DNA of 42,892 bases from Candidatus Fermentibacterota bacterium (GTDB taxonomy: Bacteria; Fermentibacterota; Fermentibacteria; Fermentibacterales; JCC-6). Every line of letters starts with the position of its first letter. The stretch's first letter is position 1. Location: contig JAKPTG010000079.1 of the NCBI GenBank assembly GCA_029571005.1, positions 1 to 42,892 of the forward strand. The letters are read 5' to 3'. The translations under genes and the position numbers were made by a program. Positions 1 to 42,892 of this stretch are shown here, in pieces. The notes beneath the pieces are model-generated. The model ran no database searches and was not told where the DNA came from. It was given only the letters and a program-made list of their open reading frames with translations.

Positions 1-1
1 T

Positions 2-388
2 ACGATCAGCGAATACTACGATCGGGACCGGCCGGCATTCTATCGGGCTATCCAGAGCGTCCGCGGGCACGGAATGGATATGACCGTCTGGCTGGAATAC
101 TTCGTCGAGGGGTTGACTGCCCAGCTTGCCGAAGTCAGAGAACGCGGTGAGCAGGCCATTCGACGGGACGTGCCGGTCAAGGAGCACCGGCTTTCGGACC
201 GGCAGGCCGGAGCCCTCGCCCATATCCTGGAACACGGCAGTCTGACCATCAAGGATTTCGAGGGCTTATGCCCCGATGTAAACCGCCGGTCTCTGCAGCG
301 GGACCTGAAAACGATGGTGGACCTGGGATTGATCGTCATCGAAGGCGAAACACACCAACTGCGCTACCGATTGGCGGAGGAGAACTGA
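2..388 (+). CDS. Fic family protein, C-terminal part (5' end outside window)
   Basis: The reading frame is open from base 2 and ends at TGA 386-388, so only the last 128 residues are present. The start of the visible part ([19 protein letters not shown], then WLEYFVEGL) matches the helical segment that follows the catalytic HPFxxGNGR motif in Fic proteins. The last 60 or so residues form a winged-helix-like domain ([13 protein letters not shown], then [15 protein letters not shown]), common at the C-terminus of stand-alone Fic proteins. The catalytic motif lies upstream of the window, so AMP-transferase activity cannot be judged. The gene sits next to a transposase fragment and away from the housekeeping operons, which fits an accessory gene. 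The frame continues for 27 more codons after the TGA, with a Val/Thr/Asp pattern (see the repeat entry). Family assignment is fairly sure; function is inferred. Confidence 0.75.
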
Positions 389-733
389 TCTTTGCGACAG
401 GTTCGCGACAGTGTTTGCGACACGTTTACGACAGCCTTTGTGACAAGCGTTACAAGAGCCCACGCCAAATGAGTATTACCCGGGGCTGGAGCACTCGTTT
501 CGTCTCGACCTCCAGGTGAGTTCCAGCCGGCTGATCCCCGGTCTGCATCCGGTTACGCTGCTCCGCCGCGTAGATTGCAGGGTTGAAGTGATCCGCAGAG
601 ATGGGCAAGGGCGTTTTTCTGCATCCGTCCTTCAGTTCAGGCGAAGCTCTCGATCAGAATGGACCTGCATGGGAGAGAACGACGGGAGTCACCATGCGAC
701 CCGCCCCCGAAGCGGAGTCGTCCCGGAGCGACC
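389..733. other. Gene-free stretch
   Basis: About 345 bases between the Fic stop and the transposase fragment. Several short frames are open on both strands, but none has a recognisable protein, a convincing ribosome binding site or the codon pattern of the neighbouring genes. The first 65 bases hold the phased GCGACA repeats described separately. The rest is probably decayed accessory DNA, possibly remnants of the same insertion that left the transposase fragment. Confidence 0.6.
394..454 (+). repeat. Phased GCGACA-like short repeats
   Basis: GCGACA occurs at 394, 405 and 417, followed by ACGACA at 428, GTGACA at 440 and a weaker GTTACA at 449. The first five copies are spaced 11, 12, 11 and 12 bases, close to one helical turn. 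The stretch lies in frame with the upstream Fic gene beyond its stop, where it reads as a Val/Thr/Asp-rich segment (VRDSVCDTFTTAFVTSVT) ending at TGA 470-472. It may be a decayed repeat linker of the Fic protein, or a run of phased binding sites. Confidence 0.45.
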
Positions 734-883
734 GGCGGTCGGAGCGAAGAGAGGGTGAACCGGCGCAACGGGTACAGGGACAGGCCCCTCGACACCCGCT
801 TGGGTACTCTGGATCTGAAGGTGCCCGGACTTCGCCGTGGGAGTTACCACCCGGAGTGGTTATCAGGGCCGCGGCGGCGGTAG
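734..883 (+). pseudogene. IS256-type (mutator family) transposase fragment
   Basis: One frame encodes RSEERVNRRNGYRDRPLDTR followed by LGTLDLKVPGLRRGSYHPEW and LSGPRRR, then stops at 881-883. This is the conserved N-terminal block of IS256/mutator transposases (the NYRNGYRxRxxDTRxGTLxLxIPKLRxGSYFPxxLxPRR region). Only about 50 of the roughly 400 residues are present. The catalytic DDE part is missing and no start codon or ribosome binding site belongs to it. It is a decayed insertion-sequence remnant, next to an accessory Fic gene. Confidence 0.75.
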
Positions 884-930
884 TCTTGAAGCCCCCGGGC
901 ATTGTATAGTAAACTCATGGACATGATACG

Positions 931-970
931 CTCTCCCTTCCGGGCCGGGTTGGAACTCCGGAAGGGGGAG
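931..970. other. Hairpin upstream of threonine aldolase gene
   Basis: Bases 931-943 (CTCTCCCTTCCGG) pair with 958-970 (CCGGAAGGGGGAG) over 13 bp with one G-U pair, leaving a 14-base loop. No T-tract follows, so a classic intrinsic terminator is not supported. It lies 48 bases after the transposase fragment and may belong to the end of the insertion sequence or end upstream transcription before ltaE. Confidence 0.4.
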
Positions 971-1045
971 GGCTGTCACGACGGTGGGTTCTGCGCATTT
1001 CGATCATGTAAAAACCGGGAAAACCATTATTGGGGAATGCAATCC

Positions 1046-1051
1046 GGGAGG
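1046..1051 (+). promoter_or_regulatory. Ribosome binding site fixing the ltaE GTG start
   Basis: GGGAGG lies 5 bases before GTG 1057. The frame is also open further upstream, with a TTG at 1030, but only the GTG has a good Shine-Dalgarno sequence, and the protein then starts MRYRCDLRSDTVS as expected for threonine aldolases. Confidence 0.6.
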
Positions 1052-1056
1052 TTGGC

Positions 1057-2085
1057 GTGAGGTACAGATGCGACCTTCGCAGCGACACGGTGAGCGTGCC
1101 CGTCGAACCCATGCTCCGGGCCATGGTCACCTCCCCGGTGGGGGACGACGTGTTCGGGGAGGACCCCACGGTGAACCTGCTGGAGGAGAGGACCGCCGCC
1201 CTGCTGGGAAAGGAGGCGGGGGTCTTCGTGCCCACGGGCACCATGGCCAACGGCGTAGCTCTCAGGTCTCTGGCTTCTCCGGGCGACGAGGTGCTTTGCG
1301 GGGCCCGAAGCCACGTCTTCAACTTCGAGGGGGCCCAGTTCGCCCTCAACGGCGGAATCCAGATGCACCCCCTGCCGGAGACCCCCGGGGGAACCCCCGA
1401 CCCCTCCGCGGTGGCGGCGCTCTTCTCCCGCGGGAACGACATCCACCACGCGCCACGGACCGTGGCCGCCCTGGAGAATACCCACAACATGCTGGGCGGG
1501 GTGGTGTGCTCCCCGGGGGACACCGCCAAGGTAGTCCGTCTGGCCCGGGAAGCCGGAGCCTGGACGTTCCTGGACGGCGCCCGGCTCTGGCATGCGGCGC
1601 CGGCGGCGGAGCTGGCTTCCCTCGCGGAAGGTTTCACCATGCTCTCGGTGTGCTTCTCCAAGGCGCTGGGGTGTCCCGCGGGATCTGTGGTGGCGGGTCC
1701 CCGGGACCTTGTGGACAGGGCCAGGTGGTACAGGAAGAGGATGGGGGGAGGGATGAGGCAGGCCGGGGTGCTGGCCGGAGCCTGTGTCTGGGCCTTGGAT
1801 CACCATCTTCCCAGGATACCCGAGACCCACCGGATGTGCGGAATCCTGGCGGAGGCGGCGGCCCGGTCCCCCGGGCTGGCCTGCGATCCCGCCCGGTATT
1901 CCACCAACATTCTCATGGCGGAGGTCCGGAGCGGCGACGCCGCCGGGGCGGCGGAGCGGCTGGCGGCCCTGGGGGTGGGGGCGCTGCCGGTCGGACCTTC
2001 CACCCTGAGGCTCGTAACTCATCTTTCCCTGGCGGAGGAGGATGTGCTCTTCGCCGCCGGGGTTCTGTCAGACTTCGGAGGTTGA
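1057..2085 (+). CDS. ltaE: Low-specificity L-threonine aldolase
   Basis: PLP enzyme of the beta-eliminating lyase family (aspartate aminotransferase fold), splitting L-threonine or L-allo-threonine to glycine and acetaldehyde in the cytoplasm. The 342-aa length fits the family. Recognisable blocks are the N-terminal DLRSDTVS, VFGEDPTVNLLEERTAALLG, the glycine-rich PTGTMANGVAL, LENTHNMLGGVV, the PLP-aspartate region FLDGARLWHAA and the Schiff-base lysine in VCFSKALGCPAGS. The start is GTG with a GGGAGG site. It is the first gene of the long rightward run and its stop lies one base before the next gene's ATG, so it is probably co-transcribed with the dehydrogenase and lipid A genes. No metabolic link to lipid A is obvious. 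Confidence 0.92.
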   Translation: MRYRCDLRSDTVSVPVEPMLRAMVTSPVGDDVFGEDPTVNLLEERTAALLGKEAGVFVPTGTMANGVALRSLASPGDEVLCGARSHVFNFEGAQFALNGGIQMHPLPETPGGTPDPSAVAALFSRGNDIHHAPRTVAALENTHNMLGGVVCSPGDTAKVVRLAREAGAWTFLDGARLWHAAPAAELASLAEGFTMLSVCFSKALGCPAGSVVAGPRDLVDRARWYRKRMGGGMRQAGVLAGACVWALDHHLPRIPETHRMCGILAEAAARSPGLACDPARYSTNILMAEVRSGDAAGAAERLAALGVGALPVGPSTLRLVTHLSLAEEDVLFAAGVLSDFGG

Positions 2086-2086
2086 C

Positions 2087-3013
2087 ATGAGGGCGGGAGT
2101 CGTCGGTGTAGGGCATCTGGGCTACCATCACGCCAGGCTTCTCAGAGGGCTGGCCGAAGACGTTTCCGTCTTCGATACCGATGCGGACAGACTCTCCGTG
2201 GTGTGTTCGGAACTGGGTGTGACGCCGACGGGCTCCCTGGAGGAGTTGCTGGACACCGTTGACGCCCTTGTGGTGGCATGCCCCACGGGGGTCCACCACC
2301 GGGTGGCCAGGGAGGCTCTTTCCCGGGAAGTGCCGGTGCTGGTGGAGAAACCCCTGGCCGCCACGGTGGCCGAGGCGGAGGACCTGACCGCCCTTGCCCG
2401 GGAGCGGAACACCGTTCTGGCCGTGGGCCACGTGGAGCGTTTCAACCCCGCCATGACCGCGGCCATGCACCACATCCGCCGCCCCCTCTACATCGAGGCG
2501 GACCGGCTGGCCCCCTTCACCCCGAGATGCACCGACGTCAGCGTGGTGATGGACCTCATGATCCACGACATAGACCTGGTTCTCTCCCTCATCCGTTCCC
2601 CGGTGGCGGGCATCCAGGCTTCCGGGGTGCCTGTGATCACCGACACCGTGGACATCGCCGGAGCCAGAATCGCCTTCGAGAACGGATCCCTGGCGGTTAT
2701 CAATGCCAGCCGGGTGTCCATGGAGCAGGTCAGGAAACTCCGGGTGTTCCAGGAAGGGGGCTACGTGTCGGTGGACTTCGGCGCCAAGACCGCCCACGCC
2801 CTGGAGGTTCGGAACGGTGCCATCGTTCCGGTTCCCGTGACGGTGACGGACCACAACGCCCTGGAGATGGAACTGGCGGACTTCCTCCGGGCCGCCTCCG
2901 GGGAAGGGGAGCCCGCCATCACCGGCGACGACGGCCTCAGGGCCCTCGAAACGGCGGAAATGGTCCTCCGGAAATCGGCCGAGAGCCTGAGGAGGATCCT
3001 GGAGTCCGGATGA
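2087..3013 (+). CDS. Gfo/Idh/MocA family oxidoreductase (possibly a UDP-sugar 3-dehydrogenase)
   Basis: A 308-aa NAD(P)-dependent sugar dehydrogenase family protein. The N-terminal Rossmann fold shows VVGVGHLGYHHARLL (dinucleotide loop), then ACPTGVHH, the family signature VEKPLA, and GHVERFNP before the C-terminal substrate domain. ATG 2087 has GGAGG five bases upstream. The stop overlaps lpxB by ATGA. Position directly before lpxB recalls gnnA of Leptospira and Acidithiobacillus, which oxidises the 3-OH of UDP-GlcNAc for GlcN3N-type lipid A. The partner aminotransferase gnnB is not in this window, so that role is only a hypothesis. Family assignment is firm; substrate is unknown. Confidence 0.85.
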   Translation: MRAGVVGVGHLGYHHARLLRGLAEDVSVFDTDADRLSVVCSELGVTPTGSLEELLDTVDALVVACPTGVHHRVAREALSREVPVLVEKPLAATVAEAEDLTALARERNTVLAVGHVERFNPAMTAAMHHIRRPLYIEADRLAPFTPRCTDVSVVMDLMIHDIDLVLSLIRSPVAGIQASGVPVITDTVDIAGARIAFENGSLAVINASRVSMEQVRKLRVFQEGGYVSVDFGAKTAHALEVRNGAIVPVPVTVTDHNALEMELADFLRAASGEGEPAITGDDGLRALETAEMVLRKSAESLRRILESG

Positions 3014-4089
3014 AAGCCATGATCTGCGCCGGCGAGCCCTCCGGCGACCTCCGGGGAGCGGAGCTTCTGACGGCCCTGAATTCCATCACTCCGGTGGAGG
3101 CCTTCGGCATGGGGGGCGAGGCCCTGGTCAGGGCCGGGATGAAGGTGGCGGTGGACATCTCCGGGCTTTCGGTGATGGGTTTCACCGACGTGCTTCCCGC
3201 CCTGCCCGGGATACTGCGGGCGGAGCGGACCCTGAAGCGGCTGGCCCTGGAGATGGAGCCGCAGGTGCTCATCCTGGTGGACTTTCCCGGTTTCAACATG
3301 AGGCTGGGCTCCTGGGCGGTGAAGCGGGGCATGCGGGTGGTGCAGTACGTGGCGCCCCAGGTGTGGGCGTGGGGGGGGTGGCGGGTCCGAAGGCTCGCCT
3401 CCTCCTGCAGCCTGCTTCTGGTGATTTTCCCCTTCGAGGAGGAGTTTTTCCGCGGGAGGGGCGTAAGGGCCGTTTTCACCGGTCACCCCCTGGCGGACGC
3501 GGTGCCCCGGCCGAGGCCGAGCCCCCGGGGCGAACCGGAGGCGGCCCTGCTTCCGGGCAGCAGGAATCGGGAGGTGAAGGCCCTCCTGCCCGAAATGCTC
3601 GGAGCCTTCAGGATACTCAGGGAAGAGGGGACGGTGCAAAGGGCGTCCATCGCCGTGTCACGCTCCGTTGACCCCCGGCTGTACCCAGCACCGGGCGACG
3701 GAATCGTTCTGGCGGACGGCCCGGGGAGCGCTCTGCAAAACGCCGGGGCGGCCCTGGTCTGTTCCGGCACCGCCACCCTGGAGACCGCCATGCACGGAGT
3801 TCCTCAGGTGGTCTGCTACCGCACCGGAGCCTTCAACTACACGGCTGCGAGACTGATGGTCAGAGGGGTGAGAAGGATAGGGCTCGTGAACCTGGTGGCC
3901 GGTGAGGACGTCGCACCGGAACTCATCCAGGGGGAGGCGGGGAGGGAGAGGATGGCCCGGGAACTCTCCCGGGTGATGGCCGACCCCGGGCGGGAGGCGA
4001 TGACCGGGCTCGTGAGGAGGAGGCTGGGTCCCCCGGGGGGCGCTTTTCGGGCGGCCGGGGAGATAGTCGCCTTCCTGGGGGAGCCGTGA
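3010..4089 (+). CDS. lpxB: Lipid-A-disaccharide synthase
   Basis: GT19 enzyme that joins lipid X (2,3-diacylglucosamine-1-phosphate) to UDP-2,3-diacylglucosamine at the inner face of the cytoplasmic membrane. The 359-aa protein begins MKAMICAGEPSGDLRGAELL, the typical AGExSGD start. Further family blocks are ISGLSVMGFTDVLPALP, LVDFPGFNMRL, VQYVAPQVWAWGGWRV, the VFTGHPLADAV region, LLPGSRNREVKALLP and CSGTATLETAMHGVPQVVCYR near the nucleotide site. It starts with ATG overlapping the dehydrogenase stop (ATGA) and ends by GTGA overlap with the Kdo transferase gene, so translation is probably coupled. Complete and normal in length. Confidence 0.95.
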   Translation: MKAMICAGEPSGDLRGAELLTALNSITPVEAFGMGGEALVRAGMKVAVDISGLSVMGFTDVLPALPGILRAERTLKRLALEMEPQVLILVDFPGFNMRLGSWAVKRGMRVVQYVAPQVWAWGGWRVRRLASSCSLLLVIFPFEEEFFRGRGVRAVFTGHPLADAVPRPRPSPRGEPEAALLPGSRNREVKALLPEMLGAFRILREEGTVQRASIAVSRSVDPRLYPAPGDGIVLADGPGSALQNAGAALVCSGTATLETAMHGVPQVVCYRTGAFNYTAARLMVRGVRRIGLVNLVAGEDVAPELIQGEAGRERMARELSRVMADPGREAMTGLVRRRLGPPGGAFRAAGEIVAFLGEP

Positions 4090-5858
4090 GGCTCCCGACC
4101 TCCGCGGGCAGGGTGCTGGTGACCCTGCTGGGGCGCAGTTGGCGGGTGAAGAGGCTCAGGCCTTCCGCCGGCGGCCCCGGCGGGAGGGTTCTCTACGGCT
4201 TCTGGCACGGGGTCCAGCTCCCACTGCTGTTCACCCATCGCCGCAGGGGCATCACCGTCATGGTGAGCAGGAGCCGCGACGGCGGAATCATCGCCGACCT
4301 GCTGCACTCCATGGGTTTCCATACCGTAAGGGGGAGTTCCTCCCGGGACGGCGCCTCGGCGGCTTCGGCCCTGGTGGACGCCCTGTCCCGGGGCGACGGC
4401 GCCATCACCCCGGACGGCCCGAGGGGCCCCCGGGAGAAGGCCAAGCCGGGAATAGCGGCCATAGCCTCCCTGGCGGGGGTGCCGGTGCAGGCCATGGGGA
4501 TCGCCGCCCGCCCCGCCATCCGGCTGGGCAGCTGGGACCGCTTCCTCATACCCCTGCCGGGAAGCCGGGTGGTGGTGGCGGAGGGGATTCCCATAACCCC
4601 GGGACGCCTGAGCCCGGCGACGGTGGACGCCGAGCTGAGACGCACCGCGGGGGCGGCGGCCCTGGCGGTCGCCCCCGGGCTGTCGCTGCAGGCGATGGCG
4701 GCCGGGATCATTGCTTCGGTGGCATGCCCCGTACTGCTGTTGCGCCCCCGGGAGGAGCGCCGGGAGAGACTCGGCTTCTGCTCGCCGGAGAATCGAAGAC
4801 CGGCGTGGCTTCACGGCTCCTCCCTGGGCGAACTCCGGGGCCTTCTGCCGGTGGCCCGGAGGCTCGGGGAAAGGGGAGTCCCGGTTCACTTCACCTGCTT
4901 CACCCCCTCGGGCAGGGAGTTCATTCGGCGGGAGGGGCTGCATGGGAGCTTCCTTCCCCTGGATTCCCCCCCCTGTGTGAGGCGCTTCCTGTCCAGGCTC
5001 AACCCCCGGCTTCTCGTCCTCGCGGAAACGGAAATCTGGCCCGTCCTTCTCCGGGAAACGGTTCTCAGGGGCATTCCCGCGGGGATGGTAAACGCCCGGC
5101 TCTCCCGCAGGAGCGTTAGGGGGTATTCCATCATAAGAAGGTATGTTGCAGGAATCATCTCATGTTTTGCCAAGGTCCTGTGCAGAACCCCGGAGGACTT
5201 GTCGGCCTTCGAGACTCTGGGGGTGGATCCGCGGATTCTCACCGTGGCCGGAGACGGGAAGGCCCTGGTGCGCCCCGGGGCTCCCGACCCCTCCTGGAGG
5301 GAAATGCTGGTTCCGGGGCTGAGGTACGTCGTGGCCGGTTCCACCAGGGAAAAGGAGGAGGAGTTCGTCCTGAAAGCCGCCAGGCGGGCCGGGATGGGGG
5401 TCATTCTGGCGCCGAGGCACCGGGAGAGAATCCCCGGGGTGCTCGAGACCGGGGATCGGCTGGGCTGGCGGGCGGCGCTCTGGAGCGGCGGCCCCGGGCC
5501 GTCGGAGTGCATCGTGATAGATGTTCACGGGGTGCTGCCCCGGGTATATCCCCTGGGCGATGCGGCCTTCCTGGGGGGTACCGTGGCGCCGATGGGCGGC
5601 CACAACATCCTGGAGCCCCTGGCCGGCGGATTGCCGGTGCTGGTCGGTCCGCACCACGGAAACCACGCATCGGTCGTGCGGGAAGGGGTGGCCGCCGGGG
5701 TGGTGGCGGTGGTTGAGGAACCCGGGGACGCCGCCGCCGTACTGTTGAAGTGGTCCGGAACCGGGGGGATGGGAGAGACCGCCAGGCGTCTTGCCCGGCG
5801 GGGGGAGGAGCTGTTCGACTCACGGCTCTCCGAACTGTTGGAGGAACTTCTGGTATGA
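4086..5858 (+). CDS. waaA: DUF374 acyltransferase-like / Kdo transferase (WaaA) fusion
   Basis: A 590-aa two-domain protein. Residues about 35-150 match DUF374, a family related to lysophospholipid/LpxL-type acyltransferases (YGFWHGVQLPLLF, VSRSRDGGIIA, RGSSSRDGASA, AITPDGPRGPREKAKPG). Residues about 198-590 are a whole 3-deoxy-D-manno-octulosonic acid transferase: N-terminal hydrophobic anchor, HGSSLGE with the catalytic-type Glu at 249, LVLAETEIWPVLLRE, NARLSRRS, VAGSTREKEEE, ILAPRHRERIPGV and FLGGTVAPMGGHNILEPLA. WaaA adds Kdo from CMP-Kdo to the lipid A precursor. The usual separate DUF374 gene is here fused in frame without a stop. The gene starts with GTG overlapping the lpxB stop and overlaps lpxK by ATGA. 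The WaaA assignment is firm; the acyltransferase activity is inferred. Confidence 0.9.
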   Translation: MRLPTSAGRVLVTLLGRSWRVKRLRPSAGGPGGRVLYGFWHGVQLPLLFTHRRRGITVMVSRSRDGGIIADLLHSMGFHTVRGSSSRDGASAASALVDALSRGDGAITPDGPRGPREKAKPGIAAIASLAGVPVQAMGIAARPAIRLGSWDRFLIPLPGSRVVVAEGIPITPGRLSPATVDAELRRTAGAAALAVAPGLSLQAMAAGIIASVACPVLLLRPREERRERLGFCSPENRRPAWLHGSSLGELRGLLPVARRLGERGVPVHFTCFTPSGREFIRREGLHGSFLPLDSPPCVRRFLSRLNPRLLVLAETEIWPVLLRETVLRGIPAGMVNARLSRRSVRGYSIIRRYVAGIISCFAKVLCRTPEDLSAFETLGVDPRILTVAGDGKALVRPGAPDPSWREMLVPGLRYVVAGSTREKEEEFVLKAARRAGMGVILAPRHRERIPGVLETGDRLGWRAALWSGGPGPSECIVIDVHGVLPRVYPLGDAAFLGGTVAPMGGHNILEPLAGGLPVLVGPHHGNHASVVREGVAAGVVAVVEEPGDAAAVLLKWSGTGGMGETARRLARRGEELFDSRLSELLEELLV

Positions 5859-6934
5859 ACCTCCATCGCATCCATCGCAGCATCGCCCGGCGGGAGAAGG
5901 ACTGGGCCCATCTGGTCTGGCTCCTGGCGCCTTTTTCCTGGGTGTGGGCCGGCTGGACCCGGGCCTCGAGGTTCATGTACGAAAGCGGCCTGCGACGAAG
6001 GGTCCGCCCGGGTCCCGTGGTGGTGAGCGTGGGGGGCATAGAGATGGGCGGTGTCGGGAAGACGCCGGTGACCATGTGGATCGGGGAGAGACTGGCCGGG
6101 ATGGGGATTCCCACCGCCGTGGCGGCGGCGAACCTGGCGTCCCGGAAAAGCCCTCCGGTGGCGGTGCTCCCCAGTTTTGCCGGGAGCGGGCTCCCCCTGG
6201 GCGACGAGGCTTTGATGATGGGGGCCAGGCTCCATCCGGGGTGCCGGGTGTTCGCCGGCGGGAACAAGGCCGAGACCGCCCTCATGGCAGCCTCCGAGGC
6301 GTCTCCCAGCGTGCTGGTCGTGGACGACGGCTTTCAGCACTTCCGGCTGCACCGGGACGTGGAGGTGGTGGTGCTGAACGCGGAGCATCCCTTCGGCATC
6401 GGGGGCATCTTCCCCATGGGAACCCTCAGGGAGTCCCCGTCGGCCATATCCAGGGCGGACTTCCTGTGGCTGAACAGGGCCTCCGACGGAACCACCGAGA
6501 GACTGGCCCGGCGGATTGCCGCCCAGAAGAACTGGAAGGCCCCCTTCATCGCCAGCAAGGTTCTGCCCCTGCCCCCCCGGGAGCCGGACGGCGCCCCGGG
6601 GGCCCCGTGCCCGGTGGTCGCCTTCGCCGGTATAGGAAAACCGGAGTACTTTCGGAAAACCCTGGAGGAAGCGGGGTTCACGGTGCTGGAGATGAGGGCC
6701 TATCCGGACCACTGGAACTACACCGGGGAGGACTGTGATACCCTCCTGGGGGCCCTGAAGGCCACGGGGGCCGACAGGCTCGTGACGACGGAGAAGGATG
6801 CGGCCCGCCTGGGAAGGAAGGGTATGGGAATTCTGAATCCCCTGGTGCAGCCCATAACCCTGTCGGTGGACGCCGCCGGGGAGCTGCTCCTTGGAAGGAT
6901 TCTCGACCTTGTCCATGAAAGAGAGACCCCATGA
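5855..6934 (+). CDS. lpxK: Tetraacyldisaccharide 4'-kinase
   Basis: Membrane-associated kinase that phosphorylates the 4' position of the tetraacyldisaccharide to give lipid IVA. The 359-aa protein has an N-terminal hydrophobic helix (about residues 18-35), a Walker A-type loop VGGIEMGGVGKTPVT at about 59-73, and the family block VLVVDDGFQHFRLHRDVEVV, then LNAEHPFG. The C-terminal part carries AFAGIGKPEYFRKTLEEAGF and TTEKDAARL, also typical of LpxK. The loop reads GIEMGGVGKT where most homologues have GNxTxGGxGKT, a modest variation. ATG overlaps the waaA stop, with GAGGAA upstream; the gene overlaps nadB by ATGA. In this species the last lipid A kinase and Kdo transfer are thus encoded together. 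Confidence 0.95.
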   Translation: MNLHRIHRSIARREKDWAHLVWLLAPFSWVWAGWTRASRFMYESGLRRRVRPGPVVVSVGGIEMGGVGKTPVTMWIGERLAGMGIPTAVAAANLASRKSPPVAVLPSFAGSGLPLGDEALMMGARLHPGCRVFAGGNKAETALMAASEASPSVLVVDDGFQHFRLHRDVEVVVLNAEHPFGIGGIFPMGTLRESPSAISRADFLWLNRASDGTTERLARRIAAQKNWKAPFIASKVLPLPPREPDGAPGAPCPVVAFAGIGKPEYFRKTLEEAGFTVLEMRAYPDHWNYTGEDCDTLLGALKATGADRLVTTEKDAARLGRKGMGILNPLVQPITLSVDAAGELLLGRILDLVHERETP

Positions 6935-8514
6935 GACGGTGTGACGTTCTTGTAATCGGAAGCGGCATGGCCGGGCTGATGTGCGCCCTGTCGCTCCCGG
7001 AAAAAATGAAGGTGACCGTCCTCTCCAAGACGCCGCTGCCGGCCGGCAGCACCTACCACGCCCAGGGGGGGATAGCGGCGGTTTCCTCGGAAGAGGACAG
7101 CGTGGAGATGCATCTGGCGGACACCGTCAGGGCGGGCGCGGGGCTGGTGGACCGGAACGCCGCCATGGAGATCATAAAGAGGGGCAAACCCCTGATTGAC
7201 GCCCTGAAATCCTACGGCATCCCCCTGGCCGGGGCCGGAAGCGGGACGGCGGTGCTGGAGGGGGGGCACTCCTTCCGGCGGGTGCTCCACTACTACGACA
7301 GGACGGGAAGGTTCATCAGCCGGCGGCTGGCCCAGATCTGCCGCGCCAGGGGCAACATCACGATCATCGAGAGGGCCTTCGCCATAAACCTGATAACCGC
7401 CTCCAGGATGGCCCCGGAAGCGGCTTCGGGGCCCGGAGACCGGTGCCTTGGGGCCTACGTCCTTCTGGAGGGCGTCGTCGAGACCTTCCTGGCGGGGGAG
7501 ACGGTCATAGCCACCGGCGGCGCCGGCAAGGCCTACCGTTACACTTCCAACGACGACTCCACCACGGGGGACGGCATAGCGATGGCCTACCGGGCCGGCC
7601 TTCCGGTGAGGAACATGGAGTTCTACCAGTTCCATCCCACCTGCCTCTTCCACCCCGACTACAGGAACTTCCTCATCACCGAGTCCCTCCGGGGGGACGG
7701 CGCCAGGCTGGTGGACCACGAAGGCAGACGGTTCATGGAGATGTACGACCCGGAGCGGATGGAGCTGGCCCCCCGGGACGTGGTGGCCAGGGCCATAGAC
7801 AGCCACATGAAGAACAGCGGGATGGACCACGTTTACCTGGACGCCACCGCCCTGGGGGAGGATTTTCTCCGCAGCCACTTCCCGGAGGTTACCTGCGGGG
7901 TCCTCCGGGCCGGCATCGTTCCCTGGGAGACCCCAATACCGGTGGTGCCCGCGGCCCACTACTGCGTGGGAGGGGTGGTGGCGGAGGTGGACGGAACCAC
8001 GGCGATGAAGGGTCTCCGGGTCATCGGCGAGGCCGCCTCCACAGGGCTGCACGGGGCTAACCGGCTGGGGAGCAACAGTCTGCTGGAGGCCGGGGTGATG
8101 GGCATGGAGGCGGCGAAGAGCATACACGGAGGCATCGCCGGGCAACCCGAGGTTCCGGTGAGGGGCTGGTTCTACGGTCGGGCCCGACCCCTGCAGGAAA
8201 GCGTTCTGGTGGACCACTCCTGGGCCAGTCTCCGCAGCGTCATGTGGGACTACGTGGGGATCGTGCGGACCGACAAGCGGCTCCGCCGGGCCCTGAGGCT
8301 TCTGGAGGTGCTGTCGGAGGAGACGGAGGAGGACTACTGGAACCTGCTGCCTTCGGTGGAACTCCTGGAACTCAGGAACCTCTGCACCGTCAGCACGCTT
8401 ATGACCAAGTCCGCCCTGCGGCGCAGGGAGAGCAGGGGGCTCCACTACCTGCTGGACTGCCCGGATACGTCTCCCACGCCCCGGGACACGGTGCTCAGAA
8501 AAGGCATCTCTTGA
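6931..8514 (+). CDS. nadB: L-aspartate oxidase
   Basis: FAD flavoprotein of the succinate dehydrogenase/fumarate reductase flavoprotein family that oxidises L-aspartate to iminoaspartate, the first step of de novo NAD synthesis. The 527-aa protein has the FAD-binding GxGxxG in VLVIGSGMAGLMCAL near the N-terminus, the STYHAQGGIAAV block, TGGAGKAYRYTSND, EFYQFHPTCLF, ESLRGDGARLVD, ARAID, the active-site region AAHYCVGGVV and GLHGANRLGSNSLLE. The C-terminal helical domain is present, so it is full length. It overlaps lpxK by ATGA and the following lipoprotein gene by TTGA. No quinolinate synthase (nadA) or nadC is seen nearby. Confidence 0.94.
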   Translation: MRRCDVLVIGSGMAGLMCALSLPEKMKVTVLSKTPLPAGSTYHAQGGIAAVSSEEDSVEMHLADTVRAGAGLVDRNAAMEIIKRGKPLIDALKSYGIPLAGAGSGTAVLEGGHSFRRVLHYYDRTGRFISRRLAQICRARGNITIIERAFAINLITASRMAPEAASGPGDRCLGAYVLLEGVVETFLAGETVIATGGAGKAYRYTSNDDSTTGDGIAMAYRAGLPVRNMEFYQFHPTCLFHPDYRNFLITESLRGDGARLVDHEGRRFMEMYDPERMELAPRDVVARAIDSHMKNSGMDHVYLDATALGEDFLRSHFPEVTCGVLRAGIVPWETPIPVVPAAHYCVGGVVAEVDGTTAMKGLRVIGEAASTGLHGANRLGSNSLLEAGVMGMEAAKSIHGGIAGQPEVPVRGWFYGRARPLQESVLVDHSWASLRSVMWDYVGIVRTDKRLRRALRLLEVLSEETEEDYWNLLPSVELLELRNLCTVSTLMTKSALRRRESRGLHYLLDCPDTSPTPRDTVLRKGIS

Positions 8515-9065
8515 GGGCGCTCGGTGCGGCCCTGACCCTGGCGGCGGCCCTGTCCGTCGGATGTGGAGCCGCACCGGTTTATCGGGGCCGGGGAATCGTC
8601 TGCAGGGGGCCGTCGGGGGTGCCCGTATCGGTTGACAGGGCCGGAACCGCCCCAGTCGGTTCCCGCCCCCCGGCGACGGAAGCCCCCCCGGCCTCCGGAG
8701 CGGCGCAGGACCTTCTCCGGGAGGTGGAGCGCTGGTACGGAACCCCCTACGTTTACGGCGGAACCACCATGAGCGGCACCGACTGTTCCGGGTTCACCCA
8801 GTCCCTCTACCGCTCCATAGGCGTGGAGATCCCCCGAAGAGCCTCCCGCCAGGCCGTCGCCGCCAGGCACGTGTCCCGGGGGAACCTCAGGGCGGGGGAC
8901 CTGGTGTTTTTCAATACCTCCGGCCCCGGTATATCCCATGTAGGCATTTATCTGGGAGACAATTATTTCGCCCATGCCGCCGCCTCCAGGGGGGTCGTGC
9001 GCGAATCCCTTTCCCACCCCTACTACACCGCCCGGTTCGTCCAGGGCGGCAGATTTCTGGACTGA
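8511..9065 (+). CDS. NlpC/P60 family lipoprotein (cell wall hydrolase)
   Basis: A 184-aa secreted lipoprotein. It starts at TTG 8511, overlapping the nadB stop as TTGA. The n-region MRALG, a hydrophobic core and lipobox LSVGC give lipidation at Cys18. After a Pro/Ala-rich linker, residues about 66-184 form an NlpC/P60 papain-like domain with YGTPYVYGG, catalytic Cys92 in TDCSGF, His142 in ISHVGIYLG and the third polar residue His154. Such enzymes cut D-Glu-diamino acid or related peptide bonds in peptidoglycan in the periplasm. Without this TTG start the signal peptide would be lost, which supports it. Exact bond cleaved is unknown. Confidence 0.9.
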   Translation: MRALGAALTLAAALSVGCGAAPVYRGRGIVCRGPSGVPVSVDRAGTAPVGSRPPATEAPPASGAAQDLLREVERWYGTPYVYGGTTMSGTDCSGFTQSLYRSIGVEIPRRASRQAVAARHVSRGNLRAGDLVFFNTSGPGISHVGIYLGDNYFAHAAASRGVVRESLSHPYYTARFVQGGRFLD

Positions 9066-9068
9066 CCC

Positions 9069-9593
9069 GTGTCCCGGTTTCAACTGTTGCTCCTGGCCCT
9101 GGCACTCTCGGCGGACGCCTTCGCGGTGAGTGTCTGCCGGGCCCGGGGGCTCAGGTCGGCCCTGGTCATGGCCGGCCTCTTCGGCTTCTTCCAGGGTGTG
9201 ATGCCCCTGGGAGGCTGGTTCGGAGGCTCGCTCCTCAGGGGTGTTCTGGCGGAGGCCGCTCCCTGGGCGGCCTTCGGAATCCTCTGCGCCGTCGGGGGGC
9301 GGATGTTATGGCAGGCCTTGAAAAACCGGGGAAAAGGCGCCTGCAAAACCGGTGGAGCGATGCTGCTCTCCCTGGCCTTTGCCACCAGCCTCGACGCCTT
9401 CGCCGCGGGGGTTTCCCTCTCCCTTACGGGTGGTTCCGCCTGGCTTCCCGCCGTGACCATCGGTACCGTGACTTTCGGGGTATGCCTCATAGGGGCCGGC
9501 ATCGGGACCGCCGCGGGGAAAAGGTTCGGGCCGGGGCTGGAAATAATTGCGGGGCTGGTAATCATCGCCCTTGGGGTCAAGGCCCTCTTCTGA
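9069..9593 (+). CDS. mntP: Manganese efflux pump MntP (DUF204)
   Basis: A 174-aa membrane protein with about six hydrophobic segments. It carries the two family signature repeats with acidic residues inside membrane helices: ALALSADAFAVSVCRARG near the N-terminus and AFATSLDAFAAGVSLSL in the middle. A charged cytoplasmic loop (KNRGKGACK) separates the two halves, as usual. MntP exports Mn2+ and in many bacteria is controlled by MntR or a yybP-ykoY riboswitch. No such leader is visible here, since the gene begins three bases after the previous stop with GTG and no clear Shine-Dalgarno sequence. Assignment to the family is firm; substrate follows the family. Confidence 0.9.
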   Translation: MSRFQLLLLALALSADAFAVSVCRARGLRSALVMAGLFGFFQGVMPLGGWFGGSLLRGVLAEAAPWAAFGILCAVGGRMLWQALKNRGKGACKTGGAMLLSLAFATSLDAFAAGVSLSLTGGSAWLPAVTIGTVTFGVCLIGAGIGTAAGKRFGPGLEIIAGLVIIALGVKALF

Positions 9594-9594
9594 C

Positions 9595-10671
9595 GTGAAA
9601 ACCCGCTGGACATGGCTTTTGCCCCTGTGCCTTGCCGGGTGCCGCTCCGGGGAACCGGCTCCGGTTCGCGGTTCGACCCGGGAACTCCGGCCCCGGGCCG
9701 TTCCCGAACAGGTATGGGAGTTCGACGCCGGCGACATGCTGGAGGCATCTCCGCTGTACGCCGACGGAAGGGTTTACCTTGGGGCCTGGAACCGGCACTT
9801 CTACTGCCTGGAGGGGGAAACCGGGCTTCCGGTCTGGTCCTTTCCCGCCGAAGGAGCCGTTTCCGCAGGCGCCGTCTGGGACCGGGGGCTGGTGTTCTTC
9901 GGCACGGTGGAGGGGAGGCTGTACTGCCTGGACGGCGGAACCGGGTCGGAGGTGTGGCTCCGGGACTACGACGGCCCCTGTATCCCGGCGGCGGCCTCCG
10001 GGCTCCTGCTCGTCGGGGCCGGTTGTCGGTTGGAGGCCCTGGATCCGACCGCCGGGACCCTTCTCTGGGAACGGACCCTCGATTCTCCGGTTTCAGGGTC
10101 TCCGGCGGTGTCTGCCGGAACCGCCCTGGTCTGCGGAAGCGACGGCTCGATCCGGGCCCTGGAGTCCTCCACGGGGGCGCTTCTGTGGGAACGGACCCCG
10201 GGGGAGCCTCCCTTGTCGCCCCCCTCTGCGGACGGCGGCAGGGTGTTCCTGGGGGCGGGCGACTCCTGCGTCCACTGTCTGGACATCCGCACGGGTGAGA
10301 CCCTGTGGCGGTTCAGAACCGGAGGACAGGTCGCCGGGGCCCCGGTCGCCGTCGGGGAGACGGTGCTGGCGGGAAGCCTGGACCGGCGGCTCTACGCCCT
10401 GGACGCCTCCACCGGACGGGAGTTGTGGCGATTCGCCGCCGGCGGATGGATATGGTCGGCGCCGGTGCCGGCAGGGGGGACCGTGGTGTTCGGCTGCTAC
10501 GACGGCGGTCTCTACGGGGTGGACCGGGAGTCGGGGAGGCAGGTATGGGTGTTCCCGGGCGACGGCATCATCCACGGTTCTCCGGCGGCGGGGGACGGGT
10601 CGCTCTTCTTCGGCGACCTTGACGGCAGGGTCCGGGCGGTCAGTTTTCCAGAAGCATCTCCAGGGCCATGA
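9595..10671 (+). CDS. PQQ-repeat beta-propeller lipoprotein
   Basis: A 358-aa lipoprotein starting at GTG 9595, one base after the mntP stop. The signal MKTRWTWLLPLCLAGC gives lipidation at Cys16. The rest is made of about eight repeats of roughly 38 residues with the pattern G-x-V-Y/F-x-G-x-x-D-x-x-x-Y/H-x-L-D-x-x-T-G-x-x-x-W, for example RLYCLDGGTGSEVW, CVHCLDIRTGETLWRF and RLYALDASTGRELWRF. This is the PQQ/BamB-like propeller fold; the residues for binding PQQ in dehydrogenases are not evident, so an enzyme role is unlikely. A structural or scaffolding role at the periplasmic face of a membrane, like BamB, is possible. Its last 32 bases overlap the convergent TPR lipoprotein gene. A similar protein is encoded at 36596-37864. 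Confidence 0.85.
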   Translation: MKTRWTWLLPLCLAGCRSGEPAPVRGSTRELRPRAVPEQVWEFDAGDMLEASPLYADGRVYLGAWNRHFYCLEGETGLPVWSFPAEGAVSAGAVWDRGLVFFGTVEGRLYCLDGGTGSEVWLRDYDGPCIPAAASGLLLVGAGCRLEALDPTAGTLLWERTLDSPVSGSPAVSAGTALVCGSDGSIRALESSTGALLWERTPGEPPLSPPSADGGRVFLGAGDSCVHCLDIRTGETLWRFRTGGQVAGAPVAVGETVLAGSLDRRLYALDASTGRELWRFAAGGWIWSAPVPAGGTVVFGCYDGGLYGVDRESGRQVWVFPGDGIIHGSPAAGDGSLFFGDLDGRVRAVSFPEASPGP

Positions 10672-11395
10672 GCCGGATGTGCGACGGGGCGCCGGGGTTT
10701 TCCAGTATCCGGCGCAGGGCGAGGGAAGCCAGGTATCCATCGCCGGTCACGGTGTACATCACCGCCGCCGCCGCCAGGGTTTCGGGGGGCGGATCCGGCT
10801 CGGACACGGCTTCCGATATCCGGCTCAGGGCGGAAGCGGTGAGCCCCTTCTCCCAGTCCAGCATTGCCAGCAGCAGCGCCGGGGTGTACTTGTGGGCCAC
10901 CGGCTCCAGTATCGCCGCGGCTCCGTCCCGGTCGCCGGACTCCAGCCGGACAATGGCGATGTCGGTTCTGGGGACGGACCAGTCGGGGTCCAGGCTCACG
11001 GCCCTCTCCAGCAGCTCCAGGGTTCCGGGGAGCCCCTCCCGGCGGAGGGCCGTGGCGTCCCGGACAAGCCTGGCCGCCGCCATCCGCCTTTCCAGAGCCT
11101 CCTCCATGTCGCCGGGAAGCGGCAGGAGAACCCTTGTGCCCTGTGCGGGCAGACTGTCGGGAGAGTAGCCCGCGGACAGGGCCAGCACCGAGGCGGAGGA
11201 GGTGTCCGAAAGGAGTGCCCAGGCCGCCAGACCCCAGTAGTCCCCCGATTCCCAGGTCATGCGGCAGCCCCCGGAAGCCTCCGGCGGGTGCATTACGAAC
11301 GACTCGGTTACGATTTTCCGGGTGCCGCACCCGGGAAGGACCGCCGGGAGCAGAAGGAACGGGGCGAGCCGTTTCAGCGCCGGGGTGCGATTCAT
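10640..11395 (-). CDS. TPR-like lipoprotein
   Basis: A 251-aa lipoprotein: MNRTPALKRL, a hydrophobic stretch and lipobox VLPGC give lipidation at Cys23. The rest is Ala/Leu-rich and helical, with tetratricopeptide-like pieces such as LELLERAVSLDPDWSVPRTD and IVRLESGDRDGAAAILEPV. No enzyme motif is seen. ATG overlaps the dus stop (ATGA on the minus strand), so it is the last gene of the lipM-lipA-dus operon. Its 3' end overlaps the convergent propeller gene by 32 bases. Possibly a periplasmic scaffold; function unknown. Confidence 0.8.
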   Translation of the reverse strand: MNRTPALKRLAPFLLLPAVLPGCGTRKIVTESFVMHPPEASGGCRMTWESGDYWGLAAWALLSDTSSASVLALSAGYSPDSLPAQGTRVLLPLPGDMEEALERRMAAARLVRDATALRREGLPGTLELLERAVSLDPDWSVPRTDIAIVRLESGDRDGAAAILEPVAHKYTPALLLAMLDWEKGLTASALSRISEAVSEPDPPPETLAAAAVMYTVTGDGYLASLALRRILENPGAPSHIRLMALEMLLEN

Positions 11396-12345
11396 CCAAA
11401 AACCCTCCTTTCCGCCGTTTCCACCAGTTCCGCCACGTCTTCCCGGCTGTTCACCCGCACCGCGGCGTCCCTGAGCCCCGCAGCCCCGGGAAAACCCTTC
11501 AGGTAGTGGATGAGGTGCCCACGGAAGGAGTGTACGGCCCCCGATCCCGCCCCATCGGCAAGGGTCAGGTCCAGGTGTTTCATGACAACGCTCCGGAGTT
11601 CTCCGGGGGCGGGGGAGGCGGCGCCGCCGGAGAGCCGCCGGAATATCCAGGGGTTGCCCAGGGCGCCGCGGCCCACCATCACTCCGGTCACCCCCTTCAG
11701 GGACATGAGCCTTCGGCCGTCCTCCGGGGTTCTCACGTCACCGTTGGCCACCACCGGCACCGGCGACCTTCCGGAGAGTCGTTCCAATCCGGCAAGGTCA
11801 ACGGAGCCGCCGAACATGTCGGACCGGTATCGGCCGTGGATGGTGAGGGCGGTCGCCCCGGCATCGCAGAGCATTTCGCAGACCCCCTCCGACAGCGGCT
11901 CCTCCGGGGTGAAGCCGAGGCGGATCTTCACGGTGACCGGCAGGGGAGAGGCGGCGGAGGTTTCCCGCACGATGGCGGCGAGCCTCGGGAGGTCCCGGAG
12001 CAGGGCGGAGCCCGAACCGCTCTTCAGCACCTTCTTCACCGGACAGCCGGCGTTGATGTCTATGAAAGAAAAACCCAGGTCGGCCACCAGCTCCGCGCTC
12101 CTGGCGAAATCCCCGGGTCTCGCCCCGAAGAGCTGAATGCCCAGGGGACGCTCCATTGGATCAAACCTGATGCTCCGCATGGTTTTCACGGACCTCCTGG
12201 ACACCCCGGCGGCGGTGACCATTTCCGTGACGAGCCCGGTGGCCCCCAGCTCCCGGCAGATGATTCGGAAAGGGCTTCCGGTGTAGCCGGCCATGGGGGC
12301 CAGCGCCAGCCCGTGGGTGAAGCAGGGGGGAGGAGCCGGCGTCAC
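11392..12345 (-). CDS. dus: tRNA-dihydrouridine synthase
   Basis: A 317-aa FMN enzyme that reduces uridines in the tRNA D-loop. The TIM-barrel blocks are ALAPMAGYTGSPFRIICRE, TEMVTAAGV, IQLFGARPGDFARSAEL, the catalytic-Cys segment FIDINAGCPVKKVLKSGSGS, PVTVKIRLGF, ALTIHGRYRSDMF, PVVANGDVRTPEDG and GVMVGRGALGNPWIF. The NAGCPV-K pattern and overall length suit the DusB-like group, but the subtype cannot be fixed by eye. It starts with GTG overlapping the lipA stop and overlaps the lipoprotein gene. The pairing with lipoate genes looks like operon convenience rather than a pathway link. Confidence 0.93.
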   Translation of the reverse strand: MTPAPPPCFTHGLALAPMAGYTGSPFRIICRELGATGLVTEMVTAAGVSRRSVKTMRSIRFDPMERPLGIQLFGARPGDFARSAELVADLGFSFIDINAGCPVKKVLKSGSGSALLRDLPRLAAIVRETSAASPLPVTVKIRLGFTPEEPLSEGVCEMLCDAGATALTIHGRYRSDMFGGSVDLAGLERLSGRSPVPVVANGDVRTPEDGRRLMSLKGVTGVMVGRGALGNPWIFRRLSGGAASPAPGELRSVVMKHLDLTLADGAGSGAVHSFRGHLIHYLKGFPGAAGLRDAAVRVNSREDVAELVETAERRVFG

Positions 12346-13190
12346 AGCAGGGGAGCCGAATACAGGTCGGCGTGGTAGCTGCTGCGCACCAGGGGCCCGG
12401 ACGCCACGGATTCAAAGCCCATTTCCAGGGCCGTCTCTTCCCACCTGCGGAATTCCTCCGGGGTGACGTATCGGACCACCGGCGCATGGTTCCTGGTGGG
12501 CCTGAGGTACTGGCCGAGGGTCAGCATGACCACCCCCGCCCCGCGGAGATCCTCCAGGGCCTTCTCGAGGTCCGGCCCCGTCTCCCCGAGCCCAAGCATG
12601 AGGCCGCTCTTTACGGGAGCGCCGTCGGAAAGCCCCCGGAACCGCCGCAACACCTCCAGGGAAAGGCGGTAGTCACCCCGGGGCCGGAGGGCGGGGAACA
12701 GCCTCTCGACGGTTTCCAGGTTGTGGTTTATCACGTCGGGCCTGGAGCGGGCCACCGTCTCCAGGGAGGCTGGATCGCCCTTGAAATCCGGTGTCAGAAC
12801 CTCAATCCTGATCCCGGGTACGGTGCTCCTGAGGGCGGCGGCCGTTTCGGCGAAACACCGGGCGCCTCCGTCGGGCAGGTCGTCCCGGGTGACCGAGGTC
12901 ACCACGGCGTACCTCAGCCCCATGTCCAGCGCCGCCCGGGCCACCCTTCCCGGTTCGTCCGGGTCCGGCGGCTCCGGAACGCCGGATTCCACCGCACAGT
13001 AACGGCAATTCCTGGTACAGACCCCGCCCATGATGAGAAAGGCGGCGGTGCCCCGCTGGTAGCACCGGCCCCGGTTGGGGCACCTGGCCTGGTCGCACAC
13101 GGTGTTCAGCCCGAGGCGCCCCAGAAGCCGACGGGTATCGCCGGCGGTCTCCCCGCCGGTCACCTGAACCCTGAGCCACTCCGGCTTCAC
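12342..13190 (-). CDS. lipA: Lipoyl synthase
   Basis: Radical SAM enzyme that inserts two sulfurs into protein-bound octanoyl groups. The 282-aa protein has the auxiliary cluster cysteines C32, C37 and C43 (VCDQARCPNRGRC), the radical SAM CxxxCxxC at C58, C62 and C65 (CTRNCRYC), the block TSVTRDDLPDGGA, DVINHNLETV, KSGLMLGLGET and the C-terminal RSSYHAD that supplies the serine ligand of the auxiliary cluster. GTG 13190 is chosen because it overlaps the lipM stop (GTGA) and gives the normal N-terminus KPEWLRV; an upstream extension of 28 residues in the same frame is unlike the family. Works with the octanoyltransferase encoded just upstream. Confidence 0.95.
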   Translation of the reverse strand: MKPEWLRVQVTGGETAGDTRRLLGRLGLNTVCDQARCPNRGRCYQRGTAAFLIMGGVCTRNCRYCAVESGVPEPPDPDEPGRVARAALDMGLRYAVVTSVTRDDLPDGGARCFAETAAALRSTVPGIRIEVLTPDFKGDPASLETVARSRPDVINHNLETVERLFPALRPRGDYRLSLEVLRRFRGLSDGAPVKSGLMLGLGETGPDLEKALEDLRGAGVVMLTLGQYLRPTRNHAPVVRYVTPEEFRRWEETALEMGFESVASGPLVRSSYHADLYSAPLL

Positions 13191-13972
13191 AGGGCGAAAC
13201 CTTCCGCCAGGGAGTCCAGGAGCCGCCGGTCCAGACAGGTGTGATCCGTCGGAACGCCGGACCAGCCGCACCACCTCGCGAAGGCGTCCCGGATAAGGGG
13301 GACCAGATCGTCAGGATCAGCACCGGGCAGGAATTCCCGGACCGTTCCGGCGCCCTCCGCGAGCCTCTTCCTCATGGCCTCCGCCAGGTCCGGGGTCATC
13401 CCAAGGGTGTAGTCGAGGATCTTCGGCTGGTCGTTGTCGAAAAGGATGGAGCCGTGTTCGAGAAAGGAGTCCCGGGTGCGGGCCTGGGCGCTTCCCACCA
13501 GCTTCCTCCCGTCGCCGGTCATGATTTCCAGGGCACCGTGGGTGGTGAAGCAGGGGCCGCGACCGAATCCGCCCCCGGGAGCGGAGGGGTTGGCCGCCGC
13601 GGGCACCCCGAGCCCTCCAAGGGCCGTCACCAGCATGGAGGCCACCGTCCCGAGGCTGTCCCGGATTCCGCCGGTGTAAAGGGGGTGACGGGAAGAAGCC
13701 GCCACCGAATAGGTCAGCTCCCGCCCGTGCCACACGGCTCTGCCTCCGGTGGGGCGGCGGACCAGCCCGAACCCGTCCCTGCGGAGCTTCTCCGCGTCGA
13801 GGTCGCCGCAGCCGCGCTGAAGCCTCCCGAGGGATACGGTATGGGGCTCCCAGGTGTAGGTCCTCAGGGCCAGGTCTATCTCCCCGCTGCCCGCCATGGC
13901 CGCCAGGCAGGCGTCCACCGCCATGTTGAGCGGCCCCGGAAGCGGGGGGTCGTGGATGACGAGCGCTTTCAA
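13187..13972 (-). CDS. lipM: Octanoyltransferase, LipM type
   Basis: A 261-aa member of the biotin/lipoate protein ligase fold that transfers octanoyl from acyl carrier protein to lipoyl domains. Evidence: ALRTYTWEPHTVSLGRLQ, LVRRPTGGRAVWHGRELTYS, Cys141 in GRGPCFTTHG, and GRKLVGSAQARTRDSFLEHGS with Lys157. The Cys position and the RRPTGGRAVxH block resemble Bacillus LipM rather than the shorter Proteobacterial LipB. TTG 13972 follows AAGGGAAAG. The operon with lipA gives de novo lipoylation. The lipoate-salvage ligase LplA shares much of this pattern, but the Cys and the lipA neighbour favour LipM. Confidence 0.85.
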   Translation of the reverse strand: MKALVIHDPPLPGPLNMAVDACLAAMAGSGEIDLALRTYTWEPHTVSLGRLQRGCGDLDAEKLRRDGFGLVRRPTGGRAVWHGRELTYSVAASSRHPLYTGGIRDSLGTVASMLVTALGGLGVPAAANPSAPGGGFGRGPCFTTHGALEIMTGDGRKLVGSAQARTRDSFLEHGSILFDNDQPKILDYTLGMTPDLAEAMRKRLAEGAGTVREFLPGADPDDLVPLIRDAFARWCGWSGVPTDHTCLDRRLLDSLAEGFAL

Positions 13973-14004
13973 CTCTTTCCCTTCCTTGGAGGGCCGGCGT
14001 CTAA

Positions 14005-14010
14005 TATAAT
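14005..14010 (+). promoter_or_regulatory. Candidate -10 box for the PorV-like gene
   Basis: A perfect TATAAT stands in a short AT-richer spacer between the divergent lipM and PorV-like genes. At a 17-base spacing the -35 region is TTCCTT, a poor match, so the call rests mainly on the -10 element. The complementary strand of the same spot (TATATT) could serve lipM, so the 80-base spacer may be a two-way promoter region. Confidence 0.4.
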
Positions 14011-14052
14011 CCGGGCTGGAACCAGGTTTCCATGAAAGCGGTATAGGTGCAA

Positions 14053-14952
14053 ATGAGGCGAATGCTGATCCCTGTGGCCGTGCTGGCCCTGGCGGCGGGC
14101 TCCCTGGCGGAGGACGTCTATCGGGACGCCGGCGCTTGTTCCTGGCCCTTTCTGAAGATAGACGTCGGCGCCAGGGCGGCGGCCCTGGGAGGTACCGGCC
14201 TGCTCAACTCGGGAGGCCTGGCCGCCCTCTCGAACCCCGCCCTCCTGGCGTTCCAGGGGGCGTCCCTGACCGGGTCCCACAACTCGTGGTTCGGACGAAC
14301 CAGCCAGAACCTTGTCGCTGGGGTGATCCCCTGGGGCCCCGTAGGAACCTCCGCGGCCATGCGGGTGATGAACACCGGAGGGCTGGAGTACAGGGAAACC
14401 CCTACCTCGGAACCCACCGGCGTTTTCAGTGTAACGGACGTCAGCCTGCACGCGGCCCTCGGAGTCGGGATCGGGTCGGGCTTCGCCCTTGGAGCGGGGG
14501 TGAAGTACGTCCGGGAGAAGGTCTGGACGGAGGAGAGCGCCGGAATGTGCCTGGACTTCGGGCTTCTGGTATCGCCTGCCCGGTGGCTCACCCTGGCTGC
14601 GGCGGCCCAGAACCTGGGGCCCGGAGTGGTCATGGGCGTGAAGGAGTTCCGGCTTCCCCGGACCCTGAGGGCCGGGGCCTCCTTCGCCCTGCCGGTTCCC
14701 CCGGGGGGCGCCACCCTCTCCGGCGAGATTCTCAAGCCCCTGGACAACCGCCCCCGGGGCGGTGTCGGCCTGGAGTACCGCCCCCTGGACTGGGGCGCCC
14801 TCAGGGTCGGCCTGCGGGTCGGCGACCCCTCCGCTTCCCTGACCACGGGAATGGGGCTCTCCCGGGGCGGCTGGACCCTGGACTACGCCTACATCCCCGG
14901 AAACCACTCCCTGGGGGACACCCACAGGTTCACCCTGACCCGAACGCTATGA
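14053..14952 (+). CDS. PorV/PorQ-like outer-membrane beta-barrel protein
   Basis: A 299-aa secreted protein with signal peptide MRRMLIPVAVLALAAGSLAE. The block after it, FLKIDVGARAAALGGTGLL followed by LAALSNPALLAF, is the signature of the PorV/PorQ (UPF0164) barrels of the FCB group, FadL-like proteins linked to type IX secretion in Bacteroidetes. The rest alternates polar and hydrophobic residues as in barrel strands and ends HRFTLTRTL, a typical terminal strand. GTG 14047 and ATG 14062 are alternative starts. No other type IX secretion genes are in the window, so a secretion role is not shown. It is followed four bases later by surE. Confidence 0.8.
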   Translation: MRRMLIPVAVLALAAGSLAEDVYRDAGACSWPFLKIDVGARAAALGGTGLLNSGGLAALSNPALLAFQGASLTGSHNSWFGRTSQNLVAGVIPWGPVGTSAAMRVMNTGGLEYRETPTSEPTGVFSVTDVSLHAALGVGIGSGFALGAGVKYVREKVWTEESAGMCLDFGLLVSPARWLTLAAAAQNLGPGVVMGVKEFRLPRTLRAGASFALPVPPGGATLSGEILKPLDNRPRGGVGLEYRPLDWGALRVGLRVGDPSASLTTGMGLSRGGWTLDYAYIPGNHSLGDTHRFTLTRTL

Positions 14953-14956
14953 CCCT

Positions 14957-15685
14957 ATGCTGATCCTCCTTGTCAACGACGACGGCATCCGGGAGCCCGG
15001 GCTGGCCGCCCTGGAAAAGGCCCTGTCCGGGCACACGGTGCATACCGTGGCACCCCTGGGCCCCTGCTCCGGTGTCGGCATGTCCCTCGGGCTCTATTCC
15101 TCCCTGAGCACGACGCCCTGCGGGGACGGGAGGACCGGGGTCGCCGGCACCCCGGTTGACTGCGTCAAGCTCGCCCTTTCCGAGCTGCTGCCCAGGCCTC
15201 CGGATCTGGTTGTATCCGGAATCAATCCCGGGGCCAACCTGGGAAACAACATCTGGTACTCGGGCACCGTCGCCGCCGCAACCGAAGCGTCATTCTGGGG
15301 CATCCCCGCCATGGCGGTGAGTGTGGAAAGCGCCCCCTGCATCTCCTACGAGGCCGCGGCGGACCTGGCGGTCAGGCTGGTGGAGGACCGCATACCGTTG
15401 CTCCTTCCGGCGGGAGTCACCCTGAACGTGAACCTTCCGCAGGGCACCCCCCGGGGGGTTCTGACCACCGTTCCGGGAAGCTTTTCCTCGGAGGTGCCCT
15501 TCGTGAGAAACCCCGATGGTTCGTATTCCTACGGCCCCTACGAACTGCAGGGAATCCGGGAGGACCGTGGAACCGACGTACACGCCCTGATGGACGGCTA
15601 CGCCTCCATAAGCCTCCTGAGTACCAGAAGAGACGCGGTTCCGGTTCCCCCGGTTCTGGAGGACTGGTGCCGCCGCCGGTCCTGA
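14957..15685 (+). CDS. surE: 5'/3'-nucleotidase SurE
   Basis: A 242-aa metal-dependent phosphatase of nucleoside monophosphates, cytoplasmic, linked to survival in stationary phase in other bacteria. It begins MLILLVNDDGIREPGLAALE, with the DD pair that binds the metal, and has APLGPCSGVGMS, the GTPVDCVKLAL block, LVVSGINPGANLGNNIWYSG with the metal-binding Asn, and TLNVNLP. All expected blocks are present. One variation is APLGPCSGVG where many homologues have AP.xxxSGxs. ATG lies four bases after the previous stop. No link to the neighbouring barrel gene is evident. Confidence 0.94.
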   Translation: MLILLVNDDGIREPGLAALEKALSGHTVHTVAPLGPCSGVGMSLGLYSSLSTTPCGDGRTGVAGTPVDCVKLALSELLPRPPDLVVSGINPGANLGNNIWYSGTVAAATEASFWGIPAMAVSVESAPCISYEAAADLAVRLVEDRIPLLLPAGVTLNVNLPQGTPRGVLTTVPGSFSSEVPFVRNPDGSYSYGPYELQGIREDRGTDVHALMDGYASISLLSTRRDAVPVPPVLEDWCRRRS

Positions 15686-15870
15686 CCTTTCCGCCGGTTT
15701 CCACCGGATCCTATGCGCCGACTCCGGAGAACCGGGTAACCCTGGAGCCGGGGGCGCACACACAGCCTTCCGCTCCGGGCCGGAACTCCAGGGTCTTTCC
15801 CTCCCTGCCCGCGCATGCCGGAAACTGAAGGAATCCCGGCCCCCCGGGGGGTGAGGGCGCCCCGGCCCGG

Positions 15871-17343
15871 ATGGCGGCACCGGGGGTTGCGACGGGGCGA
15901 AAAGCGGTGAGCCGACGCCTGGAACTTCTCTTGCAAAAAATAAATAGATGGCCCCTGCCCTTGGCCGTTGTCCTCCTTGGAGCCGGAGTGCGCCTGACGG
16001 TGTACCTTCAGAACAGGCCCCTGTTCTCCCACCCCCAGGTGGACGAACTGGAGTACCTGGAGACCCCTTCCATGCCCTTCGAACGCCCGCCGGGAACGTA
16101 CCTGCCCGCCTCGTTCCCGTGGCCGAGGCTCCTCTTCGGGGCCCTCTCCCTGACGCCGGCGCTCCTCATGCTCGCCGTTCCCCGGCGGAACGGGGGCACC
16201 GGGGCCGTGGCGCTCCTGACGGCGGTGGAGCCCACCCTGGCCCTGAGCGGAGTACAGATAATGCCCGAGGCCCCCGCCGCCGCCCTGGCCGCCCTCTCCC
16301 TGGCGGCCGCGGCAAGGGGCAGGCACAGGCTCGCCGGTTACGCCGCCGGGCTGGCCGCGCTTTTCAGGGGCGAGATGCTGTTGCTGATCCCCCTTTTCCT
16401 CCTGATCCGAGGCGGCAGGGGAAGGGTCATGGCCCTGTTCGCCCTCATTCCGGTGCTGCCCCTGGCCGCCGCCAACCTGGCCTCCGGCGGCCCGCCCTCG
16501 GTGGCCTCCAACGGCGGCGTAAATCTGTGGATCGGTTCGGACTGGAAGCTTCTGGGCACCCCTCCCGGCGTGGAGTTCGAGCAGTACATGAACCTCTCTT
16601 CCGGAGGGTCTTTCATCGGCAGGGCCCTCACGTCGGTGGGGTCCGATCCGGCCGGGTGGGCCTTCCGGGGGCTCGTTAAGGCTTCGGCCTTCTTCACCCT
16701 GCCTGGGCCCGGCCGCAACATGGACCCGGGAAGCGCCCTGAAGGGCGTATTCCCCCTGCTGGCCGTGACGGGCCTGTTTCTGGCCGGGGCGGCGGGCTTC
16801 CGCAGGGACGTTCCCTCGGCCTTCATGGCCGCCGGCCTCATCAGCGCCTTCATTTTCTTCCCCTCGGTTCGGTACCGGGCGGTCTTTCTGCCGGCTTTCG
16901 CCCTGGCCGCCGCCGCCCTCCCCCGGAAACGGCTTCTTCCCGGAGCCGCGGCGGTGGCCGCCCTCAGCCTGTTCCTGCCCTACCCGGGCCACGTGAGGCC
17001 CGGGCTCAATACCCTGCTTTCGGCGGAAAACCGGCTCCGGGAAGGGGACCACCGGGGCTGCATCGTGCTGCTCGAGCAGGCTCGGCGGGAGGGCTACCGG
17101 GGAGCCGACATCCACAACATCCGGGCCTCCGCCATGGCGGAGGCGGGCATGGAGTTCGGGGAGGTGCTCCCGGAGTTCGGCCTCGCCCTGAACGAAGCCC
17201 CCGAATCCCCCACGGTCTGGAGGAACATGGCGGCGTTCCTGTGGAACTACGGGAGAACAGGCCCCGCCCGGGAGGCCGCCGCCCGGGCGGTCCGCCTGAA
17301 CCCCTCGCTCCGGGGGGAACTCCTGAGAATCCTTACGGAATAG
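15871..17343 (+). CDS. GT39-like membrane glycosyltransferase with helical C-terminal domain
   Basis: A 490-aa integral membrane protein with about ten hydrophobic segments between residues 25 and 390. The loop after the first helix carries HPQVDELEYLE, resembling the Asp-Glu motif in the first periplasmic loop of GT-C enzymes (PMT/ArnT type), which transfer sugars from polyprenyl-phosphate donors outside the membrane. The last 100 residues (about 395-490) contain tetratricopeptide-like repeats (FGLALNEAPESPTVWRNMAA, AARAVRLNPSLRGELL). GTG 15907 is an alternative start that would place the basic SRRLELLLQK just before the first helix. It lies 185 bases after surE; no promoter was found there. 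Donor and acceptor are unknown. Confidence 0.7.
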   Translation: MAAPGVATGRKAVSRRLELLLQKINRWPLPLAVVLLGAGVRLTVYLQNRPLFSHPQVDELEYLETPSMPFERPPGTYLPASFPWPRLLFGALSLTPALLMLAVPRRNGGTGAVALLTAVEPTLALSGVQIMPEAPAAALAALSLAAAARGRHRLAGYAAGLAALFRGEMLLLIPLFLLIRGGRGRVMALFALIPVLPLAAANLASGGPPSVASNGGVNLWIGSDWKLLGTPPGVEFEQYMNLSSGGSFIGRALTSVGSDPAGWAFRGLVKASAFFTLPGPGRNMDPGSALKGVFPLLAVTGLFLAGAAGFRRDVPSAFMAAGLISAFIFFPSVRYRAVFLPAFALAAAALPRKRLLPGAAAVAALSLFLPYPGHVRPGLNTLLSAENRLREGDHRGCIVLLEQARREGYRGADIHNIRASAMAEAGMEFGEVLPEFGLALNEAPESPTVWRNMAAFLWNYGRTGPAREAAARAVRLNPSLRGELLRILTE

Positions 17344-17390
17344 TCATACCCCCCGGACCGTATCAGTTCCGTCACGGCGATAATTATCGA

Positions 17391-17396
17391 AAGGAG
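17391..17396 (+). promoter_or_regulatory. Strong Shine-Dalgarno sequence of the 399-aa gene
   Basis: AAGGAG five bases before ATG 17402, one of the best ribosome binding sites in the window. The 58-base spacer is AT-richer than its surroundings and includes GATAAT at 17379, too close to the start to be an ordinary -10 with a normal leader. Confidence 0.6.
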
Positions 17397-17401
17397 ACCG
17401 G

Positions 17402-18601
17402 ATGTTGTCGGTGATTCTGATGCTGGCGGCGGCGCTGGAGGGTGGTTACGACGGGGTGGTGGAGCGGGTGTCCGGGATGGTGCGTGACCCTGAAGTCTTG
17501 CGGGTTTGCGAGCGATACGGGCTGAACGTGGTGAACGTGACCTGGGAGGACACGGGCCGTTACGTCGGCTCCTGCTGGGGCCCGAACATTTCGGACCTGA
17601 CCATCCAGGTTCAGCACGGCGACTGGAGGGAGCCCCGGTGCACCCCCATGCCGGTGATCCGTTACCCGAACTTCCACGATCTCTCTGCGGACCTGGACCC
17701 GGATCACTTCTACCTGCTGACGGGGAACGAGAAGGGCGGCGAGCTGAAGCCGGTGAGCCTTTCGAAGTACGTGCGGGACCTTCGGAGCCGCCTCCATGAT
17801 CCATCGGACTGGCCCGGTCGTACCCGGGGTCTCTGGGCCCCCCGGGACAGCGTTGTCCTGGTGAGCGCCCAGGCGGTGTTCCTGCCTATCCCCGAGGGCG
17901 GGGAGGCGCTGTTCAATCCCATGCTGTACAACTACCAGAGCTACGAGGGGGACCCGGGGGTCCTGGCGATAGTGGCCACCCGGGAGGGGACCAGCGCCAC
18001 CATCATAGACAACTCCCCGGAGTTCCGGCCCGAGGGGTCCTGGGGCTGGGGCCAGCAGCTGTTCTTCAACTCCGACGGCATGCGTGCCAGTTTCACCGGG
18101 ACCCGGTTGAGCGACTTCACCTCCGCCGGGGGCGATCCGGGCGGTTCTTCGGTGACCGCGGCGGGGGAGGAGGGGCTGAATATGGTCCTTCTTATCCAGA
18201 TACCCCTCCGCCAGCGGGAGAGACGGGACCTTTGGTTCGAGGAGACGCTGTGCTGCGCCGGTGCCCCGGCGGCTTCCTGTGCGAGAGAGAGCAACGTGGA
18301 GGCGGCGGTGGTGGGTCACGGTGAGCTGGAGGGCCCGTACCGGGAGATCGGCGGGAATCGCCTGGTCCGGGACGACCGGTTCCCTATCCGGGTGACGGTA
18401 CAGTTCTACAAGGCCACGGACAACGGGGTTGCGAGCCCGGATGACATCCGGCAGATCGCACAGCAGATCCGGAGGGTCTACGAGGAGGCCGACTACGTGG
18501 GGAGCCTGGTGGTACCGGAAAGGAAGTTCCCGAGGCCAACGGGCTGGGACGACGGGGAAGTGGAGGTAAGCCTTCGCAAGACCGCGCCCAGGCCCCGGTA
18601 G
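17402..18601 (+). CDS. Unrecognised 399-aa protein
   Basis: I do not recognise this protein. The frame is complete from ATG 17402, with AAGGAG upstream, to TAG 18599-18601. It has a short hydrophobic N-terminus (MLSVILMLAAALEGG) without a basic n-region, so secretion is doubtful. The body is rich in Trp, Tyr, Asp and Gly, with dense, family-like segments such as VNVTWEDTGRYVGSCWGPNI, SDLTIQV, PVIRYPNFHDLSADL, FNPMLYNYQSYEGDPGVLAI, VATREGTSATIIDN and FTGTRLSDFT. The C-terminal third has CCAGAPAASC and a helical QIAQQIRRVYEEAD. It reads as an ordered soluble protein, not a repeat or barrel. It has its own ribosome binding site and is followed by a long hairpin, so it may be an independent unit. 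Codon use is like its neighbours. Confidence 0.7.
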   Translation: MLSVILMLAAALEGGYDGVVERVSGMVRDPEVLRVCERYGLNVVNVTWEDTGRYVGSCWGPNISDLTIQVQHGDWREPRCTPMPVIRYPNFHDLSADLDPDHFYLLTGNEKGGELKPVSLSKYVRDLRSRLHDPSDWPGRTRGLWAPRDSVVLVSAQAVFLPIPEGGEALFNPMLYNYQSYEGDPGVLAIVATREGTSATIIDNSPEFRPEGSWGWGQQLFFNSDGMRASFTGTRLSDFTSAGGDPGGSSVTAAGEEGLNMVLLIQIPLRQRERRDLWFEETLCCAGAPAASCARESNVEAAVVGHGELEGPYREIGGNRLVRDDRFPIRVTVQFYKATDNGVASPDDIRQIAQQIRRVYEEADYVGSLVVPERKFPRPTGWDDGEVEVSLRKTAPRPR

Positions 18602-18614
18602 TCCCTCGGTTTTC

Positions 18615-18667
18615 GAAAGCTCCCTGCATTGAGTATCATCCCGGGTACTGAATGAGAGGGGGCTTTC
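18615..18667. other. Long imperfect hairpin between the 399-aa gene and murJ
   Basis: Bases 18615-18637 (GAAAGCTCCCTGCATTGAGT and on) pair imperfectly with 18644-18667 (ending GGGGGCTTTC) around a short CCCGG-containing loop. About 19 of 23 positions pair, with one bulge. It is followed by CTTAATCC, not a T-run, and sits just before the murJ ATG at 18676. The 3' arm includes the only purine-rich stretch (GAGAGGGGG) upstream of murJ, so it might hide a ribosome binding site; it could also end transcription of the 399-aa gene. Confidence 0.5.
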
Positions 18668-18675
18668 CTTAATCC

Positions 18676-20307
18676 ATGAACCCCGCGGAAGAACTGAATG
18701 ACCGCTCCCTGGGAACCCCCGCCCAGGAAGGGCGCAGCGTGGCCAGAGCCACGGGCCTTCTGGGGCTTCTCACCGTGGCCAGCAGGCTGCTGGGGCTACT
18801 CCGGGACATGGCCCAGGCGGCCTTCCTGGGCACCGGCATGGCGGCGGACGCCTTCACTCTGGCCTTCATAATACCCAACATCCTCAGAAGGCTCTTTGGA
18901 GAGTCAACCGTGGCCGCGGCCCTGGTGCCCTCCTACACCGAGACCCTGGTGAAGGACGGCCGCGGAGCCGCCCGAAGGCTGGCCGCCGGAACCCTGACCT
19001 TCACCTGGTTCACCCTGACGGTAATCACCGCCCTGGGCATCCTCCTGGCTCCGCAACTGGTGAGGGTCTTCGCCCCGGGCTTCGCCGGGGTCCCGGGGAA
19101 GATGGAGCTGGCTTCCGGGCTCCTGAGGCTCCTGTTCCCCTACATCCTCTTCGTTGGCACGGCGGCTGTATGCATGGGCATACTCAACAGCCACCGGCAC
19201 TTCGCAGCCCCCGCCGTGGCTCCGGTGTTCTTCAACATCTCGGCCCTGGCGGGCCTGTTCCTCCTGGCCCGGGTCTGGCGGTCCGACGCCCCGGTCTGGG
19301 GGTTCTCGGTGGGCATCCTTCTGGGCGGCGTCCTGCAACTGGCGGTGCAGCTGCCCTTCCTCCGGTCCAGGGGAATCTCCCTGAAACCCGTCTTCGACTT
19401 CCGGGACCCGCTGTTCCGGAGCGTCCTGAAACTGGCGCTCCCGGCCCTTGTCGGCCTGCTGGCGGCGGAGGTGAACATCATGGTGGACCAGCTCCTGGCC
19501 TCGCTCCTGGAGCCGGGGAGCGTGGCGGCCCTGGCCTACGGCTAGAGGGTGACCCAGGTACCCCAGGGCATCTTTGCCGTGGCCCTGGCCACCGCCCTCC
19601 TTCCCACCCTCAGCCGCCAGACCGCCATGGGCAGGCTGGAGGACGCGGGAAAGACCCTGGGGTACTCCACCGTGATTCTCTTCGGGGTGATGATACCCGC
19701 CTCGATGTTCATGATGGTCATGGCCCGGCCCGTAATCACCCTGGTGTTCGCCCGGGGGGCCTTCGGGGAGGGGTCCGTGGAGATGACCGCCGCGGCCCTC
19801 CGGTATTACTCCCTTGGGATGGTGTTCTTTTCCGCGGTCAGGATCACCGCCCCGGTGTTCTACTCCCTGAAGGACACCCGCACCCCGGTGAAGGCGTCGG
19901 TGCTGTGCATGGGGCTGAACATAATTCTGAACATCCTCTTCACCTGGTTCTTCCTGAAAACCCGCCTGGAGAAACCCCTGGCGGGGCTTTCCCTGGCGAG
20001 CAGCGCCGCCGGAGCGGTGAACTTCATGCTGCTCCGCCGCCGGCTTCGGGGACGCATCGGCCCCACCGCGGCGCCGGCCCGGGTGTGGTTCGCCCTGGCC
20101 GCCGGTTCCATCGCCGCGGCCCTGGCCCTGGCCCTTCTGAGAGGCCCCACGACGGAGGCGGCGGCCCGGGGGGTATGGCACGGGGCCGGAATGCTGGCCC
20201 TGAGCGCCGCGACGGTTTTCGGGCTCTCCCTGGGAGTGTTCGTCCTGTTCGGGGGGGCCAGGGTGAAGGATTCACTGGCGGGGATGGTCCGGCGTGGCCG
20301 ACGATAG
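18676..20307 (+). CDS. murJ: Lipid II flippase MurJ, interrupted by an in-frame TAG
   Basis: MATE/MVF-family membrane protein with about 14 helices that moves lipid II across the cytoplasmic membrane for peptidoglycan synthesis. The frame from ATG 18676 to TAG 20305-20307 encodes a normal 543-residue MurJ, but codon 290 (19543-19545) is TAG. Before it are RLLGLLRDMAQAAFLGTGMA, ADAFTLAFIIPNILRRLFGE and the 'AEVNIMVDQLLAS' helix. After it the same frame goes on with RVTQVPQGIFAVALATALLP, which is the usual continuation of YAxRLxQLPxG. No base is gained or lost. The stop replaces the residue before a conserved Arg. A restart at GTG 19549 is possible but would give two half-proteins. The gene overlaps uvrC by 14 bases. 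Either a sequence error, a real nonsense mutation or read-through. Confidence 0.85.
19543..19545 (+). other. In-frame TAG within murJ
   Basis: The local reading is GCC TAC GGC TAG AGG GTG ACC CAG. Coding continues in the same frame on both sides. Tyr (TAC), Trp, Gln, Glu, Lys, Ser or Leu codons are one substitution away. Genuine TAG stops end four other frames or genes in the window (17341, 18599, 20305, 26901), so TAG is used as a stop here. Confidence 0.9.
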
Positions 20308-22090
20308 CCTCAGAACCGCCGCCGCCGGGGCTCCGGACCTTCCGGGGGTTTACCGGTTCTTAGGGGCCGGCGGAAGGCTTCTCTACATCGGCAAGGCCCG
20401 GAACCTCAGGGTCAGGCTCCAGGGGCACCTCTCCAACCCCGGCGACCGGCGTCACCGGCTTCTCATGGAAAGGGCCCGGGCCATCGAATGGACGGTGACC
20501 CCGGGGGAACTCGAGGCCATGGTTCTCGAGGCGGAACTGATAAGGCTCCACAAGCCGCCGCTGAACGTCGAGCTCCGGGGAAGCGACTACTTCCCCTGGC
20601 TGCTGGTGACCACCGACGAGGAATACCCCAGGCTGATCATCACCAGGAACCCCGACAGATCCAGGAACGTGCCCAGGTTCGGCCCCTATCCCGACGCCGG
20701 AAACCTCAGGCGGCTCACCGCCTTCCTGATGGAGATACATCCTCTTCGCCGGTGCGGCTCCTCCCGGCCGGCATCCAGGAAACGGCCCTGTCTCATGGGT
20801 CAGATGAACCGGTGTCCGGCCCCGTGCACCGGCCGGAATCCGGAGGGGTACCGGGCGGCGGTGGAGGGAGTTCTGGGTATCCTTGGCGGCGGGTGGGACG
20901 AGGCAAGGGAGTCCATGGAGGAGCTGATGCGTGCCGCCGGCGCCGAACTGAGGTACGAGGAAGCGGCCCGGTACCGGGATCTCCTCAGGAGGCTTTCCTC
21001 CTTCGGCTGGCCCTCCCGGGAGACCCCCGGGGACCTGGTTTCCCGGGATGTCCTGGCGGTGAGGGACAACTGGGGGATAGTGGTTCAGGTGCGGGGGGGC
21101 AGGCTCATGGGTACCCTGAGGCTTCCCTTCGGCGCCGGCTGGAGGCTGGCGGAACCCGCGGAGAGACTCTCGCTGCTGATCAGAAGCTACTACGGGGAGA
21201 CCGGTGACGTTCCGCGGGAAGTGCTGTGCTCCGAAAAGCCCGACGACCTGGAAATCATCGAACTCTGGCTCGGAGAGAAGAGGGGACGCCGGGCCCGGGT
21301 GAGGGTGCCCCGGTCCGGCCCCCTGAAGCGTCTGGTGGAGACGGCGGAGACGGACCTGGAACACTTCCTGGCCCGGCTGGCATGGAAAAAGCCCGCCGGC
21401 GGCGCAAAACGCAGGGAAGCCGCCCTGGAGGCGGTGGCGGACATACTGGGGTTACCGGCCCCCCCCGCCTGGATGGTGTGCCTCGATGCATCGACTCACC
21501 AGGGCTCTAACCCGGTGGCGGCGCTGGTGAGCTTCAGGGACGGCCTGCCGGACCGGCACGGGTACCGGCGATACTCCATCCCTCCTGAACTGGGGAGAAA
21601 CGATCCGGCCATGATCGCAGACGCGGTGCGCCGGTTCGCCGCCGGCCTCGAGGGGCCCGGCCCCGACCTGTTCCTTGTGGACGGCGGCATCACCCAGCTC
21701 CGGGCCGCGTGGAACGCCGGTCGTCAGGCCCTGGCCGACACCCGCTTCGCATCCCTGGCCAAGAGGGAGGAGGAAATCCTCGTCGCGCCGGAGGAGAAGG
21801 CGATCCGGCTGCCGGCGGACTCCCCTCCGGTGCTGATGCTCCGGGCCATCCGGGACGAAGCCCATCGCTTCGTCATCCACTTCCACAGGACGAGGCGGTC
21901 CCGGGAGACCACAAGGTCCGCCCTGGACGATGTGCCGGGAATCGGCCCCTCCCTGAAGGCCGCCCTGCTCCGGGAGTTCGGGAGTGTGGAGAGAATTGCG
22001 GCCGCCGGCGAGGAAGCCCTGTGCCGGGTTCCGGGGATAGGCCGCGAGAAGGCCCGGAGGATAGCGGCGGCCCTGGGGATGCCGGAGTGA
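20294..22090 (+). CDS. uvrC: Excinuclease ABC subunit C
   Basis: The 598-aa endonuclease of nucleotide excision repair that makes both cuts around a lesion after UvrB loading. Domains in order: GIY-YIG nuclease (LPGVYRFLGAGGRLLYIGKA, residues about 16-95), a four-Cys iron-sulfur-type segment (RRCGSSRP, RPCLMGQ, RCPAPC), the UVR motif that binds UvrB (EEAARYRDLLRRL), the RNase H-like C nuclease (CLDASTHQGSNPVAALVSF, LVDGGITQLRAA) and two helix-hairpin-helix motifs (DVPGIGPSLKAALL, RVPGIGREKARRIA). All expected parts are present. GTG 20294 overlaps the end of murJ; the stop overlaps the next gene as GTGA. Confidence 0.95.
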   Translation: MADDSLRTAAAGAPDLPGVYRFLGAGGRLLYIGKARNLRVRLQGHLSNPGDRRHRLLMERARAIEWTVTPGELEAMVLEAELIRLHKPPLNVELRGSDYFPWLLVTTDEEYPRLIITRNPDRSRNVPRFGPYPDAGNLRRLTAFLMEIHPLRRCGSSRPASRKRPCLMGQMNRCPAPCTGRNPEGYRAAVEGVLGILGGGWDEARESMEELMRAAGAELRYEEAARYRDLLRRLSSFGWPSRETPGDLVSRDVLAVRDNWGIVVQVRGGRLMGTLRLPFGAGWRLAEPAERLSLLIRSYYGETGDVPREVLCSEKPDDLEIIELWLGEKRGRRARVRVPRSGPLKRLVETAETDLEHFLARLAWKKPAGGAKRREAALEAVADILGLPAPPAWMVCLDASTHQGSNPVAALVSFRDGLPDRHGYRRYSIPPELGRNDPAMIADAVRRFAAGLEGPGPDLFLVDGGITQLRAAWNAGRQALADTRFASLAKREEEILVAPEEKAIRLPADSPPVLMLRAIRDEAHRFVIHFHRTRRSRETTRSALDDVPGIGPSLKAALLREFGSVERIAAAGEEALCRVPGIGREKARRIAAALGMPE

Positions 22091-23022
22091 TTCTTCTGGC
22101 GGCGCTGATCGGGGTGCCGGATCTGTCCGGGGCCCCTTTATTTTTCTCGGATCTGGGGTTGCAGCACCCGCTTCCTTTTGCGGTTTTCGAAACCCCCTTT
22201 TCCCGGGAGGTGCCGGAAACCGGGGGGCTTTTCTTCCGGGCCGGCGTCGCGGTGGGTAGGAACGGGTGCTTCCAGTGCCGGGGCAACGGGGTCACCCTGG
22301 GCAGAACCTTCGCCACCGGAGGGTGCTTCTCCCGGAAGGGCTGGTCGTACACCCTCCGGAGCCGGGACGCCTTCTCCTTCACCCTGGCGGAGGATTCCAT
22401 CTCTGAAACGGCCCTGCTCGCCGTGGCGGGGGGGCGGCTGACCCTTGCCCTTCACGGGTGGGGCGCCGACGGTTCACCGGCGGCGCTATGGGACTCTCCG
22501 GGGCTTTCCTGCACCGCGGGCCCCGAGGGCGCCGGCGCCGGGTTCGCCCTGGAAGCCGCTCCCGGGGTTTTTCTCGGGCCCGCCTTCACCCACCGGGGCC
22601 CGTGGCTGAAGTTTTCCTGTTCCCCAGGGCCTTTCGGCTTCACCGTCGGCCCCGGGTTGAACAGGGACGGGGAGGTGGTCAGGTCCGCCGAGGCCTCCTT
22701 CGAGGGCGTCGGCTGGCTTCTGGGGTGCATCCTCAACGAGGACTCCCTCAGGCTCGGAGCTTCGGCGGAACTGACGGACGTGGTCGGAGCGGCGGTCACC
22801 TGGCCCGGCCCCGGCTGTCGCCTGGCGGTCGGGCTCCCCGGCCCCTTCGCCGTGGAAGCCTCCGGCGACGGCCGGGGGAGGTGGGCGGCGGGCGTATCCG
22901 TCGGCCCCCCCTGGGGAACCCTCTCTCTGTGGGCGCTCCGGGACCGGGAATGGTCCCTGGGGATCGGCCTGGAAGCGGGGAGGGGAGCCGTTGAACCAAA
23001 CCTTGCCCCGTCCCGCCGGTGA
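22087..23022 (+). CDS. Putative outer-membrane barrel protein, unknown function
   Basis: A 311-aa protein that I cannot assign to a named family. GTG 22087 overlaps the uvrC stop (GTGA) and gives a hydrophobic, signal-like N-terminus (MILLAALIGVPDLSGA), though without a basic residue. The rest is Gly-rich with alternating hydrophobic and polar residues and many aromatic ends (GPWLKFSCSPGPFGFTVGPG, WSLGIGLEAG), as in transmembrane beta strands. No catalytic motif is seen. It is similar in style, but not clearly in sequence, to the product of 32943-34163. It ends 30 bases before tRNA-Leu. Location and role are inferred. Confidence 0.65.
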   Translation: MILLAALIGVPDLSGAPLFFSDLGLQHPLPFAVFETPFSREVPETGGLFFRAGVAVGRNGCFQCRGNGVTLGRTFATGGCFSRKGWSYTLRSRDAFSFTLAEDSISETALLAVAGGRLTLALHGWGADGSPAALWDSPGLSCTAGPEGAGAGFALEAAPGVFLGPAFTHRGPWLKFSCSPGPFGFTVGPGLNRDGEVVRSAEASFEGVGWLLGCILNEDSLRLGASAELTDVVGAAVTWPGPGCRLAVGLPGPFAVEASGDGRGRWAAGVSVGPPWGTLSLWALRDREWSLGIGLEAGRGAVEPNLAPSRR

Positions 23023-23029
23023 GTATATT
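23003..23029 (+). promoter_or_regulatory. Possible promoter of tRNA-Leu and mutL
   Basis: TTGCCC at 23003-23008 and TATATT at 23024-23029 with a 15-base spacer, a little short. A start near 23036 would put the tRNA about 17 bases downstream. The AT-rich -10 stands out against its surroundings. Confidence 0.35.
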
Positions 23030-23052
23030 CTTGCGTTAACAAACGTAAGTGC

Positions 23053-23138
23053 GCCGGGGTGGTGGAACTGGCATACACAACGGACTTAAAATCCGTTGCC
23101 CCAGTGGCATGAGGGTTCGAGTCCCTTCCCCGGCACCA
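23053..23138 (+). tRNA. tRNA-Leu (anticodon UAA)
   Basis: The acceptor stem pairs GCCGGGG (23053-23059) with CCCCGGC (23128-23134), followed by A and an encoded CCA (23136-23138). The anticodon stem ACGGA/TCCGT encloses the loop CTTAAAA with anticodon TAA at 23087-23089. A long variable arm (TTGCCCCAGTGGCAT region) and the T-loop GGTTCGAGTCC complete a class II leucine tRNA. It reads UUA, a rare codon in such GC-rich DNA. The mutL Shine-Dalgarno sequence begins only seven bases after the CCA. Confidence 0.96.
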
Positions 23139-23154
23139 GGTATGCAGGAGGGGC

Positions 23155-24849
23155 ATGGCTCCGGTAAGACGGCTTTCCGATCACGTGATAAACCTGATCG
23201 CCGCCGGGGAGGTGGTGGAAAGGCCCGCCTCGGTGGTGAAGGAGCTGCTGGAGAACTCTCTGGACGCCGGGGCGCAGAACGTATCCGTGGAGCTTTCCAG
23301 GGGCGGGAGGAAGAGCATTGCGGTCCGGGACGACGGCGCCGGAATGGGCCGACACGACCTTCTCCTTGCCGTGGAGAGGCACGCCACCAGCAAACTGCAA
23401 CGGCCGGAGGACCTGGACAGGATAGGCACCCTGGGTTTCCGGGGGGAGGCGTTGCCGAGCATCGCCGCAGTGAGCCGGCTCACCATCCTGACCTCCGACG
23501 GAGGCGACGGGTGGAAGTTGTCCATGGTCGGCGGGGAGGTAAAGGACCTCACTCCCGCCGCCCGCAGCCGGGGAACCACGGTGACCGTGGAGGCCCTGTT
23601 CTTCAACCAGCCGGCCAGACGCAAATTCCTGAGTTCCGAGGCCACGGAACTCTCCTGGATCGAAAGGATAGTCACGGGTTGCGCTCTGGCGTACCCGGAG
23701 GTTTCCTTCTCGCTGCTTCACGACGACCGCACCCTCTTCCGGCTTCCCCCGGGCGAATCCGTTGAGGAAAGGCTCAGGAACCGCTACTCCCTGAGGGCCG
23801 GCGAGCCCTGTGTCAGCGGCACGGGGGAGGGGGACGGGGTATCGGCCGAGCTGCTGGTATTTCCGGGAAAGCTCTGGACCGGCAGGAGGCACCAGTACAT
23901 CCTGGTGAACGGAAGGCTGGTCTCCTCGCCCATGATTTCCTCCGTGGTGAACGGAAGGCTGGAGGGACCCGGGGGGAGCCCCCTGTTCCTGTGTTCCCTG
24001 GCGCTGCCGCCGGAGGCCGTTGACGTGAACGCCCATCCCGCCAAGAAGGAAGTGCGTTTCCGAAACCACGGGGCGGTGCTCCGGGCGGTGGAGGCCGCCA
24101 TGGCCGCCATGGTTCCGGAGAGGTCCGCCGGGCTCGAAGCCCGTTACCCCGGGATCTCCCTCCGGAACACGGCGCCCCCGGCCTACCGGGCGCGGCAGGC
24201 CGCTCTGGAACTCTCCGCCCCGGCGGCCCGGGAACCGGCTCCGGGCCCCGATCCGGAAGCCCCGGAGCCGGTGGAGTCCCAGGTTTGGGAAGACCCGGTT
24301 CCCATCCTCCAGGTGAACGATTCCTACCTCGTCACCGCATCCGGGGCGGGGCTCCTTGTGGTTGACCAGCACGCGGCCCACGAGCGGGTGCTCTTCGAAC
24401 AGATACTGAAGAACCTCCAGGAGGCGTCTTCCGGCGGCAGGCAGCAGCTCCTGCTCCCCGAGGTGCTGCACCTGGATCGGGACGAGGCGGCCGCCATCGG
24501 CCTTTACGGGCCGATGATCACCCGGGCGGGCTTCGATCTGAAGGTGTCGGGGGACACCGTGGAGATTCTGGCGGTACCCGAGGGCATCACCCGGGGGGCG
24601 GAGGCCGTCCGGGAGATACTGGAGGCCTTTTCCACCGGCAGGGACCCCACCTTCACCCAGCAGGAGGTTCTTGCCGCGGCCACGGCGTGCAAGGGGGCCG
24701 TGACCTTCGGTCAGAAGCTGTCCCGGTCGGAGATCCGCTCCCTTTTCCACAGGCTCTTCGCCACCTCGGACCCCTTCCGGTGCCCCCACGGACGGCCCAC
24801 CCTCCTGGAGATAACCTACGACGAACTGGAGAAGCGCTTTGGCAGGTAA
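23155..24849 (+). CDS. mutL: DNA mismatch repair protein MutL
   Basis: A 564-aa GHKL ATPase that links mismatch recognition by MutS to strand nicking or excision. N-terminal ATPase motifs: NLIAAGEVVERPASVVKELL, ENSLDAGA, RDDGAGM, ATSKL and GFRGEALPSI. The C-terminal domain carries the endonuclease metal motif DQHAAHERVLFE starting at residue 404, plus ACKGAV and CPHGRP, so this is the nicking type found in bacteria lacking MutH. The middle linker is Pro/Ala-rich. ATG has GGAGGGG four bases upstream. No mutS is in the window. It overlaps miaA by 11 bases. Confidence 0.95.
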   Translation: MAPVRRLSDHVINLIAAGEVVERPASVVKELLENSLDAGAQNVSVELSRGGRKSIAVRDDGAGMGRHDLLLAVERHATSKLQRPEDLDRIGTLGFRGEALPSIAAVSRLTILTSDGGDGWKLSMVGGEVKDLTPAARSRGTTVTVEALFFNQPARRKFLSSEATELSWIERIVTGCALAYPEVSFSLLHDDRTLFRLPPGESVEERLRNRYSLRAGEPCVSGTGEGDGVSAELLVFPGKLWTGRRHQYILVNGRLVSSPMISSVVNGRLEGPGGSPLFLCSLALPPEAVDVNAHPAKKEVRFRNHGAVLRAVEAAMAAMVPERSAGLEARYPGISLRNTAPPAYRARQAALELSAPAAREPAPGPDPEAPEPVESQVWEDPVPILQVNDSYLVTASGAGLLVVDQHAAHERVLFEQILKNLQEASSGGRQQLLLPEVLHLDRDEAAAIGLYGPMITRAGFDLKVSGDTVEILAVPEGITRGAEAVREILEAFSTGRDPTFTQQEVLAAATACKGAVTFGQKLSRSEIRSLFHRLFATSDPFRCPHGRPTLLEITYDELEKRFGR

Positions 24850-25756
24850 CTCCGGGCCTTACCCGGTGCTGGCGGGATGCACCGCCTCCGGCAAGAGCGA
24901 GGCCGCGATGCTGTTCGCGGCCGCCGGCCCGGGGGTGGAGATAGTGAACGCCGATTCCCGGCAGTTCTACCGGGGCATGGACATAGGGACCGCCAAACCC
25001 TCCCCCCGGGACCGGGCCCTGGTACCCCATCATCTCCTGGACGTGGCTGACCCGGACACCCTCCTGTCGGCCGGCTGGTTCGCCGGCGCCGCCATGGAGG
25101 CGGTGGAGGATGTCTCCTCCAGGGGGGGGCTTCCCGTGACCGTGGGGGGCAGCGTCCTTTACATCATGGCGATGGCGGGAATGATGGATCCGCTGCCCCC
25201 GGCGAACCCGGCGCTCCGGAAGGTTCTGGAAACCCTGGAGGAAGAGAGCCCGGGATTCCTTGGAAGGATGCTGGCGGCCCTGGACCCGGGCACCCGGGTG
25301 GATGCCGCCGACAGGGTGCGCCAGATCAGGGCCCTGGAGATAACCCTCGAGAGCGGGGAGAGGGCATCGAACCTCCGCCGGGGCGGCAAACCCGGGAAGC
25401 GCCTGGTGTTCATCCTCCTGGAACCGCCTCCGGACGTGCTTCGGAAGAGGATTGACGCCAGGGTGGACGGAATGGTGGAGGCCGGCCTTCTCCGGGAAAC
25501 GGAGGGGCTCCTGGCGGCGGGATTCCGCCGGGAACCGGTGCTGGGACGCACCATAGGGTACCGGGAGATGATTGACTGCCTCGAGGGGCTCTGCTCCCTG
25601 GAACAGGCGGTGATGAACGTGAAGACAAACACATGGCGGTTCGCCAGACGGCAGCGCAACATGCTGGAGAGGCTGCCCGGAGCCATCAGGGTCGGCAGCC
25701 CCGATGCCGCGGCCGAGATTCTGGAGGGGAGATGGGGCGATGGAAAGGGACAATGA
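24839..25756 (+). CDS. miaA: tRNA dimethylallyltransferase
   Basis: A 305-aa enzyme that adds a dimethylallyl group to A37 of tRNAs reading UNN codons. Blocks seen: P-loop VLAGCTASGKSEAAM, VNADSRQFYRGMDIGTAKPS, VPHHLLDVADPD, VTVGGSVLYIMAM, ADRVRQIRALEI, GRTIGYREMIDCLEG and FARRQRNML. The P-loop reads GCTASGKS where most have GPTASGKT. TTG 24839 lies inside the mutL end and gives the correct N-terminus. The mutL-miaA order is found in many bacteria. The upstream tRNA-Leu(UAA) is itself a likely substrate because it reads U-starting codons and has A at position 37. Confidence 0.94.
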   Translation: MAGNSGPYPVLAGCTASGKSEAAMLFAAAGPGVEIVNADSRQFYRGMDIGTAKPSPRDRALVPHHLLDVADPDTLLSAGWFAGAAMEAVEDVSSRGGLPVTVGGSVLYIMAMAGMMDPLPPANPALRKVLETLEEESPGFLGRMLAALDPGTRVDAADRVRQIRALEITLESGERASNLRRGGKPGKRLVFILLEPPPDVLRKRIDARVDGMVEAGLLRETEGLLAAGFRREPVLGRTIGYREMIDCLEGLCSLEQAVMNVKTNTWRFARRQRNMLERLPGAIRVGSPDAAAEILEGRWGDGKGQ

Positions 25757-26903
25757 GAGAACCATGGATCACCTCCCCCTGGAGGAGGTGAAACTTTCAG
25801 ACATCACCGTGACCCCGCCTCCGGCGGAATGGTCCCCGTCGGCTGCGGATGACGGCCCTCAGCCGCCCCCGGTGCTGGTGGAGTCGGAAGGGGGGCTCAC
25901 CCTGGTGGGCAACCACCGCACCTTCTGGAGGGCCGCCGCCCAGAGCCGCAGCATCATCCGCTGCCTCGTGGTCAGGAGCGCCGTCCAGGTGGCCCCGGCC
26001 CATGAATCCATCGGGAACGCCGCTGAGGAGCCGCTGCTCTTCCAGGGCCTCCTCCGGGCGGGCATCGTGGAGAACAGGAGCAGGCTGGCGGACATGCTCG
26101 GTTTCTCCCGGGCCAGGATAACCCAGGTGCTGAACCTCCTCAAGCTCCCGGAGGAACTCCGCCGGGAGGTGCTGGCGGACGACGCCATCACCGAGTATCA
26201 GCTGAGGCCCCTGATAAGGATAGGGGATCCCCAGCGGCAGATATCCATGTTCAGGGAGCTTCAGAGCCGTAAGCTCACCGGGAGGCAGATGGCCGTATTC
26301 GCGGAAAAAGCTCCCGCGCCTCCCCCGGAACCCGGGCCTGCGACGGAAGAAGAGCCCCGGGATTCCACACTGGCCGAGCTGGAGGCCGCCTTTCCGGACC
26401 CGCCGCCCGAAAAGCCCTTGGAGAAGGAGCCCGCCCCCGTCCGGGAGCCTTCGGCACCCAGGTTTACGGCGGTGGAAGACACCCCGGCGGGCAACGTCCT
26501 CGCCCTGCTGTCAACCCTGGGAACCATGAGGGACGACGGATGGAGGGCCGCGGCGGCGGAGGCCGGGGCGGACCAGCTGGACATGAGGTTCCTGGAGGGG
26601 GTTTCCTTCCTGAGAAAAGGCCTTTTTTCCGCCGCCATGGACGCCCTGAGCGATGTGATACGCAGGGCTCCGGACTACAGCGCCGCCTGGTTCTTCATGG
26701 GAAAGTGCGCCAACCTGACCGAAGCCCTGTCCGATGCGGAGGAATACCTGCGCAATGCGGTGGAGCGGGACCCGAACCAGCCCGATTTCTATCTGGAGCT
26801 GGCGGTGGTCCTGGAAAAGCAGAAGAGGGACGGGGAGGCCCTGTCCCTGTTCCGCAAGGCCAACTCCCTGAGAAAGGCCGCCCGCCGGCATGAGAAGCCG
26901 TAG
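25740..26903 (+). CDS. ParB-like DNA-binding domain fused to TPR domain
   Basis: A 387-aa protein. Residues about 10-100 resemble a ParB/Srx-like N-terminal domain (PLEEVKLSDITVTP, GGLTLVGNHRTFWRAA) but without a clean GERRxxA motif. Residues about 100-165 look like the ParB/KorB helix-turn-helix (ENRSRLADMLGFSRARITQV, LNLLKLPEEL). A Pro/Glu-rich linker (about 185-255) leads to a C-terminal half with two tetratricopeptide repeats (LSDVIRRAPDYSAAWFFMG, YLRNAVERDPNQPDFYLELA). GGAGGGGA precedes ATG 25740; ATG 25764 is an alternative. No parA is next to it, so plasmid-type partitioning is unlikely. Perhaps a regulator that recruits partners through the TPR part. It overlaps both neighbours. Confidence 0.7.
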   Translation: MERDNERTMDHLPLEEVKLSDITVTPPPAEWSPSAADDGPQPPPVLVESEGGLTLVGNHRTFWRAAAQSRSIIRCLVVRSAVQVAPAHESIGNAAEEPLLFQGLLRAGIVENRSRLADMLGFSRARITQVLNLLKLPEELRREVLADDAITEYQLRPLIRIGDPQRQISMFRELQSRKLTGRQMAVFAEKAPAPPPEPGPATEEEPRDSTLAELEAAFPDPPPEKPLEKEPAPVREPSAPRFTAVEDTPAGNVLALLSTLGTMRDDGWRAAAAEAGADQLDMRFLEGVSFLRKGLFSAAMDALSDVIRRAPDYSAAWFFMGKCANLTEALSDAEEYLRNAVERDPNQPDFYLELAVVLEKQKRDGEALSLFRKANSLRKAARRHEKP

Positions 26904-28473
26904 ATTCGCCCTCATGCTGCTGGTTGCCGGGTGCGCCAAGGTGGTGCCCCCCGGGGGAGGCCCCGAGGACCGGGAGCCGCCCTTCCTTCTGGAGTCAAGC
27001 CCCGGGCCCGGGATCGTGGAGGAACTCCCGACCGGGCTGGTGCTGCTCTTCAGCGAGCGGCTGGGGCCCGGAAACCCGGAACCCCTGTTGTTCCCGGATC
27101 CGGGGCACAAAACCCGATTCCGGGGCGACAGGATTGAAGTGACCCTCGACTCGCCCCCTGACGGCCCCGTCCTCGCGCTGTTGGTGCCGCCGGGGCTCGC
27201 CGACACCCGGGGCAACCGCTCCCGCTGCCCCCTGCAACTGGCATGGACCACCGCGGACACAGTCTCCCTGGCGTCCCTGTCCTTCAGTGCCACGACAAAG
27301 GGAGGGGGAATGACGGCTCCTTCGTCCATCGTGAGGCTCTACATGCTTCCGGACACCGCCGAGCCGGTACGGACCGCCTTCCCGGACACCGCGGGGTTCG
27401 GGGTGTTTCCCTGGCTCGAACCCGGCGGGTACCGGGTCTCCGCCTTCGAGGACCGGGACGGAAGCCTGGTCTGGGAGAGTCAGACGGAGCCGGGAACGGA
27501 AGTCGAGATAACACTGGAGGCCGGGGCCCGGGAGAGCCTGGATCTGGTGTTCACCGTGGTGGACACCGTGGGTCCGGTGCTTCTGGAGGCCGGGGCTCCG
27601 GACGGGTACCATGTTCTGCTCCAGTGGAACGAGGAACTGCCCCGGACTCCGCCCCCGGCGGACTGCTTCAGCCTGAGGGCTCCGGACGGAAGCGGGCCTG
27701 AGATACTCGGAACCTCCATGGCGCCCGGCAGGAGTACGAACATGCTGCTGCTGCACACCCGGCTCCTGCCGGACACGTCGCTGACGGTGTACGCCGCAGG
27801 GGTGAAGGATGTCTCCGGAAATCCCTCCTCCCCCGACAGCCTCACCTTCTGGGCCTGCGACAGCCTGCCGGAGGAGGCCTTCGACGTGGTTTCGGCGTTC
27901 CCCGGGGACGGCCAGAGCGACGTGAATCCGGCGGGGCCGTTCATGCTGACGCTGAACGCGTGGGTTTCCCTGGACAGTCTGGCGGACAGGTACTCCGTCA
28001 CCAGGGTTTCCGACGGCGTTGCCGTCGAGGGGACCCTGGAGCGGATCGACGCCCTGTCCTTCGCCTTCACGCCGGTTCTCCACCTCCAGGGCCATGTGCA
28101 ACACAGGATAGACCTTGCGCCCGGGCTCACCTGCCTCTGGGGCGATAGTCTCAAGGCCCGGACATGGGTGTTCGCCGCCGCCTGGAGCACCCTGCCCGGG
28201 TCGGTCTCCGGCACCGTCTCCGGAGCCGGCGGCCCGGTCACCCTGGTGCTGGCCCCGGCGGGGGGAACGGGGGAGAAGATCACCGCCGAGACGTCCCCCG
28301 GAACCTACACCATGGAGGGAGTGCCGGGAGGGCGGTACACCCTGTCGGCCTTCCGGGACCGGATTGGAAACGGGCTCTGGGACCCCGGGGAACCCTACGG
28401 GGCGTGGCCGGGGATACTCGAGGTGCGGCCGGGGCTTGAAACCGGGGGGGCCGACATTGCCGTTCTTCCCTGA
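26890..28473 (+). CDS. Lipoprotein with bacterial Ig-like (Big_5) domains
   Basis: A 527-aa lipoprotein: MRSRRFALMLLVAGC gives lipidation at Cys15, followed by PPGGGPEDREPPFLLESSPG. This start is the hallmark of a Bacteroidetes/FCB family of surface lipoproteins whose first domain is an SbsA-type Ig-like fold (residues about 30-120). Two further beta-rich domains follow (about 235-320 and 330-430), and a C-terminal carboxypeptidase-regulatory-like domain (GTYTMEGVPGGRYTLSAFRD, then NGLWDPGEPYG). Role is probably structural or in adhesion at the outer membrane; no enzyme motif is seen. ATG overlaps the end of the ParB-like gene by 14 bases, and the 3' end overlaps the next gene by 17. Confidence 0.8.
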   Translation: MRSRRFALMLLVAGCAKVVPPGGGPEDREPPFLLESSPGPGIVEELPTGLVLLFSERLGPGNPEPLLFPDPGHKTRFRGDRIEVTLDSPPDGPVLALLVPPGLADTRGNRSRCPLQLAWTTADTVSLASLSFSATTKGGGMTAPSSIVRLYMLPDTAEPVRTAFPDTAGFGVFPWLEPGGYRVSAFEDRDGSLVWESQTEPGTEVEITLEAGARESLDLVFTVVDTVGPVLLEAGAPDGYHVLLQWNEELPRTPPPADCFSLRAPDGSGPEILGTSMAPGRSTNMLLLHTRLLPDTSLTVYAAGVKDVSGNPSSPDSLTFWACDSLPEEAFDVVSAFPGDGQSDVNPAGPFMLTLNAWVSLDSLADRYSVTRVSDGVAVEGTLERIDALSFAFTPVLHLQGHVQHRIDLAPGLTCLWGDSLKARTWVFAAAWSTLPGSVSGTVSGAGGPVTLVLAPAGGTGEKITAETSPGTYTMEGVPGGRYTLSAFRDRIGNGLWDPGEPYGAWPGILEVRPGLETGGADIAVLP

Positions 28474-29236
28474 GGAGAGCTTTCAAAGGGAGTTGTGCAC
28501 CGGATGCGGTGTCTGCTCCCGGGTCTGCCCGGCGATGGCGGTGATGAGGGATTCCGACGGTGTCGTCACCGGTTTCCGGAATTCGTGCATCCGGTGCGGC
28601 CACTGCGGGGCGTACTGCCCCTCCGACGCGTTCCGTCTGCCGCCGGCGACCGGCTCCGGCGTGGACCCCGAGGCCCTCATGTCTCTCTTCCGGGCCCGGC
28701 GGAGTACCAGAATCTTTCTCCCTGACGACATCGAGCCGGAGTGTTTGAGAAGGCTTCTTGCCCCTACGGGCCTTGCACCCACCGGAACCAACGCCGGGGG
28801 CATCACGGTCGTTGCCGTCAGAGGGGTGGACACCATCGGAACCCTGGTGGCGGCCCCCCTGAGAAGGCTCCTGAAACTCTTCTTCCCCCTGGCGGCCCTT
28901 GCCGGGTACGGGGGGCAGGCCAGGGAGTTCCTGGACGGGGAGGACCCGATCACCCGGGGCGCCCCATGCCTGCTCCTGTTCTTCGTCCCCCGGAGCAACC
29001 CCACCGGGGCCGCCGACGGAGTGATCGCCGCCGCCATGGTCACCCTTCAGGCGGAGGCCATGGGGCTGGGAACCCTCTGGAACGGAGTGCTGCAGGCGCT
29101 GTTCCCGCTGCTTCCCGGGCTCCGGAGGCACAGGCCCCGGGGAACCCGGCTCAGGGCGGTGCTGTGCGTGGGAAAGAAGGGGTTGGAACCCCTGCACCGG
29201 ATTCCGGACAGGGACTGGAAAGTGCTGATCCCCTGA
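28457..29236 (+). CDS. Ferredoxin-nitroreductase fusion protein
   Basis: A 259-aa protein with two 4Fe-4S motifs at the N-terminus (Cys14/17/20/24 in CTGCGVCSRVCP and Cys44/47/50/54 in CIRCGHCGAYCP), then an FMN nitroreductase-fold domain (RARRSTRIFLPDDIEPECLR, TGLAPTGTNAG, AMVTLQAEAMGLGTLWNGVL). Such fusions are flavoproteins fed by internal clusters; natural substrates are mostly unknown. TTG 28457 is the only start that keeps both clusters with a few residues before them; it overlaps the lipoprotein gene by 17 bases. The first cluster could not be made from any later start. Likely cytoplasmic and suited to anaerobic life. Confidence 0.82.
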   Translation: MPFFPEESFQRELCTGCGVCSRVCPAMAVMRDSDGVVTGFRNSCIRCGHCGAYCPSDAFRLPPATGSGVDPEALMSLFRARRSTRIFLPDDIEPECLRRLLAPTGLAPTGTNAGGITVVAVRGVDTIGTLVAAPLRRLLKLFFPLAALAGYGGQAREFLDGEDPITRGAPCLLLFFVPRSNPTGAADGVIAAAMVTLQAEAMGLGTLWNGVLQALFPLLPGLRRHRPRGTRLRAVLCVGKKGLEPLHRIPDRDWKVLIP

Positions 29237-29269
29237 AAGATATCGGGGGCGGCGCGGTCGGCGGAGCCG

Positions 29270-30163
29270 TCAGGGCCGCCAGGGAAGGGGGCTTCTGATA
29301 CCGGTTCGGCCGGTGCCGGCAACCATGAGGTTGCTCCATTGCAGGAGATGCCCGACGGAGTAGAGGCTCATATCTATCCTGCCGATATGGAACCGTTCCG
29401 GGCCCCCGTCGAGGACCCGGGAGAAGCCCGTCACCTTGCCGTCCACCACGAAGGCGCTGGTCACCGAGGGTCTGCGGCGCCAGGTGAGGCCCGCCATGAA
29501 CCCCCTGAAGGCCCCGCCCCGGGGCGGCTGCCCGCCGGGGTAGGCAAGGGCCCGGACCTCTCCCGTCCTCATTCCCAGGTACTTCGCGAAACGGTCCAGG
29601 GCGCCGTTGATCTGGCGGCGCCACCCGTCCTCGGAGATGAGCTGGAACTGGGCGTGGCTCAGGGAGTGGTTCCCCACTTCATGCCCCAGATCGAGGATCA
29701 GGTTCAGCTTTTCGCCGGTGTCCTCCCCGAAGGGGGTTTTGTCCCAGCTCACGAAGAAGGTTACGCCTCCGCCGAAGTCGGGGTGCTCATCGAGGAACCC
29801 CTCGACCACCCCCAGGGCGCACAGGGGGTCCAGTTCCCCGGTTCCCGGCAGAAAGCGGCAGTGGTCCTCCCAGCCGTCGTCGAAGGTTATCATCACCGGC
29901 CGCCTGTCCCTGGGGACCTGCATCAGGCGGTTTTCCAGGTCACGGGGGGTCACGAGGTAGAACCCGTTCTCGTAAAGGGCCTCGAGGTCGCCCCTCAGCC
30001 GGTAAGGGGAGACCCCGTAGGGTACGGCGGAGCTTCCCACATGATGGTAGCACAGCACCGGAATACCGCTGGGATGGTCCACGGGAACCGGTTCCCGGTA
30101 CTCCAGCGGGGGCGCCGGGAACACCCCCGCCGAGACCAGGGCCGCGGCGAACAGCCCGGTCAC
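29270..30163 (-). CDS. Polysaccharide deacetylase family protein (CE4)
   Basis: A 297-aa NodB-fold protein. It starts at GTG 30163, overlapping the upstream lipoprotein stop (GTGA), with a hydrophobic N-terminus (MTGLFAAALVSAGVFPAPP) that fits a signal peptide. Metal and catalytic motifs are IPVLCYHHVG, VMITFDDGWEDH (catalytic base and metal Asp pair), GHEVGNHSLSH (the two metal His) and ALAYPGG. Such enzymes remove acetyl or formyl groups from N-acetylglucosamine in peptidoglycan or surface polysaccharide outside the cytoplasm. Substrate unknown. The C-terminal part, with TSAFVVDGKVTGFSRV, is typical of longer family members. Confidence 0.88.
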   Translation of the reverse strand: MTGLFAAALVSAGVFPAPPLEYREPVPVDHPSGIPVLCYHHVGSSAVPYGVSPYRLRGDLEALYENGFYLVTPRDLENRLMQVPRDRRPVMITFDDGWEDHCRFLPGTGELDPLCALGVVEGFLDEHPDFGGGVTFFVSWDKTPFGEDTGEKLNLILDLGHEVGNHSLSHAQFQLISEDGWRRQINGALDRFAKYLGMRTGEVRALAYPGGQPPRGGAFRGFMAGLTWRRRPSVTSAFVVDGKVTGFSRVLDGGPERFHIGRIDMSLYSVGHLLQWSNLMVAGTGRTGIRSPLPWRP

Positions 30164-30858
30164 AGGTCCGGGATCACGGTGAAACGGTCCAGCTCCACCC
30201 GGATGCCTTCGTCCACGAAAACCCCGGCGGCCCCCAGGGCGGGCATCCTGAGCCGGACCACCTGCACGAGCTGACCGTTCACTGAGAAATCAACGTAGCT
30301 TCCATGCACCACCGCGGTGAGTTCCACCCAGGGCGGGGAGTAGGGGAGAAGCCTGCTCGCCTCGAAGGATTCGAGCCCCATAACCGTGTACCACAAACCG
30401 TTGCGGCATTCCTGCACCGTGTACTGTCCACGGGAGTTAACCCCCATGAGAACGAAGTTATTCCGGTCGGAAGCCCGAAGGACAAGCCCCACCACCGTGT
30501 GCAACGGCGCCTCCACCAGGTTGAACCTGGCCTGGATCATCCCGTCCCGGAGAAGGCCGGCCTCGCTCAGCAGCACCGCCGGGGCCCGTCCCGGCCGGTT
30601 GTCAATCTGAAGGGCGCCACCGTAAACATCGAAGGGCACCTGGCCGAAGGGATGGTCCGACGGGCGGTTGAACTCGCAGTTCACCAGGGTGTCGCCGGGA
30701 GTGAGGGAAGCGGAGGCTTCTTCGGTCGCCCCGGGGACATCTCCCACCCCGCCGCCGACCGTACCGCCGGTGAAGAGATCGGCGGTCCCCGCGTCCCTCC
30801 CGCAGGAAGAGACCAGGAGCGCAAGGTACTGGATGGCGACGAGCAGATATTTTTTCAT
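30160..30858 (-). CDS. Lipoprotein with a laminin-G/DUF1080-like beta domain
   Basis: A 232-aa lipoprotein: MKKYLLVAIQYLALLVSSC gives lipidation at Cys19. After a Gly/Thr-rich linker comes a concanavalin-like beta domain (residues about 65-232) with LVLRASDRNNFVLMGVNSRG, YTVQECRNGLWY, WVELTAVVHGSYVDFSVNGQ, and GAAGVFVDEGIRVELDRFTV. This layout is that of the LamG/DUF1080 'family 16-like' domains that bind glycans. It is likely co-translated with the deacetylase (GTGA overlap), so the pair may act on the same surface polysaccharide. It contains SLTPGDTLVN, similar to a motif in the divergent neighbour. No catalytic residues are evident. Confidence 0.75.
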   Translation of the reverse strand: MKKYLLVAIQYLALLVSSCGRDAGTADLFTGGTVGGGVGDVPGATEEASASLTPGDTLVNCEFNRPSDHPFGQVPFDVYGGALQIDNRPGRAPAVLLSEAGLLRDGMIQARFNLVEAPLHTVVGLVLRASDRNNFVLMGVNSRGQYTVQECRNGLWYTVMGLESFEASRLLPYSPPWVELTAVVHGSYVDFSVNGQLVQVVRLRMPALGAAGVFVDEGIRVELDRFTVIPDL

Positions 30859-30905
30859 AACCCGGTTTCCCACGAACGTTTCCGTCGAAGCGCCGCCGGC
30901 GGACA

Positions 30906-30934
30906 TTGCCGACGGAGACTGCGATAGCGATACT
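30906..30934 (+). promoter_or_regulatory. Possible promoter of the adaptor-like lipoprotein gene
   Basis: TTGCCG (30906-30911) and GATACT (30929-30934) are 17 bases apart, each matching four of six consensus bases. Transcription would start at about 30941, the A of the start codon, which would make the message leaderless. The doubled GCGATA at 30921-30932 may also act as an operator between the divergent genes. Confidence 0.25.
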
Positions 30935-30940
30935 CGGAGG

Positions 30941-31732
30941 ATGTGGAAAGCTAAGTACCTTCTTCTTCTTTGTCCAGTGCTGTCCTGCGGCGGCGACCGG
31001 GAAGCGGCTCCCGCCGCCGTCCCGGCGGAGCCCGCAGCGGTGACGGCCGGCCCCGGGATCACGGTCACGGTCAAGGCGGTGGAGACCGTCCCCAGGCCGG
31101 TCCTCATGACGGAACCCCGGCAGATGGTGCTGGACTCCCTTTGCGCTTCCGGCCCGGTGACACCGGGGGACACCCTGGCGAGGCTCGCGGACCCGGTGGC
31201 CCCCTTCCTGGAGTCGAGAACCCTCATGGAGCTGTCCCTGGCGGAGTTCCGGGGAGACCTTTTCCGGGCGGACAGCCTGCGGGCGGTGCTGGACTCCCCC
31301 CCCTGGCTTGCCTGGATTCTCTCTCCCCTGGAGGGCGAGCCTTCCTTTCCACCCCGGGGGACCATGCTGACCCCCGGCGACACCCTGGCGATGGTATCCG
31401 CCCCGGTGGACTCCCTGTGGGTACTGTACCCCCGGACGACCCTGTCCCTCTGGCCCCCGGTTCCCGGAGCGGTTTTTCTGGAGTCCGACGGGGATTCGGC
31501 CCTGGTGAAGGGTTCCGTACCGGAGGAAGGTTTCGTCATCCCCGGCACCTGGACCCTCCCCGGCACGGTTCTGAGGGAGCGGGGCCTTCGTATATTCGTC
31601 ATTGCGGCTCCGGACGACACCCTCCCGGTGAGGGTGCTGGGGGAGGACCCCCCGCGGGTGCTGGTGTACTGTGAAACCTCGCTGGATTCCCTGCCGCTTT
31701 TGCCCTGGGCGGTGGAATGGAGTGACAAATGA
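30941..31732 (+). CDS. Lipoprotein resembling a periplasmic adaptor (HlyD-like)
   Basis: A 263-aa lipoprotein with MWKAKYLLLLCPVLSC giving lipidation at Cys16. The middle holds a split half-motif pattern, GPVTPGDTLARLADPVAPFL at about 65-84 and TMLTPGDTLAMVSAPVDSLW at about 143-162, preceded by LSPLEGEPSF. Paired GDTLA segments around a helical insert resemble the lipoyl-like barrel of membrane fusion proteins, and the following segment (VKGSVPEEGFV) resembles the beta-barrel domain. The helical hairpin is very short. No RND transporter or TolC gene lies nearby. GGAGG touches the ATG directly, an unusual spacing. Its stop overlaps pgi (ATGA). Function is uncertain. Confidence 0.6.
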   Translation: MWKAKYLLLLCPVLSCGGDREAAPAAVPAEPAAVTAGPGITVTVKAVETVPRPVLMTEPRQMVLDSLCASGPVTPGDTLARLADPVAPFLESRTLMELSLAEFRGDLFRADSLRAVLDSPPWLAWILSPLEGEPSFPPRGTMLTPGDTLAMVSAPVDSLWVLYPRTTLSLWPPVPGAVFLESDGDSALVKGSVPEEGFVIPGTWTLPGTVLRERGLRIFVIAAPDDTLPVRVLGEDPPRVLVYCETSLDSLPLLPWAVEWSDK

Positions 31733-32946
31733 CGGACATGGTTTTTCGAACCTCCTTCGACCACCCGGCGCTTCCGGTGAAGGCGGTGGAGCGATTCATG
31801 GACATGAAAGACCGGGGAGAACTGGGATTCGTGTTCCTGCCCGGGGACGAGGCCCTGCTGGAGGCATCCGTAGAGGAGGCCCGCCGGGCCGGGGCCGCCG
31901 GGAGGAACATGCTGGTCTGCGGAATAGGCGGCTCCTCCCTGGGGCTCCGGGCCCTGCTGTCCGCCCTGGGCACCCCGTCCGGCTGCAGGGTGAAGGTGAT
32001 GGAGTCCCCGGACACCCGGCTCGTCAGGGCCGTGATGGATTCCTGGGATCCACGGGAGACGACTCTGGCGGTGATAACCAAATCCGGCGGCACCGTCGAA
32101 ACCCTGTCGTTGTTTATGGAGTTTTACCCCTGGATAGGTGACGACTCCCGGGTGGTGGCGGTCACAGACCCGGAAAAGGGGGACCTGCGGCGGCTGAGCG
32201 GGGACCGGGGCTGGCGGACCCTGCCGGTGCCCCCGGCGGTGGGGGGCCGGTACAGTGTTCTGAGCCCGGTGGGCATCTTTCCCGCGGCCTTCGCCGGGAT
32301 AGATGTCCGGGGGATTCTCAGCGGGGCCGGGAAGGTCCTGGAGGACTTCCTCGAGTCCGGGACCGGGAGTCTGGCGGCCAGGGTGGCGGCGGCGGCCCTG
32401 CACTGCTTTCACAGCCATCCGGTTCACGTCTTCATGCCCTACACGGACCTGCTCTACGATACCGCCCTCTGGTTCGCCCAGCTGTGGGCCGAAAGTCTGG
32501 GCAAGGCCGGCCCCGTCCGCACCGGACAGACTCCCCTGGCCTGCAGGGGCCCCGCTGACCAGCACTCCCTGGTGCAGCTGTTCATGGAGGGGCCCATGGA
32601 CAAATTCGTGACCGTCATCGGGGAGACTCCCCCGCCCCCGGGCCGGGTGCGCCCCGGTCCCTTCGCCGGATACCCGTCCATGGCCTACCTGGAGGGGAGG
32701 AGCCTCGACGAACTTCGGGCCGCCGAGGAAGAGGCCACCGCCACGGCCCTCGTGGAAAGGGGGCTGCCGGTCTGCCGCCTCGGGATTCCTCCGGTTTCCC
32801 CGGACACCATGGGAATGCTGCTCATGCTTTACCAGATCGCCACGGTGCTGACAGGGCTCGCCCTGGGAATCAATCCGCTGGACCAGCCGGGGGTGGAGCG
32901 GGGTAAGGTTCTCATCTACAAAGCCATGGGCAGGGAGGGATTCTGA
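31729..32946 (+). CDS. pgi: Glucose-6-phosphate isomerase
   Basis: A 405-aa cytoplasmic enzyme interconverting glucose 6-phosphate and fructose 6-phosphate. Double SIS-fold blocks are present: NMLVCGIGGSSLGLRALL near the N-terminus, LAVITKSGGTVETLSLF (phosphate-binding Ser-Gly-Gly-Thr), GGRYSVLSPVGIFPAAFAG, LYDTALWFAQLWAESLGK, TPLACRGPADQHSLVQLFME (with catalytic-type Gln-His region) and the C-terminal NPLDQPGVERGK that ends in the conserved Lys. It is short next to the 450-550 residues common in the family, but all blocks are there. ATG overlaps the lipoprotein stop. Confidence 0.93.
   Translation: MTDMVFRTSFDHPALPVKAVERFMDMKDRGELGFVFLPGDEALLEASVEEARRAGAAGRNMLVCGIGGSSLGLRALLSALGTPSGCRVKVMESPDTRLVRAVMDSWDPRETTLAVITKSGGTVETLSLFMEFYPWIGDDSRVVAVTDPEKGDLRRLSGDRGWRTLPVPPAVGGRYSVLSPVGIFPAAFAGIDVRGILSGAGKVLEDFLESGTGSLAARVAAAALHCFHSHPVHVFMPYTDLLYDTALWFAQLWAESLGKAGPVRTGQTPLACRGPADQHSLVQLFMEGPMDKFVTVIGETPPPPGRVRPGPFAGYPSMAYLEGRSLDELRAAEEEATATALVERGLPVCRLGIPPVSPDTMGMLLMLYQIATVLTGLALGINPLDQPGVERGKVLIYKAMGREGF
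32934..32938 (+). promoter_or_regulatory. Ribosome binding site of the barrel-like gene
   Basis: GGAGG lies inside the last codons of pgi and four bases before CTG 32943. It supports the non-canonical start described in the next entry. Confidence 0.5.
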
Positions 32947-34163
32947 CGCTTCTTCTGTTCCTGGCCCTGGCTGCCCTTCCGGGGGACCCGCCGTCCCGGG
33001 ACTGGTACATGCTCCTGCAGGACCGGTGGGAGTACCAGTCCACCGCCTCCTTCATGACGGCGGGGGGCGCCGGAACGGTTCTCATGGACGGCGTTCCCCT
33101 GGTTCCCTTCGGTTCCGGACCGATTCCCCCGGCGGCTTCGAGGTCCGGAACCTCCATAACCGATCCGCTCTCCTCGGGCCTCTGGGGGGGCGGACGCTGG
33201 TGCATGTCCGCATCCCGGGCGGAGGTGCCGGACAGCGCCTTCGAAACCGGCATCAGCCTGCTTCAGAACACCGAGGTGCGAAGCCGCTACGGCGTCTATC
33301 TGAGGCGAAGGGTCCCCCCGGGCATGCTGGGAGGGTTCTACTGGGCCCGGGGCGACTCCGCGGCCGTGTCCCTAGTCGCTCTGGAAAGGGGTCCGGCCAC
33401 GGGCACCATGGTCTTCTGGCGGGACGGCTACTCCCTGGGGGGAGGATACGCCCCGGGGCCCGTCAGAACGATGGCCGGGTTCTCCAGGCTGTTCCATGGA
33501 GACCGAAGGCCCTGGGTTCTGGCCGAACTCAGATCCGATACCGGCAGGTTCTTCTACGGGGCGGGAGCGGGGGCGGCGTGGACCGAGCCGGCGATCCACT
33601 GGAGAACCGCCCTTTCGGGGGGAGCGGAGATCGCCGGGGCGACGGTCTCTTTGAACGGTGAAATGAACGACGGTCGTGCGGTTCTCTGCACCGGCATCAG
33701 ACTGCCCGGGGCTCTTAGCCTTGGGGTGGTGATCCCCGACTCGGGGCGGGCCGGCGGATTCGCCTCCGGAGGCCTTGGGGCCTTCTCCGCGGCGGCCAGG
33801 ATCAACGATGTGAACAGGGCGGCGGTTTCCGCCGCCCTCGAGGGGAACATTCTGAGGGGGAGCGGGGGAGTCTGCTGGGACTTCGATCGGGATTCCCTGT
33901 CCCTGAGCGCATGGGTTCTGCCGGGGGTGAACTGGTACCGCGCCAGACTCGAGGCTGGCGGCAGGATCCGGGGGGGTGTGGACGACGGGGGATGGCAGGG
34001 CACGGTGGACGCCCTGGCGGGATTCACCCTGCGCACCTTCTCCTTCGCCCTGGCCCTGGAGGACGTGACGGATGCGACCTCGAGGTCCTGGACCTTCGGG
34101 GTGACGTGGAGTTTTTCAGAGAAGCCGCCGGTGTTTTCCGGCGAGGAGGGGGCGGACAGATGA
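32943..34163 (+). CDS. Putative outer-membrane barrel protein, likely CTG start
   Basis: A 406-aa protein I cannot name. The frame holds no ATG, GTG or TTG between the upstream stop TAA 32904-32906 and ATG 33009, yet codons from 32943 encode a signal peptide-like LTLLLFLALAALPGDPP. CTG 32943 overlaps the pgi stop (CTGA) and has GGAGG four bases before it, as other genes here use NTGA. Choosing ATG 33009 would drop the signal peptide. The body has a plug-like GTVLMDGVPLVPF and then strand-like alternation to the end, which is WTFGVTWSFSEK, close to a barrel's last strand. ATT 32940 is another rare alternative. It overlaps purN by ATGA. Location inferred; no relative known. Confidence 0.65.
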   Translation: MTLLLFLALAALPGDPPSRDWYMLLQDRWEYQSTASFMTAGGAGTVLMDGVPLVPFGSGPIPPAASRSGTSITDPLSSGLWGGGRWCMSASRAEVPDSAFETGISLLQNTEVRSRYGVYLRRRVPPGMLGGFYWARGDSAAVSLVALERGPATGTMVFWRDGYSLGGGYAPGPVRTMAGFSRLFHGDRRPWVLAELRSDTGRFFYGAGAGAAWTEPAIHWRTALSGGAEIAGATVSLNGEMNDGRAVLCTGIRLPGALSLGVVIPDSGRAGGFASGGLGAFSAAARINDVNRAAVSAALEGNILRGSGGVCWDFDRDSLSLSAWVLPGVNWYRARLEAGGRIRGGVDDGGWQGTVDALAGFTLRTFSFALALEDVTDATSRSWTFGVTWSFSEKPPVFSGEEGADR

Positions 34164-34792
34164 GCGGCACGGCGGTGGCGGTCCTGGCCGGCGGCAGGGG
34201 GAGCAACTTCGAGGCCCTGGTCCGGGGAGACACCGGCGACGGCAGGGTGACCCTTCTGCTCAGCGACAACCCGGAAGCCCCGGTTCTGGCCAGGGCCCGG
34301 GAAATCGGCGTCGAGGGGAGGTACATCGACCCCGGCCCCTACCGTACCCGTTTCGGCCTCAGGGAGGAGGGCGACTGGGCCGGATTCCTCATGGACAGGG
34401 GAATCGGCCTGGTATGCCTGGCCGGGCTTATGCGGATTATCAAGGGCCCGCTCCTGGATGCCTTCGAGGGGCGGATAATGAACATCCACCCTTCGCTTTT
34501 GCCGGCCTTTCCGGGGCTGGAACCCCAGCGGAAGGCTCTGGAGCACGGAGTGAAGGTTTCGGGGTGCACCGTGCACTATGTGGACCGGGGCACGGATACC
34601 GGCCCCATCATTCTGCAGGCCCCGGTGCCGGTACTCCCGGGGGACACGCCGGAAACCCTTTCCGAAAGGATCCTGGCGGAGGAGCACCGGATCTACCCCG
34701 AGGCGGTGAAGCTGCACTGCGCCGGAAGGCTCAGCCGACGGGGGCGGAGGGTGACCGCCCTTGAGGATTCCGCGCATTTAAGAGATATTTGA
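34160..34792 (+). CDS. purN: Phosphoribosylglycinamide formyltransferase (PurN)
   Basis: A 210-aa formyltransferase of purine synthesis that moves formyl from 10-formyl-THF to GAR. The N-terminal phosphate loop is VLAGGRGSNFEALV, followed by LLLSDNPEAPVLARA, VCLAGLMRII, and the catalytic Asn/His in IMNIHPSLLPAFPGLEPQRK, then GCTVHYVDRGTDTGPIILQA with the third catalytic residue Asp. A GAGGAGGGGG stretch precedes the ATG, which overlaps the barrel-like gene's stop. Length matches the family. No other pur genes are in the window. The last 25 residues (RRGRRVTALEDS) are a normal tail. Confidence 0.94.
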   Translation: MSGTAVAVLAGGRGSNFEALVRGDTGDGRVTLLLSDNPEAPVLARAREIGVEGRYIDPGPYRTRFGLREEGDWAGFLMDRGIGLVCLAGLMRIIKGPLLDAFEGRIMNIHPSLLPAFPGLEPQRKALEHGVKVSGCTVHYVDRGTDTGPIILQAPVPVLPGDTPETLSERILAEEHRIYPEAVKLHCAGRLSRRGRRVTALEDSAHLRDI

Positions 34793-34822
34793 CAGTTGCG
34801 GATCAACTGAAAGGCGGTTCAG

Positions 34823-35755
34823 ATGGCGTTTTCCGTGGCAAGCTTCATCTGGCTGCTGCTCATGGGGGCGGCGGAGGACCCCCTTCCTGCACCCCCGGCC
34901 TTTTCAATCTTGGTGAACGGCTCCCCCCTGTCCCCCCACATGGCGGCCTTCACCGCCGTTCCCGGGGGCCAGGTGCTGGTTTCATGCGGTGATTCCCTGT
35001 CCTGGAGCATCCTCGATACCTGCGGGCGGGGGCGGGAGTTCTGTTTCACCCTTCCCAGGTCCCACGGGGTGTTCACCCTCACCGGCAGGGCCGGCGATGT
35101 GGTCCAGGAGTGGGCGGTGCTGGTCCCGGTGGACGGCAGCAGGATGCGGACCGCAACCCTGAACTCATATCCCATGGGCATTTTCGGCGGCGCCGACGCC
35201 GTCGGCAGGGAATTCATACCCGACGGCTTTCTCGAACTGAGGCAGACAACCTACAACACAAGGCTCTCCACCCATTTCCGTGTGGGGGACTTTCTTTGCA
35301 CCCTCCGCGGGGACTGGCCCCAGTACATGGCCCTGGATCTGAACCTCGTCCGGAAACTGGAGGCGCTCCTCGAGGAGGTCCGGTCGTACTACCCCGACGC
35401 CCGGAGCATCCACGTGATGAGCGGCTTCCGAACCCCGGCATACAACTCCGCCATAGGCAACGAAACGGACATGTCCATGCATATATACGGGAAGGCCGCC
35501 GATATCTGGGTGGAGGGATGGCCCCCGAACAACCTCATGGACGACATAGACAGGAACAAGAGGATTGACGTTTACGACGGGGAGTTCCTGGTCTCCCTGA
35601 TCAGGGGGCTGGAGATCCGGGGGGAGGTTCCCGTCGGGGGGGCCTCGGCCTACCGGTGGACCGAGTCCCACGGCCCCTATACCCACGTTGACACCCGGGG
35701 AACCGCCGCCCGCTGGCAGACCAGGCGCAACCTGGTGGAGAACCCGGTCATCTGA
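34823..35755 (+). CDS. Secreted M15-type (DUF882/YcbK-like) peptidase
   Basis: A 310-aa protein with an N-terminal hydrophobic segment (MAFSVASFIWLLLMGAAE) that fits a signal peptide. The C-terminal half (about residues 150-310) is a D-Ala-D-Ala peptidase-like M15 domain with IHVMSGFRTPAYNSAIGN, the zinc-type HxxxxxxD in SMHIYGKAADIWVEG and a further His in GPYTHVDTRG. The N-terminal half (about 20-130) is a beta-rich Ig-like or carbohydrate-binding domain. Family members trim peptidoglycan side chains. Start is ATG 34823, with AAGG eight bases upstream. It is followed by an L,D-transpeptidase 20 bases later, so both may shape the same peptidoglycan. Confidence 0.85.
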   Translation: MAFSVASFIWLLLMGAAEDPLPAPPAFSILVNGSPLSPHMAAFTAVPGGQVLVSCGDSLSWSILDTCGRGREFCFTLPRSHGVFTLTGRAGDVVQEWAVLVPVDGSRMRTATLNSYPMGIFGGADAVGREFIPDGFLELRQTTYNTRLSTHFRVGDFLCTLRGDWPQYMALDLNLVRKLEALLEEVRSYYPDARSIHVMSGFRTPAYNSAIGNETDMSMHIYGKAADIWVEGWPPNNLMDDIDRNKRIDVYDGEFLVSLIRGLEIRGEVPVGGASAYRWTESHGPYTHVDTRGTAARWQTRRNLVENPVI

Positions 35756-35775
35756 GACCCACCGAAGGGAATGAG

Positions 35776-36558
35776 TTGAAACCGAACCAAACGATATTCC
35801 TGGTCAGCCTGGCGGTGTGCCTCGGGGTGTGTCTCCTCACCCTGGCGTACTCCGCCCGGAAGGTGAACGCCTGGAGCGAGGAGGCGGAGTTCCGGAGGGC
35901 GGAGGCCCTCAAAGCGAGCCTCCGTTGCGACACTCTGTCGGCGGTCAACTCCTTCCTGGCCGGGGAGGCCGAAAGGGCCACGGAACTCAGAATGCGGAAC
36001 GACAGCCTGAGGCTCCGGCTGGAGGAGGTCCGGCTGGCGGAGGAATATCCCGGCTACTACCTGGTCATAGACACTTTCCAGAACCGTTTCCACCTTCGCC
36101 GGGGGGGGATGCTGGTCCGAACCGGCTTCGTGGGCACGGGAAAGGGGTGGACCGAGGCCGCCGAAGGGCGTATCTGGGACTTCAGCACCCCCCTGGGCCT
36201 TCGCCGCGTCCTCTACAAGACCCGGAACCCCTACTGGTTCAGACCGGACTGGTACTGGCACGAGCAGAACCTCAGGCCTCCCACTCCGGACCAGGAGGTG
36301 GTGGTCCCGCAGGACCTGAGCTGGGAGGAGCAGGTAGCCTTCTTCAACGATTCCCTTACCGCGTCCCAGAGGCTTCAGGTGCGGGTGGTCCCCGGCGCCC
36401 TGGGCAGCTACGCCCTCGATCTGGGCGGAGGCATACTTCTCCACTACGGAACGGGCCGGGGCCACAACGTGAGCCACGGCTGCATCAGGCTCGGGCACGA
36501 CGATCTGGAAGCCATCTTCAGGACCCTGGAGGTGGGCTCTCCGGTGGTCATCTATTGA
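35776..36558 (+). CDS. L,D-transpeptidase (YkuD domain)
   Basis: A 260-aa membrane-anchored enzyme. TTG 35776 has GAAGGGA five bases upstream. Residues about 8-25 form a single membrane helix, and residues about 35-90 a coiled-coil-like stretch (ERATELRMRNDSLRLRLEEV). The YkuD domain (about 93-258) has YYLVIDTFQNRFHLRRGG and ends with LLHYGTGRGHNVSHGCIRLG, the HGx(n)SHGCIRLxxxD motif; the catalytic Cys is in SHGCIR. Such enzymes make 3-3 peptidoglycan cross-links or attach lipoproteins in the periplasm. Ends with VVIY, a normal family end. Confidence 0.9.
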   Translation: MKPNQTIFLVSLAVCLGVCLLTLAYSARKVNAWSEEAEFRRAEALKASLRCDTLSAVNSFLAGEAERATELRMRNDSLRLRLEEVRLAEEYPGYYLVIDTFQNRFHLRRGGMLVRTGFVGTGKGWTEAAEGRIWDFSTPLGLRRVLYKTRNPYWFRPDWYWHEQNLRPPTPDQEVVVPQDLSWEEQVAFFNDSLTASQRLQVRVVPGALGSYALDLGGGILLHYGTGRGHNVSHGCIRLGHDDLEAIFRTLEVGSPVVIY

Positions 36559-36595
36559 ACCGCCGCCCCGGCGTACCAAGGAGAACGGAGGCAAG

Positions 36596-37864
36596 GTGTT
36601 TTCCCTGATCACCCAGGCCGGCGGAAAAAATCAAAAACAGGCGGTCATGCTGATTCTCCTGTGCGCCGCCGCCGCGGCGGCGGTGCTGATAGTGATCAAA
36701 AGGCCCGAAAACCGGATGGAGCCGACCCGGGAGGAGCCGGAAGCCCCGGCCCTTCTCGCAGTCGTGGAGCCGGCCGGGACGGTGCATGACCTTCCGGCGG
36801 TCTGGCCCCAGGCCGGCTGCACCTCCGAGGGGAACCCGGCCTGGGGGGATCCGGCGGCGCCGCCCTTCCGGGAGCTTTGGCGCCTGGAGACGGGCTACGA
36901 GTTCTTCTCATCCCCGGTTCTCCTTGACGGGGTGCTGTACATCGGCTGCAACGACTCCCGTTTCCGGGCGGTGGACGCCATGACCGGGGAAACCCTGTGG
37001 TCCTTCCCGGTGGTCTGCGGGCTGTCCGGCGGCGTCGCCGGAGACGGCTCGAGGGTATGGTTCGGCGGACAGGACGGGATGGTTTACTGCCTTGACCGGC
37101 GGACTGGAACGAAAATCTGGTCCACCGGACTGGGTTACCATGTCTTCAGCGATGCGGCGCTCTTCGCGGACACCCTGGTGCTGGCCGGCACCAGCATGGG
37201 CGGAATCGCGGCTCTGAACGCCGGAAACGGCGGCCTGGTCTGGGAAGGCGCCATGAACGGGCTCGTTCTGGGGCCTGCGGTATTGGACTCCACCGCGGTT
37301 TTCGTCACCGAGAGCGGTAACGTGACCGCCTTCGACCCCTCCGGCCGGGTGCTCTGGAACCGGGAGTTCACCTCCCAGCCTTCGCCCCCCACCATAAGCG
37401 GTTCCAGGGTGTTTGTGGGTTTTTCCAGCGGAAAGGTGCTGGCCCTGGGGCTGGGGGACGGGGCCACCCTCTGGGAGACCAGGCTGCCCCGGGCGGAGGG
37501 GAGAACCGTGGTTTCCCGGCCCGTATCCGTCGGCTCGGCGCTCCTGGCGGGCACCTGCGACGGCAGACTGGTCTGTCTGGACGGCGACACCGGAACCCTG
37601 ATCTGGGAGACATCCTTCGAAAACTGGATGCAGGTCCCTCCGGCGGTGTGCGACACCCTGGTCTACGCCTCGTGCGACGACATGCGCCTCCATGTGCTGA
37701 GCTTCCGCACCGGGGAGGAGTTCTGTTCCCTGGAGCTGGAGGGCTACTCGGGAACCCAGCCGGTGGTAGCGGGGGGAGTGGTGTTCCTGGGCACTGCGGG
37801 AGGGGATTTCATGGCCCTCGAGGGGACGCCCCCGGGGGATGATGGGGCGGAAAACCCAAGATGA
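36596..37864 (+). CDS. Membrane-anchored PQQ-repeat beta-propeller protein
   Basis: A 422-aa protein starting at GTG 36596 with CGGAGG four bases upstream. Residues about 16-35 form one Ala-rich membrane helix (AVMLILLCAAAAAAVLIVIK). After a linker, residues about 80-415 hold about eight propeller repeats such as SRFRAVDAMTGETLWSFPVV, MVYCLDRRTGTKIWSTGL and RLVCLDGDTGTLIWETSF. No lipobox or enzyme residues are seen. It is related in fold to the lipoprotein at 9595-10671, but anchored by a helix. A BamB-like or scaffold function is possible. It overlaps the GTPase gene by ATGA, so the two may be co-translated; a direct link is unknown. Confidence 0.82.
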   Translation: MFSLITQAGGKNQKQAVMLILLCAAAAAAVLIVIKRPENRMEPTREEPEAPALLAVVEPAGTVHDLPAVWPQAGCTSEGNPAWGDPAAPPFRELWRLETGYEFFSSPVLLDGVLYIGCNDSRFRAVDAMTGETLWSFPVVCGLSGGVAGDGSRVWFGGQDGMVYCLDRRTGTKIWSTGLGYHVFSDAALFADTLVLAGTSMGGIAALNAGNGGLVWEGAMNGLVLGPAVLDSTAVFVTESGNVTAFDPSGRVLWNREFTSQPSPPTISGSRVFVGFSSGKVLALGLGDGATLWETRLPRAEGRTVVSRPVSVGSALLAGTCDGRLVCLDGDTGTLIWETSFENWMQVPPAVCDTLVYASCDDMRLHVLSFRTGEEFCSLELEGYSGTQPVVAGGVVFLGTAGGDFMALEGTPPGDDGAENPR

Positions 37865-38739
37865 CCGGCCCCGACAGGATTCCAAGCGGTTACGTACTGA
37901 TCGCCGGCCCGGGCAACACCGGCAAGTCCAGCCTTCTCAACCGTCTTGCCGGAAGTCCCCTGTCGCCGGTGCATTCCGAACCGGGGACCACCATATTCCC
38001 CGTCACCGGCGTCTGCACCTCTCCTGAGGGCCAGGCGTGCTTCGTGGACTCCCGGCCCCTGGAACACTCCCAGCCGGAGGAATGGCTCCGGGCCTGCGAC
38101 GCGGCGGTGCTCCTTCTGGACGCCAGACGGCCGGTGGAACAGCTCGAGTCCCCTCCGGTAAGGGATTTTCTGAACTCCACGGTCCTTCAGGGCAAACCCG
38201 TCCTCACCGCCCTGGGCCACAGTGATCACCTGCCCAGGCGATTCAGGATTCCCCTGGCCCTTCAACTGGAAATGGAAGCCCGCTGCGCCGGGGTGTTCAC
38301 CGTGTGCCCACCCCTGGGTGACGGAGTGGAGACCCTGAAGAAGGCGGTCCTCAAGCTGCTCCCGGTAAGGGAAAGGCTTTTCCCGGAAGGGGTGAACACC
38401 CTCAACTCATGCAGGTTCCTGGCTGCGGAGCTGGTGCGCTCGGTGCTCCTTGGCGTCCTGGCAAGGGAGACGGCGGAATCGCTGGCGGTTCAGGTGGAGG
38501 AGTACACCCGCACCAAGGACAGGGTCTATATCCGGGTGAATCTGCTGGCGGCCCGGGCCGAAGACCGGGGCATCGTCATAGGGAGGAAGGGCCAGACCCT
38601 GGCCAGGATTCGGAAAGACGTGGAAACGGCGCTTCAGGAAGCCTGGCGGGGATCGGTGCAGACGGAGATATGGGTGAAGGTCAGGGAGGGTTGGGCGGAA
38701 CGCCCGTCGGTGCTTTCGGAACTGGGATATGATTTCTGA
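37861..38739 (+). CDS. era: Divergent Era-type GTPase with KH domain
   Basis: A 292-aa protein with the Era layout: GTPase-like domain then C-terminal KH domain. G1 is intact (LIAGPGNTGKSSLLNRLAG, residues 13-31), and G2 is present (EPGTTIF, around 40-46). But G3, normally DTPG, reads DSRP (63-66), and G4, normally NKxD, reads GHSD (119-122). The KH part has RGIVIGRKGQTLARIRKDVE with the GxxG loop (GRKG), and the end EIWVKVREGWAE is as in Era. Era binds 16S rRNA for 30S assembly. Nucleotide binding or specificity may be changed here. It overlaps the propeller gene (ATGA) and scpA (11 bases). The family call is firm; GTPase activity is doubtful. Confidence 0.82.
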   Translation: MTGPDRIPSGYVLIAGPGNTGKSSLLNRLAGSPLSPVHSEPGTTIFPVTGVCTSPEGQACFVDSRPLEHSQPEEWLRACDAAVLLLDARRPVEQLESPPVRDFLNSTVLQGKPVLTALGHSDHLPRRFRIPLALQLEMEARCAGVFTVCPPLGDGVETLKKAVLKLLPVRERLFPEGVNTLNSCRFLAAELVRSVLLGVLARETAESLAVQVEEYTRTKDRVYIRVNLLAARAEDRGIVIGRKGQTLARIRKDVETALQEAWRGSVQTEIWVKVREGWAERPSVLSELGYDF

Positions 38740-39484
38740 GGCCGAGCGCACCGACAGCGGCGCCTGCCGGGTGTCCCTGGCGGAGTTCGAGGGACCCCTG
38801 GACCTTCTGCTCTACCTGATCCGCCGGGACGAGATGGATATCACCCTGGTGATGGTTTCCCAGGTGGCCCGGCAGTACCTGGAGTACGTGCGAAACGCCT
38901 TGGAACTGAATATAGACCTGGCCGGCGAGTACCTGGTCATGGCCGCCACCCTGACCCGGATGAAAAGCGGTTCCCTGCTGCCCTCCCGGAGCGGTGCCCC
39001 GGAGGATCAGGATGACCCGGGCAAGGCCCTCCTCAGACAGCTGATCCTGTACCGCGCCTTCCGGGAGGCGGCGGCGGAACTCAGGGAAAGCGAGGGGGCC
39101 TGGCGGGACGTCTTCACCCCTCCGGGAGAGAGGGAAAGGTTCCAGGAGGGCGCCCGGCGGGAAGAGGCCGGACGGGAAGCCGGTTCAATAATGGACCTGC
39201 TGGAGGCCCTGGAGGCCCTGGCAAAGAAGGATCAACCGCCGACGCCCCGGATAATAGAAAGACCGGCGCTATCCATAACCGAATGCATCCAGGGGCTGTC
39301 TTCGGCCCTTCCCGGCGGCGGGCGGGTCTCCTTCCGGACGGTTCTCGGGGAAAACCGCGACCGGCGCCGGGTGGTGGCCTTCTTCGTGACGGTGCTGGAA
39401 CTGATCCGCCGGGGATGGGTCCGGTGTCGGCAGGAGAGTTCTTTTGGGGGCATCACCCTGGAACGGACGAAAGAATGGGCATGA
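38729..39484 (+). CDS. scpA: Segregation and condensation protein A
   Basis: A 251-aa kleisin subunit of the SMC-ScpAB condensin. Blocks: VSLAEFEGPLDLLLYLIRRD and EMDITLVMVSQVARQYLEYV (SMC-binding N-terminal helix), AGEYLVMAATLTRMKS, an acidic/Pro-rich middle and the winged-helix C-terminus ending VAFFVTVLELIRRGWVRCRQ. ATG 38729 lies inside the end of the Era-like gene. The stop overlaps scpB, giving the usual scpA-scpB pair, so both subunits are made together. The smc gene is not in this window. Confidence 0.94.
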   Translation: MISEAERTDSGACRVSLAEFEGPLDLLLYLIRRDEMDITLVMVSQVARQYLEYVRNALELNIDLAGEYLVMAATLTRMKSGSLLPSRSGAPEDQDDPGKALLRQLILYRAFREAAAELRESEGAWRDVFTPPGERERFQEGARREEAGREAGSIMDLLEALEALAKKDQPPTPRIIERPALSITECIQGLSSALPGGGRVSFRTVLGENRDRRRVVAFFVTVLELIRRGWVRCRQESSFGGITLERTKEWA

Positions 39485-40071
39485 CCCTGGACAGGCTGGC
39501 AAGGGAGGTGGAGGCCCTGCTCATGGCCTCGGAAAAACCCCTCTCGGTGGAACACCTGTGCGAACTCACAGGAGCCGGGACGGAGGCGATAGAGCAGGCG
39601 GTATCGAGGGTGGAGAACGCCCTTTCCCGGGGAGGCCACGCCATGCAGGTGGTTTTCCTGGCCGGCGGCTACCGGCTGGTCACGGATCCGGAACTCGGGG
39701 GGGTGGTTTCCCGCCTCTTCGAGGGGCGCCGCCCCGGCAGGCTCACCAGGGCCGCGCTGGAGACCCTGGCGGTGGTGGCCTACAGCCAGCCCTGCACCAG
39801 GGCGCGCGTCGAGGCGGTTCGGGGGGTCAACTGCGACAGCGCCATGAAAACCCTTCTGGAGAGGGAATTCATCGTCATAGCCGGAAGGATGGAGACCCCG
39901 GGACGGCCCCTTCTGTATTCCACCACCCCGGCATTCCTGGAATACTTCGGCCTTGGAGCCCTTGAACACCTTCCCAGGCTGGACGAGATAGGCAAGCTGC
40001 TGGCCCTGGGGGCGGACGACCTGGAAAGAGCCGCCGGAGAAATCCAGGAAGAGGAATATGAGAACCCCTGA
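39481..40071 (+). CDS. scpB: Segregation and condensation protein B
   Basis: A 196-aa partner of ScpA. Two winged-helix domains: EVEALLMASEKPLSVEHLCE at the N-terminus and TRAALETLAVVAYSQPCTRA, then RVEAVRGVNCDSAMKTLLER in the second. The block PLLYSTTPAFLEYFGLGALE is typical. ATG 39481 overlaps the scpA stop (ATGA) and is preferred to ATG 39475 six bases upstream, though both are possible. The last 13 bases are shared with the pseudouridine synthase gene. Works with SMC in chromosome folding. Confidence 0.93.
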   Translation: MTLDRLAREVEALLMASEKPLSVEHLCELTGAGTEAIEQAVSRVENALSRGGHAMQVVFLAGGYRLVTDPELGGVVSRLFEGRRPGRLTRAALETLAVVAYSQPCTRARVEAVRGVNCDSAMKTLLEREFIVIAGRMETPGRPLLYSTTPAFLEYFGLGALEHLPRLDEIGKLLALGADDLERAAGEIQEEEYENP

Positions 40072-40786
40072 GGAGGGGATGAGGCTGAACCGCTTTCTGG
40101 CCCGGGCGGGCCGGGGCGCGAGGCGCTCGGTGGAGGACGACATCCGATCCGGCATGGTGACCGTGAACGGCGTGGTGGTGAGAAACCCGGCGGTCCGGGT
40201 GACCTCCGGAGACCTGGTTCGCTTCGACGGGGCGAGGGTTATCGTGAGGGCGCCCTTCCTGGCGGCCATGAACAAGCCCGTGGGAGTGGAGACCACCATG
40301 GACCCCGAAGCGAAGCGGGGGGTCCACACCCTGGCCGGGGGCATGCCCCCGGGAACCGCACCGGTGGGAAGACTGGACATCAGGACAGGGGGGCTTCTCC
40401 TGTGGAGCAGCGACGGGGAGCTGACCTACCGCCTCACCCATCCCAGGTGGGCGGTTGAAAGGGAGTACATGCTGCTGTTCCACGAACCGCCGACCCCCCG
40501 GTCACTGGAGTCGCTCAGGAAGGGGGCCTTCATCGCCCCCGGCCGGTTCTCCAGGCCCCTGTCGGTGACCCGGGCCGGCGGGGACGAACGGCTGAAGCTG
40601 GTCATCGCCACCGGCCGGAACCGGGAGGTCAGAAGGCTCTGTTCCGCCTGCGGCATCAACCTTTCCGGGCTGGAGAGGGTCAGGTACGGCCCGATTTCCC
40701 TGAAGGGGATTCCCCGGGGGGCCTGGCGCCCTCTGAACGGCGGCGAAACCGAGGAACTGTATCGGGCCGTAGGGCTGAACCCTTGA
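40058..40786 (+). CDS. rluB: 23S rRNA/16S rRNA pseudouridine synthase (RluB/RsuA family)
   Basis: A 242-aa enzyme with an N-terminal S4 RNA-binding domain (MRLNRFLARAGRGARRSVED, VTVNG) and a pseudouridine synthase domain with catalytic Asp in VGRLDIRTGGLLLWSSDGEL, the block NKPVGVETTM, and GRNREVRRLCSACG toward the end. RluB makes Psi2605 in E. coli 23S rRNA; the subtype here is inferred from the scpAB neighbourhood. ATG 40058 has AGGAAGAGG upstream; ATG 40079 with GGAGGGG just before it is an equal alternative that only loses seven residues. Its stop overlaps the likely cmk promoter. Confidence 0.9.
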   Translation: MRTPEEGMRLNRFLARAGRGARRSVEDDIRSGMVTVNGVVVRNPAVRVTSGDLVRFDGARVIVRAPFLAAMNKPVGVETTMDPEAKRGVHTLAGGMPPGTAPVGRLDIRTGGLLLWSSDGELTYRLTHPRWAVEREYMLLFHEPPTPRSLESLRKGAFIAPGRFSRPLSVTRAGGDERLKLVIATGRNREVRRLCSACGINLSGLERVRYGPISLKGIPRGAWRPLNGGETEELYRAVGLNP

Positions 40787-40812
40787 CCGGGTCCCCCCTC
40801 ATTCCGTATTAT
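40783..40812 (+). promoter_or_regulatory. Likely sigma-70-type promoter of cmk-plsC-rpsA
   Basis: TTGACC (40783-40788) and TATTAT (40807-40812) with an 18-base spacer, each one base from the consensus apart from the shared class. The -35 box overlaps the rluB stop. A start near 40819 leaves about 20-30 bases before cmk, with the purine run AAGGGGGGG at 40828-40836. This would give the ribosomal protein S1 operon its own promoter. Confidence 0.55.
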
Positions 40813-40848
40813 CGGCGCGCTACTTTCAAGGGGGGGAAGTGAAGTTGC

Positions 40849-41502
40849 CTGCATAGGGTCATCGCGATAGACGGCCCCGCCGCCAGCGGAAAAAGCACTA
40901 CGGCCAGGCGGGTGGCGGAGCATCTTGGCTTCTCCTTCCTCAATACGGGCGCCATGTACAGGGCCTCCGCCCTGGCGGCCCTGCAAGCCGGAATACCCTT
41001 GGACGACGGTCCGGCGGTGGCGGCCCTCCTTGAGTCCCACACCTTCGGATTCACCCCTGAAAACGGCGTAACCCTGGACGGGCGGGACGTCACCGGGCTC
41101 ATCGCCGCCCCCGGGATAGGGGAGGCTGCCAGCATCATTTCCGCCGAAAGCCGGGTAAGGGCTTTCCTCGTGAAGCTTCAGAGGCTCTTCTCCAGGGACA
41201 GGAACACGGTGGCCGAAGGCCGGGACATGGGCACCGTCGTGTTCCCCGACGCCTTCCTGAAGGTATATGTGGTTGCCGACGCCCCGGTCAGGGCACGCCG
41301 ACGCCTCAAGGAGCTGAAAAGCGGCGACATGGGGGAGACGGTCCGCCATGTTCTCCGCCGTGACCGCCGTGACCGCTTCCGGCAGGACAGCCCCCTCAGG
41401 GTCCCCCCCGGAGCCTTCTGGCTGGACGGCACCCAGATGACTCTGGAAGAGCAGGTGGAAGCGGTGCTGACCCGCTACGCCATGCTGGAGACAAGGTCAT
41501 GA
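40849..41502 (+). CDS. cmk: Cytidylate kinase, non-canonical start
   Basis: A 217-aa (from CTG 40849) kinase that phosphorylates CMP and dCMP with ATP. P-loop IDGPAASGKSTTARRVAEHL, then FLNTGAMYRASALAAL, GRDVTGLI, VAEGRDMGTVVFPDAFLKVY and DRRDRFRQDSPLRV are all typical. The frame has no ATG/GTG/TTG between the TGA at 40840-40842 and the P-loop; CTG 40849 (LHRVIAIDG) is the best candidate. The good ribosome binding site AAGGGGGG instead sits before GTG 40839, in another frame that stops after five codons at TAG 40854-40856. A one-base insertion error or a leader-peptide restart are the alternatives. ATG 40912 would cut off the P-loop. It overlaps plsC (ATGA). Confidence 0.8.
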   Translation: MHRVIAIDGPAASGKSTTARRVAEHLGFSFLNTGAMYRASALAALQAGIPLDDGPAVAALLESHTFGFTPENGVTLDGRDVTGLIAAPGIGEAASIISAESRVRAFLVKLQRLFSRDRNTVAEGRDMGTVVFPDAFLKVYVVADAPVRARRRLKELKSGDMGETVRHVLRRDRRDRFRQDSPLRVPPGAFWLDGTQMTLEEQVEAVLTRYAMLETRS

Positions 41503-42146
41503 GGAAAGGGCCGCTTCCCCTGCTTTACCGGATGGCACGGCTCGCCGCGAAGGTTATCTTCCGGCTCCGGGACCCGGGCAGGAACCTGATCCCCGCCTCG
41601 GGGCCGGTGATACTGGCGGCCAACCATACCTCCGACTGGGACCCGCCGGTGCTGGGGATAGCCTCCCGCCGGATTCCGTACTACATGGCCAAGGCCGAAC
41701 TCTTCAGAAAACCCCTGGTCCGCCGTCTGCTTACCTGGGTCGGCGCCTTTCCCCTGAACCGCCGCGACGCCGACACCGGAGCCATCCGCACCGCCCTGGA
41801 GATACTGGGACGCGGGGAGGTTCTGGCCATGTTCCCGGAGGGCACCAGGAGCCGGGACGGGCTCCTGAGAAGCGCCAGGCCCGGGGTGTCCATGCTGGCC
41901 CGTCGCAGCGGCGCACCGGTTGTCCCGACATACATCAGCGGTACCGCGAGACCCCTGCGGGGGCTCACCGTGGCCTTCGGCCCCCCGGTGACCCCGGAGG
42001 AGATCGAGGATCTGGCCCGGAGGGACGGGGACGGTGCGGTGTCGCGGCTGTTGACCGACAGAATCGCCGACGCGGGCCGAAGGGCCGGCGTCTTCAAGGG
42101 ATTCGCAGACCATGAAAATGAACCATCGAGAAGGGAAAACACATGA
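41499..42146 (+). CDS. plsC: 1-acyl-sn-glycerol-3-phosphate acyltransferase (PlsC family)
   Basis: A 215-aa membrane-associated enzyme that acylates lysophosphatidic acid to phosphatidic acid. Blocks: VILAANHTSDWDPPVLGIAS with the catalytic HxxxxD (NHTSDWD), PYYMAKAELFRKPLVRRLLT, GAFPLNRRDADTGAIRTALE, the substrate block LAMFPEGTRSRDG and APVVPTYISGT. The order cmk-plsC-rpsA is as in several other bacteria. ATG overlaps the cmk stop and its own stop overlaps rpsA. Full length. Confidence 0.92.
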   Translation: MRKGPLPLLYRMARLAAKVIFRLRDPGRNLIPASGPVILAANHTSDWDPPVLGIASRRIPYYMAKAELFRKPLVRRLLTWVGAFPLNRRDADTGAIRTALEILGRGEVLAMFPEGTRSRDGLLRSARPGVSMLARRSGAPVVPTYISGTARPLRGLTVAFGPPVTPEEIEDLARRDGDGAVSRLLTDRIADAGRRAGVFKGFADHENEPSRRENT

Positions 42147-42892
42147 GTGAAGGCAAGGAATTCGTCGTCGGTCTCTCGGAGGCTGAGATCGAGGCCATAG
42201 AGGGGCAGGATTACACCAGGGAGGAACGCCGTCTGCTGGAAACACAGTACGACAACACCCTCGGACAGACCGTGCTCCGGGTGGGAACCATCGTTCCGGG
42301 CCGGATCATCGGCGCCAACGACAAGGAAGTCCTGGTCAACATCGGCTACAAGAGCGAGGGGGTCATCCCCAGACAGGAGTTCCGCTCCGACGAGGTCATA
42401 GACGAGGGTACCAGGGTGGACGTGTTCATAGAGAAGCTCGAGGACGACGACGGCCGGGTTTCCGTCAGCAAGGAGAAGGCTCACTTCCATCGGGTGTGGA
42501 ACGACATCAAGGCCGCCTACGATGACGGCACCGTGCTCCAGGGAACGGTCATCAAGAGGATCAAGGGCGGTCTCACCGTCAGGATCATGGGTGTGGACGC
42601 CTTTCTTCCGGGCTCCCAGGTCGCCCTCCGGCAGGTGCCGAACCTGGAGAAGTTCTGCGGGGAAACCCTGGACTTCCAGGTCATCAAGCTCAACAAGAGG
42701 CGCCGGAACATCGTCGTCAGCCGCCGCCAGGTGCTGGAGGAGGCCAGGAGCGAACAGAAGGAAAGCCTCATAAAGGACCTGGAGGAGGGCCAGGTACGCA
42801 CCGGTATCGTCAAGAACATCACGGACTTCGGCACTTTCGTGGACCTGGGCGGCATAGACGGCCTGCTCCACATAACCGACATGAGCTGGGGC
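42143..42892 (+). CDS. rpsA: 30S ribosomal protein S1 (N-terminal part, runs out of window)
   Basis: The open frame from ATG 42143 runs to the end of the window (250 codons seen, no stop). AAGGG lies seven bases upstream. Residues about 45-125 are the first S1 (OB-fold) domain (LRVGTIVPGRIIGANDKEVL, VNIGYKSEGVIPRQEF), a second follows at about 130-205 (VLQGTVIKRIKGGLTVRIMG, VDAFLPGSQ), with RRNIVVSRRQVLEEAR, and a third begins with VRTGIVKNITDFGTFVDLGG. S1 helps mRNA bind the ribosome. It overlaps plsC by ATGA, so its expression is tied to cmk-plsC. Confidence 0.95.
   Translation, partial: MSEGKEFVVGLSEAEIEAIEGQDYTREERRLLETQYDNTLGQTVLRVGTIVPGRIIGANDKEVLVNIGYKSEGVIPRQEFRSDEVIDEGTRVDVFIEKLEDDDGRVSVSKEKAHFHRVWNDIKAAYDDGTVLQGTVIKRIKGGLTVRIMGVDAFLPGSQVALRQVPNLEKFCGETLDFQVIKLNKRRRNIVVSRRQVLEEARSEQKESLIKDLEEGQVRTGIVKNITDFGTFVDLGGIDGLLHITDMSWG

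Follow-up and report, generated by a model that had tools for sequence, protein, structure and literature searches.

MurJ/MviN proteins, the lipid II flippase family, are described by the profiles TIGR01695 and PF03023 and by solved structures from E. coli (6CC4) and T. africanus (5T77). Arg255 of the T. africanus protein, the equivalent of E. coli Arg270, is essential (PMC6465408). Nevertheless, B. subtilis without MurJ homologues is viable (PMC12096821), and an O-antigen flippase is reported to substitute for MurJ in E. coli (PMC4990322). Since some bacteria, such as B. subtilis, can export lipid II without MurJ, a real loss of the protein is not to be dismissed on essentiality alone. Here we describe a murJ gene that matches this family at full length on both sides of an internal stop, and differs from it in a single in-frame TAG, which directly precedes the Arg270 equivalent. 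What is the nature of this stop? Judged from the sequence, our analysis favours a commonplace error in one letter, or else a recent mutation, over a new reading of the genetic code.

The window, by which we mean the whole stretch of DNA analysed (42,892 nucleotides), is contig C17 of a draft genome of 1.87 Mb that comprises 125 contigs and has a completeness of 92.6%. The genome represents a genus within Fermentibacteraceae, the family to which its relatives (Candidatus Sabulitectum and others) are assigned by their matches in the public genome collection; all the close matches there are entered as metagenome-assembled. Upstream of murJ, the window encodes a 603 aa LpxB-like protein (2278-4089) in which about 245 residues precede the LpxB domain, followed by a single open frame (4086-5858) that contains both Glycos_transf_N, a Kdo transferase domain, and DUF374, and probably joins two proteins of the lipid A pathway in one fusion.

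The murJ frame and its internal TAG

The sequence-only reading of this DNA had proposed a single in-frame TAG in an otherwise intact murJ, situated just before a functionally needed arginine, and both points were borne out. Codon 290 is the sole internal stop in the gene, the frame is unbroken on either side of it (19537-19551 reads TAC GGC TAG AGG GTG), and the PF03023 profile yields one continuous in-frame match, annotated with '1 TAG' within. In TIGR01695 the two halves fit adjacent profile positions, 1-265 and 269-495, and murJ shares 75% identity with its uninterrupted counterpart in the sister species. When aligned to the solved MurJ structures, the stop falls on E. coli Asp269 and the following codon (R291) on Arg270. 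The equivalents of Ser17, Arg18, Arg24, Asp25, Asp39, Arg52 and Arg270 are all present in the read-through protein, so that the essential charged residues Arg18, Arg24, Asp39, Arg52 and Arg270 are kept, the last of them encoded after the stop. The coordinates are collected in Table 1.

Table 1. Features of the murJ locus, in positions of the window
Feature	Position	Strand	Basis
murJ (lipid II flippase family), 543 codons including one in-frame TAG	18676..20307	+	PF03023, 369 bits across the stop
In-frame TAG, codon 290; sense codon in 29/29 aligned relatives	19543..19545	+	sequence, alignment
AGG, Arg291, equivalent of E. coli Arg270 / T. africanus Arg255	19546..19548	+	alignment, PMC6465408
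Downstream open frame from GTG; separate translation would start past Arg291	19549..20307	+	ORF
Normal TAG terminator of murJ, overlaps uvrC start (20294)	20305..20307	+	sequence

Codon 290 in relatives and the age of the stop

Alignment of the relatives' genes at codon 290, a check already named in the sequence-only reading, placed a stop in none of the 29. Some relatives' murJ matches were marked as having a TGA inside, which suggested stops at a common site; those that were aligned proved to be ordinary terminators closing the match. Viral contigs, scanned for the surrounding sequence, gave no match. In the sister species, the sole other species of the genus, codon 290 is CAA (Gln); in the next genus the residue is Leu, and in other genera it is Asn or Ser. 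With such variability at this position, a wide range of residues would be acceptable there. A single transition separates TAG from CAG, and glutamine is encoded in the window's murJ by seven CAG and two CAA codons. Since the closest relative has Gln, a change from CAG to TAG would be the simplest one at this codon. The earlier suggestion of a base error from TAC to TAG thus stands in part: a base error is the best supported account, but the lost residue is not Tyr, as the relatives have Gln, Leu, Asn or Ser, so the change is better read as C-to-T from a glutamine codon.

The age of the stop was assessed from the constraint on either side of it. In NG86 comparisons with the sister species, codons 20-289 gave a dN of 0.130 and a dS of 1.085 (dN/dS about 0.12), and codons 291-430 a dN of 0.144 and a dS of 1.042 (dN/dS about 0.14); the C-terminal tail of MurJ evolves faster. 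Among columns that are invariant in the relatives, 0 of 95 were changed upstream of the stop and 1 of 47 downstream. When amino-acid changes were assigned to lineages, the window's own branch and that of the sister carried 31 and 11 changes in the C-terminal half, and 17 and 12 in the N-terminal half (Fisher p = 0.21), a non-significant excess that would fit mild relaxation. Further lesions and relaxed selection were looked for as signs of decay in the downstream half, and none was found across the 543 codons. The similar dN/dS of the two halves and the lack of a further lesion speak against an old pseudogene. Since both halves are equally constrained, the stop is either recent or an artefact.

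How often is murJ found broken in comparable drafts? Frameshifts interrupt it in two other genomes of the family, at about residue 52 of the query in one (G028, C6:51500-54500) and at about residue 376 in the other (G030, C136:4000-7000), so that indels by themselves break the murJ frame in roughly 2 of the 35 drafts of the family. With this background, no special mechanism has to be invoked for a single substitution in a third. We regard a single wrong consensus base, C-to-T, as the probable source of the TAG. The gene would then be a typical lipid II flippase gene of full length in a Fermentibacteraceae draft genome, in which an ancestral CAG (Gln) would have been turned into TAG by a single C-to-T substitution, arising either as a base error or as a minority or damaged allele taken up during assembly. 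In that case, which we hold to be the most likely one, the fault lies in the consensus, while the cells of the living population would have a sense codon at this site and produce MurJ normally.

A recent nonsense mutation and a second MurJ-family protein

It is possible, though we consider it less likely, that the strain sampled has a real nonsense mutation of recent origin, CAG to TAG. It would then make little or no full-length MurJ, and its viability would be sustained by the MurJ-like paralogue, another flippase or a MOP-independent route for lipid II. The precedents of B. subtilis and, as reported, of E. coli speak for this, as do the presence of a second MurJ-family protein and the mild, non-significant excess of changes in the C-terminal half. 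Moreover, the genome holds other broken genes (an ABC gene on C104 and a HATPase on C25, both described below), so real nonsense mutations are possible in it. On the other side stands the downstream half of murJ, which is free of decay.

The sequence-only reading had raised the possibility of a second flippase, for example Amj. Amj was not found in the genome; a second MurJ-family protein is indeed encoded, on contig C88, yet it is not an obvious replacement. Its frame is intact, but it lacks the equivalents of Arg18 and Asp25, and its gene adjoins those of a Wzz-like protein and a glycosyltransferase (names read from sequence), in a locus of the exopolysaccharide type. The pair formed by the main murJ and this paralogue is common to nearly all family relatives, which argues against the one standing in for the other. 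Because nearly all members of the family carry the pair, the paralogue probably moves polysaccharides and does not serve as a spare MurJ, as far as its sequence and surroundings suggest.

TAG usage and the translation machinery

Could the stop instead be translated? If read-through were functional, a real UAG would be decoded by one of the ordinary tRNAs for Gln or Tyr, or by a suppressor tRNA that escaped detection, and some full-length MurJ would result. In favour of this, selection acts on an intact frame on both sides of the stop, several residues are tolerated at the site, and tRNA-Gln (CTG, TTG) and tRNA-Tyr (GTA) are present in the genome. The local RNA fold around the TAG is also somewhat more stable than that of shuffled sequences (z = -2.1); however, the corresponding stretch of the sister, with its Gln codon, is also somewhat more stable than its shuffles (z = -1.65), and the stop itself occurs in no relative. 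The searches for pylS and for a tRNA with a CTA anticodon, which had been put forward as checks, found neither. A CTA (CUA) anticodon was seen in 0 of 38 tRNA genes, which speaks against a suppressor tRNA, with the reservation that a few expected tRNAs are missing and an assembly gap could hide one. For PylS (TIGR02367) the best match reached 18.8 bits against a cut-off of 178, a value exceeded in 1 of 14 control genomes, so pyrrolysine coding was not supported at that cut-off. Both RF1 and RF2 are intact and score above their curated cut-offs, which gives no support to a loss or change of RF1. Read-through, one of the options left by the sequence-only reading, thus gained no positive support, and we consider it improbable.

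A reference-free codon-usage scan was applied to the window and 20 further stretches of the genome, about 440 kb in all with 1247 candidates, and the murJ TAG ranked first of these for coding signal that continues in frame across a stop. The best 15 candidates were read, and no second stop inside a gene was found among them; the other strong ones were same-frame gene boundaries or antisense shadow frames. Apparent in-frame stops in other genes of the window lay upstream of real starts, in a tRNA-Leu gene or in antisense frames. Likewise, about 80 matches to ABC, radical SAM and HATPase families genome-wide held no TAG interruption, so that the proposed search for further in-frame TAGs in either sample came back empty.

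Two of these family matches carry breaks of other kinds. The ABC transporter gene on C104 (about 27582-29275) lies in two overlapping frames of 431 aa and 132 aa, apparently split by one frameshift, and seems to use AT-richer codons than other parts of the genome. The HATPase domain remnant (C25:28180-28368) contains two TGA and one TAA, and is probably a pseudogene.

The more demanding proposal is that the TAG is real and fixed and that MurJ synthesis relies on a read-through that is either regulated or leaky; the export of lipid II would then hinge on suppression of a stop placed immediately before the essential substrate-binding arginine. We regard this as very improbable. A real and fixed stop would mean either that a Gram-negative-type bacterium lives although its main flippase for lipid II is missing, or that read-through maintains an essential gene.

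A split MurJ, in which an N-terminal half ending at 19542 and a C-terminal half restarting at the GTG three bases past the stop would associate into a working flippase, is exceedingly unlikely, since the essential Arg291 codon lies between the stop and the GTG and would be in neither half, and no relative is split at codon 290. Least credible of all is that TAG has been reassigned to Gln, Sec or Pyl, whether throughout the genome or in part: the TAG does stand where the sister has Gln, but the codon-usage scan contradicts the idea, RF1 is intact, a CUA tRNA and PylS were not found, and the tRNA-Sec has the anticodon TCA. Furthermore, TAG ends 4 of 34 genes in the window, as well as genes outside it, such as that of ribosomal protein L21 before folD (named from sequence). 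The sequence-only argument that TAG is a normal stop here, against a genome-wide recoding, is thereby upheld. TGA is the commonest stop (29 of 34 window genes); the tRNA-Sec gene lies within C18:41000-41450, and the organism probably uses selenocysteine at TGA.

The locus is mainly a caution. Recoding should not be deduced from a lone in-frame stop when the genome is a draft, even if the gene is essential, and most of the question can be settled without reads, from the tRNAs, the release factors, the codons of sister genomes and the genome-wide frequency of such stops. Among known systems, UAG recoding and read-through (pyrrolysine, amber suppression, TAG=Gln codes) resemble this locus in having an in-frame TAG inside a conserved gene; here, in contrast, none of the machinery and no second example were found, TAG is a normal stop and RF1 is intact. 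With consensus errors and strain-level nonsense alleles in drafts or MAGs, the murJ stop shares its form, a single isolated change, one transition from the codon of the relatives, without a trace of decay, and the likeness extends to the frameshifted murJ in two other related drafts.
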